A stretch of 64,000 nucleotides of DNA from Lineolata rhizophorae (Eukaryota; Ascomycota; Dothideomycetes; Lineolatales; Lineolataceae), in contig MU001672.1 in the NCBI GenBank assembly GCA_010093515.1, positions 398,087 through 462,086 of the forward strand, written 5' to 3'. The stretch's first letter is position 1. Each line of letters begins with the position of its first letter. The position numbers and the translations under genes were made by a program. This document shows, one piece after another, positions 1 to 64,000 of this stretch. The notes below the pieces were generated by a model that saw only the letters and a program-made list of their open reading frames with translations, did no database searches and was not told where the DNA came from.

Positions 1-431
1 ACGCTCGAATCCGATGAGTTTTGGTTGAGATATTGGCATTTTGCTGATGAAGATGCTGGTGGGAGTGCCACTCGCTTGGGAATGCCACTCGCTTGTGGAT
101 TACGTTACACACAATAATAGATTAAGGCTAGCGCCAAGCTGCTTTCGAGGCGGAGCCCTGTCTTTAATTATTTTTGAATGCACAGTCAGCGGAATTTGCT
201 CTTTTTACCTAGAGCAAGTAGGCAGTATAAGCAGCATAGCCTAGTAAATATAATTCTCTAGTGATTTCCAACACTGGATTTATGCTGCATCGTCGTGGAT
301 GGGGTAAAGCCGCTAAGAGCGGTCGCACTTTATTGGCTCGGTTGCGCACTTCCAATTTTCTACCGCTTACATCCTCCACAACGCAAGACCGCCACCTTCA
401 ACTGCATCTTGCCAACGTCAAAGCAGCAACA
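1..431. other. Upstream spacer of eIF3h
   Basis: No supported gene. It holds the presumed promoter and 5' UTR of the eIF3h gene starting at 432. A pyrimidine-rich stretch lies at about 350-410 just before the start codon, as is common before highly expressed fungal genes. The short open frames here have no recognisable product. Confidence 0.5.
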
Positions 432-1653
432 ATGGCCACAACAACCATGGCTGACATTCAAGGCATCCAAGTTGAGGCCCTTGTAAGTCCGACTTTGCGC
501 ACCGAATAATATCCTTCTGAGATTGACGATAGGATCCTGCAGGTGGTCATGAAAATCATCAAACACAGCTCGCAAGCCTTCCCCTCGACGGCGACGGGCT
601 CTCTGGTCGGCATGGACGTCAACGGCACGCTCCAAGTGACCAACTGCTTCCCGTTCCCGACGGTGGACATGCCGGCATCAGACAGCCACTCAGACAGCTC
701 GAATCCGGCAGCGGCGGCGCCGAGGGCCAAGGCCAACGCAACCTATCAAAACGAGATGATCAAGTTCCTGCGCGAGGTCAACGTCGACGCCAACAACGTG
801 GGCTGGTATACGAGCACCAGCATGGGCAATTTCGTCAACATGAACACTATCGAGAACCAGTTCTTTTACCAGAAAGAGATGAACGAACGGACGGTCGCGC
901 TCGTGCACGATGTGAGCAGGACGTCGCAGGGCGCGCTGGCGCTGAGGGCGTACAGGCTGTCGCCGAGCTTTATGACAGCTTACAGGGAGAGCAAATTCAC
1001 GGCCGATAGGTGAGTGCCGAATTTACGCGTGGTGGAAAGCTTTGGAAGAGCTGCAAACTGACAACCCCGCGCACAGCCTCCAGAAGAGCGGCCTCCGCTA
1101 CCAGGACATCCTAGTCGAGCTCCCTCTAGTGATCCACAACTCGCACCTCCTCACGAGCCTACTACACCAGCTACCTGCTTCCCCGCCTGACGAGGCGCTC
1201 GAGTTCCCGCCGACGCTCGCCGCGCTAAAGGCAGACCCGGCTGTGACGTCGCAAACGCTGACGCCCAACTTCGACTCGCTCGACCTATCCATCGACCCGT
1301 TCCTCGAGAAGACGTGTGACCTGCTTCTCGACAGCATCGAGGCACACGACTCGGAGCTCAAGAACCACCAGTTCTACGCCCGCTCCCTAGCGCGCGAGCA
1401 GGCCAAGATCTCGGCCTGGCAGGCCAAGCGCAAATCGGAGAATGCGGCCCGCGCAGCCGCAAAGCAGCCGCCGCTGCCCGAGGACGAGTATCTGCGCTTG
1501 TTCAAGCTGCCTCAGGAGCCGTCGCGCCTCGAGATTATGCTGAATAGTAGGCAGGTCGACCAGTATGCAAAGCAGGTGGATGGGTTCACGGCGGGCGTCA
1601 GCGGCAAGATGTTTGCCGTTAGGAGTAATTTGTTGCCCGGAGAGAACCCTTGA
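432..1653 (+). CDS. eif3h: Translation initiation factor eIF3 subunit h
   Basis: Encodes the MPN-domain h subunit of cytosolic eIF3, which helps recruit mRNA and initiator tRNA to the 40S ribosome. Exons 432-482, 543-1009 and 1077-1653 join in frame to 364 aa, the usual length for fungal eIF3h. The MPN fold begins at about residue 10 ([20 protein letters not shown]) and includes [20 protein letters not shown]. The segment [12 protein letters not shown] sits where active MPN+ proteases carry their zinc-binding His-x-His, so this copy is non-catalytic, as is normal for eIF3h. The C-terminal half is helical and charged. Both introns are GT-AG (60 and 67 nt). A second in-frame Met lies at codon 6, so the start could be MATTTM or MADIQG. 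It is convergent with the DUF3824 gene. Confidence 0.93.
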
Positions 1654-4625
1654 GGTTTTTTTTTTTCTTGCGGGACGGCTCATGGCTTTATAGAGCTTCC
1701 TGGGATCTATGAGGCATGGATGGCGTTAGGTCTGACTTCATATAGAAGCGAAGTCTCCGTGCGCTTTTCAGAAATGATATCTATTTTCCTGTACCACAGA
1801 CATTACGGTGAAATATCTATTGCATTCTTGACGCAGACTGTCTCACTAATTCCTACCTATCAAACGCACAAGCTCCCACGCGACGGAATCCCGAGGATAT
1901 CAGAAAACGTACAATAAAACACTAATAGGAGATATTCCTATCCGCACATAACCATCAAACTCATAAGAGAGATTGGGTAGCTCTGACATTGCGTGAGTGA
2001 GGAAGGTAGCAAGACTTTAATCTGGGAACAGGTGATAGGGAAAACGATGTATTGGGATCTTAACTTATAGTCTACTCTTATGCGATCGAGTTCCTTCTCG
2101 AAGGCGAAGTTGCACACGAACCAGGCCTAAGTATTTGTCATGTCACGTTAGGCATTTTAAACTGGACTCAGTTGATGGCCAACGGCAGGCTCGAGCGTAG
2201 TAGGCATATTTCAAAAGGGCCATCTCAATGTGGCCATCACGAACTTTGCCTTTCGAACCCTTTCCCCTGAAAGCATACACTGAGCTTTGAGCCCTTTTTC
2301 TTTTTGCCTCAGCGCTCCGCCAACCCTCAAACTTCATCAGAAAGGTTCAATTTTCGGCCACGACGACTTCTCCCGACGCGTTCAACAATATCTGCCACAC
2401 ATTACGCGACATCGCTCTCGATGCTGAACCATTCAGTACTAACACTGAGAAAATCTAGCACCCTAGGCAGAAGTTGCTGCTGCGAACAGACGATTTAAAG
2501 GAATTATCTACGCAATCCTACACTGAACCAGGCATGGTACTTGACTGTTTCATCAAAAATTGGCTATCCCTCCTAAAGATATTATTGCGAGTTTGCAACG
2601 ACCCAAGGCTCGAGAATCTCTTTTCTTGCCATACAGGAAGAAAGGAAGTGAAAATTGGCAGCACTGCTTCCTTGACAGGTGGGCTCCCTCCATCTGAATA
2701 CATTACGGGCAACTGATCATGTGGCTGCCCGAGCGATCTTTTTTCGTTTGCCGTTTCGCGTCCGCGAAACATACTATGCATTCAGGGAAGAAATGTCCGA
2801 GGGCAACGGGCAGGATCGAAGGTTCCGAGTGTCGACAAGGACAGCACCGCTGTTTAAACTCAAACCACTTCGCAAGATCAGCCTCGAAAAGCTTCCAATG
2901 AGCATCAGGAGCAAACTTTTGCTCCCTCGGATAAAGTAAATGTTTATCTCAAGATAGTCAGATTCCAGATCGACGACCAAGCTAAGAGCCATGGAACACC
3001 CGGGGATTGGTTGATCTTTGTTTTGCAGGCCATTTTGGACTGAACCTATGATTCCCAAGAAGACACGAACGGTCAAAGCGACATTTGGTCCGCTTGAACT
3101 TCAGAATCTTTCCCCCTTCGTTTTCCTTTTTCGTCTTTCTTCCTTTTTTTTCAGATTCAATTTTGGTCATTCACTTTTGGTGCACCATGCAAACTCACGC
3201 GTACGGCCTATTTCGACATGAGAGTTTTTCGTCTTGTGAGTTATTGATATAACTTACTACTCTTTTTTTTTTTATCTAATTTCAAGCCTTACACCCTGTG
3301 CCGTATTCCAATGACGAAGCCCAAAGAACATTGACCGCAATTGTGCGTGAAGTTTGACACCCGCAGTGGCAACACGGGAGCATAGGGCGTACTGAATTCA
3401 TAGGTACGGAAGGTTTCTATCTCCAAGGGAGTCACACAATCCCTAGCCTCACCAAGGACTGTTCCTGCGTGGCAGCATTCCTTCCACTGGATTCATGTTA
3501 TCGGTGAATGATGTATTGCGGGCAAATAAAACGGCGGGCCAAACCATTTGAAATGATAGGGCGAAGTTGCGTTGTGGACATTATAGGCGCCAGTAGATTA
3601 GAGGCTGAGTTAAACGTCAGGCTGCGGGGCGCAATAAGTGCGCCCGTAGTTACGAGCCATAACATTGGGCATACAAAATAAGCGGTTTCATTTGGATGCA
3701 TGAACCTTGTGAAGAACTAGCAGGACGGCGGATGGTGCATGGGCTTGGAGTTGCGACTATTAGCTGACGGTCTATTAGAGTGCGCTTGCATTCTATTTGT
3801 TGGCCAGTTCGTGTATCCAGGCCACGATAAGCATTTCGTTCAGAGGCCATTTGCTATACACTGGCCACATGTTAGGTGATGCTTTCCTGATTCTTCTTTT
3901 ATTTCATCCGGTTGAGGTCTATAAGCCAAGTTTATCCGACTAGAAATTGGCCTGCACCGCAATGACCCGTATGTCTCTCATTACAAAGTTCGCCAAAGAG
4001 ATTCGTTAGGAAGAAGCATTGAGCCATAACAATAATCAATTTGATCCGTTGCACAAAGTAACACTTGAAAAGGAAAAGCAAAAAGTGGTGTTCGTGTGAT
4101 TTATGATAATGATAGGTAGGAATTAGCCCTTTGAGAAACAATGGGGATTCTGCTGGATGCCATATACGGGCATGTTTGCAGAAAGCAAGCATGAAAAAGC
4201 ACCAGAAAAGAATAGAGAAAATAACCATCCATCAGTCATGGGTCCTCCCAGCCAGACCTCACCTTACCGATCCGGAACCTTACCAACCGAAAAAAGTCCA
4301 TCGCACTCCAATGAACCATGAAAACCATGTCATGAGACCAGGTACCAGAAAACCGTTGGAGAATAATAGCCTAGGCAAAGAAAAAGAGGCTGTTCGCACC
4401 GAGCCCATCGTGACGCCCCGCGCCTATCCTCGTCCGCACTCGACAAATTTGGAGTAATAATGTTTGAGAAGACAGGTTTTGGCAATGATGATCGTCAAAA
4501 AAAAGCAAACCATTAATAAGGACTCTTCCATGTTGAAAGGACTGCAATATCGCCGAAAACTTTTGTCTGGCTCTTCCATCGCTGCATGCTGGGGTATCAT
4601 ATGCCGTCAGACCGCTTCATGTTAT
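1654..4625. other. Convergent spacer between eIF3h and DUF3824 gene
   Basis: About 3 kb without a supported gene. It contains polypyrimidine and poly-T runs (for example around 3118-3153 and 3262-3275) and only short open frames on both strands that resemble no family. The right end (about 4130-4625) probably carries the 3' UTR of the minus-strand DUF3824 gene. No tRNA, terminal inverted repeats or transposase was recognised. Confidence 0.5.
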
Positions 4626-6404
4626 CTAGTACCGCCCCGGTGGGGGTCCCATTGGCGGCGGCGGCACTCCGCCGTACGGGTTCCCATCAGCGTAAGTGAC
4701 TGGACCCGGCGGCGGGGGCGGGCCTGGCGGAGGCGGATACGCGCCCATGGGCGAGGGTGCATACGGACTGCCAGCATAAGGCGGGTTCGCCATCAGAGCA
4801 CCGCCGCTCTGCCTACGCAGCTCGCGCTCCTTGGCCCTGCGGCGTTTGCGGCGCTCGAGTTCCTTGACCGTGTTGCGCTGCTCGCCCATCTCCTTCCATT
4901 CGGAGTAGGCGGACTTGATGCCCAGGGCGGCGATACCGACGGCGGCGGCGTCCTGTAGGAAGGCCTTGGAGCGGCGCTTGCGAGCCTCTTCGGCGCTCAT
5001 CTCGCCCTCGGCCACTAGCTTGTGGCGCTTGTCAGACGCGACCATGGAGTTATAGACGCCATGCGCGGCGTGGATGGTGGCGACGGTGGCGAGGCCGGCC
5101 GTGAGGAGCTCCTTGCCGATCATCTTCTTGCGCTTCTTCTCAATGTCTGTCGAGCTTTCCGAGTCAACGCTGGCGTCGCGCTGGCGTCCCGGATCAGTAG
5201 TCGTCAGGGCTCCGGCTCCACCGCCGATCCCCTGCTCGTTCCGGCGAAAAGCCTCATCGTCGGACAGATTGTCAGCCGGGTGTTCGTCGGTGCGCGCACG
5301 GCCATAGGCACGACCCCGCGTGGGTACGTAGCTATCCGCACTGGAGCTGCTGGGTGACCTACGACGTCGCGACCGGGACCGCACCCGGTCGTATACTGCC
5401 TTACCCGCGGCCGCCAGGGCACCACCAGCTGCGAGTTCCTTCAACTTGCTTCGCGACCGCGACCGCGAGCCCGCACCGCGCGACTGGGAGCGCCCGAACA
5501 GGGACCGGCCGCGGGAGAGGGACCGAAGGCGAGACCGGGAGCGGGAACGGGACCGGCCACGCGACCCCGAGCGGTCTCGTGGGCCGTTGGCGACGCGGCT
5601 GGCGACGAGGCCGCCGACTACGGAGCCAGCGACATTGCGCTTCTCGTGCTGGCTGGGATCGCGGTCGATCAAGCCGTCGATGCCCGCGGCGCTGAGGGCA
5701 GCCGTGGCGACGCGTTGGCCCTTGTCACCGGTCCAGGGCCCGGGAGACTTGCGTGAGCGGAAGGCCTCGATGGCGCCAGCCACGATGGCCGCCTGCGCAG
5801 CTTGCTGCCACTTGCCGCCGCGGGAACGGGAGCGGCTGCTCGATGGGGAGCTGCTGTACCGACTCCGGCGATCATAATCGCGACCGCGGCTGCGGCTCCG
5901 GCGGCTCCGACTCTTGCTACGCACTTTGTCCGTTACGGCACCGACGACGCCACCGAGCCCAAAGTCCTCAAGCTTCTCCTCAATCTTGGACTTGCGACGC
6001 TCACGGCGGGGACGCGGGGGCACATCATAGTCGGAGTAGTAACCGTCGCGCGAATTGTAGTCGCCGCGGGTGCTCCGGCGACCACCGGCGTAGCTATCGT
6101 CATCATAGTATCCATCGTCGTAGTAGCCGGGGCCGCGGGTCGAACGCGACCGCGTGGGCGGGCCGTAAGCTTCTCGAGTCCGAGTCCGTCGATACTCCTC
6201 GCCGCCGGGCGGAGGGAAGTCGCGAGGGATGTCCTCGATGCTGTCGTCGCGACCGCCGCGGTACACTTGCACGTCGCGTACGGGCGCGCCGCCGCGCTCG
6301 ACGTACTCTTCGCGGAAGTACTCCGGCTCGCGAGGCCGCGTGCGGTGGGAACGATGGCGGCGCGGCTCGTCGTAGTCGTCGTAGCCGTAGCCGTATTCCG
6401 ACAT
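4626..6404 (-). CDS. Arg/Ser-rich, proline-tailed DUF3824 protein
   Basis: A single uninterrupted frame of 592 aa. The N-terminal third is rich in Tyr, Asp and Arg (it starts MSEYGYGYDDYDEPRRHR). Residues about 155-350 are dense RS/RSRS runs like splicing-factor RS domains, interrupted by alanine/glycine-rich helices (for example WQQAAQAAIVAGAIEAF) that match the repeated units of DUF3824. Another conserved helix pair follows (ELLTAGLATVATIHAAHGVY, then the Arg/Lys-rich region before the tail). The last about 50 residues are a proline-rich tail (PPPPGPPPPPG) ending in GRY. There is no signal peptide. The Ala/Gly helices could be membrane-associated, but charged RS blocks separate them. The function is unknown for the family. 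The strong GC bias creates long antisense open frames, which I take to be shadows. It is divergent from the SAM carrier gene across 1.7 kb. Confidence 0.85.
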   Translation of the reverse strand: MSEYGYGYDDYDEPRRHRSHRTRPREPEYFREEYVERGGAPVRDVQVYRGGRDDSIEDIPRDFPPPGGEEYRRTRTREAYGPPTRSRSTRGPGYYDDGYYDDDSYAGGRRSTRGDYNSRDGYYSDYDVPPRPRRERRKSKIEEKLEDFGLGGVVGAVTDKVRSKSRSRRSRSRGRDYDRRSRYSSSPSSSRSRSRGGKWQQAAQAAIVAGAIEAFRSRKSPGPWTGDKGQRVATAALSAAGIDGLIDRDPSQHEKRNVAGSVVGGLVASRVANGPRDRSGSRGRSRSRSRSRLRSLSRGRSLFGRSQSRGAGSRSRSRSKLKELAAGGALAAAGKAVYDRVRSRSRRRRSPSSSSADSYVPTRGRAYGRARTDEHPADNLSDDEAFRRNEQGIGGGAGALTTTDPGRQRDASVDSESSTDIEKKRKKMIGKELLTAGLATVATIHAAHGVYNSMVASDKRHKLVAEGEMSAEEARKRRSKAFLQDAAAVGIAALGIKSAYSEWKEMGEQRNTVKELERRKRRRAKERELRRQSGGALMANPPYAGSPYAPSPMGAYPPPPGPPPPPGPVTYADGNPYGGVPPPPMGPPPGRY

Positions 6405-8112
6405 CTTGGGTCACTCGACTTCAGGTCCAGAGGAAGTTGTGGGATTCTAGGTGAGAGCGGGGTCCAAGTCGCTGATAAGAAGGGTCCAAGGCCTGAGGAA
6501 GGCGTGAGTAATACAAGGTCTGCAGTGCGCGCACGGGATTAGGTCATACCGGTGGCGGTAGGTGTTTAGAAAGAGATTTCAGAGGGAGGCGGGGTTCCGC
6601 GGATAGCAAAGACGGTGGGTTGATGCAGGTGGAGAGGGTTCGCGGCAGGAGTAGAAGCGGAGGCGGGTCAGGGTCCAAGCGATGTATTTATGAAGGGTCG
6701 CGGAAGGCTCCGCAGACTGGCGGCACGGGCTTCAGGAAGCCAGCTAATCGTGAAATGACCTAGAGCAGTCTGACCGGGTGGCTTGTTCGAGCGGCGAGAT
6801 TCAGGATGCGGCGAGGGCCCGGGGCGAGGAGGGCTGGCACGGGGCGCCGGGTTGGTGGGATGAGCGCCGCTTGGCGATGACGTTACGGCCGGGCCGCGCC
6901 TTCTGCCCCCCGCCGCCGCCCAACACCGCAAACTTGGCAGGGCTAGCGCGCGGCCCGTCATCATCCGCCGGCGGCCAGGCCGGCCCTCCACTGGAATTCA
7001 CCACGCGCGACCAAATCACCGGCAAACCAGGCGGCTGATGCGTGGCTTGTGGGAGCCTGCAACCGTCGCGCGCTGCTTCGGGTGTGCCCTATGACATCCG
7101 CGCCGGGCGGTGAGGGCATGTCCGGTCTGAATTACCCCGCCACAGCTACCGGCGAGCCAGCCTATGTACAGTCAAGCCTACGTGTGACTCCGCCGGCTTG
7201 GGCAAGCAACGGGATTCGACAGAACGGTCTACCATTGCACGCAGCCCGGGTCCTAGCAGAGTGCAAGGGTATGGTGGTGTGGTTGGCGCTCGCGGCTCGG
7301 CCCTGCAGTTACGAACGCGCGGCGCCAGCTGTGTGGGTGATGTGGCGATATATTTGTACTTGTACCAGCACTGCGCCAGCACCTAGGTAGGTAGTTGCGC
7401 GTTTCAGATGCGGTCCCAGTATTCAGCGACTTGGCGCGTTTCCTGCCACTTGACCTTATACTGGGCTCGGGCGGCGGCGAAGCGTTATACGGCCCCCGTC
7501 CGAGCGACCAGCTTGCGTTTTGACACGAAATGCACACTGTCTTCCTTGTTCTAGCGAACACCTTTCAGCAATAAGAGTCCATGCAGGCCTCTGCGCCAAA
7601 TTATCACCGGTCTGTCTGCCGTCGACAGCTTTGAGAACCGCTAAGCCCCAATGCGGCGCTTCTAGCCTCACTTGTGCCTGAGGTGCCGGTGAACCTTCCG
7701 GGAGTCGCCGAGCAGTGCGAATGCCAGGGGCTGGCTACCTTAGCGACTCAGTTACTAAGGCTGACGAGAATCACGTGACATTTCTCGTTGCTTTTCCTCA
7801 GCGGCTACACCATGCGAAGTTTATAGCGAAGGCCAAGTGAAGGGTTCAATCTTTCTCTGCGGGAATTTTTGCCACTCCTTCGGTTGAAATGCCCTTCGTG
7901 GCCCAGAGCGCACATGCGAAACACACCCGTCCTCGGAGACCGGGGCTGGGTGGCCAAGACGATATCGGAGCCGTGGGTCCCAGCCCGGCCGTCAGCTCCT
8001 TAGCGATGTCCGTTTTATCAGATGGCCTGATAACTTCCGCGGCCAGCTGCCAGCCCTCCTCCAAACTTGACATCACGACCCGCGACAGACGCACTGTGCG
8101 GAGCTGGCCTAC
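6405..8112. promoter_or_regulatory. Divergent promoter region, DUF3824 gene / SAM carrier
   Basis: This 1.7-kb spacer separates two divergent starts (6404 minus, 8113 plus), so it should hold both promoters. It is GC-rich up to about 7400 and mixed afterwards. No element can be assigned with confidence. The open frames seen here are short and GC-driven. Confidence 0.45.
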
Positions 8113-9547
8113 ATGTCTGCAAACACTAACACTGATATCCTGCTGGTACGGCTGCGCTCAATTGATTTCCTTCCGCATCATCCGGCCACCCCCCAGCGCC
8201 TATTGCTGGTAGAATTCTGTTCTCGCGTTGCTAACCACCGATTTCTCAGGCTGGCGCAATCGCAGCGTTTTCCGTCGACCTCCTCGTCTATCCGATTGAC
8301 ACCCTCAAGACCCGTCTCCAGTCGCCCGACTATGCCCGGCGCTACGTCGACGCGGGGACGCGAGCCGTCAATCGGCCGGCGCTCTTTCGCGGGCTTTATC
8401 AAGGTGTTGGCAGTGTGATCATCGCCACACTGCCGTCATGTAAGTCGATTTTGCTCCTTCAACCACCCGCGTGTGCAATTCCACTTCGCCCTCTACATTC
8501 GCCACCATGTCGCACAATCAAAATCACGTGATGCATTCAAGGGCTTCCATTTTACGTGTATTACTAGGCCCATTTGATACAAGATCTAAACCTCCCTCAG
8601 CAGGAGCATTCTTCACCACATACGAGGGCGTCAAGTCGGCGCTGAACGCGCACAACCCTCGCATTACGCCGCTGATCCGTCGCGCCGGCGGCGACCAGCA
8701 ACCCGTAGCGCCCCTGCTGCCGGAACCCGTCATCCACGCGGCCGCGTCCTCCATCGCCGAGCTCGTGTCATGCGCCATCCTCACACCGGCCGAGGTGATC
8801 AAACAGAACGCGCAGATGGTGTCGTCGACGCCGGCGGCGCGGCCGCGTCACAGCCAGCAGCACCCGTCGCCCTCGTCGGCGCGGTCGTACAGCTCGACGT
8901 CGTCGCTCCCCGCCGCGGCGCAGCGCTCCCAGAACGCGACGCTGGTGACGCTGCGCCGCTTCCGGGCGCACCCGCTCGCGCTCTGGCGCGGCTACGCCGC
9001 CCTCGCCGGGCGCAACCTGCCGTTCACGGCGCTGCAGTTCCCGCTGTTCGAGCAGTTGCGCGCGCGCATACGGCGCTCGCGCGAGGCTGCCGGCAAGGTG
9101 ACGGGGAGTCTGCTGGAGAGCGGGTGCATCACGGCGGTGAGTGCGGGCATGGCGGGCGCTGTGAGCGCCGTGGTTACGACGCCCATAGATGTGGTTAAGA
9201 CGAGGATTATGCTGGCGGCGGGGGATGAAGCTGGTGGTAGGGAGAGCGCGAACAAGGCGGCGGGCCAGACTGGCGGTAAGGGAAATGGGAATGGGAAGGG
9301 CGCAAATGGGCTGGTAGACGCATTGGGGAAGACGGCGGCGAAGAGACAAGCCAAGAGGCAGTCGTCGTTGGCGGTGTTTAAGCAAGTATGGGCACAGGAG
9401 GGAATGAAAGGTCTGTGGAGGGGTGGTGCGCTACGTGGCGTGTGGACAATGGTAGGGTCGGGATTATATTTGGGTGTGTACGACAGTGGGAGAGTCTACC
9501 TGGCAAGGAGGAGGGGTCAGACCCTCGACGAAGATGAGTTGTTCTGA
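8113..9547 (+). CDS. pet8: Mitochondrial S-adenosylmethionine carrier (PET8/SLC25A26 type)
   Basis: Inner-membrane carrier importing S-adenosylmethionine into mitochondria in exchange for S-adenosylhomocysteine. Exons 8113-8145, 8250-8439 and 8601-9547 give 389 aa. All three carrier repeats carry the family signature: YPIDTLKTRLQS near residue 24, TPAEVIKQNAQMV near residue 130 and TPIDVVKTRIML near residue 265. The SAM-carrier hallmark GLYQGVGSVIIATLPSSGAF follows repeat one, and LWRGYAALAGRNLPFTALQF resembles yeast Pet8. It is longer than yeast Pet8 because of Ser/Ala-rich and Gly/Lys-rich loops in repeats two and three. The first exon is only 11 codons; its intron has a clear CTAAC branch site at about 8230. 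The second acceptor must end at 8600, because using the next CAG would create a stop. Confidence 0.92.
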
Positions 9548-10269
9548 TTGCAATGAGAATGGATGAGTAGCTAGTGGGATGGGTAACCAGCTGCGGATTT
9601 CCGCTTGCAGTTTGCGCGGTGATGTAGAGTAGGTTAGAAGTGCTTTGTTTGATACTTGGATTGGAGAACCGATGGGGATGGAAAAGGCGGCTTCGTATAC
9701 AGCGTACGGCGTATTTTAAGACCATAGACCTGAAAATGCTCCTCTGATTTCATGAGTGCGGAACATTATGAGGAGAAGGCAACATTCTAGAGGTTACCTT
9801 TGCTTAACAGTAACAAGTTAGGTTTTTCTTATATGTCAGGGTTCCACCGATTTGCGTATACATGTAGCGTGGAGTACATTAGTCTTGATCATGAACTAGT
9901 TCAGTTTATTTCTAAGTTTCAATCGCTGAAGTCTGTGTATTATGCTGTGGAAATTCGCAGAAGCAAACAATACACTGGGCCACCATGGGCAACCGATCTG
10001 GGCGATTATCCCGGGGGCCCGAGCGTTGATTGGTTGGTTGCACGGCAGCAGCGCAAATTCTTGCGCGCGTCTCGCTTGCACCCAGAAGCTGCTATAATCA
10101 AGTACGACTCTATCCCCCTCGTGACTCAATTCCACGGTTCTGTGGATCTGTATCGCATATCCCGAGAAGCAAACCATGCCGATACCTGATTGACCGTTGC
10201 TGCCTCGAGTCACGCCCCTTCTCGACCTTGCCTTTCTTAGGACATAGCCACCTTTGCAGAAAATCGGTA
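9548..10269. other. Spacer between SAM carrier and TRM11
   Basis: This 722-bp tandem spacer holds the 3' end of the carrier transcript and the TRM11 promoter. Two overlapping open frames on opposite strands (9800-10189 plus, 9896-10336 minus) resemble nothing and look like chance. Confidence 0.45.
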
Positions 10270-12128
10270 ATGGACAAAAGCAGTGGCGATGGAGGAAACG
10301 TCTTCCTTGTTCGCCTGGTTCAAGTGTACGAATCATTTCGGCGAGCTGAGCTGGAAGCGATTGCGGACTTGCTGGAGTTCAAGATGGATATTCTTGACTA
10401 CAATGACGATGTATGCCAAACCTTGACTTCGAAGTGTTCTTGGAAACGTCTCGATATTTTCAATGTCCTTTTCTTTTTCTGACCTACATTCTCATTGTTA
10501 TTCTTTTTCAAGTTTCAACATTAGGTCGCGTTGTGACATTTGCTTCGTCCCACCTACGTTTATTTTGTTTTGTAGATGCGTTTCAACGAAGCTCACTAAA
10601 ACTCAGTCACCTTTCTGCCTTGTTCGTCTTCCCTCGATACAAAATGCTCGAGCACTCATCTCACGAACCATAATCGCCCACGCCATCTACGTACTTTGGG
10701 GCTCTGGGTCTGATTACCCTTCCCTGCGGACCTCTGTCCGAGAACAGAGCGCTCACTTGTGGGCCCCCTTTGCTGAATCATCCTTCCGTTTCGAAATCGA
10801 CTCTTTCCGGGGCAAGCGTAGCATGAAAGAACAGCGATCCATAATAGAATCATTTAGCTGGCTACCTCTGAACGGTCCCATCGTAATGCGCGGTGCGGAA
10901 CTTACGCTCACCGTCTTCGAGGACTGGGCCGCCGGGGATCAGAAGCGGAGGAGTCAGGAGCAGAAACCAGATTCAGAATCGCAAGACCCCGAAAGCGCAA
11001 TCGCCTCCAGCTCCTTGCCTCGACCTCCACAACCCAAACGCCTCTACCTTGGCCAGCTAATAGCGGAATCCGGTCGTTCCCACGCCCTCGCGAAGTACGA
11101 CCTCAAGAAGCGTGTTTACGTCTCGACCACGTCTTTCGCGGCTGAAATCGCCCTAGTGACGGCCAACATGGCGCATGCGGCCCCGGGAAGGCTTTTGTAT
11201 GACCCGCTAGCCGGGACGGGCAGCCTGCCAGTTGCTTGCGCGCACTTCGGCGCCATGACGTGCGGGTCCGATATCGACGGGCGCATGATTAGAGGAAAAG
11301 GCGGTCGAAGGAGCGTCGTGGGGAATTTTGAGCAGTATGGGTTTAAAGAAAGGTGGTTAGACGGGTGGGTATCAGACCTGACGAACTCGCCATTAAGAGG
11401 GCTTGGTGATGAGGAGGCGACTAGAAGGGCGGGATGGTTGGATGGGATCGTATGTGACCCACCATATGGAGTAAGGGAGGGGTGTAAGACGCTGGGAAAG
11501 AGGAGAGAGGAGAGAAATGCGGTAGTAGAGGGCCCTGTGTATATTGATGGAAAGTTGTCACACTTGTGAGTATAATTTTATTTTCGCGTTTTTGGTCCTT
11601 GAAGCGAGCCACACATCGACTACTAATCATTTTCTAGACTAGATGGATATGTTCCGCCGAAGAAGCCTTACAGCTTTGATGCTATGCTAGACGACATTCT
11701 AGAGTTTGCGGCCGTTATGCTGGTTGAAAACGGTCGATTAGCTATGTGGGTGCCGACGGCAAATGAGAACAATATTGCACTAGTTACGCCTATGCATCCG
11801 CACCTTGAACTCGTGAGCGAGTGCATACAGTCATTCAACAAATGTACGTGATTCGCAAACACAACTGAGCTCAGCTGCATTTCATTCTCCCAATTACTGA
11901 CGGAGAAGCAAAGGGTCCAGACGTCTATTGACCTACCGACGCCTACGAGCTGGGGAGATCGATAGGTCTACTAAATCTCGGAAGCGTACATACGGCACGG
12001 GAGTCACGGCAAATGAGCTCAATTCGTTCAGGAAGAAGGTAAGAGGTTAATATATTTCTATTAAGGCACTTAATCCTAACTCACCTTTTGCGCAGTATTT
12101 CGAAGGATTCAAGCCCACTCAATCATGA
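10270..12128 (+). CDS. trm11: tRNA (guanine(10)-N2)-methyltransferase catalytic subunit Trm11
   Basis: Catalytic partner of Trm112. It uses SAM to methylate the exocyclic amine of G10 in cytosolic tRNAs. Five exons (10270-10410, 10607-11565, 11638-11843, 11914-12038, 12096-12128) give 487 aa. The N-terminal THUMP-like region shows VRLVQVYESFRRAELEAIAD and then SPFCLVRLPSIQNARALISR. The SAM site is YDPLAGTGSLPVACAHFGA, about two thirds along, and the catalytic motif IV is CDPPYGVREG. The C-terminal part runs DGYVPPKKPYSFDAML and ends FRKKYFEGFKPTQS, matching yeast Trm11 in layout. The intron phases agree (0, 2, 1, 0), and branch-like CTAAT or CTAAC precedes two of the acceptors. The 10411-10606 intron (196 nt) is the longest. 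A tRNA with G10 lies 1.2 kb downstream; that is coincidental. Confidence 0.92.
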
Positions 12129-13356
12129 TGGAAGTGACGATGTCATTGAGCAAAAGACTCGATTTAATAGATATCTTCGAGCCTCTCTGACTCGTGACCC
12201 TTATTGTTTACGCTAAAACCAATTTGGGAGGCACTGTGCGGCTGGTCAAAGAACCCAGCTGCGGAGACAAACGAACTCCAACTTCGGCTTCTTGTACAAT
12301 AGGTCCGACCGAGGCTGTTCTCCTTAGCAAGCCACTCAATATTGATCTTGCGCGTCTCCAGATAGGAAGTCCGGAATATGATGTGACTTGGGTGTTAGCG
12401 TATGTATAGTTCCCAGCTAGCAGCATCGCACTGAAGTGTGATACTGTGCCAGTCTTTTGGCCAAGTTGATTAGCTACAGGCTAGGATACGCTAGTCCTAA
12501 CATTGGGTGTTGTACCCTCGTCAAAGATAGCAACACTGAGAATCGGTGGAAATCAAAGACAGCAGTATAAATTCGACGGCAGCATCACAGTCTACGATAA
12601 TGATCCTGAGATGATTGGGGACAAAACCATGTGTTTCGAAGGAATGGTTGGCACGGCTCGTTAATGAACAGTAAAATAATCGCCTTAACAACTCGAGCTA
12701 TAGACCATGCATGAGCTATCACTACCTAAGCTGTACCTTCGACGATTAAAAGCTGTAGATTAATTTGCCAACGTAAGATTCGGAAATATCATAATTCTTT
12801 TGGTTTCTCCATGGTCAGCTTATAGTCTTTGGGAAGGTGTCCAACATTTTTAGAATACGCACTATATGCGGTTTGGCGCCCAGCACTCTAAAGTCGCATA
12901 CAAGTATAAATAGTTTGCACTACTCCCACCCCCTGATTTTTGAATAGGCTTCTAGTCCTTGATCCTCTCAGCAATTATCCAGGGTGCAAGTGCAATTGCA
13001 CTCAAATGGCAGCAGGTCACGATGTTGCTATTTCATGGGAAAGGAGAGGATTGGAGAGTTTCTATTTTTTCACTTCTTCGACTACCGTAGAAACCATGGG
13101 CAATTAATTTGAATGTGTTTGACGCACGCGAATGGCTGGTAAAGTCCGATATTGCTTGGACTCAATTAACCTAGCAAATTGAAAACAACAATGTTTAGTG
13201 GTTTATTAGGTAAAATGTTAGGGCTCGGGTGCTAAGTATCCGTGGTGGGAATGAAGGCGGGTTTTAAGAATTAAACCGAGGAACAGTATTGTTAGCGATA
13301 TTCAGCATTCGAAGGTAGTAAAAGATGATGTTGAGCATGGTATAAATATGGGTTAG
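12129..13356. other. AT-rich spacer downstream of TRM11
   Basis: About 1.2 kb of AT-rich DNA with no supported gene. One 71-codon open frame (12194-12409) has no recognisable content. I saw no repeats or inverted ends. Confidence 0.45.
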
Positions 13357-13362
13357 AAAAAA
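13357..13362 (-). terminator. Pol III T-run terminator of tRNA-Arg
   Basis: Six consecutive T on the minus strand, 12 nt past the tRNA discriminator base, within a wider T-rich stretch. This is a normal Pol III stop signal and suggests the interrupted tRNA gene is transcribed. Confidence 0.7.
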
Positions 13363-13374
13363 TAAAGAAGAGGA

Positions 13375-13499
13375 CACCCCAGGTGGGGCTCGAACCCACA
13401 GCCTCCAGATTAGAAGTCTGGCTAAGAAAATATTAGTTGATTTTTTGGTTACAGTCGCTTACACATAAACATACCGCGCTACCATTGCGCCACTAGGGC
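13375..13499 (-). tRNA. tRNA-Arg (anticodon TCT) with a 53-nt insert at 26/27
   Basis: After removing 13422-13474 the minus strand folds as a complete cloverleaf. The acceptor stem GCCCTAG pairs with CTGGGGT (one G-U at 1-72 and one U-G pair). The D arm is GCGC-AATGGTA-GCGC. The anticodon arm is CCAGA-CTTCTAA-TCTGG with anticodon TCT. The variable loop is AGGCT, the T arm is GTGGG-TTCGAGC-CCCAC, and the discriminator is G. Box A (TAGTGGCGCAATGG) and box B (GGTTCGAGCCC) are intact, and a T6 terminator follows. The odd feature is the insert: eukaryotic nuclear tRNA introns sit at 37/38, but here the anticodon loop is uninterrupted and the extra sequence lies between base 26 and the anticodon stem. 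It may be a working gene with a novel intron or a recently disrupted copy. Confidence 0.8.
13422..13474 (-). other. Spliceosomal-intron-like insert inside tRNA-Arg
   Basis: This 53-nt insert begins GTATGT (the favoured fungal 5' splice site), carries ACTAAT as a branch-like site about 15 nt before its end, then a T-rich tract and TTCTTAG. Length, ends and branch spacing match the mRNA introns of the neighbouring genes. I saw no evidence of a bulge-helix-bulge across the junctions, but I checked only by eye. Confidence 0.6.
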
Positions 13500-14616
13500 A
13501 GAGCATTATTCAACCTAAAATTCGACCTGTTTAACTTATATGCAAAGGTAAAATATTACTTTTGATCTATCACAAAATGCCTATCCAGGCAAAGACTAAG
13601 TCAATCTAATCGCGAAATGTTAATTTCTAGAGCGCCCCGTTCGAGCCACTTACTCATCCTAGACTCTCTCACAATGGATAGCCATTATTACCATAGACTC
13701 CTCAAAATAAAGTCTCGGCTTTATACATCGTGGCGCTGCATGAAGATTGTGTAAAGCACGTATGGGTAAAGGTCTTTAAAATAGGGACTAGTTGTTAGTG
13801 CACATTGGTTGCGGATTGTTTAGAGCTTGGGATCAAGGCTTTGGTCAAAATAGCAGAAGTAAAAACTTGACTTTCGTGTCGTCTGAGCAAAGAAAGGCAC
13901 ATAAATGCCATAGAAGATTAGGTGGGGCACAGTTCGAGAAACGCAAATCGTAGAGTTGTCTTCCTTGAGTGACTCTCATGGGATGAAACGGCACTATTAC
14001 ATGAAAGAGCTATTTTCAACTAAACTACCTAGGTAATAATTTTTAGCGGCGCTACAAAATGAGACGGAGAGGGACTTCTATGCGTGTAACCCTCTCGTGA
14101 GGCCTTGACAAGCTAAAATACCCCGAACGTTCTGGCAAGATCTATTGGCTGCGCCGCCGGTACGCAGTTAAAGCCTGCCTGTGTGCTATCTCGCATTCCG
14201 ATCTATCTATGCCATTGATAATGAGGATGTCCGTATCTTGCGGAGAAGCTGGGCAGGATGCAGCAATATCTGGATGGAAAATAAAATTTTGGAGCGAAAA
14301 TAATAGTCTGAAAAGCCTGACAGACAAATATGAAGAGATGGATGGTTTCATGCGCGAGAGACGAGAGACAAGGGAAGTTGAACTTGGTGGAGTAGCCGCA
14401 ACGGGCAAGGCGGCCGCTAGGGTTGTGGGCCCTGCCCACTATATACAGTACATAGGCCCTACATCCGCCAACGGCGGGCACCGTGCACATCGTCATCACC
14501 CGGCAACAATTAATCGGACGACCGACCGACCCCCCCGGCTCTGCTCCCACTTTCGCTGCGTGCGGCACAATGCGCCCGCGTCCACGCATGGCCGCTTTTT
14601 GTTCCGCACTACGGTA
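13500..14616. other. Spacer between tRNA-Arg and Mdm1-type gene
   Basis: AT-rich up to about 14100 and then GC-richer. It holds the upstream flank of the tRNA and the promoter and 5' UTR of the sorting nexin. The nexin frame stays open back to 14209, but that extension is unlike any known N terminus. Confidence 0.45.
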
Positions 14617-17600
14617 ATGGACCGCCTCCGTCGCAGAGATGTGATCCTAGCCTCCATCGCCGCTTTCGTCGCCTGGGGCTTCGTCACTCACTGGGTCCCG
14701 CCACTTCGCTTCCTGCCCTACGCCTACGTCGCTGGCGTCGCTTCCGCGCTCGGCCTCTACCTCTGGCTAGTCCTTTCGACGGCAAAATGCAATGCTCGTC
14801 CAGGTGCAGGAGGGGTGGGTGGGAACAGCGCGTTTCGTGGGCCCAGGAATGTCGCGTTCCTGTCGCCGGCGCTGTGGAGGGCGGAGAAGAGGGCACTTAA
14901 GAGGAGGGCCGAATACAAACCGGTTTCGATATACCCGCAGTCGAAGAAAATCTCGCGGAGCATCGACGAAATCCTGGGCTTGATTGCGCGGGATTTCGTG
15001 CGGAGCTGGTACGGGAATATCAGTCCCCGCCCGATGTTTCCAAACGAGGTGGATAGGACGGTTCGGGCTGCGCTGGTGAACATTCGGGAAAGGCTACTGC
15101 AGGTCGACCTTGTGGGCATGGTTGTGTCGAGAGTGGTGCCGATAATAACGAGCCACCTGAAGGATTTCTACGAGGCAGAGAAGCTAGTCCGTGGGAGGCG
15201 GCTCACACTAAATGTGACGGAATCGGAGGAGCTCGATCTCGCCATTGCTGGCAAGTTTCGGGATGGAAAAATTCACCCGGCAGCTTCGTTGACATATTCA
15301 AACACGAAGCACATCCAACAGCAGTACCTAAGAGGCGTTGTCATGAGACTGCTACCGAAGGTTCTCCCAGCGAACATGACGACTAGCACTGCGGCCGCTA
15401 TATTGGTCAAGGAAATTGTTGCATGTGCCGTTTTATTCCCGTTGTTTCAACTTTTGGCGGACCCAGATACTTGGAATCAACTGATAGAGAACTATGTAAG
15501 TAGATTAAAAAAAAGCCACCACCCATGAACTTTTAGTTTAACAACGGTAGGGCCGCACCGTACTTCAAGATCGCACGACTGTGCGCAAGCTCCGAGCCGC
15601 CCTAGATGAGCATGCCCCGGCATCGCCCAAGGCTACCAGGTCGCAGTTCCCTAAGCTTAGTCCCAACGACAATGAACGGATGTTCGAAAGGTTCATTCGA
15701 GCAATCAAGCGTTGCAATAGTCTTGCCGATGCTCGCCGATTCAGAAGTGAAGTTGCAAGCGAGCTTCGCAAGGAGTCAGCGGTAGAGGGTCAAGATCAAG
15801 TATACTTGCGTCGTCTAGAAGCTGGCAAGCGTGTTCTTGATCAGAGGGTCGCATACCTAGGTGCCGGTGGGTCGACGAAGAAATCACGGTTACCGGTGCA
15901 GCCCTTGCCCAACAGTGCTACGCCTCAGACGTCATCCCGACTAGAAAATGCTTCACTCAAAGACGTTCTCTACGATGCCTCAGGCCTGTCGTACTTCATG
16001 GAGTGCATGGATCGGCAGGGTTTGATGCGCCTTGTCCAATTTTGGATTGTCGTAGACGGCTTCCGCAACCCTCTCGAACTAGACACAGATGATCCGCGAG
16101 AGACGCTCGGGCAGTATCAGAAATGGTCCGATTCGGATCGTATAGACTTGGCTCAAATCAATGAGGCGTACTTGTCAAAGCCAGAGCTCAAGATACCAAG
16201 CGCATCACGCCAAGCCGTGAAGGACTTTCTCAAAGCAGGATCAAATGCCACACCACTACAGTACGCAACTGCGAGAAGTGCTGTTCTGAAAGCTCAGACG
16301 GCCATATATGAGACCATGCAGCACCCTCACTTCGACAACTTCAGGAAATCAGACCTCTATTTTAAGTGGCTGGCCTCTGACGACAGGACCAAAGCATCGT
16401 CTCTCTCCCCCAAGACGACCGACGATATCCCGGACATGGCCAGTATCATCAAGGAACCCGAACGACCGACGGCAAAACACGGAGTAACTTCTGCAAACCT
16501 CAGATTTCTCCAGCCTGATCTTCGCAGGACTGCTGCCTCGTCTTCTGACCTGAAAGGCAGTGGAGGGAAGCTAGTAGATCCTGGTTTACCTGCTAGGCGG
16601 TCGCTCGATGATGGCAGAGCTCCGTTGTTTGATGATGATTATGATTCCGACCCTCTCGCTCGTTCCACGGCGAGTCTCGAGTCTGAACCACCTGCAGGTA
16701 ACGACGTGCAGGTAGTCGATGCTATGCAGGCGGCGTTAAACGACATTATGGAGAATGAGGAGCATGACAAAGACTCGCTATTCTCTGATCTCAGCTTGCA
16801 CTCACCACAAGATAACGACTCCACTCGAGGATCATTAGATCTCCCGCGCGCAGCTTCTCCGGCCCCTAGGAAGGATGCAGAAAAGCCTAGCTTGGCATCT
16901 TTAGGTCTCGTCAGCACACCCAAACGGCACGGTGCCGTGTTCTCTGATGATCTTTTCGGCGACGAACAAGAGAAATTTATTGAAGACGAACGGGAAGACT
17001 CGGAGGTGGATGAGAAGCCTATTGAAGATGAGATCCATGAAGCAGCTCCTGGTGACCTTGGCCTAGCTGAAGCGATTGATGCACTTTCTCTCGACATCGA
17101 GAGACTGGTTACTCAAGAATCAATTGTTGACTCACTCACAAGGAAGGCCGAGCTCACAAACAACGCGGCGGAATTACGGATTCTGAAGAAGTCCAAGGCT
17201 AGTTTACAGAGGGAAATCCACAGGAAGGAGCTTCAGAGGCAGCAATACATTGTGCAAGAGAGTGAAAATAGTTTGTATGGGCGCGCTTCGGTGACGATCC
17301 AATCAATCATGCTGGGAACCGAAGACGACGGGAAGGAATACGCGCTGTGTGAGTACTTTGTAATCGACACTAGCTACTCTTGTGCTAACAATTAATTTTA
17401 GATGTAATTGAGGTAAAACGTCAGGCCGGCGAACTGATGCCGGCGGCCGCGTGGGTGATAACTCGAAGATACAGTGAGTTCCATGATCTCAACAAGAGAC
17501 TCCGCGCCCGCTACCCACAAGTTCGGAATCTCGAGTTCCCACGGCGACAAATGGTTCTCAAGCTCCAAAAAGACTTCCTACAGAAGCGACGGATGATGCT

Positions 17601-18580
17601 CGAGAAATACCTTCGGGACCTTCTTCAGATTCCGGCTATTTGTCGCAGTCGCGAATTACGCGCATTCCTATCCTCAAGCGCCATTGCGCCCGTGAACGGC
17701 ACAAGCGCAGGAAACGCTCAAGCCGATTCGCGAGATTTTGTTAGTCGTATATACAATTCGGTCACAGACGGCATGGACGAATTCCTCGGCAACATCCCCG
17801 TGCTTGACCAACTCTCACTCGCCGGCCAAAACCTGATCTCCGCCGCGACAAGCCAACTCAACGCCCAATCCGGGGGCGGCAGCGCCAACTCCACTCCCAC
17901 CAGCAGCACTGCTCCACGTATTCCTAGCAACCTGGTCGCATCCGCCGTAGCTACGGGCTCCCAGGCGGACCCGGATGCCGAGGCCCAAGCTGAACTTGCC
18001 GCTTTCGAAGCCTCCTCAGCCGCGTCGTCCCAGCAGCTTGAGCCTTTCGTGAAACCTATCTGCGACCTCTTCCTCGAGGCCTTTGAGCTCAACCGCGACT
18101 CCAACTGGCTACGCGGCCGCGCTGTTGTCGTTGTCCTGCACCAGTTACTCGGCGGTACAATCGAGCGTAAGGTACGCGAGTCAACTCGTGCACAACTGCA
18201 GGAGGATACCGTTGTCAAGTACCTGGATGTGCTGAAAGAGGCGATGTGGCCGGGTGGAAAGCCGAAGGCGGCCCCTGGGGTGGCCGGGGGGACGATAAGG
18301 ACGGCAGCGGAAAAGGCGAAGAGTCGGCGGGAGGCGGGAGTGGTATTGGCGACCCTAGTGCCGGAGCTGGCGGGTAGTGTGGTTGGGAGAGGGAATGCTG
18401 GGGCGGCTAGTAGAAGGTTCTTGGCTACGATGAATAATCAGCGGCTGAAGTGAGTGTTCTGCCCCTAATTGATGTTTAGCATAGTTAGCTAACGCGTTTC
18501 GTTGACTTAGCACACATCTCGTGTTCACGCTTCTGGATGAATTCGTTGGGATTCTATTTGGGGAGGCAGTTCCTCGGTGA
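14617..18580 (+). CDS. mdm1: Mdm1-type sorting nexin (PXA-RGS-PX-Nexin_C)
   Basis: ER-anchored tether related to yeast Mdm1 and animal SNX13/14/25, acting at ER-vacuole and lipid-droplet contacts. Exons 14617-15495, 15551-17348, 17402-18449 and 18511-18580 give 1264 aa. Two hydrophobic segments at about residues 8-55 form the ER anchor. The PXA domain spans about 100-290. An RGS domain covers about 425-560 (SLKDVLYDASGLSYFMECMD to FRKSDLYFKWL). An acidic linker and coiled coil follow to about 890. The PX domain spans about 865-1010 (ITRRYSEFHDLNKRLRARYP) and the C-terminal nexin domain about 1100-1255 (EPFVKPICDLFLEAFEL, LHQLLGGTIERKVRE). The first intron must end at 15550 because the earlier TAG acceptor leads to a stop. 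The last exon is only 70 nt but restores the family C terminus. I chose the start just before the first membrane segment. Confidence 0.92.
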
Positions 18581-19687
18581 CAGGGAGATCATAGGACGAG
18601 CCAGAATGGGTATGGCTTGGTAGTGCTTAACCTAGCGTTTGATTGCCTTGAAGTATTCGAGAAGAGCATACGTTTGGCGTAATGGTATAGATTTTCTTTG
18701 TATTTTACCTACACGTTCTCGTCTGCATTGCAGTGGGAATTCACTTGGTCTAATCGTCGTGAAAGGAGACTGTGGAGGCCTGGCCTCCTAGAAGGGACCA
18801 AGGGGAAATATTATATTACGATATCGTCGTCAGAACGAAACTGATTGGAACCTTTCGTTGCGTAATGAATTTGCCGAATACTCTTCAGTTAACACTCGCT
18901 GCCACGATAAGTGTCGTCAACGAGTCGACTAACGAGCATATTGAAGCTAATCTAAGACGCGCAATCCCAAGGTGTATGTCACCGAAGCAGTCCATCATTT
19001 CACCATCAATTCTAGGCTGGTTATCATTCCAGGCCGTCGGACAACCAGTTGTAGGTAGACGAGCTGCCGAATTGAGATTGACCGTAGAAGTATGCCCTGG
19101 AAACTATAACTCTTGCGTCAATCAAAACTTCGACTCTAGAGGGCAGTCTTATAATTAGATCCTCGGTGACGGTCGACTACTCGGCTCTAGTAATAGTCAC
19201 GGTTGCCGGGGAGCACATGATTGACTTTCTTGAGGACTGAATCAAAAAGTAGACCTGCTATACTATTGCCGAATCCGCGGCAATAATTCAGAAGTAATTC
19301 GAACATTATTTGCATGTAAGTACTGCTCTGCTTTGACTTGTAGCTAGATAAAAGGTAGAACTAAAAAATCGGCTTGTGCCAATAAACCTGCTCGTTGGAA
19401 ACTGAGTGGCGCACAGGGAAGAATCGTGTATGAGATTCTGCTGATAGGTGCACTGTGTCGAGGATAGCCTGTATAGATTGCGCAGACTCTAGGGCTAATA
19501 GGGCCTATATATAGAACGGACCGAGAAACCCAGATATACGAAAGGCTTTTCGGCTACGAACTAACTAGGCAATCCAGCACGAGGCTTGTCAAAAGCTAAA
19601 CGCTAAAATCACCGAAGAGCAGACGGGACGGGCCATGTTCACTCAAAACAGACCTAAACCTAAACCGCCAACACCTGTTTTCATTCC
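18581..19687. other. Convergent spacer, Mdm1-type gene / GcvT
   Basis: A 1.1-kb spacer between two 3' ends. One 128-codon open frame (18772-19158) is unlike any family I know. No tRNA or repeat was identified. Confidence 0.45.
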
Positions 19688-21357
19688 TTATGCCTTCCTA
19701 TAATATTTCGTCTCCACAAAGGGCATCTTAGTCACGACTGCCTTCCTCTTCTTCCCCCTGACCAACACCCCTAGCTCTGTCCCCGACTTCTGCAGCCCAT
19801 CTTTCACGTACCCCATAGCAATATTCTTTCCCGTGCTTGGACTTGGACATCCACTTGTCACTACTCCGACTTCCTCTCCACCCTCCCCCACAATCTTCGC
19901 ACCCTCCCTAGCCGGCGCGCCTTCCACGATCAGACCAATCCTCCTCCTACTGACACCCTTTCCACCCTCCTTCTTCGGCTTCACCTCCTCCAGCACCCTC
20001 TCCGCTCCGAGGAATCCGCCTTCCTCCTTCCCGCCAAAACGACGCTCCTTCGCGACAACCCAGGCGAGCCCGGCCTCGGCCGGGGACGTACTGTCATCGA
20101 TATCGTGGCCGTACAAACACATCCCAGCCTCCAGCCTCAAACTATCTCTGGCGCCGAGGCCCGCTAGCCGGAGCCGGTCCTCGCCGCCGAGGGCGAGCAA
20201 GCGACGCGCAACGGCCGCAAGTTCGTCCGCAGGGATGCTGAGCTCGAAGCCGTCTTCGCCAGTGTATCCGGCGCGAGAGACGAAGAGAGCGCCCGTAACG
20301 CCTTCACCCTTGCCCGAGAGGGGCATGCGGGCGAGCGTGCAGCTGCTGAAGTACAGTGTGTTCAAGTCGAGCTTTTCGCTGCCTTGCTCGCCGGTCAGGA
20401 GACCCGCCTCCGAGAGTATTTCCGCGGCTAGCGGGCCCTGGAGAGCAAGTAATCCACGCTCGCGTGCTACTGTATGAATGACCTGTTCGCTGTCACCATC
20501 GGCACGCTCCGTGTTCCAGACGTCGAGGTGCGAAGACAGGTAGGCGAGATCTTTGGCGCGGGTACCGGCATTGGTGACAGTGTAGAAGGTGGGCTCAGGG
20601 AATGCGGTGCTGGGCGGGAGGTGAGTTATCACGGTGTCATCGACGATACAGCCCGTGGGGTGGAGGAGGACGGAGAGGGTGGAGGAGCCTGGCGGAAGGG
20701 TGGAGAGCGCAGAGGGGGTAATGCTTTGGAGGAAGGCGGGGGCAGTTGGACCGGTGAAAGTGTGTTGGACCCTGTGGGAGAGTGGATTAGCGGGTGTGTA
20801 AACGTGGATATACAGGGAAGATGTAGAAGGGAGGTTCGAGTCTGGTTCAGTAGAATAAATTGCTACCAATAGGTAGAATAGTCTTGAATGTGAAAGCCGA
20901 CTAAGTAATACTAAGTTATGATAAGAAATTTCGGTTAGAAAACATACATGTGGCTAACATCAAATAAGCTCGCCTTCTCCCGTGTCCATTTGTGTGACTC
21001 GCTCACACTGAGGTCGCTGTACTGAACTGGCATCGTGTACCCGCCAAAAGGGACAAATTTGGCTCCATATTCGGCATGGAGATCAAACAAAGGTGTCTTT
21101 AGTGGTGGCTCATCTTCCCCTGTAGCCGAAGATGAAGATTGCCGTAGAACCACTTTATGGTAGTTGCTGTTGTTCTGTACGGATGTTATTCGTGCCGGTT
21201 TAGCATCGCATGTCGCAAGTGGAGATGATGCCGGACGGGAGGAACGAGCAGCTCGCGCCCATGCGGGGCGGGCCAATTGGGCGTACGTGCGGCATGGTGC
21301 CAAACGGAAGCAATTCGCGGCAGGAGAAACTGCCCGAGCTGTGCGCTGGGAGGCCAT
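19688..21357 (-). CDS. gcvT: Aminomethyltransferase, glycine cleavage system T protein
   Basis: Mitochondrial T protein. It takes the aminomethyl group from the lipoyl H protein and, with tetrahydrofolate, releases ammonia and 5,10-methylene-THF. Exons (minus) 21357-20948 and 20771-19688 give 497 aa. The N terminus ([19 protein letters not shown]) is rich in Arg, Ala and Ser with no acids, as in a mitochondrial presequence of about 80 residues. The enzyme body starts [19 protein letters not shown]. The 176-nt intron splits the Met in [15 protein letters not shown]. Further signatures are [16 protein letters not shown] and [18 protein letters not shown]. The C terminus is [13 protein letters not shown]. 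The gene is divergent from the patatin-like gene across 396 bp. It supplies one-carbon units, as does the SAM carrier's pathway, but no linkage is implied. Confidence 0.93.
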
Positions 21358-21753
21358 GGCAAATGAACGTGAAATCCGATGGCAGCCCTAGAATTTGTAG
21401 GACGGATGGTGAAGAACGAGCCCGGAGAAGTGGAAGCTCGGCGTTGAGCTTCCCTGTGGGTCCGGCGAGGAGCTCGCTAGCGGGCGTGGCGGGGAAACTA
21501 GCGCTGCGGGGAATTTGGTCTATTTGGTTCGTTTGTCTCGTTTGATGTTCGTAACAAGCTTCACATGCATCCGCGGGACCCCCATGTGCTAAGCTTCGAG
21601 CTGTCCCCTGGAACGGCGCCTTTTTTTCTCCGCAACCACGACGGGATCGGCGCCGGCGCTCCCCCGTTCCCCTCAACTCCGCCGCTACCTGCTTCAATAC
21701 ACTGCCTTCACGGCCACCATGCACTGTGCGTCCAGTCGGCCGTGGTTAACGTC
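21358..21753. promoter_or_regulatory. Divergent promoter, GcvT / patatin-like gene
   Basis: This 396-bp GC-rich spacer between two divergent start codons must carry both promoters. No specific element was assigned. Confidence 0.5.
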
Positions 21754-23937
21754 ATGGCGAACAAGCAGCAGTATCGAGCTCTAGTCGTCTTGAACTCCGT
21801 ATACACTATCCTCTTCGATGTGCTATTCTTTTGGCAGCGGGTACGGCCGGGACCTGATATTTCGCTGAGTTCGTGTGCTAATCATGGACGCCACAATAGC
21901 GGTTGATCTCTTGGTGGTTCCGCAAGTCACCACGCGATGTTCTACTCGAGACACTCGCCGAGGCTCGCGTCTACGAAGAATGGGAAGCCGCCGCTTTCCA
22001 GATAGATGAGGTGCTAGGATACGACCTATGGTAGTGCCCTCCTTCCCAACTCACGAGGCTCTTGGGTACCGTCAAGCTAACGCGCACTTCCCCCACTTAC
22101 TAGGCGCCAGAACCCCACCAGCAAGTACTACGATTACCGCCTCATCTACGAGCGCCTACAAGCCATCCTCGACGCCCGCGAAGATGATGACATCCTCTCG
22201 CTCGTCAACCTCCTCCGCTCAGGACTCGTACGAAACCTCGGCAACATCACCGCGCCACGGCTCTACAACCGTGCCTACGCTGGCACCAAGCTGCTCATCG
22301 AGGACTACGTTACCCAAGTGGCCTTGGCCGTCGAATCCGTGACGAATTACCCGACTTCTCCTACATTTGGCAACAGTAGCAACAGCCTCAATTACTACGA
22401 TCATGGCAGCGGTGGGGCCAGCGTTCTGACCAACCAGGCTAAGCTCGACGTCCTGCACGATACGCGTCAAGCCTTTGGCCGCTCGGCGCTCGTGCTTCAG
22501 GGCGGTGCTATGTTTGGTCTGTGTCACCTTGGCGTCGTCAAGGCACTCCATCTGCGCGGGTTGTTGCCACGCATCATCGTGGGGACGGCCACAGGGGCGT
22601 TAATTGCGGCACTGGTGGGCGTTCACACGGAGGATGAGCTGCTTGATTTCTTGACGGGTGAGGGTATAGATTTGTCAGCTTTCTGGAAACCGAGGGGGAC
22701 AGCGGCCGGTGAAAAGAAGGGCACAACTGTGTTAGTGTATAGTGGTAGGGAAGGCGGCAAGTTAGCGACGTTGGTGAGGAGGGTCAAGAGGTATTTGAAA
22801 ACGGGGTACTTTTTGGATGTAGGCGTATTAGAAGAATGTGTGAGGGCCAATGTGGGCGACTTGACATTCGAAGAGGCGTACGCGAGGACGAAGAGGGTAT
22901 TGAATATCACGATTTCGTCGACTGGGGGTGGAGTACCGAGTTTGTTAAACTATCTGACCGCGCCGAACGTGGTAAGTCTTTCCCTCGAATCCATAAGAAC
23001 TCGCCTCTTTTGTCTTTTCTATGATTTGGATGGTCTGTATATACTAGAGACTGAACCCTTGCTCTAGCTCATTTGGTCTGCCGCTCTCGCCTCCAATGCC
23101 ACCAACCACACCCTCTATGCCCCAATCACCCTCCAATGCAAGACCACCTCGGGCAAAATCGAACCTTGGCACGTCGCCACACCTTCGAGTCCCTCCCACA
23201 TCAACGACTCCACTAAATCTCCCCCTCCGCCACCCCCTCCGCCCCGTACTGTTGCCGACGAAAAGGACTCTCCTCTAGCCCGCATTGCGGAGCTCTTCAA
23301 CGTCAACCACTTCATCGTCTCCCAAGCGCGCCCCTACCTCGCGCCATTCCTTCGCTCCGACCTCGGCCACACATCTGGCTCGCCCGCTGCCGCCCACGTT
23401 GGCGGCCATAGCGGCGGCATGGCCAACCCAGGCTCGTGGTTCGGGCGCCTAAGCCTGAACCGCGGTACGGGGTACTTTACGACGCCGTTGCTGCGCCTAA
23501 TGCTACTTGAGCTCCAGCACCGCCTCTCGCAGCTCGACACGCTGGGCCTGCTCCCGCCGGGGATCCGCCGCTTCCTGCTTGACGAGCACGTACCCGGGGC
23601 TTCGCTGACGCTGGTTCCGGACATCGCTCTCGGGGACTTGGCGCGCTTGCTAGAGAATCCGACGGCTGAGGCGGTCGAGGGATGGATTCTAAGGGGTGAG
23701 CGCAGCGTATGGCCTGCTGTGGGCGCGCTAAAGGTTAGGTGTGCGATTGAGGTCGAGCTGGATAGGGGTTATCAGGTCGTGAGGAGAAGAGGGCCGATGG
23801 ATGGGCCGGTTGGACCGGGGGGTGGATGGGGCGGGGTCGTAGGGGGAGGAGGTTTAGGTGGGAAGGGGAAAAAGAAGAGGAGGGCGAGTAGTTTTGGGAG
23901 TGGGATGGTTTTGGGGGGTACTGCGGGTGGGGATTAG
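21754..23937 (+). CDS. Patatin-like (SDP1/Tgl family) protein, probably non-catalytic
   Basis: Exons 21754-21840, 21900-22030, 22104-22971 and 23068-23937 give 651 aa. Residues 1-190 match the DUF3336-type N-terminal region of triacylglycerol lipases (WWFRKSPRDVLLETLAEA; YDYRLIYERLQAILDAREDD). The patatin domain opens with the oxyanion loop LQGGAMFGLCHLGVVKAL. At the nucleophile elbow, where active members have G-x-S-x-G, this protein reads G233-T-A-T-G237, so Ser is replaced by Ala235. The region just before LFNVNHFIVSQARPYLAPF, where relatives carry the catalytic Asp in a DG[GS] motif, reads ADEKDSPLARIAE and lacks it. Active relatives hydrolyse stored triacylglycerol at lipid droplets; this one may be a scaffold or regulator. 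Hydrophobic residues 8-27 may anchor it to a membrane. The tail is Gly-rich and basic. Confidence 0.87.
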
Positions 23938-25486
23938 GGAAATTTGGATGGACTTTTTATGGGGTGCTGAGTCCATTTTCATGGATGGCAGGGCAGGTAG
24001 TATGGACGTATAGTGTTCCAGTAGGTGATTTTGGATTGCTTGAAACTGTATAGTGAATCTCGTGGCTTTCCACTTGATCTCGTGGATTTGCAGAATTGCA
24101 CTGCCTGTTGCTTGTTTGACTAGCTTGATGTGGTACATTGAATTATCTATTGTTTTTGGACGCGCTTTCAAGACCTTCCAGGAACGGGGCTCACAAGTTC
24201 ACTCCAGTCGCTTCGTAGCTAGCAAAAACCCATGGTACACAGCATTTCGCTTACTCCAAATTCCCACATTTTCTTTCTTTCGCACCGACACTCTTTCAGA
24301 CAAGTACAAATATCACCCGCCCTCTAGGCACGATTCAAGGGCCTAGCGATATGTTTCTACGTCCCGCGAACATCAGCGCCATGCCAGCGGCAATGTAAGC
24401 CTACCCGAGTATTGCCCTATCGATTAGGTAAACTACTAACATCAACCCTAGGGCCGTGCATTCGACGGCTCCTAAGGTCAAAGTCGACCGCGTCGACCTT
24501 TGCTTGCCAACGGATATGTCCCGCCGTGCATTCGTTGCCGACTGTTAACGCGCCGGGGGAGCTCGTTTCTAGGCACAGAGGACACCGCCGGGCAGGCGTC
24601 TTGAATGGGAGACGTGAGAGCGGACATTCTCTCGGTGGATCGATTTGGATGAAACTATCGAATCTAGGCCAGTCCGGGCCTTTAGATCATGTAGCTCCCT
24701 CGCAAATGGCCCGCTCGCCCACGGCGCAGAAAGCTACCGTCGGTGGCTTTCGGAAGCAACAAGTCGACATCAAATCGACAAAAAAAACTTCCCCTGCTTC
24801 CTCTACTTCCCTTTGGAGGGCCCGTAAGTCGCGGCATCCGGACACTGGCGTCATCATGGGTCTTCGCCCCAGGAGATTATAAGATTCGCGGCAGCTGAGA
24901 CCACAATCCGGGGCGGCTAGCCGAAAAACCACCACCAATAATGCCAAAAATACCGGCGGTGCTGTACTATGTAAGGGAACACCAAGACCAGTTACCATCT
25001 GGCCAATGTACTTACACGCGCGGGATTTCGAAAATGCCGAAAAGGTGCCCGAGACATTTGCAATCGCCGGTTTTGTTTCTGTGTGTTGCTTGATTGACAA
25101 TGGGAGAAAAGACTCTATCAAAGAGTGTATAAAATAGCTACACCCTAGGTAATTTCTTTCACCTCACTTCAGTCTAAACCTACATTTCCAAAGCGCTACT
25201 CTGTCTCCCTCTCAGTCACCTGAAATACAACATACTTTGTACACTGGATACTTTCATGCGACTTCTTCGAAATATCATGGTCTTTCACATCAAATCTCGT
25301 GTGGTGAGTGAAGCATATCCTGGCAATACATCGAAGCCTCTAGCTCATCATCAAGTAGCTCTAGTATAAACGACATAGGCCGCTCCCTGCGGACAACAAA
25401 TATTAACATTGGGAAATGTGGGTTTTTGCTACGGTTCCAAAAGATGTTCCTAAAAATGATAGCCCCCTCCCCTACGTCTTTCATCA
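23938..25486. other. Convergent spacer, patatin-like gene / MFS transporter
   Basis: About 1.5 kb without a supported gene. It probably includes both 3' UTRs. A 156-codon open frame at 24412-24882 lacks any recognisable domain and sits over an opposing open frame. Confidence 0.45.
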
Positions 25487-27342
25487 CTATACGTTTTCCA
25501 CATGCGATTTAGGTGCCTTATCTTCCCTGGACGACTTTTCTGGTGTTCCAGCGGCTTTATGGTCGCCAACTACTTTCTCAAATGTCTCTCTAGTCTTCTC
25601 TTCAATCTTCGTGACTTCTGCGTCGCGTTCTCCAGCTTCGACGGCGTCGACCTCGCCAAAGAGCTTGTCCATGCGCTCTAGAGTGATGCCTTTCGTCTCG
25701 GGTAGGATGAGAATAACAGAAATCTAGACTATCATTAGTTCGTCTTCTTATTAAGGCCAATAACCTCCAACCAAGCAGCTTATTGTGTTGTATTGCTGTA
25801 TTTTAGCTCACCATAGCAGCGACGTTCAGACTGAACAACAGCCAGTAGCTCTTAGGTCCAACCTCCTCGTTGAACCGTGGCCAAGGCTGCGTCAGAGCCA
25901 GTAAGCAAGCCGTCTGCCCCAACAGCGAAAGCGAGAACGCTTTGTCGCGAACATGCTGAGGAAAGATCTCGGACGCAACCGCAGGGGCAATGGGCCCATT
26001 AGACCAACAATACGTGAGGCCGACGATGAACAGCATAGCAACCTCGACAACAGCAGCGGGCTTATTGCCGTTATTCGGGAATGACGTGGTGAGCGACGAG
26101 AGAATGAGCAGAGCGAGCGACTGAATGGCGAACCCCGCGATAAGTAGCGCGCGGCGCCCGAAGCGGTCGACGGTGAAGGTGTTGACGAAGACGATGAAGA
26201 GCTGCAATACGGCCTGTATGCCGTTGATGGCGAGCGCCTGATTGCCGTCGTTCCAGCCCAGCGACTCGTAGATGAGCGCCGCGTACATTGTCACTGCTGC
26301 AATACCGCCAACTTGCTGGAGGCCTGTGGCATAGAGGCCGTAGCAGAGACGCTTGCGCAGCGCGGGGTTCTTGATTAGGCCCATGTACCCTGGATCGAAG
26401 CGCCGGCGGTACTCGTAGGAAGCGACGATCTCGTGGAACTCAGCTTGGACCTGTGAGATTTGGGAGGTTAGTATCTTTACGACTTAAGGGATCGGAGAAG
26501 ACTCACATGCTCAGATGTCGGTGTCCCAGATCGGATCTTGGCAAGATTGTTTAGGCACCGATTAGGCTGGTCTGGGTACTTCTCGAACAAGTATCGAGGA
26601 GATTCCGGATACCAGAATGAGAGGACCATGAAGAAGAGACCGATCGGGATTTGAATGATGTTTGAAACTCGCCAAGCAATGTTGTAAGGCTCCGTATGAA
26701 ACGACATACCGTAGCCAGCCCAGAACGCAATTAGAGTGCCTAATTGATAGCCTGCCTGGCTTACAGTGCCGACGAAGCTGCCTCGAAGCTTGGTTGGGGA
26801 GCACTCTGCGACATAGAGATTCGTTGCTATGTAGACGCAACCAAATCCGAGACCCGTGACAAGTCTCCCAAAAAGCAGGACACCGTAGGTGTTAGGAACA
26901 ACTTGGATGACGCTTTAGGCGGCAGTTAGAATGGCGGAAGCTGACGAATATGGGCACCAGAACACATACACTCCAATGCACATGACGAAAATGGAGATTC
27001 GAAGCGCCCACAGTCGGCCAACTAGGTTAGCCAATGTTCCACCGACACAGAGCTGAGCAAGACCTGAGTTGCACTATATCAGCTATTGAAAACCCGAGAC
27101 CTCCATGCGGCCTGTGTGTTAATTCCGGTGCCAGACGTACCAGTTGTTGCCCAAGGGATTGTCGCGATCACTCCTCTTCGGTCGCTATCCACATGGTAAT
27201 ACTCGTTAAACTGGTCGTCCGCCAGAATGACAGTCATAATGCCGGCATCGTATCCATTGAAACAGGTCGCAAATGTCATGCCATATAGCATGAGCGCCGC
27301 GAACCTGTCTTCGGGAGGGAGAAATTTGTGCAATATGCCCAT
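25487..27342 (-). CDS. MFS sugar transporter (sugar porter family)
   Basis: Plasma-membrane sugar/H+ symporter of the major facilitator superfamily. Exons (minus) 27342-27141, 27063-26970, 26912-26507, 26450-25812 and 25723-25487 give 525 aa with about 12 membrane spans. Sugar-porter signatures are visible: GYDAGIMTVIL in span 1, LANLVGRLWALR in the first loop, FGRLVTGLGFGCVYIATNLY in spans 4-5, YPESPRYLFEKYP before the central loop, QQVGGIAAVTMY in span 7, VDRFGRRALLIAG between spans 8 and 9, and LPETKGITLERMD after span 12. The C-terminal tail is long, charged and cytosolic. Substrate cannot be read from sequence. It is divergent from the GH127 enzyme gene, with a shared promoter carrying repeated CTCCGG[TC]GGG sites, so an arabinose-containing oligosaccharide or L-arabinose is a reasonable inference. 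The start lies in a frame that stays open upstream, but MGILHKFLPPEDR fits the family. Confidence 0.9.
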
Positions 27343-27521
27343 TTTGGCCCACAGGAAGACAGAAAGATTCCGGGAAAGAGGCAGACTTCCTGAGAGAACC
27401 AACTGAGTTTGATTCAGGATAGAATATCTATCCTGTTGAAGTATCACTCGTTGAATGCATGTCAGTGCGTATTTAAACTGGTAGCCATCTGCCACCGCCC
27501 ACAAAAGCCTCCGGTGTGAGG

Positions 27522-27531
27522 CTCCGGCGGG
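27522..27531 (+). promoter_or_regulatory. Candidate regulator site CTCCGGCGGG
   Basis: One-base variant of the 10-mer repeated in this cluster, 180 bp upstream of the transporter start. The longer match GCTCCGG[CT]GGGTTAG is shared with the site at 31267 except for one base. A weaker CTCCGGTGTG lies 13 bp to the left. Confidence 0.45.
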
Positions 27532-27586
27532 TTAGTCTGGGGTTGCGGCGCCAGACGATCCGGAGAACCACCCCTAGAAAAGCTCA

Positions 27587-27596
27587 CTCCGGTGGG
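27587..27596 (+). promoter_or_regulatory. Candidate regulator site CTCCGGTGGG
   Basis: Exact copy of the cluster 10-mer, 245 bp upstream of the transporter start codon. It contains the CGG triplet expected for a Zn2Cys6 protein. Function is inferred. Confidence 0.45.
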
Positions 27597-28085
27597 CGGC
27601 GTCGTCTACGAATCAAAGCACTTAGTTTCGTGTGAGCTCCCGAAACGATCGGATGCTCTGACTCGTGACTCTTGGGGATAAATTTGTGAAGAATTTAAGC
27701 TTCGCGCAACTACCGATTGAATTGTTGCATTATTTGCTGTCCAACCACCAGTACCATCTGTAGATATGGCGGGAAGCGATGATCACGCGAGACGTTCGAA
27801 TGCAGAAACTTCGTGGGTGATAATGAGCGGCAAGAAGGAAAGGTTGAGACCTCGGCAAATGAAGTGGGAGGGACCGTGCCCGGCCATACCACTCCGATAG
27901 CAAACTCTATCATCCAAGGATTCTAGCACAGCCTTTCCAACATCAAATATCCCTGTCACCAAGAGGCAGAGTCTTGAACGGACTACTCGATCGGGCCGCC
28001 GCAGGGACGTGTACTACCGATATGTTTCTCGTGCCCAGGCAAGAAATCCGTAGCCTGCCTCCCTGTCCACACGTCCCGGACTAGG

Positions 28086-28095
28086 CTCCGGTGGG
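28086..28095 (+). promoter_or_regulatory. Candidate regulator site CTCCGGTGGG
   Basis: Exact copy of the cluster 10-mer, about 175 bp upstream of the GH127 start codon and in the same orientation as the copy at 27587. Function is inferred. Confidence 0.45.
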
Positions 28096-28267
28096 CGCGA
28101 GAAGATGACCGTAAAGCTATTGGGACCCTCGTCGAAACTTCCAAAAAGAAGCCGCCTCGTCCGTACCTGCGTCTTTCTGGATTGAAAGCTTCAACCTATT
28201 GCCTCTCAAACAGGCTTAACTTTCACCCTTCAGCTTCCTAGCGCAGTCTCTTCCGCAGAAACTCGCT

Positions 28268-30771
28268 ATGTCAAACCCACAAAATTCTTTCGGGAACACT
28301 ACGTTCTTGCCTGGCTCTTTTTGCGCCCGGAAAAGGGATGTTGTGTGGGCCAACACGTTATTGTACCAATTGGAAGTCTTGAAAAGGACTGGAAGATACG
28401 ATGCATTCAAATTGAAATGGCATCCTTCTTATGACGACCCTCCTGATCACTGGGTATGCATAGTGACAATGGAGTATGTATTATATTTATATACATTATG
28501 CTAACGTGTTCTTCAGCCAGTTCCGAACCACCTGTTCTGGGACTCTGATGTTGCGAAGTGGATAGAAGGTGCTTGTTACTTTCTCACTGAACGGGACAAT
28601 GCCGACGTGCACGCGGCAATTGAAGAACTTGTCGACATGATTCGCTCTGCGCAGGTACGCAACTCGCCTAAAAGCTCACTGATGACTTCAACTGAAAACT
28701 TTCGCCTTAAAGCAACCTGACGGATATCTCAACATCCACTTCACTGTCGTTGAACCAGGAAAACGGTTCACAAACCTGCGGGACCTTCATGAATTGTGAG
28801 AAGCCTCGACAATGATTTGACTTAGCTTGATTAACCAGAATTACAGATACAATGCTGGGCACTTGATAGAGGCCGCGCTCGCACACCAGAATTTGTACAA
28901 AAATGGTCGCTTACTAGAACCCATATTAAAATACGTGGATCTGTTGGCACAGACTTTTGGACCAGGAGAAAATCAGAAGCACGGCTATCCTGGTCATGAA
29001 GAGATTGAACTGGCTTTGTTGCGCTTGCATCAGCACACCGAGAATCCGAAACACCTCGGACTTGCCCGATATTTTTTAAATGAAAGGGGAAACCCGAAAG
29101 GCGTGGACGGCCGCCACTACTATGAAGTCGAGGCAGAGGCCAGGGGTGAACGTGAAAATGAAATGCCAAAATACTACCCTCAAAGGAAGAGCTACTGGTA
29201 TGTTTATAAATTTCCCCTAAAGACCACAGGAGCATGAATTTCCAGAGAGGACCAATGGACTCGGTTGTCTGATTTCTCTTTAAGGTACCAGCAGGCCCAC
29301 ATACCGATAAAAGATCAGCCATCCATTGAGGGGCATAGCGTTCGTGCGACATACATGCTTACCGCCGTTGCGGACCTTGTTCGTTTGGATAAAGAGTGCG
29401 GAACAAAAGAGTACCAAACTGCCCTAGAGCGCTTGTGGCGGAGCATGGTAAGCAAGAAGATGTATTTGACGGGAGGAATGTACGTATATCTCTCTTGTAA
29501 CACTGTTTTTATTGGGATACGACATTGCTGACGGTCTCAGTGGCGCGATCAAACAATGGGAGGGGTTTGGAATTGACTATTTCCTCCCACAAGGTACAGA
29601 TGAGGGTGGCTGCTATTCCGAAACTTGCGCAGCAATTGGTGTTATGATGGTGGCTGAGAGACTTCTTCAGGCGAGTCAAGCCCTGCCAAAGTTGTGCTGG
29701 TTTAGATGTTGACCATCTCTTAGCTGAATCTCAATTCCGAGTATGCGGACGTGATGGAACTGTGTTTCTACAATGCTGTCCTCACCGGAATGTCGTGTGA
29801 TGGGAAGCAGTTTACTTACGTTAACCAGCTTGCTTCTACGGATTCCGATCCCTCGATGCGCCAGAAATGGTTCACTTGTGCCTGCTGCCCTCCGAACGTG
29901 TCGCGGTTGCTCGGGTATCTTGGAGGTTATTTCTGGACCTCGAATTCGGATTCCAACTCGACAAACGTCAATGTCCATATGTACGGATCTGCGACCATAA
30001 GGCTTAAGAACGAGGGCCATGACGTCATGATCTCTCAAACGTCAGATTGGCCGTGGAAGGGGAGGGTTCGATTCGCTGTGAAAGCGCCTCAGAGCAGCGT
30101 TGTCACTCTACGCTTGAGAATTCCAGGGTGGGCGTCCGAATGGAAGGTAGGCAGCCTTACCTACTATAGAATTTTAGATGCTGACTTGGAATAGATCACG
30201 CCCGAGCCCGACGATCTTGTTATGGAAAATGGTTACGCCATTCTTCCAGCCAATTGGGTTGCGAATCACGGCGATTTCACACTTGACATGCCCTTTAAAA
30301 CTCGTGTAATTTCGCCGCATCCGTTTTCGAACCAGAATGTGGTAGCACTTGCACGAGGACCGCTCGTGTACTGCGTGGAAGATTCCGACAACCCATGGGT
30401 TGCGGATCACTTCAAGGTTTGCAAGTCCTGACGCATTGTACACTGCCCGTAACCTAATTATACTATTGCAGTCCCTTCTTTTCGATCCATCCAGTACGAT
30501 CTCAGAAAAGGCAGTGAAAGACGAAACTACCGGCGAGACTATAATTGCCTTGACAGCACATGGGCCTCTCTCATTTCTTCAAGTCAATGGCGTAGCAACA
30601 CCATCGCTCCCTGCGCGCGCAGTTTCCTCCGACACAGACAGCCGTTCCCATCTCCACTTTGTTCCATACTACTTCCGTGCAAACCGTGGGGGTCGTGGCC
30701 AGATGCGGGTCGGCCTGCGTGTCAAGCAAGCCATCACTCAACCAAATGCTCGACAATGTCAGTTGATGTGA
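28268..30771 (+). CDS. GH127 beta-L-arabinofuranosidase (DUF1680 family)
   Basis: Retaining glycosidase that releases beta-linked L-arabinofuranose. Nine exons (28268-28453, 28517-28654, 28713-28795, 28847-29197, 29285-29479, 29541-29670, 29724-30146, 30195-30416, 30472-30771) give 675 aa. By comparison with the bifidobacterial enzyme HypBA1, the zinc-bound cysteine nucleophile site is CACCPPN (Cys415, Cys416). The other zinc ligands are Glu345 and Cys347 in YSETCAA, and Glu325 in QWEGFGIDY fits the acid/base. All are intact. QPDGYLNIHF and HELYNAGHLIEAA mark the (alpha/alpha)6 barrel. There is no signal peptide, so the enzyme is probably cytosolic and acts on imported substrate, in line with the divergent sugar transporter. 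The intron at 29671-29723 appears to be GC-AG (CAG|GCGAGT); the nearest GT donor would break the frame. Confidence 0.92.
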
Positions 30772-31266
30772 ACGCTCTTTACCTGGTTCCTTCGTAATAG
30801 GTTTCATGCTCTTGGAAGATATAATGAACCAGATATAGATTTTCAACATTATGGATAGGTCTATAGATAGGGTTAGAAATACTTCCACCCACACGCATTT
30901 TTTCTCATACGCATAAGCTAGTTTGCTAGGATTTCAGTTAATCAGACTAACAAAACCAAATTCGCAATATCTTATGGAAAGCCACGAGCCATCGCAAACC
31001 TGCCAGATCAGCAACCTCGACGGCTCACTACGAAAGTTAGCACTGCTAGCGTAATCCATTGCGCGTTACTGATTTTAGTTTATGGACTTTCATCATGGGA
31101 AGGTGCCGCAACTTTTAGCCATCATTCGATGATCAGTGTGATCCGGTGGACTAGGAGGCTAGAGAGCTTCTCGGTCGCTAAAACATGGGGATGTCCGCCG
31201 AGCGAATGAAGTAACGAGGCCAAGCGGGGCTCCGCAAATTGTTCTCCGCTTCCCCGCGCCAACGTG

Positions 31267-31276
31267 CTCCGGTGGG
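31267..31276 (+). promoter_or_regulatory. Candidate autoregulatory site CTCCGGTGGG
   Basis: Exact copy of the cluster 10-mer, 709 bp upstream of the regulator's start codon. It extends to GCTCCGGTGGGTTAG, which matches 27521-27535 at 14 of 15 bases. Its presence here suggests the regulator controls its own gene. Confidence 0.45.
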
Positions 31277-31282
31277 TTAGCG

Positions 31283-31296
31283 ACCTTCTAGAAGGT
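31283..31296. promoter_or_regulatory. Perfect 14-bp palindrome with heat-shock-element core
   Basis: ACCTTCTAGAAGGT reads the same on both strands and contains TTCTAGAA, the two-unit core (nTTCnnGAAn) of a heat-shock element. It sits seven bases after the 31267 site. It could equally be a dimer site for another factor. Confidence 0.4.
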
Positions 31297-31975
31297 GTCA
31301 CCGGCACGGTAAGTGCCAGTGGCCAAACTGTCCGCTTTACGTATGCCCCCGGCAATCTAGTACTACAGCGCTACATGATCGTCATATTTTCTGCGTTTAA
31401 TGAATAATTATTTTAGCTCATTGGGCGTAGTGATTGAAGATTTGGATCCCCCTACTTTCCCAATAGCACTTAGATTATTCAGCCAAGACATTCCCGAGGT
31501 AGAAATGCGTAATTATGCCTAGGTTACGAATTCGTAATTCAAGAAATCTAAGAATGCTAACCCAATCAAAATGCTCGGAAATTTTGGAATTGCTGCAAGC
31601 AAGTCATGCGCTAATCTCTGTGTATATGCCAACTACTAAATGGACGGAACATGCCCTCTTTGAATTACGAAAGTATCTAAAAGTGTAGTTACACATGAAA
31701 AGACAGCATACTTTGACTGAATTATGGGCAGAGGACCACATCACGTGAATGTGGGGGTAAAGGCCGAGGTTGTATTAGCGTACCTTCTAATCCCTAGCCG
31801 CTCGCCTGCATGCGAACATCACGACGTCGGAATACCTCCACTCAACCGCAAGCCTATTCTCAAATCTACATTCCATGTACACGCCCTTGCATGATCGCCG
31901 CGTATCATTCGATGCCCTATTCATTATGTAGCTCCCAATCACAGATGAAGGACTCGGTCTTCAAACTCATTAGAC

Positions 31976-34900
31976 ATGACGGACCGAACCCGTCTTTCCT
32001 GTCCAGAGTGTTCAAGATCTTTTGGCAGAATCGAACACCTTCGGCGACATGTCCGGTCCCACGGCTCTGATCGCCCATTGAAATGTTCGCGATGCCAAAA
32101 AGGATTTTACAGGATGTACGTCCCAGAAATTGTTACCTAGATTTCATTGCGAGGGTTAGCCCACAACGCAACTTGGCCTGTTAGCGTTTCTGTCCCCAGT
32201 CCTCTTCTTATGCCTATTTTGTTTTGAGGTCTTTAGTGGTTTAGAATACATAACCTGTGATAAATTTTTTGCTCCTGCTATTCCCTTGATGTCTTCGTTT
32301 CTTCCTATTCGTGTGTGCAGTCTCGTCCATGCTAGGAAGCACTCGCATGCCCAATCTTAGTGCTAACCTAATGTCCTATTGTTTTAGCGATGCATTACAC
32401 CGCCACGAACAATCTCATGTCCAAAGCGCGCTTTCAAAAGGAATCAGGGCTTGCCTTCCCTGCGCTGCTGGGAGAGCAAAGTGTTCAGGAACTATCCCCT
32501 GTTCACGATGCCTATCTAGATCGTTAACGTGCCAATACCCGGGACCCAAGCATTCTCCGGCTGAGTCAGTATCTGCTGCCTCCAGCCCCTCCCAAGCGTT
32601 AATGCCAAACCCTACTATGCCAGCGGCAACCGCTGCCCCGGTGAATATGGAAGGTGTCGAGGAGAACATCGCAGGGGAACCAACACTTTCCCATACTCAT
32701 CAATCTTCACTTGCTGTCTCCCCAAGTGTTGCTGCGAACATTGTAATGTCTGCACCAAACCAGGCTCCCAGCCCTAACTACGACCTCGGATTTACCGGAT
32801 CTGCAATAAACTGGGTATCGATGGATTATACCGACGTCTTCAATCCAGTTTCGCAGTCGAACACAGCGAGCTCTGCTAGTGCAGGTGGCCGAGCTACCGA
32901 CCTTCGACTTCCGATTGAGGTTTTAAACAGTCCAAGTGAACAGTCTGGGCTAGCCCGCACCCCTAGCGGCTCAAGAGCTCCAGATTCCACCTGGTCTATG
33001 TCCCCGCCTGGCCAGTTTGGTCAGCGAGCTTCAAGCAGGCTTAATGTCCACCGGCAATCAATCCCGTTGGATTTTGGAAGCGGAAGCCCAACAGCCGCAT
33101 CACAGCGCAGTCATAGCACCGGCCAATACTATCTTGACGGAGACGGTTCTCGACTTCCGAGAGTACGAAAACTCAAAAAATCCAACCAGCAACAAAGAAT
33201 TCAGGACCTTTTGACCCCAGTCTCTCGATTAAGCCGTACCGGCAATCAACCACTCGGATTCCCTATGCTTGGCAGAAATTACGAAGATGAATTGAACATA
33301 CCGAGTCTGATAGATGCTCAGACTTACGCTGTTATATTCGAGCGCTTCCAGCTGACCTGTGGGACGCCAAACGGGATATTTACGCCCTTTCAGTCAACTG
33401 ATTTCGTATCCCATGAAGTACTTGATCATTTTGTACATCTATATTTGGAATTCTTCCAACCAATCCTGCCGTTTCTCCACCTCCCAACTCTCACGTCTTC
33501 GAGGCCACCTTGGTTACTATGTCTTGCCATGGCCGCAATTGGAAGCCACTATGCGGATATTGACTGCGTAGATCGCTGTGCTGTAGCTTTTCATGAGCTG
33601 GTCCGGCGTTGTATGATTGTTACGGTGAGAGATAGAAATTCTTGTATCAAGTCAACGTTCTACTAACGTTTGAAAATACCCAATATATAGGAGGAGTGTC
33701 AACAGGAAAATTTTGACAACATTCTGATTGTGCAAATAAAATTGCTTTCTGCTATTGGAATGCTCTACTGTGGAGATGAAAAATTAGCGAGCATGGCCCC
33801 CAAATATCATCAAGATCTTGTTTCGTTCTGTCGCCGAAGTTGGTTACAGGCCGCGGCACCGTTCGAACAGTTTACTCCATGGGAAACTTGGCAAGCCGTG
33901 GAGACGCGCCGACGCACAGGCTATTGTATCTGGCTTCTAGATTGCATGTTCGATGTACATTTTGGCTTGAAATCCATTCTTGCCCTCGAGGACGCCGTCG
34001 TGCCCCTTCCTTGCCAAGAGCTTTTATGGGAAGCAGATTCATCAAGAGTTTGGGAACAGCTATGGGAATGTGCATCTGAAGTACCCAGTCTACTTACAGC
34101 TTGTCAAAGCCTCTATGTGGAAAAGAGACTGCAGTGGACAATGGGCGAATTCAGCCGCATTCTGCTTATCCATGCACTCTTCCATCGAACTTGGGAAGTG
34201 GAGACGTACGTCAGACAACCACTTTCTAGATGGACACCTACAGCGCAGCCCCACAGTCACGACAGACAACTCATCCAAGGCTCGTCCTGGCTACCATCGA
34301 TCCCTACCTACACCAAATGGCGAAATGCAGCCTGTGACTGTCTTGATATTCTTCATTGGAGCGCCAATAGCTTCATCGGAGCAGCTTCAGGTATTGAGCA
34401 CCCAACGGTTCTGCATCTTCACCTTTCGCGCGTTATACTCCTTACTCCATTTCGCACCATCGTCAACTTGGCCTGCTTCACCGCCGGTGAACCATCCGCT
34501 CTATGCAGTGAGGCTGCCGTTTCGCGCCATCGGCGACAGATCGAACGCTGGGCAACCGAGGACCAGCATAAGGCGCGCCTGGCCATGATTCATGCCGGCG
34601 TGCTCTTCTGGCACGTACGGCGCTATTCAGCGATGGGCTTTTACGAGCCCCCCTCGGTATTTTTGGCGTCCCTCGCACTCTGGGCCTATGGCACATTTGC
34701 TAGCCCCGCCGTCCGCACTGCGTCTGGGTCAGACTCTCCGCCAACTGAGTCAGATCTCTCAGAGCATCCTACCTCCATGTACCTCGATCGGCCCGCCGAC
34801 GATGAGCTGGTACAGCTTTTTGTGCGGCGAGGAAATCACATGCGCGCAAAAATTGCAGGAGTGGGTCACTTGTGCTCAAAGGATGGACCCGCAAGAGTCT

Positions 34901-35034
34901 TGGTTGAAGGCTCCAAGTTGCTGGAGGAGGTGGCATCTTGGGGCTGGGCGAGAGAGGCCTATCGTGTTTTGGTGAAGCTGGCAGAAGTGTGCAGGGCGCA
35001 GCAAGATGGAGGCGATCGCAGTGTGGATATCTGA
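31976..35034 (+). CDS. Transcription factor: two C2H2 fingers + Zn2Cys6 + Fungal_trans
   Basis: Exons 31976-32115, 32388-33624 and 33691-35034 give 906 aa. Two classic C2H2 fingers come first: C9-x2-C12-x12-H25-x3-H29 and C37-x2-C40-x12-H53-x3-H57. The first intron (272 nt) splits finger two, and joining the exons gives CSRCQKGFYRIDALHRHEQ. A zinc binuclear cluster follows at C69-x2-C72-x6-C79-x5-C85-x2-C88-x6-C95. A Ser/Pro-rich linker separates this from a Fungal_trans middle homology region at about residues 330-620 (FVHLYLEFFQPILPFLHLPT; VETRRRTGYCIWLLDCMFDV). The same three-finger order is known from melanin regulators Cmr1 and Pig1, but the neighbours here are a sugar transporter and an arabinosidase, so I infer a pathway-specific sugar regulator. 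The candidate sites CTCCGG[TC]GGG lie in its own and its neighbours' promoters. Confidence 0.88.
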
Positions 35035-35418
35035 ATAGTGTTGTTTCAAGATATCGTACCAATGATATGGCCATTGGTTACAAATGTGATTGATTGTGCG
35101 CGACGTAGTTGTCACGCGCATTTATAGAGCTACCGGATTGCTTCTCCAATGTGCCTTTCGCGAAGAAGCGGAGAGGAACCCTAACGACGTGAATCCTTGG
35201 GCGCGCGGATGTTTCTCATACATTCCCCACATGTACAAAGTCCTAGTGCTGGAGAGCAGCCGGACCTGAACATAATCCTTACCTTTCCAAAAATTTCCCG
35301 CATCTGAATGCCCTCAAAGCCCAATTTCAAGTCGGACTTCCCGTTTCAGCATCCACAATCGGCCTCTCATTGGCACTATTCCACCCCCCTACCAGTTTTC
35401 CCAAAGTAATATCTCACT
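35035..35418. other. Short tandem spacer
   Basis: 384 bp between the regulator's stop and the next start. It includes a 3' UTR and a short promoter. No element was assigned. Confidence 0.45.
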
Positions 35419-36463
35419 ATGGAAGACAACTGGAGCCATGATCCGAACATACCGACATCCGCTCTAGAACCAGAGCTCCTGAACATCGAAGGCAGCGTTA
35501 TGCGGGCAGAGCACGATCTAGCGGTATTGCGCCACCATGTCCAAGATTTTGCGTTCTCAAACGGCTTCAACGTGCTTAATAAATGCTATTCATACCTCAA
35601 CGCCCAGCGTGCATGGCACGATTCCGTACCATTCGCACTTCAGTTCGAGCCCAACATCCTCGCCGAAGACGCCCACAGCGCGATAAGCAACGACATCATT
35701 GCGATTGAGCGCAGCCAGCAGCTGGTTGAAATCTATACGGACGAAGAAATGGTAGAGATGGAACTCAACAGACTTGCCGCGCGCGACTTGGAGTTATACC
35801 GAAAGGAGCCTGTCCCGTATGAACTGTCGCGCATGTGGGTACCTCGACCCCCTGCGCCATCATATACATACTTACGGTGGAGAGCTAGGTTGAATGGAGA
35901 ATATCATGCTGGCAATCTTAAAACATCTCCTGTGGGTCAGGCGGAAAAGGAGGACTTTTTTGCTCCGTAAGTATTCTTCGCATTTTTGAAGGACTTCTAC
36001 ACTAGAAGTTATTGATTCTTCTTTAATAGACTGGATGTTTCGGTGATGCAGGCACAGATGCCGGCCCTCGTACCTGAGAAGCCAAAGGGTGAAGATAAAA
36101 ACGACAGCAAGAAAGCCTCAGTCTCTTCTCAAAATTTAGACGACATCTTTGCCCCGTAAGTAGTCTTCCATACCCCAGACTGTATCCTGCAGGAAGCTTT
36201 TTTTCCGGTGTACGGCTTTGACAGTTTTGCAGCCATACCGCTAGTTCATCATATGGGGGTGTAATAATTAATTTCTACCGTTAGACTGGACCCCTTGGAA
36301 GACCAAACTCAGATCGCACCTCTCCAACCGCGTACTGCCGTTGAGGCTGGAGTGATCTCTTTGTTGGGTAAGTACTTTAGTTTCATTCATATTTGTTGGT
36401 CATCAAACTTGGTCACCTAATATTTTCGTTTTGAGTCACTGCTTCTAACTTGTTATAGACTGA
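35419..36463 (+). CDS. Unrecognised 253-aa protein
   Basis: Four exons (35419-35966, 36030-36155, 36285-36367, 36459-36463) give 253 aa. I do not recognise the family. The first 180 residues are hydrophilic and probably helical (LRHHVQDFAFSNGFNVLNKC; TDEEMVEMELNRLAARDLEL). There is no signal peptide or membrane span. The end of exon 1 (EDFFAP, then LDVS) and the end of exon 2 (DDIFAP, then LDPL) repeat the same motif at the same splice position with phase-2 introns, so exon 2 is a symmetrical cassette that could be skipped without a frameshift. The last exon is five bases (completing Asp, then the stop). That assignment is the weakest part; read-through into intron 3 would change only the last residues. 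It follows the sugar cluster in tandem, but no role there can be claimed. Confidence 0.7.
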
Positions 36464-39400
36464 GGACCATTCTGAGGAGAGCGGCCATGCTCCCTACGAC
36501 CTATGCGAGGATAGCTAGTGTGACCTTCAGACGACGAACAAGATGAAAATAGGTGTTGTGCGGGAGTTTTGATTTTCGGTCAAGAGCGATATTTGGAGAT
36601 ATGGCTAGTTGTCACATCAGTTAGGACTGTAGTACGCTAGCGGCATGATAAAATGGTATGGTTTGTGAACGGGAGATCGGAGTTTTGAAATACACAGTTA
36701 CTATCCAGGGACTTGACCAATTCTATAAAGACTTAGAATCAAGTCTACATCAAAACACTATTCCGGATTATTTTGGACATGAATTCTGTGATCGGAAATT
36801 TAGGTTTTCGAAGATATAGTATGGCATCAGTCCTTATATCCCAAGGCTACAAACTGTCAAGGGTAGAGTGAGAAAACCTCACCAAACACGTCTAAGCATT
36901 GTGCTACATTCTAACAATTTTGGCGAGCTGACGCACTATCTCTCCACCCTCTTAGTTATCTACATCCGAGCCTTTTTTTTATGCGCTTATCTTGGATATA
37001 CTCCAATAAAAAAAAAATTCTTTTTTTGTTGGCCCCTAACTTCGTCCATTCAGCCCTTTCCGACGAAATTAGGAAGGTCTTTAAGCCCTGGACTCCTCTT
37101 ACAACATTCATCCTGCCTAGTATTTCCAGCTCAATGCTTGAAAGGTAGAAATAGCAAGAAAAAAAATTGAAACACCCTAATAAAGTAGCTATATGCGGAA
37201 TTTTAAGCTAGGCTAGGCCAATTTGACGAAGGAGAAAGTAAAGTGAATCTATCCGCCATTTTCCCTATACGCTACAGCGTATAAATTAACGAAACCATTA
37301 TGGCTCAAGTCTGACAATAGGTCACTCCCAAAGATTTTAATTTTTTATGACCGGAAGCGAAGTGAGTCGCACGTTTAGCGTGTGTGTTTTATTTAATCTA
37401 AAATAAACTGTTCTAGAGACATACTATATCGCTATTTACTATTACACTCCTAGATAACCGTAAAATTTTAAGATATTGCTAAACCTTATCCTATAGGTGG
37501 TTAGGATTTTTAGCTACGGACATTATCACCGCGTTGGCGTAGGGCTTTTTGGTACTTGGCTAACTTTATTCCCACTACTGCCCATCACCAGCCGTGACTA
37601 CCACTTATTGCGGGCTTTAGGCAAGAGAATCATATGTCGGCGCGCTTGTTTCATTGAGGCAAAAATAAAGCAAAAAATCCAAATTCAAGCCCAAACAAGG
37701 CTCGAATATCCCGCGACGTACATGAGAGGAATGTTGTGATGCAATCACTAGGGCTAGAGATGGTAGGACTGTGTCGGCGGCGAAAAGTGGGGGGCAAAAG
37801 TGATTACATGAAGCTGGGCAATCAGCAAATTATGTGCAGCTTAAGGCTTTTTAGGGCAGTGTTTCTTGATTTCCACGTGCTAGTCATGTAGAAAATGACT
37901 TATACGCCGGAATGTAGGCTCCTAAAGCATGTAAGATAGCTGCGAGCTAGTTTATTTCACTTCTTTTATGGTCACCAGGTTGAACAAATTGCTTAAGACC
38001 ATGAAGTAGACTGAGGGAGAAGTAAAAGCAAAATATGCCGGAATCATACATAAAAAGTTGCCTTTGTGCATGATATCTGTTGAAGATCTGCACATAAAGA
38101 AGCCTAAAGAGGAGAGGAGCTTGAATCCGTATCTGGAAAGATATTATATGCAGATACGATATCAGGTTCTGACACAGGGTGATGTGCTCTATTTCTGCCA
38201 GGGAAACAATGTGCGTAGGTAGGTACCCGACATAAACCCGGGAATGGCGAGCTCTGGCTCCGGAGACCGCTGTGGGCGTTCGCGAGGAGGAAGATCTTAC
38301 ATGGGAATGAGGCCCTTTCGACAAGCTTGGCGGGACAGGGTGCGGCTCTCTTGGGTCTTCGGGTTCTGGAGCCTAGAAGCGTGGCAATCGCCCTAGTACC
38401 TGCGCAATATCCTTGAAACAATCGACACCTTTGCCATTACAATGCGACTTCTGCAAGCCACATCTTACGGCTGGTGTGAGCCACACAATAAGTGGGGGTT
38501 CCGCCAGGCTGTCTCTCATGTCTCAATCCGTATTTGCTGTTCTCAGGGAGTTGTGGAGTGTTTCGGACTTCTGCGCAATTTGGGATACCAGCGATGGATG
38601 GAGTGACATCGGGCTCTCCGGGTTCTGCCTCGCGCGCGTGAGGCTACTTCTGCAGCTCTCGGTCCCTGCTATTCCTTAGCAATCGACGTTCTGGAACATT
38701 TTTCAAATACGTAGTGCGGGAACTAAAGCTTACTACGTAGCTGCCAAATCCCGCTACTCTTGGGGCAAGGCATGACGGAAAGGTCTTCGCAAACTTCTTC
38801 TCCTGGTTAGCGCGAGCCTCTGATTTACCGCCGCACCCGCTCTGGACGGGGACCATGTGCTCGGCGCAGGCGACGTCATCGAGCCGCTCGTGCGACCGGC
38901 CAATGGGATCCCGCGGCGATCTTGGCTAGTTCTTGGCCCGCAGAACTTGCCGTCGACAAGACTTGCCACGCATTGCGTACGCAACAGCGGCCGTCGATTG
39001 CCGACTTCCATCAACATGATGTACCTACGCCAGACGTTGTGATCCGGTTTACTTCATAGCCAGCCTTTTGGTGGCGGCCTGCGACCCTTTTTGCGACCGA
39101 CCCGGAGTCGGACGACTCGCCGTGAGCGGGCCTCCCCTCTTCCCGCACGGCTTATCTTTTCCTCTCGTGACGGTGCGCCGCGAGGGCCAGGATCTCCCTT
39201 CCAGCGTCACTCGCTAGGGTTACAGCGGGCCCCCCCATAATTACTGTAATGCCCACGCGGCGGCGCCGCCCACGCGCCCGGCCGCGCGGCAGATTCCGAC
39301 ATAACGCTGGCGGGGCTCCTCGGGGCAAGCTAGGTAGCACTAGTTGGGTCGCCGAGGCATCACAGCAGAACAAGGTGCGCAGAGGCTGAATTTGAGATAC

Positions 39401-40267
39401 TTTTACTATTGTCTTCCCATCGAGACGCTGTGCTAGGCGGCGAAAACATCCCACTCATTTCTGTCGGCACAAAGGCCTAGGCTTATCGTAGTAGCTCAAT
39501 TCGGGGCAAAAAACAGCCCTGGTTTCCCTGAGGCTAGCGCGCCTTTGGATATCTAAGCTTCTTACTTGCATATCGTGGAGTCTCGCCTCCGTGCGGGTTG
39601 TGGAGCCCCGAATGCGGATTATGGGTGCCATGATGGCTGACGGGCGTCGGGTGGGATAACGCCCCAGGCATACATACCTATGCATTGGCACGAGTGGTTC
39701 TAGCCAGGGACCAAGATTCCATGGAAGCTTCATCAAGGCTTGGCTGCTCAAATGTGGAGCTTAGGCAGCGGTAAGCCTCGCGCTAAGGCGTGCTATCGCC
39801 GCCTGCAGGCGTACGTAGTAATGTAGAGCACTGTCTGTTCGGGCCGCCTGAATCTGATCCAAGAGGCGGGCTAAAAAGCTGGCTAACAGCTAGCCTGGCC
39901 CGTTGGGGCAGTTGATCAGAAACAACGCATCCACGATTGGTGGTTTTTGTTTTCGACCCTGTGGTGAACCCACAATCTTTTTTTCACTTGTTACCTAGAC
40001 ATTGTGCCTCCATGCTGGATATCAGCCCGCTGCAGTGATCGCTGTCTCCGAAGCCTGCAGCTACCGAACAGCAGGGTTGGATCGCCGCACCTTGTCTCCC
40101 CAGCAACCCAGTTCGCCTTCCCTCGCGCAGCCCTTATCTTTTGCCCTGTCCTCCATTTCTTCTTTTGCCAACAGTTGGTGGCCCTCCATCTCTCGAGAGT
40201 ATCGCTTTGAGTGCGAGGTCGTGCCTAAGGCGGGAAAAGTTTTACACGTACGACTTGAGATGCCAAA
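36464..40267. other. Long AT-rich spacer
   Basis: 3.8 kb without a supported gene. 36500-38000 is notably AT-rich with poly-A and poly-T runs and no long open frame. Such islands in this group of fungi are often old repeats eroded by repeat-induced point mutation, but I could not identify a source element. 38400-40260 is more balanced in base composition and includes the permease promoter. Short GC-rich open frames there have no recognisable product. Confidence 0.5.
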
Positions 40268-42512
40268 ATGACTGCCACCGGTATCGACATCCGGAGCAAT
40301 AGCAGCAGTGACACGTCACCACCAGCGTATCCGCGCGACATTAAAGAGGATACAAAAGAAGAACAAGATTATGGCTACCCCGACAGGCGCCCGTCTCGAG
40401 TCAACGAGGTTGAAGTATCGTCGGACTCCACGCACCGCAAACTGAAACCTCGCCATATCCAGCTAATCGGCATTGGCGGTACAATCGGTACCGCGTTGTA
40501 TGTGCAAATCGGACGAGGGCTGTTGCAAGGAGGACCTGCGAGTTTGTTCTTGGCCTTCACAATATGGTAAGTCGAACCCACCAGCAAGTCTCCCGGGACT
40601 TACTGGGCACTTAGTGGGGAATCCTACTACTTTCCGAAAGATTAGCAAACACGTGGACATTGAGGCTCCATGATTTGCCAAGAAATACCCCCTTTGGAGT
40701 CGCAAAGTATTGGCAATGAAGCAATGGAAAATCAATGTTGGAATGAAGTCTTACGATATGAGTGCAATTTAGGTGCACGGTTATTCTCGCGGTAACTCTC
40801 AGTACGGCCACTCTATTTCCTTAAGTTCATTTGTCCAGTCCTCACTTTCCTGCAAGTATGCCCACAGCAGCTTTAACCCAAAGCAGATCCGGATATTCCC
40901 AATGCGCTCCTTTTCAAAGCAGTGGAAGATGCCTCTACTTACCAGTGAACGCTAGGCATGGCTGAGATGGTGACTTATCTGCCGATTTCTTCCCCGTTCA
41001 TTCGCTTTGCTGGCCGTTATGTCGATGAAGGCTTCGGTTTCGCAGCGGGTTGGAACTTCTTCATTTTCGAAGCAGCTTTAGTGCCGTTCGAAATTACCGC
41101 ATGTAACGTCATCATTCACTATTGGAGTGACGTCGTGCCTGCAGGCGGCATTATCGCAATCGTCATCTTCCTCTACGGGTCAGTCTGAAGCAAACTGGTT
41201 CCTAAGTCGTCGTGCCACGTTTAACATCGAACCCAGTGTCATTAACGTCTTTGCCGTGAAGTGGTACGGAGAGACGGAATTTTGGGCCGCCTTGGGCAAG
41301 GTTCTCTTAATCATCGGCCTGATCATTTTCACGTTCATCGTCATGCTTGGTGGAAACCCACTTGGAGACCGATTTGGATTCCGGTACTGGAACGACCCAG
41401 GTGCTTTCGCTGAGCTCTACTACACGGGCGATCTCGGCCGGTGGTTGGGCTTCTTGCAATGTTTGATCCAAGCGTCCTTCACGATTGCGGGTCCAGATTA
41501 TGTTTCGATGGCTGCTGGTGAAGCTGAGAATCCTCGACAGGTCATGCCACGCGCATACAACGCGGTCTTCTACCGTCTCACGAGCTTCTTCATCCTTGGT
41601 TCTCTAGCCGTTGGCATTCTGGTCCCGTACAATGACCCGGAGATGACCGCGGCATTCGCAAATTCCGAGCCTGGTGCGGCAGCTTCGCCGTACGTCGTCG
41701 CCATGAACAGGTTGAAGATTGGAGTCCTTCCGCACATCGTCAACGCCATGGTGCTTTCCGCAGCCTTCTCCGCGGGCAACAGCTATTGCTACTGCGCATC
41801 TCGTTCGCTTTTCGGCATGGCCCTCGAGGGGAAGGCTCCCCGCTTTCTGACCAAGTGCAACAAGCAGGGCGTTCCGATCTACTGCGTCGCGGTCGTGCTG
41901 CTCATCTCGCTATTGTCGTTTCTGCAAGTGTCGGCCAACGCGGCCGTGGTGCTGCAATGGTTCGTCAACTTGGTGACGGCTTCGCAGCTCATCAACTTCG
42001 CCGTAATGTGCTTCACGTTCATCCGCTTCCACAAGGCGTGCAAAGTCCAAGGTCTCGATAGAAATGCGCTGCCATACAAGGGATTCTGGCAACCTTATGT
42101 TGCATGGTACGGATTCACGGCGACGTTTATCATGGCGTTCGTTGGCGGATACACGGTCTTCTTGCCGGGATTCTGGGACATACCAACGTTCCTATTTTCG
42201 TGAGCATTTCCCGCCATCTCCTCGGCGCCCACGTAGATGCTGACGCTTGCGTAAAGGTATACCATGATCGGTGTCTTCCCAATTCTCTACATCGGATGGA
42301 AGCTCATCAAGCGGTCGCATTGGAAGAAGTCGGACCAAGTCGACTTATACGAAGATTTGGAAGACATCGAGGAGTATCAACGAAACTTTGTGCCCCAGCC
42401 TCCTAGGTAAGCTCTGTCTGATTTCGTCTTTCAGTGTCGCAAAGTTTGGCATCTGACGATAATTTTCCGCAGGAACTGGGTCGACAAGCATTTCAACAGA
42501 ATTTTCAGTTAA
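40268..42512 (+). CDS. Amino-acid permease (APC superfamily, fungal AAP/YAT type)
   Basis: Plasma-membrane amino-acid/H+ symporter. Six exons (40268-40566, 40773-40801, 40956-41178, 41237-42199, 42257-42406, 42473-42512) give 567 aa. A charged cytosolic N terminus of about 60 residues precedes span 1, which bears the APC signature IGIGGTIGTALYVQIGRGL. Next are AEMVTYLPISSPFIRFAGRY (spans 2-3), FAVKWYGETEFWAALGKVLL, NPLGDRFGFRYWNDPG and QASFTIAGPDYVSMAAGEAE, all typical of Dip5/Gap1-like permeases. The C-terminal tail ends RNWVDKHFNRIFS. Exon 2 is only 29 nt but is needed to complete WCTVILAVTLS before AEMVTYLP; phases 2, 1, 2, 2, 2 agree. Substrate is not determinable by eye. It is convergent with the PIR gene. 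Confidence 0.9.
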
Positions 42513-43545
42513 ATGTGGACCGCTTTGTTTGAACGTACTGGTGCAAAGACATGGTTTTTTTAATGGCTCGAAACGTGTTAGTATTTTCATTGAGCCCCAT
42601 TCGTTGTGGTATTTGTACACGGCTCCTCGGGCGAAAATATATCGGTTTGAATCGATGAATACTTAGATCCATATCTGTGGTAAAACGCGCTCTTGCCTAT
42701 CTAGCAGGCTTCCTGCGTATGATCTCAAAAGTGTGTTGCTTTCCCGAATCAAGAATCGTAAGGTCGGATAAGGGGAGTGTAGGTGGCTCGGTTAGGGCCT
42801 GGAGAACTGGGAGACGCTGCAGAGTGGCGGAAATTGTCTTTAGCTAGATCGGTTCCCGGTCTGCGACTTGATCCAGCTGGCGGTTGCTGACATGTGTTCA
42901 CCCCGTCGCAACGGCTAGTTCCTCCCGGCACGCCCGTCGGCGCATCCAAACTTCCGTTTACGCAAGCGCTATTGCATGTTCGGCATGCGTTCTCCGGCAT
43001 CAAGAGGGCCACTCTCTGGAATTTCTGACAACAGCGCATGGTGCGTGCACGGCAATGGCAAGCGATGCTCGCGGAGGCGGCCTCGACCTCCGTCTCGCCC
43101 TTCGGACGTATGGCTGATCTTCGGCCGTAATTAGATCTCCCGGCTCGGCCGACCGCGCCCATTGGCAGAGAAGGTTTCGTATTGGGAATGGAAATCTTCG
43201 TGCCTCGATTTGGTCCCGCAGAGCGTAGAAGGCTCCCAGGGACCTGAGACTTTGGAAGTTGTACGGCCGGAGCGTCCTCTGTTCGACAGCTCAAAAAAAA
43301 GGGACAAACTGCGTCGACAGCGCGGAAGGACAGGCGAAGCGAAGGCCGAAACTTAGGTTTCTATCCAAGGGCATTACAAACCTGCTATAGGTGCGACCGG
43401 CTTGCAAGGTCCAACCGTGTGGTCGGAGTTCTCGCATGCTTCCTGAGGGGCCACGGAGCTCATGAGGTGACGAACGCCACGGTCACCAGCCCTCTTCCAA
43501 ATCGGCCACTTGCGTCAATTAGACGCGACTTTCCAACGTCCTTGT

Positions 43546-43768
43546 CTAAATGAGGAAACTCGCAACGCTTTCTTCGAACGTCGCCGCGGAGCAGCGCCTG
43601 AGGTCCGTCGGGGAGGCGGCCACTGCCTCCTATACCGTTGCTCTAGCTCAAGCTCCGTGCCAAGTCTTGGCCAGCGACCGTGGGACGCGCTCCGGCTTCC
43701 ATCCCTGCGGAGACAACTGGCAAGCAGCCAGTAGGAGGAGCTGTGCGAGCTCGAGTAAGGATTTCTGA
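43546..43768 (+). repeat. Diverged tandem duplication, unit A
   Basis: About 223 bp starting CTAAATGAGGAAACTCGCAA. It is followed directly by a unit with the same order of matches: CTAAA, GGAAA, TCGAACGT, GCGGAG, TCCGTCGG, AGGCGG, then ATC-CTGCGG and GCTCGA-TAA. Identity by eye is roughly 65-75 percent with small gaps. Confidence 0.5.
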
Positions 43769-43955
43769 CTAAAAGCGGAAAGTGGACGATGCTTTTCGTC
43801 GAACGTGGCGCGGAGGGCTGCGAGAGCTCCGTCGGCGGAGGCGGACGTCGGAGACGTCCCAGCCATCGCGCCCCCCCTTCGATCGCTGCGGGGTCGTCTG
43901 TCAGGCTCGAATAAACATCTTTCGTTATGAAATCTGCGCAGCCCAATCGGGTTAT
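43769..43955 (+). repeat. Diverged tandem duplication, unit B
   Basis: Second copy, starting CTAAAAGCGGAAAGTGGACG. It is shorter than unit A by an internal gap of about 35 bp. The end is uncertain and set where the matches fade. No gene is known in either unit. Confidence 0.45.
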
Positions 43956-45247
43956 GATCTACGTATTTGCGCAGTACGTTCTCTGCTAGGATGGCTGCTT
44001 GTCGAGCTTCTAGTGCTATCATTGAAGAACGACCCTCAAACTTCGGATGAATTATGCAAACACAAGAGCGATGCTCTCATGGGTAATGACGTTAGCAGGT
44101 CACACTAAAACTAAGTTACTTTTACGAGCATATTATTTGCCAGTTTCAAGCCTTTGGGAATTCGGTCCACATGTGCTAAGGTGAGTCTAAACGGCTAACT
44201 CTACGATCTAAGACATGAATCATCGATGGAGATCCGTGTGAGTTCTAAGGTTGGCACTACGTAATTATTCTTCTAGCTATTATTTTCGGTGGGTAGGAAT
44301 TTCCTATAAGAATACTAAACACAGACATTTAGTTAAGCCGAAACAGACATCCCTTGACAATATTTATCGTGGCAGCAGATTCTAGGGGGTTTTAAGAGCT
44401 ATTTTGCTCGTGGGTTAATCTTTTACTGTTGTCGACGTATAATTCTCAAAGAATTGTAGACGTTGAAATCAAGGACTCTCGAATGTACGTAAGCGACATG
44501 GACGCACCTAGATTTGATTTTTCACTTAAGCTAAGATTCTAATGCAGCTTGCATGATCATACTAGGGTACTAGGTAGCTTCGGTCGCCACCGTGTGGAAC
44601 GCAACACGGGTATAAGTCTAGCGGTTTATTTTGCAAGCCCGCTGTATATTAGCTATAGGGATATCAAGTACTTCCAATCCGCTATCCAGGGCTCTAATTA
44701 AGAAGCCTGGGAAGCCTAGACTGACACACAGCATTGTTTGGAGGTAGGACACCTTGAGTTGCAGTGAATAACATAGATAGAGCACGCGATTTATTATTGG
44801 TGGGCCGGGATACTAAAGTCGCAAAGTGGTCTGCACCCATTTTAGGCTCCCAGTAACCCTAATTTCAACATATATATGTACACGCTACACTAGTCTCATT
44901 GCACTTATTTAGACACCAAGCCACCGCATTACGCAACATGACTCATGCAGGGAATGACGGTACTTATTAGAAGTGTAGGTTGATTACATGCTGTAGTGGC
45001 ACCATAAGATCGCCAAGTTAAGTCGTACTTTTAGAAACCAAAGCCTCAGAAGCATTTATACAAAGACAGAAGGAAGCAACAATATTAGAAATGCATCTTT
45101 GTGAACTTAATCCGTCGTTCAGAAAAACTTTTTTTTTAAAGAAAAGAAATTAAAATATGTTAAGAACATCAGGTTAATCATGAAGCAATCAGCACCAAAA
45201 GAATTTGTCCAACAAGTGCGACCAATGCAGCACCGAGGTGTAATACT

Positions 45248-46459
45248 TCAATTACCGCAGTCGTTGAGCTGGAGAACGTTGAGAGTAACAGGCTCGCAAT
45301 ACGAGGCGTAGGTCCTGTCGTACAGATTGTAGAAATCCCCCGAGAGACACTGATACCAAACAGCTGAGCCACCAAGGGCCAGGCTACCGTTGCCGCAAAC
45401 GGAGAAGCCCGAAGTGTAGATCGCTCCAGATTGGGGTGGGCTGTCGAACTGAAACTGGTAGTTGGACGCAATGTAGCCGGTACGGCCCATGGAGTCCTTG
45501 AGAATGCCGTCAGAGAGGGTGAGGATTAGGGTGCTGCTAGTCTGGCAGGCAACCATGCCGGAGCCGTTCATGGAGACAGAGTTCGAGGGAGCGGCCTGCG
45601 GTTGGCCGTCGCCGATCTGGCTCACTGGGGCACCAGTAGGTGCTTGCGGTTGACCGTCGCCGATCTGCGAGATTGGCGAGGCGGTGGCGCTAGGCGCCTG
45701 GGGCTGGCCGTCGCTGATTTGGGAGATGACCGCAGCATTCTGACCGGGAGCTTGGGGCTGACCATCATTGATCTGGGACACGGCTGGAGCAGTATTCTGA
45801 GGAGCTTGCGGCTGTCCATCGCTGATTTGAGACATCGCCGATGCTGTATTGTGAGGTGCCTGAGGTTGGCCGTCACTGATCTGGGAAACAGCGGGAGGGG
45901 TATCTTGAGGCGCCTGTGGCTGACCATGGCTGATCTGGGAGACGGCGGGGGCAGACTGGGATGTCTGTCCCGACCCCTGGGGCTGGTCATCACTAATTTG
46001 TGTCGCTGGCTGACCCGTTGCCGTGGGAGCCTCGACCCGCCCGCCCGAAATCTGGCCCACTCCAATTACGGTGTGCTCTGTTGGGGCCTGGATTTGGCCG
46101 TCGGAGATCTGAGTGGCAGCACTACCGGTGGGTGCTTGTGGCTGGCCATCGCTGATCTGAGTGAGTTCAGCTCCAGATCGAGTTCCAGCTTCAGGTTGGC
46201 CACTACGAAGACTTGGGTTAGTAGACGATGATATTTTTGATAGAGGATGGACAGCTCACTCCGCAGTCTCGGCAACTGCTGCGCCCTGTACGAGCGGCTC
46301 GCTCAAACCCATTACCGCGATTCCAAAAGACCCGCCATAGTTCGGATTGCACCCTGCTGGAGCTGCTCCGCCCGGTGCGATAGCTGAAGTGACCGCCTGC
46401 GGGAATGGCGACCCCACGACGTGGAGAGCAAATACAGATGAAAACCAGAGAGAAAGCAT
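45248..46459 (-). CDS. PIR-type secreted cell-wall protein
   Basis: Exons (minus) 46459-46260 and 46202-45248 give 384 aa. A signal peptide is evident (MLSLWFSSVFALHVVGS, cleavage near residue 17). From about residue 66, roughly twelve units of 10-17 residues repeat the PIR motif S/T-Q-I-x-D-G-Q-x-Q-A (for example SQISDGQPQAP). In yeast the first Gln of such a motif forms an ester with beta-1,3-glucan, anchoring the protein covalently to the wall. Three units are degenerate (ISGGRVEA, ISDDQPQG, ISHGQPQA). The C-terminal domain of about 110 residues has four cysteines (MVACQTSS, FSVCGNGS, WYQCLSGD, ASYCEPVT) plus one near the end (NDCGN), close to the conserved PIR tail. The intron falls exactly at a repeat edge (D-GQPEA). 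Confidence 0.88.
45594..46202 (-). repeat. PIR repeat tract
   Basis: About twelve tandem copies coding Q-I-[SGN]-D-G-Q-P-Q-A with short Ala/Thr/Pro spacers. Unit lengths range from 11 to about 20 residues. The two central copies, SQISDGQPQAPHNTA and SQISDGQPQAPQNTA, are nearly identical, suggesting recent unit expansion. Confidence 0.8.
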
Positions 46460-47754
46460 AACGGTTGTCCCAGCGAACTAGTCCTGTAAGAAAAGCGAGC
46501 GAAGAACCAAGGGCAAAGAGAGCTCGTTTGGAATTGTTGGGAACGATAGCTATGGGTCGATTGATCCAAGTGCGTAGAATCGGGGGCATTGAGCAGCCAA
46601 ATAAGGACGGTCAGGTTTCGACGACTCGGACTTCGGCACCGAAAACCATGGCGAACATGTATGCCTAGACCGGCTGACTATCAATGCTTGTGGAGATAGT
46701 GGGCTATTGCTGCTGCGGATGTGTATGGCATTACGTAGAATGCGCCAAAATGGGCCTTGAATGAGCAACCTCTCGTGGTGGCCTAACCAACACACGAGCC
46801 GAGCCACTGCCAGTATGGCCGAAAGCCACGTCGTGAGGGGAAATGGTACGCTAGGCTGCTGACTGAACCACGTCTACTCGAAGGTGAGGTCAATCCACGG
46901 TCTCATCTACGCGGATTGGAGGGACTTACGGGACAATGTGGATGGCTTCCACATCTCTGGCGTCAACAACACTCAATCAAACAGTAGCGTCGGACACTCG
47001 GCACGCGTACTCCACATGTCGATCATTACACACTAGCTTAATTCGGGAACTTTCGACCAGAGTTGCACGATTCCGGAAGACCCTGTGGCTGATGCTGTGA
47101 CAAGAATATGTTCACAAATTTTCTTTAGATATCTTAGAGTTTGAGAGAATATTTTAGCGCTATTCACTGCACGTAATCGATGTTTGAACCCAAGCAAGGT
47201 TCACGTAGTCGACCATTTCGGCAGCCAGAAAAAGACTAAGTGCGGGGCGTTCCGCTTTCGTTAACAGCTGAAAGTCTGACAAGGAACAATAACGTAACGC
47301 ATACAAAAAAATACCACGCAAATTGCCACGTTAATGCTCTTACTGAGGTAGGCAGAGGCGCTTTCGATTTCAAGCTGCGTTTGGTGATCCGACATTGATG
47401 TAAGGTCCTGCAATCTCTGCGGACAAGCACACGCTGGATAATAGACCTTTGCTTCAATGGACTCATAAATGCAAAATGAGAACAAGGATCGATCTTGCAC
47501 AATAGGCTTGCGATCGAAGGCAAAATGAGTACGAAAGTAACTCACCCAGTTGATACCGAGGCAGGCTTCAGAAAGAAGCTGCTGTCACCTTGGCAGATTC
47601 GTATCACAACATTCGAAAATCTCAATAATCCACGGCACTAGCACACTAATCAAAAGAAAGACTCAGTGATTTCTGCCTTTCCAACACAACAAAGGAAATT
47701 TCGAGATCTAGGACACTCGACTTAGCTCGGAGATGTTGGAAAGTATCGACCTCG
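46460..47754. other. Spacer between PIR gene and kinase gene
   Basis: 1.3 kb with the PIR promoter and the 3' flank of the kinase gene. Two overlapping minus-strand open frames (47236-47545) contain a hydrophobic stretch but no recognisable domain, so they were not called. Confidence 0.45.
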
Positions 47755-50058
47755 CTAAGCGCACTCCGAAAGGATCTTGTGAAGATGAGCGCGCACTTCC
47801 GAGCAGCTGAGTCTCTCGTCCTCCTCAGGCTGCACCATTCCTTTGATGCAACTCTTTAGCTCCGGAAAGTTTGAAAATCCATTGACAATTCTGGCTGGGA
47901 GCTTCCCCGTCTTCAACTCGGACAGTATCATTGTCTTCTCCATTTTTGTCCCGAAGGGGCAAAGAAGTTCGACCGCAATAACACCAAGCGCGTACACATC
48001 CAGTTTCGCAGACGGCAATGCAGGCAGTGGAGGAGGAGGAAGATACTGCAATGTCCCCGCAAAATCCTTTTGATTTGGCTGAGCAATGCCGGTAACTAAA
48101 CCGAAATCTCCAACCCGAACGTGCAAATATGGCAACTTAGGCTGATCGGATTTTTTACAATCTTTGCAAGCAGAGGAATTAACAGAGTTATCTAGCTGGT
48201 GTGAGCCGTCGCTAGGAGACAGGAAGATGTTGCTCGGTTTGAGGTCGCGATGCACGACGCCCTTGCCGTGGAGGTATTCTACAGCGTCAAGAACCCTCAA
48301 GAGTATTTCCATTGAAGGTCGCAAATGAAAGCAATGACGGATTGCATGCGAGTTATCGCCTGCTTCTTCATGAGCTTCCAGTTTACGTAGGCCTACTAGG
48401 TACTGCTCCAAAGTCATGGGATGTAACGACATCTGAATGAACAAGACGATCTGAGGTAGGTCCCAATGCTGCGTGTGGCGTGCATAGCGATGTGCCTGTC
48501 CGGCAGAGGAATTTCCAGGACTGCCTTCGAAGATCGAAGAGGTTTCAAGCAGCGAGGAAAGATCGGAGCGTTCTGCTGATTCGATTGCATCGTAATCTTG
48601 GCTATCACTCACGTCTGCAATGTTCGTTTTTCCGCCGCTCGCTTTTGAATTATACGAGCAATCGTCGGGGGTATTTCTGCGAAAGGAGGTGGTAGGTGGG
48701 ATATTTCCTGACTCAGACACGCCGAAAACGATATTATCGTCACCGTCAGAGTGAGAACGACCGCGTGCGCTCTCAGGACTATGCAGAGATTCCGTGCTGC
48801 CGAACTCAACAATTGTTTCCAAGGCGTTTGAGACGCGGTTAGAATCCTCGAAAACAACATCAGCTTCTGCCATATCCGCATGGGAAGGCGACGAGCTTGG
48901 TGGTGGTGCCATAAGCAACTTTCGCGTAGCCGCTGGTTGTGGCTTGTTATGAAGTGCTTGCTCGCCATGGATGACTTCCAACCAGCCCGAGAAGTAGCGT
49001 ACAATGTTCGGGTGATCAAACTTAGCAACCGCCCGAACTTCTTTGAGCAATTCTTCCAATTCATGGTTTCCTCGCTCCTTGATGCGATTAACCCGTCCCT
49101 CGCTAAGGACGATCTTTTTAACGGCATATTCAGTTTCGTCCAAATTGTGCATGACCTTGTACACTCGCCCGTACCCCCCTTTGCCAATCATAGCCAACTC
49201 GGTGAACTCTCGAGCGTAACGAGAAGAATCCAAAAATGGGTACCCGACGTAGGGGTAAAGCGCCGGCGGAATACTCAGGTTGACAACAGAATTTGGAACG
49301 GAAGCAGGAAGAGAATTCGGAGCCAAGTCGTGGACAGACCTATCACGCCCTGGAAGAGACCGGCGACTCGGAACACTCGAGACCGTTGGGACATTGCAAG
49401 CTGGAGGACGGAAAGCAAGAGCCATGGAGCGAGATCCCGAACTCTCAGGCTCGTCGAGAATTTCCGGTGTTCCGTGGCCCGCATTGACGGCCTCGAGCTG
49501 GATCTCGCTTGTGTGGGAGACAAGGTTTAAGCCGTGGAGATACTGGCGCCTAACGTGACGGTATTTGTCCTCGTGAAACCTTGCGGAAATGATACCACGG
49601 TTGCTTAGCTTTTTCGAGACTGTCTTGTAGCGTTTTGAGGCGTGTGCTTTTACTTCCGGGCTATCGGTTGTGTATTTGCCCTCCCCCTCCGACTGGTTGT
49701 TCAAATGATCGACTGCTTCGCGCAAAAACTTATCCTCCAATAACGAGTGGACCAAGACAGCCTCGTGGTTTGTTGATTGCATGTCCGTCGAATTTCGGTC
49801 TCCGGTAACAACAACCTGGGACAACGAAGCATCCGCATCTTCCTCCGAAGTTCCGGAGACAGTTTGTACCCTCGCAAGCCCATGGGTATCGGCAGCAGAA
49901 GACGACGATGAAGAAGCATCCTCGGGGTGATGGAAAAACGAGGTCATCTTGTTCTTACGGGGCCCTCCTCTCGGAGGAGCCCGCTTATCTAGGCGTCTCC
50001 CAGTCGATGGCTTTGATGGGTAGCACAAACACATCAGACCGCTCTGGAGCGAGCGCAA
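47755..50058 (-). CDS. eIF2alpha kinase, HRI/PEK-like
   Basis: A single frame of 767 aa. It probably phosphorylates eIF2alpha to curb translation under stress. The kinase domain runs from about residue 285 to the end: glycine loop IGKGGYGRVYKV, catalytic Lys in EYAVKKIV, a long kinase insert of about 150 residues (typical of eIF2alpha kinases), LFIQMSLHPMTLEQYL as the hinge and helix D, catalytic loop VVHRDLKPSNIFL, and metal-binding VGDFGLVTG. The activation segment continues GTLQYLPPPPLPALPSAKLD; the usual A-P-E triplet is replaced by prolines, with no Glu. VDxYSLGxI is represented by LDVYALGVIAVELL. The N-terminal 280 residues are low-complexity. Met38 (position 49947, MTSFFHHPEDASSS) is a plausible alternative start. 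It is divergent from the 392-aa protein gene across 395 bp. Confidence 0.88.
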   Translation of the reverse strand: MRSLQSGLMCLCYPSKPSTGRRLDKRAPPRGGPRKNKMTSFFHHPEDASSSSSSAADTHGLARVQTVSGTSEEDADASLSQVVVTGDRNSTDMQSTNHEAVLVHSLLEDKFLREAVDHLNNQSEGEGKYTTDSPEVKAHASKRYKTVSKKLSNRGIISARFHEDKYRHVRRQYLHGLNLVSHTSEIQLEAVNAGHGTPEILDEPESSGSRSMALAFRPPACNVPTVSSVPSRRSLPGRDRSVHDLAPNSLPASVPNSVVNLSIPPALYPYVGYPFLDSSRYAREFTELAMIGKGGYGRVYKVMHNLDETEYAVKKIVLSEGRVNRIKERGNHELEELLKEVRAVAKFDHPNIVRYFSGWLEVIHGEQALHNKPQPAATRKLLMAPPPSSSPSHADMAEADVVFEDSNRVSNALETIVEFGSTESLHSPESARGRSHSDGDDNIVFGVSESGNIPPTTSFRRNTPDDCSYNSKASGGKTNIADVSDSQDYDAIESAERSDLSSLLETSSIFEGSPGNSSAGQAHRYARHTQHWDLPQIVLFIQMSLHPMTLEQYLVGLRKLEAHEEAGDNSHAIRHCFHLRPSMEILLRVLDAVEYLHGKGVVHRDLKPSNIFLSPSDGSHQLDNSVNSSACKDCKKSDQPKLPYLHVRVGDFGLVTGIAQPNQKDFAGTLQYLPPPPLPALPSAKLDVYALGVIAVELLCPFGTKMEKTMILSELKTGKLPARIVNGFSNFPELKSCIKGMVQPEEDERLSCSEVRAHLHKILSECA

Positions 50059-50453
50059 AAGAGTGTTGGAAGAGCATTCGGGGAACTTTGAGACTTATAT
50101 ATGAAACACGGTTGACATTAACCATTTGAGACCCTGCATGAGGCCCTGTCGCAATCGCTTCCTTTTTAGCACAGCGTATGCCTGTTGTCACGAGCAACGG
50201 TCCAGGCAGAAACGACGGTAGGGCGTGCGTGGACTTAGGCAGCCGCCGGGTCGCTTGAAGCCTTGAAATGCGGGCCGACTATTTTCCGCGCAGGCGACCG
50301 CAATGTCTAGACTTCGATCTTGGTCTTTCACGTGAGGCGCGTGCCATGGGCATCCTCCTATCACTTGCCATGGAGTCATGACGATTTTGGGGTTAAAAGA
50401 CCATTTCCGGCACATTTTGGATGCTGCGAGTTCTGTTCCAAGCTCTGGAAACA
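50059..50453. promoter_or_regulatory. Divergent promoter, kinase / 392-aa protein
   Basis: 395 bp between divergent start codons. No element was assigned. The frame of the plus-strand gene is open back to an ATG at 50421, so its start could be there. Confidence 0.45.
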
Positions 50454-51735
50454 ATGCCTCGAAAGCTTCCGTGGAAGACTGAAGGGACTAACGCGCCGTC
50501 AAACTTAACACCAAGTCCGACACAAAGGCCGCGAGTAGACCATCCCGCAAAAGCCAATGCTACAAAACTAGGATTATCGAAGTTAGGGCGAGAGAGAGGT
50601 ACATATTATAGTAACAAAGCATGCACAAGGCCTTTGGCTGACAGGGTTCAGCACTGACACAGTCAACTTCGCCTCCACCGGCACCACCCGAGGAAGTGTA
50701 CGTTATAGTTTATAACCATTTGAGACTTTGAGACTAATTCTGCAAAGGTACATGGAAGAAGGCTATAGTGCCGATGACAAATGGATCATGGTAGAAGATG
50801 AATTCACCGAAACAGCCCATATGTTCACGCAGCATCTTCACTACGCTGAGTACAAAAGGCTCATGAATCTGGCAAAAGAACGGAAGGAATTCATTAGCCG
50901 CTCAATATCTCGCCCTACTGTTCCTGGGGCGACCATGAGCGGGGCTGCGAAGGTTCGACAACACGCCGAGGAGCTGTCAGAAAGGCAAGAAAGGACTGTG
51001 GGCCCGCTTTTGGCTAGGCAGAGAAAGGAATCGACCAATGAAAAAGAAAGAGCTGCTGACGTGGACAAATTGTGGGAAGGAGATGCAAGGCTGGCTGGAT
51101 TGATGACCAGGCCGAAGCAGTCCAAAGGACTACTTTCCTCTCTTGCAAACACAAAGTCAAATACCAGAGCCGCGGCCGGATATTCTGTGGCTCCATCTCT
51201 GCCTCCCCAGCGTTCAGAAGCTGCACCACCAGAATCTATGGGGATTGGGCGGGTTTCAACGACGCAAACCAAGCGCACGGGATGCCCGACCCAAGATATC
51301 AAGGAACACGAGCATGTCCAGGAAAGTCGAGACGGAACGAGCCGTTTCCTACCTGCTGGACGCATGAAGGAAACTGGTCCTCGCTGCTCTGCAGTGTCAC
51401 CAAGCAACCCGACAACAAATGGAGAGCCTTCAAGACAAAACTCTCTAGCGACATACCGTCGTGGACAAACCAGTAAAAAAGTCGATAAGCATTATTACCC
51501 GTCAAGATCAAAGCCTAGAACACCAGAGAAACTCTCGTGGGATCCTATGAGCCCTCATCCTTCACCTCTAGAATCGGACACTGTGTCTCTCGACGATGTA
51601 CGGAAGAAGCATGGCGTTAGCGGAAGTTTAACGGAGCGCTTGGCCAAGCGAAAAGCGGGAGCTTCGAAAAAAGACAACGGCAAAGATGATCGACAGTCCA
51701 TTTTGCTTGATGAGATACCTACTTTTCTAGTTTAG
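50454..51735 (+). CDS. Unrecognised 392-aa protein
   Basis: Exons 50454-50598, 50652-50697 and 50748-51735 give 392 aa. I do not recognise a named family. A likely conserved core follows the proline run at residues 50-65 (TSPPPPAPPEEVYMEEGYS) and continues ADDKWIMVEDEFTETAHMFT and HLHYAEYKRLMNLAKERK, probably helical. After this the protein is Ser/Lys/Arg-rich and disordered, with a possible C-terminal basic patch (RLAKRKAGASKKDNGKDDR). There is no signal peptide or membrane span. A nuclear role is possible given the basic patches. The 46-nt middle exon was chosen because it alone keeps the frame and uses GTACGT as its donor. The gene is convergent with the SDR gene, 213 bp away. Confidence 0.72.
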
Positions 51736-51948
51736 GATATCCTTTTCTAGGTACCGAATTTGAAGGGTCACTGGCTTTGACAAACTGCGTTGTAGTTTAA
51801 ATTATGTACTCTTAATTGCTAACCTTATATCCGTTCATCCCTACTTCAAGATGAAGCCACATTTTTAACAAAGGCTTGAACTCATCTGCTCTTTTTCTGC
51901 GCACCCCGGACCATGTCACTAGGATGTGTTAGAGCGCGACTGTAGCAT

Positions 51949-52875
51949 TTACCATTTCTCGACCCACGGTCTGATATCAATCTCATTCGTGAAACAAGAA
52001 CGCGGTTGAGTGTGCAAATGCCAATAGGCATCCGCGATCTACATATCTGTCAGTATTCAACCGCCTGGTGCATGACTGTATTTGACCACTCACCGCATCA
52101 GCACTAATCTTGGCGTCAGGTCCGGCATCCTTCATCCACTCCTTCGTCCTCGGGATATCAATCACACCGTCGATGATGGCGTGAGATACGTGGACGCCCT
52201 TAGGCCCAAACTCCCGCGCCAAAGACTGTGAGAGAGCTCGCAGGGCGAACTTTCCGGTGGCAAAAACTGAAAACATAGCCGAGCCTTTCATAGATGCCGT
52301 CGCGCCCGTGAAGATGAGAGTTGGTGGGTGACTGGGGTTATGATCCAAGGACCTCAACAGGAGAGGCAGAGAAGCCTGGGCAAACAGAAAACCACCTTTG
52401 CTACCGGTACAACTTGCGATTAGCCTCTCGGAAGATACGAAGATTACTGGCCGGAAGTGAAGACATACCCGGAGACGTTGTAGTTGCTTATGAACTCGTC
52501 CTCAGTGACTTCCAAGAACGGCTTCCGAGTAAACTTCCCACTAGCATTGAAAATGGCAGCCTGAGGTCACGTTCGCGAATTAGTGCGACAATCACGTAGC
52601 CTTGCGTGAGAGGAACTTACGGTACAGCCAACACCACTACCAAATTCTTTCTCGACCTGGCTGAACGCATTCTTTAGACTGTTCTGGTCCGACACGTCTG
52701 CGCTAACACCAATTGCTCTCCCTCCGTTTCCATTGATCTCTTTCACAAGAGATTCATAATTGTCAGGATTCCTTGCCAGCAACACGACGGGATAGCTGGC
52801 TGCGAACTTGCGAGCCACTGAAGCTCCCGTACCAGCCCCAACGCCTGCAATTATTGCAACAAGCTTTGATGCCAT
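51949..52875 (-). CDS. Short-chain dehydrogenase/reductase (SDR) with Phe at the catalytic Tyr
   Basis: Exons (minus) 52875-52621, 52560-52469, 52400-52094 and 52038-51949 give 247 aa, the classical SDR length. The cofactor loop is IIAGVGAGTGASVARKF (residues about 8-24). AAIFNASGKF takes the place of the N-A-G segment. FTGATASMKG carries the region of the catalytic Ser. At the active-site Y-x-x-x-K the protein reads F-A-T-G-K (MFSVFATGKFALRALSQSLA), so Phe replaces Tyr while the Lys remains. The C-terminal VHVSHAIIDGVIDIPRTKEW resembles a subgroup of SDRs in which I believe the F-A-x-G-K form recurs, so the change may be ancestral. Substrate is unknown. All introns are GT-AG of 56-68 nt. Confidence 0.87.
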
Positions 52876-54353
52876 TTTGCTGCTAGAACAATCGCGCGTC
52901 TCAGATTCAGCAGAAACCAAAGCGGATGGTATTTGATGGGTGTGCTCACAAGTTGCTGAGCGCGAACTGGAATCGAGCTTATTTGAATAGAAGATAGTAC
53001 GTGAATTACTAAACATGCAGCTTGGAAATCTGCGCGGGGCACCTACATGAACGCGAGTCGGGTGCGAACGGGACGGATGATTTCTCAACAACGCTACTTC
53101 TTAATACTAAACGCCAAAAGCCCTGGTACTAGTGACTTTAGGGCAATATTCACCATCGCGCTTGACACGCAGTTCTGGCAGGATCAAGCGGCAGGGGAAG
53201 TCGAAGGGGCTACATTTCATACATTAACGCGTGGTGTTACGCAACTCTCGTTATCGATAACTTTATGCGTATCTGCATAGTCTCCAAATCGAATAATCTT
53301 CAAATAATCTATTAGACATGCATGTAATATGTAGTTACCTAGTTTGAAACCGTCCTCGTAGCATTTGTTTTTGTCCTGCAAGGGACAATCAACGATCTTA
53401 CAATTGAATGCTGGCGCACTCAGGTGTCATGTCGCTGCTTAAGGAATGAACCGTAGTTACCCGACGTGGATTTCTTTGAGCTGCCTAGCGACATTCCTAC
53501 TGCGGAGTGTAATAATCCCCTCCCGTCACGTTGGGTCTATAAGCGAACTTTCGTACTCCAAGAACTACCACATCTATTCTAGAAAACGCAAGACCAACCA
53601 TTCCCATGCAAGAATTGTTCCGTCCCCCTTGCCAAATGTAAAGTCGAAGATTTTGAATACCCCCTTATAGATTACTTACCTGGCTAACAACTCATAACTT
53701 GTCGATGGGTAAGAATAACCCTCACACGTGACTACTTTTGCAGGTGTTCATTGAAATACCTAGTTAAGGGTGTAAGAGTAAGCAAGGTCTTTCCTGAGAC
53801 TTCACAGCTCCAATGCAATAGCTGATACAGTCCCGCACGTTTAGCAGTGGGAACATTTCTGGACTGCCTAGTGCAAATAGAACTAATTGAGCACTGCGTA
53901 TTTTGCTGGGACCCTGCAGAACGAGATTTGTATTTGTTCAAATGTATCTTACTGTCAAACTCTCCTACTCATCGCAATTCTCATAGGAAAGTCTGCATGT
54001 AAGCATGAGCCAGTGAGGCAGAGTCGCTCTTCGCTAGTCGTATAACTTGCAAGCCATTATCGGAGGCCAACGAGTAGATAATCTAGCGTGTATATGGGGT
54101 CGCAATACTAGCCTCGGATGGTTGAATAAGTTCACGAGTGTGTGGACATATTTTCCTTGACAAGGGTTCTGGAGGAGATTCAGCCTGGAAATTCACTTCC
54201 TTGACGTTTCCACCCTCTCAGACGAGGTTTTAGACATTGCAGGGAATTCTGTATTCCTCTTTTGAGAAACATGAAAGAGGCTTGACGCCGCCCATCGAGT
54301 CCAGTTATGAAAAGGAACCCGTGAAAAAAGTTGTTTCATTCTCGACACCCCAA
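52876..54353. other. Spacer between SDR and RPL26
   Basis: About 1.5 kb, AT-rich in places, with no supported gene. It holds the SDR promoter at its left edge and the RPL26 3' flank at its right edge. The open frames are all under 90 codons and unlike known proteins. Confidence 0.45.
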
Positions 54354-54925
54354 CTATGCAACCATCTTTCCCTTCTTTACCGCCTCCCTGCCCTTGCCCT
54401 TGCGCTCCAAGATAGCCTCCCGGTCCTTGTCCATCTTCAGCTTGGTGACCTGGACCTTCGAAGGCGCGATACCTATCGGGACAGACTGGCCATTTGACTT
54501 GTCGCGGGTGAGGCGTTCGACATGGATGACATACTTAAGGCGGTAAACGGACGTGATCTTGCCCTCCCGACCCTTGTTGGAGCCGCGCATTACGAGGACT
54601 TCGTCGTCCTTGCGGATGGGGATGGAGCGGACCTGGGGTGCGGGGCGAAACCGGTCAGTTCCAGCACACCTGTCCATCGCGATACGTCGAACAATTCTGT
54701 GGGCATCGGAAATGAATTCGCGCATACATTATACTTTTCCCGCAGCTCCTTGCTCAAGGGGGCGCTCATGATAACGCGGCGCTGGCTGGACGGAGCCTGG
54801 AAGTGCGCCTTGCGCGATTTCCTTCGCGAGGAGGCGACCGCTGGGAATATGAATTGTTAGCCCGAACAGAGAACCCCAAATGCATCCAAACTAGATTGCT
54901 GCATACCGTGCTGAATTACCGTCAT
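54354..54925 (-). CDS. rpl26: 60S ribosomal protein L26 (uL24)
   Basis: Binds 25S/5.8S rRNA near the peptide exit tunnel. Exons (minus) 54925-54907, 54840-54728 and 54632-54354 give 136 aa, the normal length. The join reads [20 protein letters not shown], then [18 protein letters not shown], then [20 protein letters not shown] (the KOW motif region) and [20 protein letters not shown]. The C terminus is the usual Lys-rich tail ([15 protein letters not shown]). The first exon is only 19 nt, which is common in fungal ribosomal-protein genes. It is divergent from the AT-hook/C2H2 gene across 436 bp. Confidence 0.95.
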
Positions 54926-55361
54926 TGTGTTAGAGTTGGGGGAGCAGATGGAGGTCGTTGACGCCGTCGCTTTCGTGGAAGTAGTAGAAAATGATCCTGG
55001 CGTTGTGGCCTCGCTAAAAGAAGCGTCACGTGGACGAACCGTGCATCGCGTTCGAGGCGGTCTGGGTCTTCCGGAAAATCGTAATTTGCCGAACTCGCTG
55101 CGCATTGAAGACCCGATGGCGTTCGCGGACGGACTTGTACGCCATTTTGTACCCAAGACGATTAACTAGTTGTGAGGTGTAGCTAGGGTCGAGCCTTCTG
55201 CGGTGTGCGCTGCGTCGCGCGACCTCCTGCTCTCTCGCCTCGCACCTAATAACTTGGGAAGACTTCTCTATTTCCGCACTTCCATCGCCAAGTTCGACGC
55301 GTTCTTGTGGTCATGCGGCCTAACTCTGCCATCCAACACGGTCTGCACATAAACGATCATA
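54926..55361. promoter_or_regulatory. Divergent promoter, RPL26 / AT-hook protein
   Basis: 436 bp between divergent start codons. It is expected to be a strong promoter on the RPL26 side. Pyrimidine-rich stretches are visible on the plus strand around 55200-55300. No single element can be named with confidence. Confidence 0.5.
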
Positions 55362-58300
55362 ATGGGCCCAAACGATTACAGCGAATATTATAATGTCTCG
55401 CAGAGCCAGTCCTACCCGAACTGCCAGCAGCACCCACAGCGCACGTCTTCCAACCAGTACGCGGACTACCAACAACATCATGGTCGACCAACGTACGCGT
55501 CGACGCCACAGTACCAGCAACCCCAACAGAAGGCACAGCAGGCCTATGACCATAGCCAGTACACTCAGGACTATTCTGCTGCCGCGGCGCTTGGGAATCT
55601 TGCCAACTATGGATCTTCTGCGGCAACGGGGCTAACGACCGCTGCCAGCCTCCCGAGCCCGCACCTACCAAATGGCGCGGCTTCTAATTCCGGAGACGCG
55701 TACTCGGCCGCGCCTACCAATGCCTACTCGACCGCACAGTCCACTGCCTACTATGACCCTGCGACTTCGGCGGCACAAGACCAGAGGATCCCGCAATCCT
55801 TCACGCAATACGAGCAACAAACTTCGTCCCATTCTCGTCCAAGCAGCGTGAATTCCAGGCGCCAGGTCGATTCCCCCACAATGGAAGAACAGCGCCGAAG
55901 AGCTGCCGCACTTTCTGCTGCCGTGTCCGCAAGCAGGATCGCTCAACCTCAGCGAATGCAGCAGCACCATAGCATGCACCAGACTTCAGTGCGTCCGCAT
56001 AGCCCTGCTCAGGCACAGCAACATGCTTCTCCCCGGCAGACTGTAAACCACCACACTACTCCTACAAGCAGTTCCTCTACTTCGCATGGGCACTCTTCGG
56101 ATAGAAGCCATCGGATGCTTCCTACCGTTCTCGAACCGCTACAGCATGGAGTGAGCTCGACCCCATCAGGTTACCAATATAACGGCAATACAAACCTAAC
56201 GGTCGATCCCAGCCAAGTGTATAATCCGTGGCCTGAGATGCAGCGGAAGGAGGCCGAGCGTGTGCACAGGGAGGAAGAGGCAAGGAGGCTGGAGGAAGAC
56301 GCTAAGAGGAAAAGGAAGGCCGAGGAGGCCGAACGAAAAGCTGCGGAAAAACGACGTAGAGAGCAGGAACGGATCCGCATGGAAGAAGAAGCCCGGCAAC
56401 AAGCGCAGCGCCGCGCACAGGAAGAGAGGAAGACGCAAGAGGCTGAAGCGAGGCGAAACGCAGCGAGGACGAAGGAGGCCGCTACCGCTACTACCACTAC
56501 CACCGCTCCTGCTGCCGCCCAGTACCAGGCTCCTGCGGCATCTACGGTGCCATCCACGTCTGTACCTAAAAGTACTGACGCTGACCTCGAAGGGGAAATT
56601 AGAGCTTTGATGCTTAAGATGCGAGAGTATAACAAGAAAGACCCGGCGCTGCTCGCCAAGATCTGGACACAAGAGCGAGATGAGCACACCCGAAGCCAAG
56701 CAACTGTTCGCGCTTCAGAAACGTCTGCTCAGCCTCAACAAACTCAGCCTTCGCCAAAACCAACTCCAGTTCAACTTCAGCAGAATGTACCGACGGTATC
56801 CCCTCGAAATGCCCCCAACCAGGCTGCACGGCGAACTCAGCCCCACCAATCGTCTAACGGGGAGGGCTTCCTGCAGCCTCCGAAACCCTCTCCGAATACT
56901 ACAGCTCAATCCGTGATACCAGCCTCCCAGCCATCTGCAGAAAACCAATCTGCTAGACCACCTGCGACAGCTGTTCCGGTGAAAAAAGGTTCTGCCACTC
57001 TATGGCCCGCAGATAAGAAGAATGACCTCGCCGCAGCTGCAGCCGACTGGTTGAATTGTATTCCTAAAAATTCTCAACGTCGGGTTCATTTGGAAGAGAT
57101 TTCTAGGATTTTAGACTCCCATCCCTCTTACATTGAGCTCTGCGAAAAGCTCGAGGGAAAGGGCATCGAACTTGAGCGTGCCTCGTTTGCTAAAGCTCTT
57201 CTTACCGCGGTACCAGACATCAACTCTAGTGGGAAGCCAGGCCAAGGACCAAAACCTACGCCAAGGCCGATCGGCACACAGCCTCCTAGCCTACCACCTA
57301 CTCGGCCCCAAGTAAATCCAGATCTGAATGGTACAGGTCCCTCCTTGGTTGGCCCTATCCAGATAGTTGATTATGACACCGGCCATCATCCGTCGGTCCA
57401 TTCTGCAACGGAGAACTGCACACCAACTCCCGGTACTTCACAAACATCGCCAGCAGCTTCCCAGGGTGGACAGCGTTCGGTTTCCATTGCTACGCCTACT
57501 GCCGAAGATCAACTTAGGAAGCCGCTGTCAAAATCCGATGCTGCTCGGAAGCGTAATTTCAGCGATATTGTTGATCTTACACTACTTTCAGACGACGAGC
57601 AACCGCCGCCTAAAAAACTGATGACCAAAGATCGTGACTCCCCCCGTCCTAGCACGTCACGGTTTGGAGGAAAGCTGCCTACGCAAGCTCCTGCGAGGGA
57701 ACCTTCTAGCGCACTCCACGGCATCGATTCAGATCTAGCGCAACTTCTCCGACCTGTCGCGCTAGAGAATTTGAAGTTTGCACCTGATCTCGTACAGCCG
57801 ATCGATCGAAGCAAAGTGAAACGGCGATCTCACTACGATACCCGGACCATATGCCGCGATGTTCTATTGGCTGCTGGAAGGCATCCCCATATGCGACCAC
57901 TGAATGCACATCTAGAGCCTCTAAGAACTCACTTTAAGCAGGTCGACAGTAGCTCTGATTTGTCTACGTTCCGATGGGACCTAGTTGATCCCGATCCACC
58001 AGATAAAATGCAGCTTGATCTACCAGACCCGGAAGCCAATGACGAAGATGCGGACGATGAGTCGGAAGAAGACCATAAACCTCGTACCCGAGTCCAACAA
58101 GCTGTTATTACAGGAGGTGCCGCTATCGCCGTGGAAATCGGCGTCCCCGCTTCAAGTCGGTCGAAAGGAGGCCCTTTATCGAAGCCGAAGCCTCCGAGGG
58201 CGAGCGACCCTAGGATTAGATCCAGGCCGTACGGTTCTGTGGACGAGCGGAGTGAGCCTGCCCCGGACAGACCACAGCACGGTGAAACTAACACAGAACG

Positions 58301-59439
58301 ACATGGCCGAGGCAGGCCCACGGGGACCGGTCGGACGACACAAACGGCCGCGGCTCCTCCAGTTCCAACCAGTTCACCTGCTGCTTTCCAACGTGCAGAA
58401 GCTCCAAACTCGGCTCCATCAAGATCCACTGGGTACGCTGCTTTCCGTCAACAACTGAGTTCCGACGGGACCAAAAAGAAGGGTCGCCCGGTTGGATGGC
58501 GCAAAGCCATCCATGGTTCCGCAGCCGTACGGGCACGCTTGTCTTCGGAGCATCCTCCTAACGGAACCGCTTCGCCAAGCCCGAGCGGCTTGCGCAATGC
58601 TCGAACTGGAAGCGCACCTCGTGGCAGAGGCCGTCCTCCTACTTCTGCTCCTACTTCTGCTACTGCTGCGCCTCCGCGGCCTCCAGAACCAAACTACGCC
58701 GTCTACAAGTGCGAGTGGAAAAACTGCGCCGGCCAACTGCACAATTTAGATGTCCTCCGCAAACACGTTCGGAAAATCCACGGCCTCGGCCAACGCGGTG
58801 CGGTGGGTTCTGCAGTCACGATCACTGGGCGCTACCAGTGTTGGTGGGCTACATGTGGCAGCCTGCAGGAAGTCCGCGACCTAACAACGGGCGAGCTAGA
58901 AGAAAAGTTCAAGAGACACGAGTTCCGCAACATGAATGACTGGGAGGCCCACATAGAGTTAAGGCACTTTCGCCCACTGGCTTGGAAGTTAGGTGACGGG
59001 CCTAAGGGCGGGTTGTCTGGTGAGTCGACGGATGATAGCGGCGGTGATCCCGAAGGTTGTTGAAGCATTTAAGGAGATAGCATTTGTTGATGCTTTGTCT
59101 TTGACATTAGATGCGAACGATTCGGAAGCAGCGGAATCGTATCTGAGTGACAGCACTGGCCGGCAAGTCACACCTCACGTTTCTTTGCCACACTCGCCAA
59201 CGTCGGTGGCGGTCCCGCGTGTTCCGTCGGCACAGCAACAACAACAGTATAGGGGACCTGGGCGCCCGCCAAAGATATCGGACGAGGAACGTGCAAGGCA
59301 GGCTCTGAAGGATTTAGAGAGGAAGAAGCGCGCGGTAGGGTTCGGAATCGACAGATCCGGGGCGACACTAGCCAACGACAAACGCAGGATGGGGTTCATA
59401 GATGACGATGATGAAGAGTTGGTGGTTACCGATGGTTGA
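55362..59439 (+). CDS. Large nuclear protein with AT-hooks and two C2H2-like fingers
   Basis: Exons 55362-59019 and 59081-59439 give 1338 aa. The N-terminal 280 residues are Gln/Ser/Tyr-rich. A highly charged Glu/Arg coiled coil spans about 285-370 (REEEARRLEEDAKRKRKAEE). A short conserved-looking segment follows (LMLKMREYNKKDPALLAKIW, about 412-432). A helical module lies at about 545-625 (LWPADKKNDLAAAAADWLNC to ERASFAKALLTAVPDI). AT-hook cores occur near 982 (HGRGRPTG), 1037 (KKKGRPVGWRK), 1085 (PRGRGRPPT) and 1280 (GPGRPPKI). Two zinc fingers of the C-x4-C form lie near 1114 (YKCEWKNC, HVRKIH) and 1157 (YQCWWATC, HIELRH). This suggests a chromatin-bound protein. I do not know a gene name. 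The acceptor at 59080 was preferred over 59065; both keep the frame. Confidence 0.85.
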
Positions 59440-60062
59440 AGTAACCCAGAATACCATAAGTAGGCTCAAACAGGGCGAAAAGTCGAACAACGTCGGAAAT
59501 TAGAGTGGCCAGAAGGGAGTTGCTATGAGTAGCTGTATTGACATGGGGTTCTCATTTGAGTTGGAGGAGTCTCTCCAAGCCAGCACCTAATTTCTGAATG
59601 AGTGCTTGCGGAGCAGTTACAGAGTGTAGAGCATAAACCTAGGTGTTCTTAGTCAAGCCATATTTCTAGATCGTGTTTCTGCTTTTAAGCTCCGCTTGAG
59701 TTTCTTTATGGCTAGGTTGGTTTTAGTGGCTGAATTTGAGCTCACTAGATTGTAATAAACTAATATTCTGAAAGAAATTTCCTCTACAACTACAATCACA
59801 AACATCGTTAATTGTGCTGCCTATCATATCATTATAATATGCCTAGATTCGTGGTCGACGCCCATGGTGACAGAAGAGATCCCTTTGATCAGCTACTAGA
59901 TGGGGTTGGTCTCGGTGGTCAATGACTAAGCAATCCCGGTTCCACTTTCCTCCTACGTAGTACTAGTGGGGCTGAGGGGCGGAGCCACACCTCGCAAACA
60001 TCAACATATCGCGAGCCCGACAACCAACGTCACAAACCTACTCGGTCTAGACAACCGCCACC
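59440..60062. other. Spacer between AT-hook gene and CK2 beta
   Basis: 623 bp with the 3' end of the upstream gene and the CK2 beta promoter. No element was assigned. Confidence 0.45.
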
Positions 60063-61466
60063 ATGGACGAGTTCGGCAGCGAGACCGAGTCCGACTACAC
60101 GAGCTATTGGCGTGACTGGGTAAGTGAGCAACCTTTCCGTCTTTTTTTTTTGTATTTCTTCTGCGCTTAGTCGGCCCCCTCTATGGAAGTATAGATGTGG
60201 ATGTCTAGTCACAGACTTGCGCTAGCTGGAAGTGCCACCACCCTTCCCTACCCATTTTAGGAAACACTATCGAGTTCGTCCGGGCAACTTTAAAGCGATG
60301 AGAGTGGATTTGAACGGGAGACGCATTGCAGACAACTTCTCAGTTAGGTTCGCTTGCATGGCTTTTGGATGAGGTCCATGGCACGAACCAACGCACCAAC
60401 GCACCATTGTGAATCTGGAACCATGCGAGCAAGATATTTGCCAGTTATGCACTGTGAGAAGGCAGCATGCTATACGACTTCAAACCCTTTCCGCTCTCCT
60501 TCCGTCTTCTACATCGGATCCAAGTGCCATGTCCTCCACCACCGAAGTCCTACCGGAGAGCGATGAGCCAACGATCACACTCTCAAGAGAGGAAGCGCGA
60601 ATTTTAGGCGAATGCTTATTGGTTCATTCCAAACAGTTCATCTCGTCGCGTGGCAACGAGTATTTCTGCGAAATTGACGAGGAGTATCTCACGGACCGCT
60701 TTAATCTGACCGGCCTCAACACGGAGGTAAACTACTACCAATATGCGCTCGATCTCGTTACCGATGTCTTCGACCTCGACTGCGATGACGATATGCGCGA
60801 GCAGATCGAGAAGTCGGCCCGCCACCTGTACGGTCTCGTTCACGCACGCTACATCGTAACGACCCGCGGACTGGCTAAAATGGTGAGCCACGCAAACCTT
60901 TTCCAAACTTCCTGGATTCGAAGACAGGAATTCCCATAGGAAATATCATGTTAAATGACCTCTCCTATCTCCAGCTCGAAAAATTCAAGAAAGCCGATTT
61001 CGGCAAGTGCCCCCGCGTTATGTGCGAGGCGCAACCTCTTCTTCCCATGGGCCAACACGACATCCCGAACACGTCTCCCGTAAAGCTGTACTGCGCGCGC
61101 TGCGAGGACCTGTACAATCCGAAATCGTCGCGCCACGCCTCCATTGACGGCGCCTACTTCGGCACCTCGTTTCACAACATCCTCTTCCAGGTGTATCCGG
61201 CTCTGATCCCGTCCAAGAGCTCCCGCCACTACGAGCCCCGCGTCTTCGGCTTCCGCGTCCACGCGGCTGCAGCCCTACAGCGCTGGCAGGACGCCCGCAA
61301 AGAGGAGTTGATCGATCGCCTCAAGCGCGCAAAGGTGGAGACAGGTTTCGAGAGCGAGGAGGCAGAAGAGCTCGAGGATGACGAGGATGAAGATGAGGAT
61401 ATGGAGGGCATGGGAGACGACATCCTGGGTGGCGAAGGTGCGCTTATCACGCCTGGTAGGCTATGA
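60063..61466 (+). CDS. ckb1: Casein kinase II regulatory subunit beta
   Basis: Regulatory dimer subunit of CK2, found in nucleus and cytoplasm. Exons 60063-60119, 60637-60882 and 60975-61466 give 264 aa. The N terminus MDEFGSETESDYTSYWRDW joins FISSRGNEYFCEIDEEYL and then DRFNLTGLNTEVNYYQYALD, as in other fungal CK2 beta. The zinc ribbon is CPRVMC followed by YCARC. RHASIDGAYFGTSFHNILFQ and RVFGFRVH are the dimer and C-terminal signatures. The tail holds an acidic run (EELEDDEDEDEDMEG), longer than in animals. The first intron is 517 nt, long for this window, and the frame of exon 2 stays open through its last 228 nt back to an ATG at 60409, which may allow an alternative N terminus. Whether it is CKB1 or CKB2 by yeast naming cannot be settled here. 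Confidence 0.94.
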
Positions 61467-63411
61467 TTGAAGGTGTGACTTGAGCTACTCAAGGGATGTC
61501 TTCTCCCGACGGGGTTTCGGATCATGGCTCTCTCGACATCTGGACGAGAGCTTGGGCGTTTTTGCGGAGATACACGGTCTCTCATGGCTATTCTTCAGGC
61601 GAGTATCGGTTTTCAGATGGCAAGGAGGGTAGCGTCAGGCTCCCTTAATGATAATATTTCAGATTAAGCTTTGTTTTGTTTTTTGATTATATTGTGATGA
61701 CAGTTTGAAGCAGTGGTGCGCCGTGATTGTATTATTCACAGTCGCTATTTTCTTTGTCGCCCAATTTTTCTGCGCCATTTCAATGGAGATTCCTACTACA
61801 AGAAAATTTCATCATGGGTTTCACATGTCATGATGGTCCGAGTCCGACGGAGGTCCCAAGTACCGTGGAACAACTTCCAATCCGGCCATCTTCCAACTTT
61901 CTAGCAGTTCAAAGGCCTCCGTTGGTTCACGAAAATTCCACAAATTCAGGAACTTTCTTTCCCATCTGGGTGGGCCTCCATTGTAACCGCTTCACAAGGT
62001 GGCCTCTATCTTGGTGAACGCGCGGCCGACTCGTACGACGGTCATGCTTTTACTAACTCCGAATTCTATTACGTGGCAGCCGGCTAGGTGTGCACTTTTC
62101 ATTCCGACACACTAAACCAGCAACGGACCCCGCTCAGGCGGATATTTAAGACCGTGCGGCCCCTCGGACTCGGGCTTCTGAAATTGATCGCACCCCGAAG
62201 TCCTTGCTCGCCATGCCAATGACTAGACGAATCGCTATACACTGGTTCGATTACTTGCTCAGCGCTCAGGGAATCTTCGAACTCGGACTTGCGATGCCGA
62301 TGACTCGATCTGATCGCCATCGGAGTCGCCGACGAGTTGGTACTAGAACTTTCCATTCTCCATTCCATCTCTAAAAGCGCAGGCGCTCATCGGGACAAGA
62401 ACGCCGCCATTTCAGACCGGTCTCTTCATAACACAGTCAAGATTGTCCTATGGCGTTCTCTTAGACCTTGCTGCTACTTGCTCCAAAGCATCACCAAGAT
62501 GGCCTTGTGAACGTCTTAACGTGGCAGTTGCGGTTATCAACCATCGCAAGTTGCGAACTGGTGGGCGAACTAGGAGCGCCACTTATCCTCTACCGCACCT
62601 GAAAGTTTTGAGTCGCAAGTCACATTCTATCGGGGTCGCCGAGCACTATGCAGAATCGGTCGGCTGGCTTGCGCTGGCTGGGTAGAAATTGCACAAGGAT
62701 GCGCGGTTATGTAGGAACGGCGGCGGGGTTTCCGGGTCCCTCCACCGTCAATTGGTCAAATCCATCACGGGCTCTGCACGGGGCGTCGGAGTTGTCAGTC
62801 GAACTATGAAGGAGAACAGTCCGTGGTGCACTAGGCCTAGCGCGTACCGGATTTTGCGACCAACGTAAATACCCCCTCTGAGGTTTCCCCGCTCGCAGCT
62901 TTCTCTTCCTTCTTCCACCTCGCTCACAGAGCTGCAAAGCGTGCTGGAGAAGCATTCATTGCGGTATTCTGCTCCCAAAACGAGCCGAAATGGCTCGAAA
63001 TGTGGTGCAGTCGATTCCGTGAGGCTAACTTGTACATAGAGCGAGCTTTCAAGCTATTCTTCTGCTCCCCAGTGTGCTTTTCGCCTCCGTGTGTGCTCAG
63101 CAAGGCTCTTGTGAGCGGCACGGTGGCAGGATAGCTTCAAGATGTTGCGGCTAACTCGAACGCTTTCTAGGTCTCAAAACCCAAAAGACTAGCTGAAAAG
63201 CAGTTTTCTTGCTGCAGCACAGCAGCAGGAGTGCCAGCAGATCCCCGCGGCCCCGCTGCTCCTCGAGAGCTGAAGTTTTTTTCGAGGCCTCGAGGCCTCG
63301 GTAAGACCACAAGGGCAGACAGGTAAGCGCTGAATTCCTTGCATCCTCATGCCCGTTGATTGCGACCGTTTGTCCTTTGACAACACTAGTTTGGCCTCAG
63401 CGCCTATCAAA
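61467..63411. other. Spacer at the right end
   Basis: About 1.9 kb without a supported gene. A weak repeated stretch (ATGCC[AG]ATGACT) is seen at 62214 and 62295, within an 89-codon minus-strand open frame (62099-62368) that resembles nothing. A GAGGCCTCGAGGCCTCG palindromic run lies around 63285-63301. Confidence 0.4.
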
Positions 63412-63822
63412 ATGGGCTGCGGTTGGTCTTCGTGCCGCCGGCCTTCGTGGCGCTGGCCTTCGTGGCGCCGCTGCTGGTCTCCGTGCCGCTCGGCGTCGAG
63501 CAGCTCGATGTCGAGCGGCTCGTCGCACTTCTCGTGGGGCGACGACTGCTGCCTCCCGCCCATCCGCCGCGCGTCCCGCCCAGTCGTTCAAGTCCCTGGC
63601 CTAGAAACGATCAGGGAGGAGACTGAGAGCGACGAGGCGGTGCCGCGACTTGTGAGCAACGGGTCAACGGCGCCGCCGGCGCCGGCGGAGGCGGTGGAGG
63701 CGGCAGAGACGGAGACAGCAGGGGCGGAGGCGGGGTCGGACTCTGGGTCCGTCCCCAGCTCTGAGCGGCGGAAAGCCAGCCGCAGGCTTGGCAAGTTGAA
63801 GAAGAAGTTGAGGATCTTTTAA
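63412..63822 (+). CDS. Tentative small protein with MGC N terminus
   Basis: An open frame giving 136 aa from the ATG at 63412 (context CAAAATGG, favourable). It starts MGCGWSSCRRPSWRWPSWRR, where Gly2 and Cys3 would suit N-myristoylation and palmitoylation. The Trp/Arg/Ser segment comes from a 15-bp DNA repeat. The rest looks more like real coding sequence: VVQVPGLETIREETESDEAV, an acidic Ala/Glu region, and a basic C terminus (RRLGKLKKKLRIF). The frame is also open upstream to 63349, and the true start or an upstream exon may differ. It could instead be a chance frame in GC-rich DNA. No family recognised. Confidence 0.35.
   Translation: MGCGWSSCRRPSWRWPSWRRCWSPCRSASSSSMSSGSSHFSWGDDCCLPPIRRASRPVVQVPGLETIREETESDEAVPRLVSNGSTAPPAPAEAVEAAETETAGAEAGSDSGSVPSSERRKASRRLGKLKKKLRIF
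63426..63490 (+). repeat. 15-bp GC-rich tandem repeat
   Basis: Three consecutive units of the form G[TC]CTTCGTG[CG]CGC[CT]G at 63426, 63441 and 63456, and a fourth related copy (GGTCTCCGTGCCGCT) at 63476. All lie within the tentative small gene and code for Trp/Arg/Pro/Ser-rich five-residue units. Confidence 0.6.
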
Positions 63823-64000
63823 ATCCCGCTTCTCTCCTTCCCTCCCCGCTCTTTCTCCGCCTGTCCTCCCGGCGGGCGCGTGGTTGAGAGCGTTAGCTGC
63901 CCCCTGCCGCCCGTCCGGCGAGCGACTTCCAGACCTCCCGACGTCTGTGCGGCCTCGAGCTGCTTTTTCAGAGCGCTCCTGCCAGATGCTCGGTGAGACT

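Follow-up and report, generated by a model that had tools for sequence, protein, structure and literature searches.

Within the window (the whole 64-kb stretch of DNA that was analysed), a cmscan search with 4,227 Rfam families matched the minus strand at 13499-13375 to the tRNA family RF00005 over the full length of the model (38.5 bits, E = 1.5e-4), and this was the sole Rfam match of the window, at the gathering threshold as well as at E values up to 5. The uncut gene is 125 nt long, with 53 extra bases (13474-13422) sitting after the D arm and base 26 and before the anticodon arm (Table 1). This is the placement proposed in the preliminary description of the locus, which had put an insert between bases 26 and 27; the minus-strand coordinates given there, and the motifs read in the insert (GTATGT, ACTAAT and TTCTTAG), also proved correct.

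The tRNA gene is embedded in an AT-rich stretch (12130-14100, 42% GC) that contains no stop-to-stop ORFs of at least 110 aa. No clear RIP signature was detected in this stretch, where one index stood at 1.16 (1.17 in the window), and TpA/ApT was somewhat higher in the AT-rich flank than in the window (0.99 vs 0.79). The neighbouring plus-strand gene (10427-12128) is Trm11-like, with a UPF0020 domain and weak PDB matches (E about 0.005) to tRNA (guanine(10)-N2)-dimethyltransferase, and its product looks like Trm11, the tRNA guanine-10 N2-methyltransferase; that a tRNA-modifying gene adjoins an odd tRNA is probably a coincidence. Elsewhere, the window encodes the fungal Zn2Cys6 and PIR families, the latter as a minus-strand cell-wall protein (45248-46255) with eight matched PIR repeats, arrayed as 54-bp tandem repeats, and a PIR1-like C-terminal domain. 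The best matches of the Rpl26 encoded in the window are 7r81 and 7olc, which are presumably the Neurospora and Chaetomium ribosomes. Together with the Zn2Cys6 and PIR families, they point to a filamentous ascomycete.

Table 1. Parts of the interrupted tRNA-Arg(UCU) gene and possible Pol III signals on either side of it
Feature	Positions	Strand	Remarks
TATAA, possible upstream Pol III promoter element	13536..13540	-	starts 41 nt before the mature 5' end
5' exon of tRNA-Arg(UCU), positions 1-26	13475..13499	-	acceptor 5' strand, D arm, base 26; box A (TGGCGCAATGG) starts at 13492
Insert, 53 nt, U2-type spliceosomal signals	13422..13474	-	donor GTATGT 13474-13469, AACTAAT branch site, TTAG acceptor ending at 13422
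3' exon of tRNA-Arg(UCU)	13375..13421	-	TCT anticodon arm, variable loop, T arm, acceptor 3' strand; last base G; box B (GTTCGAGCC) starts at 13395
T6 run, likely Pol III terminator	13357..13362	-	begins at the 13th base past the tRNA end

Comparing tRNA finders with and without the insert, as the preliminary description had proposed, showed that cmscan recognizes the tRNA in the window as it stands, and that ARAGORN, which called no tRNA on the unaltered window, reports a 72-nt tRNA-Arg(tct) when 13422-13474 is cut out. The excision leaves a complete cloverleaf with boxes A and B and the T6 run, as previously claimed; all 21 of 21 stem pairs hold (19 Watson-Crick and 2 G.U), the anticodon loop is an uninterrupted 7 nt, and the tRNA itself has 64% GC, compared with 28% in the insert. 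When ARAGORN was allowed introns on the uncut gene, it returned a tRNA-Ile(UAU) with a 32-nt anticodon-loop intron; we rejected this candidate, which has two T.T mismatches in its anticodon stem and leaves over a perfect anticodon arm, pushed into the variable region.

ARAGORN proved permissive. From 2,040 excision products it made 842 tRNA calls of one type or another, and 128 of these were Arg(tct), among them a second GT..AG excision (49 nt) that leaves four extra bases. We therefore used a strict cloverleaf template instead, which took in T33 and the TTC of the T loop, the remaining conserved bases being judged by eye. Among the 5,912 single excisions (lengths 1-99) of the 125-nt gene, only two satisfied the template, and both yield one and the same product from registers 1 nt apart. 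The cloverleaf by itself thus places both ends of the insert to within 1 nt, with splice signals playing no part in the choice, and one of the two registers reads GT..AG (GTATGT...AACTAAT...TTAG).

Boxes A and B and a T run that is likely the terminator, all expected of a functional nuclear tRNA gene, accompany this tRNA-Arg(UCU). The starts of the two boxes are 97 nt apart (44 nt without the insert). TATA plays a role in fission-yeast tRNA genes, and the TATAA upstream of the 5' exon could be such an element; because a TATAA falls at -45 to -20 by chance at 63 of 1,840 points (3.4%) of the surrounding AT-rich stretch, it counts as weak evidence.

The ends dictated by the cloverleaf coincide with splice consensus signals. 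For comparison, 12 introns of the window's mRNA genes were placed by protein joins and used to build a splice-site profile; they lie in genes encoding eIF3h-like, PXA/RGS/PX/Nexin_C sorting-nexin-like, patatin, sugar transporter, Rpl26, CK2-beta, GcvT and Trm11-like proteins (of 17 anchor pairs, 5 could not be joined and were left out). Two of these placements call for comment: the donor of the second Trm11-like intron (11848-11920) is weak and its placement may be wrong, and the long 176-nt intron of the minus-strand GcvT-like gene (20947-20772) was picked for its protein join over a higher-scoring, in-frame 47-nt alternative with the same donor. Against this profile the insert scored 17.8 bits, within the range of the window introns when each was left out in turn (11.8-22.4 bits) and equalled or exceeded by 5 of the 12. 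Donor, branch site and acceptor of the U2 type used in the same genome occur in order and at normal spacing, with the branch A 11 nt before the end of the insert (9-22 nt in the window introns), and the length of 53 nt equals that of the shortest window intron (17349-17401) in a set spanning 53-176 nt. The preliminary description overstates the likeness in saying that the insert cannot be told from the window's mRNA introns: GTATGT serves as the donor in 1 of 12 of them and CTAAT as the branch site in 2 of 12, and the GC content of the insert, at 28%, is below their 34-57%. A second donor-like word, GTAAGC, lies 12 nt into the insert, and its use would leave 12 extra bases.

How often such a score arises depends on whether the ends are held fixed. 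Only 3 of the 127,896 53-mers of the window reach the score of the insert, namely the insert itself, the window intron of equal length (17349-17401) and a 53-mer beginning at 12400; this last (12400-12452, plus strand, GTATGT...GTGCCAG) follows the Trm11-like gene and may be a UTR intron or a chance occurrence. Shuffling the insert gave its splice score in 3 of 200,000 trials, a chance of about 3e-5 when two registers are allowed. When the length is allowed to vary, the window contains, on its two strands, 54 donors from which an intron of 40-100 nt can score as well as the insert; as equally good introns of free length are this common, the argument depends on the tRNA dictating where the insert ends.

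These figures also bear on the idea that a tRNA-like stretch has arisen by chance and received a random insertion. The locus is a single one and the abundance of free-length intron-like stretches would suit such an origin, but the E value of the cmscan match, the single product that satisfies the strict template and the splice score obtained at fixed ends all speak against it, and we regard it as extremely improbable.

We next consider which machinery might remove the insert. No catalytic core of a group I or group II intron matched in the window at E values up to 5, where the tRNA model was the only Rfam match, and 53 nt is too short for either class. The insert does not occupy the canonical position of introns handled by the SEN endonuclease (37/38), lying instead at 26/27 with the anticodon loop intact. 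As for the bulge-helix-bulge, which the preliminary description had singled out as the mark of the tRNA endonuclease and which we defined as a 4-bp helix with a 3-nt bulge on either side of it, located at the junctions, no fit was found in either register: in register 0, the central helix forms 3 of 4 pairs and the inner and outer helices 1 of 4 each, and in register -1 the central and inner helices form 1 of 4 pairs each and the outer helix 3 of 4. Many tRNA introns of the Guillardia nucleomorph are described as having no defined motif (PMC3978253), which limits the weight of the missing bulge-helix-bulge as evidence against the endonuclease. A non-canonical intron that relied on the tRNA endonuclease for cutting and on tRNA ligase for joining would moreover have company in the ectopic tRNA introns known from red-algal nuclei and nucleomorphs (PMC4090602, PMC3978253), and the three central pairs of one register would fit it. 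However, the helices are incomplete in both registers, and the resemblance to splice sites would have to be a coincidence of about 3 in 200,000 per register, making this route quite improbable.

The signals in the insert are of the ordinary Pol II type, and the tRNA sits in about 2 kb between two genes, leaving room for a Pol II transcript (an mRNA leader or lncRNA) that would run through the tRNA gene on the minus strand, with the intron being spliced only there. Against such a transcript, the insert ends exactly where the cloverleaf needs it to, the adjoining genes on both sides are on the plus strand, and no stop-to-stop ORF of at least 110 aa overlaps the locus. We consider this explanation very improbable.

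Judging from the sequence, the reading that we favour, and hold to be probable, is that the insert is a spliceosomal intron of the U2 type, lying between bases 26 and 27 of a nuclear tRNA-Arg(UCU) gene in a filamentous ascomycete and predicted to be excised by the spliceosome, which is the machinery most likely to remove it. In this model, boxes A and B would direct Pol III transcription of all 125 nt of the gene, perhaps aided by the upstream TATAA. Since the insert sits in the linker between the D and anticodon arms, the D, anticodon, T and acceptor arms would all be able to form in the precursor, and the spliceosome would then join G26 to C27, as for fission-yeast U6 and lichen-fungus rRNA. 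The intron itself would probably have come from reverse splicing or from a mobile (introner-type) intron.

Several observations weigh against the spliceosomal reading. A Pol III transcript has neither the cap nor the CTD that help mRNA splicing. For the uncut RNA, the most stable structure predicted (-37.1 kcal/mol) is 9 kcal/mol better than its cloverleaf (-28.1 kcal/mol), and misfolding of the precursor is possible in this model; the modelled cloverleaf has the same energy with or without the insert, an equality that is built in, as unpaired multiloop bases cost nothing. To these may be added the 97-nt spacing of the boxes, the second donor-like word GTAAGC and the 54 free-length donors.

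Of the three options laid out in the preliminary description, dependence on the spliceosome is thus the one backed by the anatomy of the gene, in which fixed ends and splice signals coincide, and a recently disrupted copy is the strongest rival, although we judge it unlikely on balance. Here a spliceosomal, perhaps mobile, intron would have landed in one of several Arg-UCU genes, which would yield little or no mature tRNA, either being silent or having its precursor degraded. Fungi usually have several genes per isoacceptor, a circumstance that favours this explanation, and the spacing of box A and box B has been doubled. In 11 exon stretches, read in the frames with fewest stops, AGA accounts for 39 of 4,892 codons, so by decoding rules some working Arg-UCU gene should be needed, which could be another gene. 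Insertions in the D or T arm of one of many synonymous eukaryotic tRNA genes are regarded as supposed pseudogenes in a review (PMC4090602), which counts against the spliceosomal reading and for a disrupted copy. The gene nevertheless shows no decay of stems or boxes, with no mismatch in the 21 stem pairs and with both boxes and the T run present, and the splice signals are likewise intact. The same picture would be expected just after a disruption, but with both the tRNA body and the splice signals undamaged, that event would have to be very recent.

A stronger form of the spliceosomal reading, which we put forward tentatively and rate as possible but short of even, is that maturation of this tRNA obligatorily needs the spliceosome; if this were the only or main Arg-UCU gene, the decoding of AGA would depend on pre-mRNA splicing, and two pathways described as separate would become coupled. 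Nuclear tRNA introns are held to be handled by one protein enzyme, mostly at one position. If the spliceosomal reading is true, even a Pol III transcript that is very short, folds tightly and has a first exon of 25 nt would be within reach of the spliceosome, and tRNA would join U6 and rRNA as structural-RNA hosts in which to study intron gain, for example by reverse splicing. In addition, tRNA finders that allow introns in the anticodon loop only would miss or miscall such genes, since ARAGORN gives either nothing or the wrong isoleucine tRNA here.

Searching the literature by title and start of abstract, we found, among the matches listed, no published case of a spliceosomal or mRNA-type intron in or near tRNA genes, in a collection where subscription journals are mostly outside and a case could be missed. 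In viral and prokaryote contigs, there was no match to a tRNA body with a GTRNGT insert or with 3-33 nt between exon words, and in viral contigs none to exon words 34-64 nt apart or to the 3' exon alone; these negatives are expected of a fungal gene, and such non-fungal collections carry little weight.

U6 introns occur in fungi other than Schizosaccharomyces pombe, the species that offers the closest parallel in a Pol III transcript. Its U6 snRNA, made by Pol III, has an mRNA-type intron (Tani and Ohshima, cited in PMC10484740), and is thus, like the present gene, a Pol III transcript of an ascomycete with a spliceosomal intron, one thought to have arisen by reverse splicing. Unlike the present case, U6 is a part of the spliceosome and bears its intron near catalytic bases, whereas here the host is a tRNA with an internal promoter and tRNA end processing. 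A second precedent, absent from the preliminary description, comes from lichen-forming fungi, where spliceosomal introns are described in nuclear rDNA; yeast spliced a 57-bp example from Cladonia grayi out of a Pol I transcript (PMC8527467). These are likewise short spliceosomal introns in a fungal structural RNA gene, with removal from a non-Pol II transcript in the lichen case (PMC8527467), and they differ in that the host there is Pol I rRNA and here Pol III tRNA. Together, the U6 and rDNA introns indicate that the reach of the ascomycete spliceosome is not confined to Pol II transcripts.

The introner-like elements of fungi (named in PMC8476143) offer a possible route by which an intron could land in a non-coding gene. 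Introners exist as many near-identical copies in a genome, and within the 64-kb window no second copy of the insert was found (longest shared word 11 nt).

Canonical nuclear tRNA introns share with the insert their setting in a nuclear tRNA gene, and differ from it in position (37/38, against 26/27 with an intact anticodon loop), in their bulge-helix-bulge and in lacking its splice-site consensus ends. The tRNA introns of Cyanidioschyzon and of nucleomorphs resemble it in interrupting eukaryotic tRNA genes at non-canonical positions (PMC4090602, PMC3978253). Those of Cyanidioschyzon are tied to the bulge-helix-bulge and the tRNA endonuclease (PMC4090602), and those of Guillardia are only 3-24 nt long, with a splicing mode given there as not known (PMC3978253), in contrast to the 53 nt and the spliceosomal signals found here. 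Ectopic spliceosomal introns are thus already known from genes for structural RNAs, and what would be new here is the tRNA as host.
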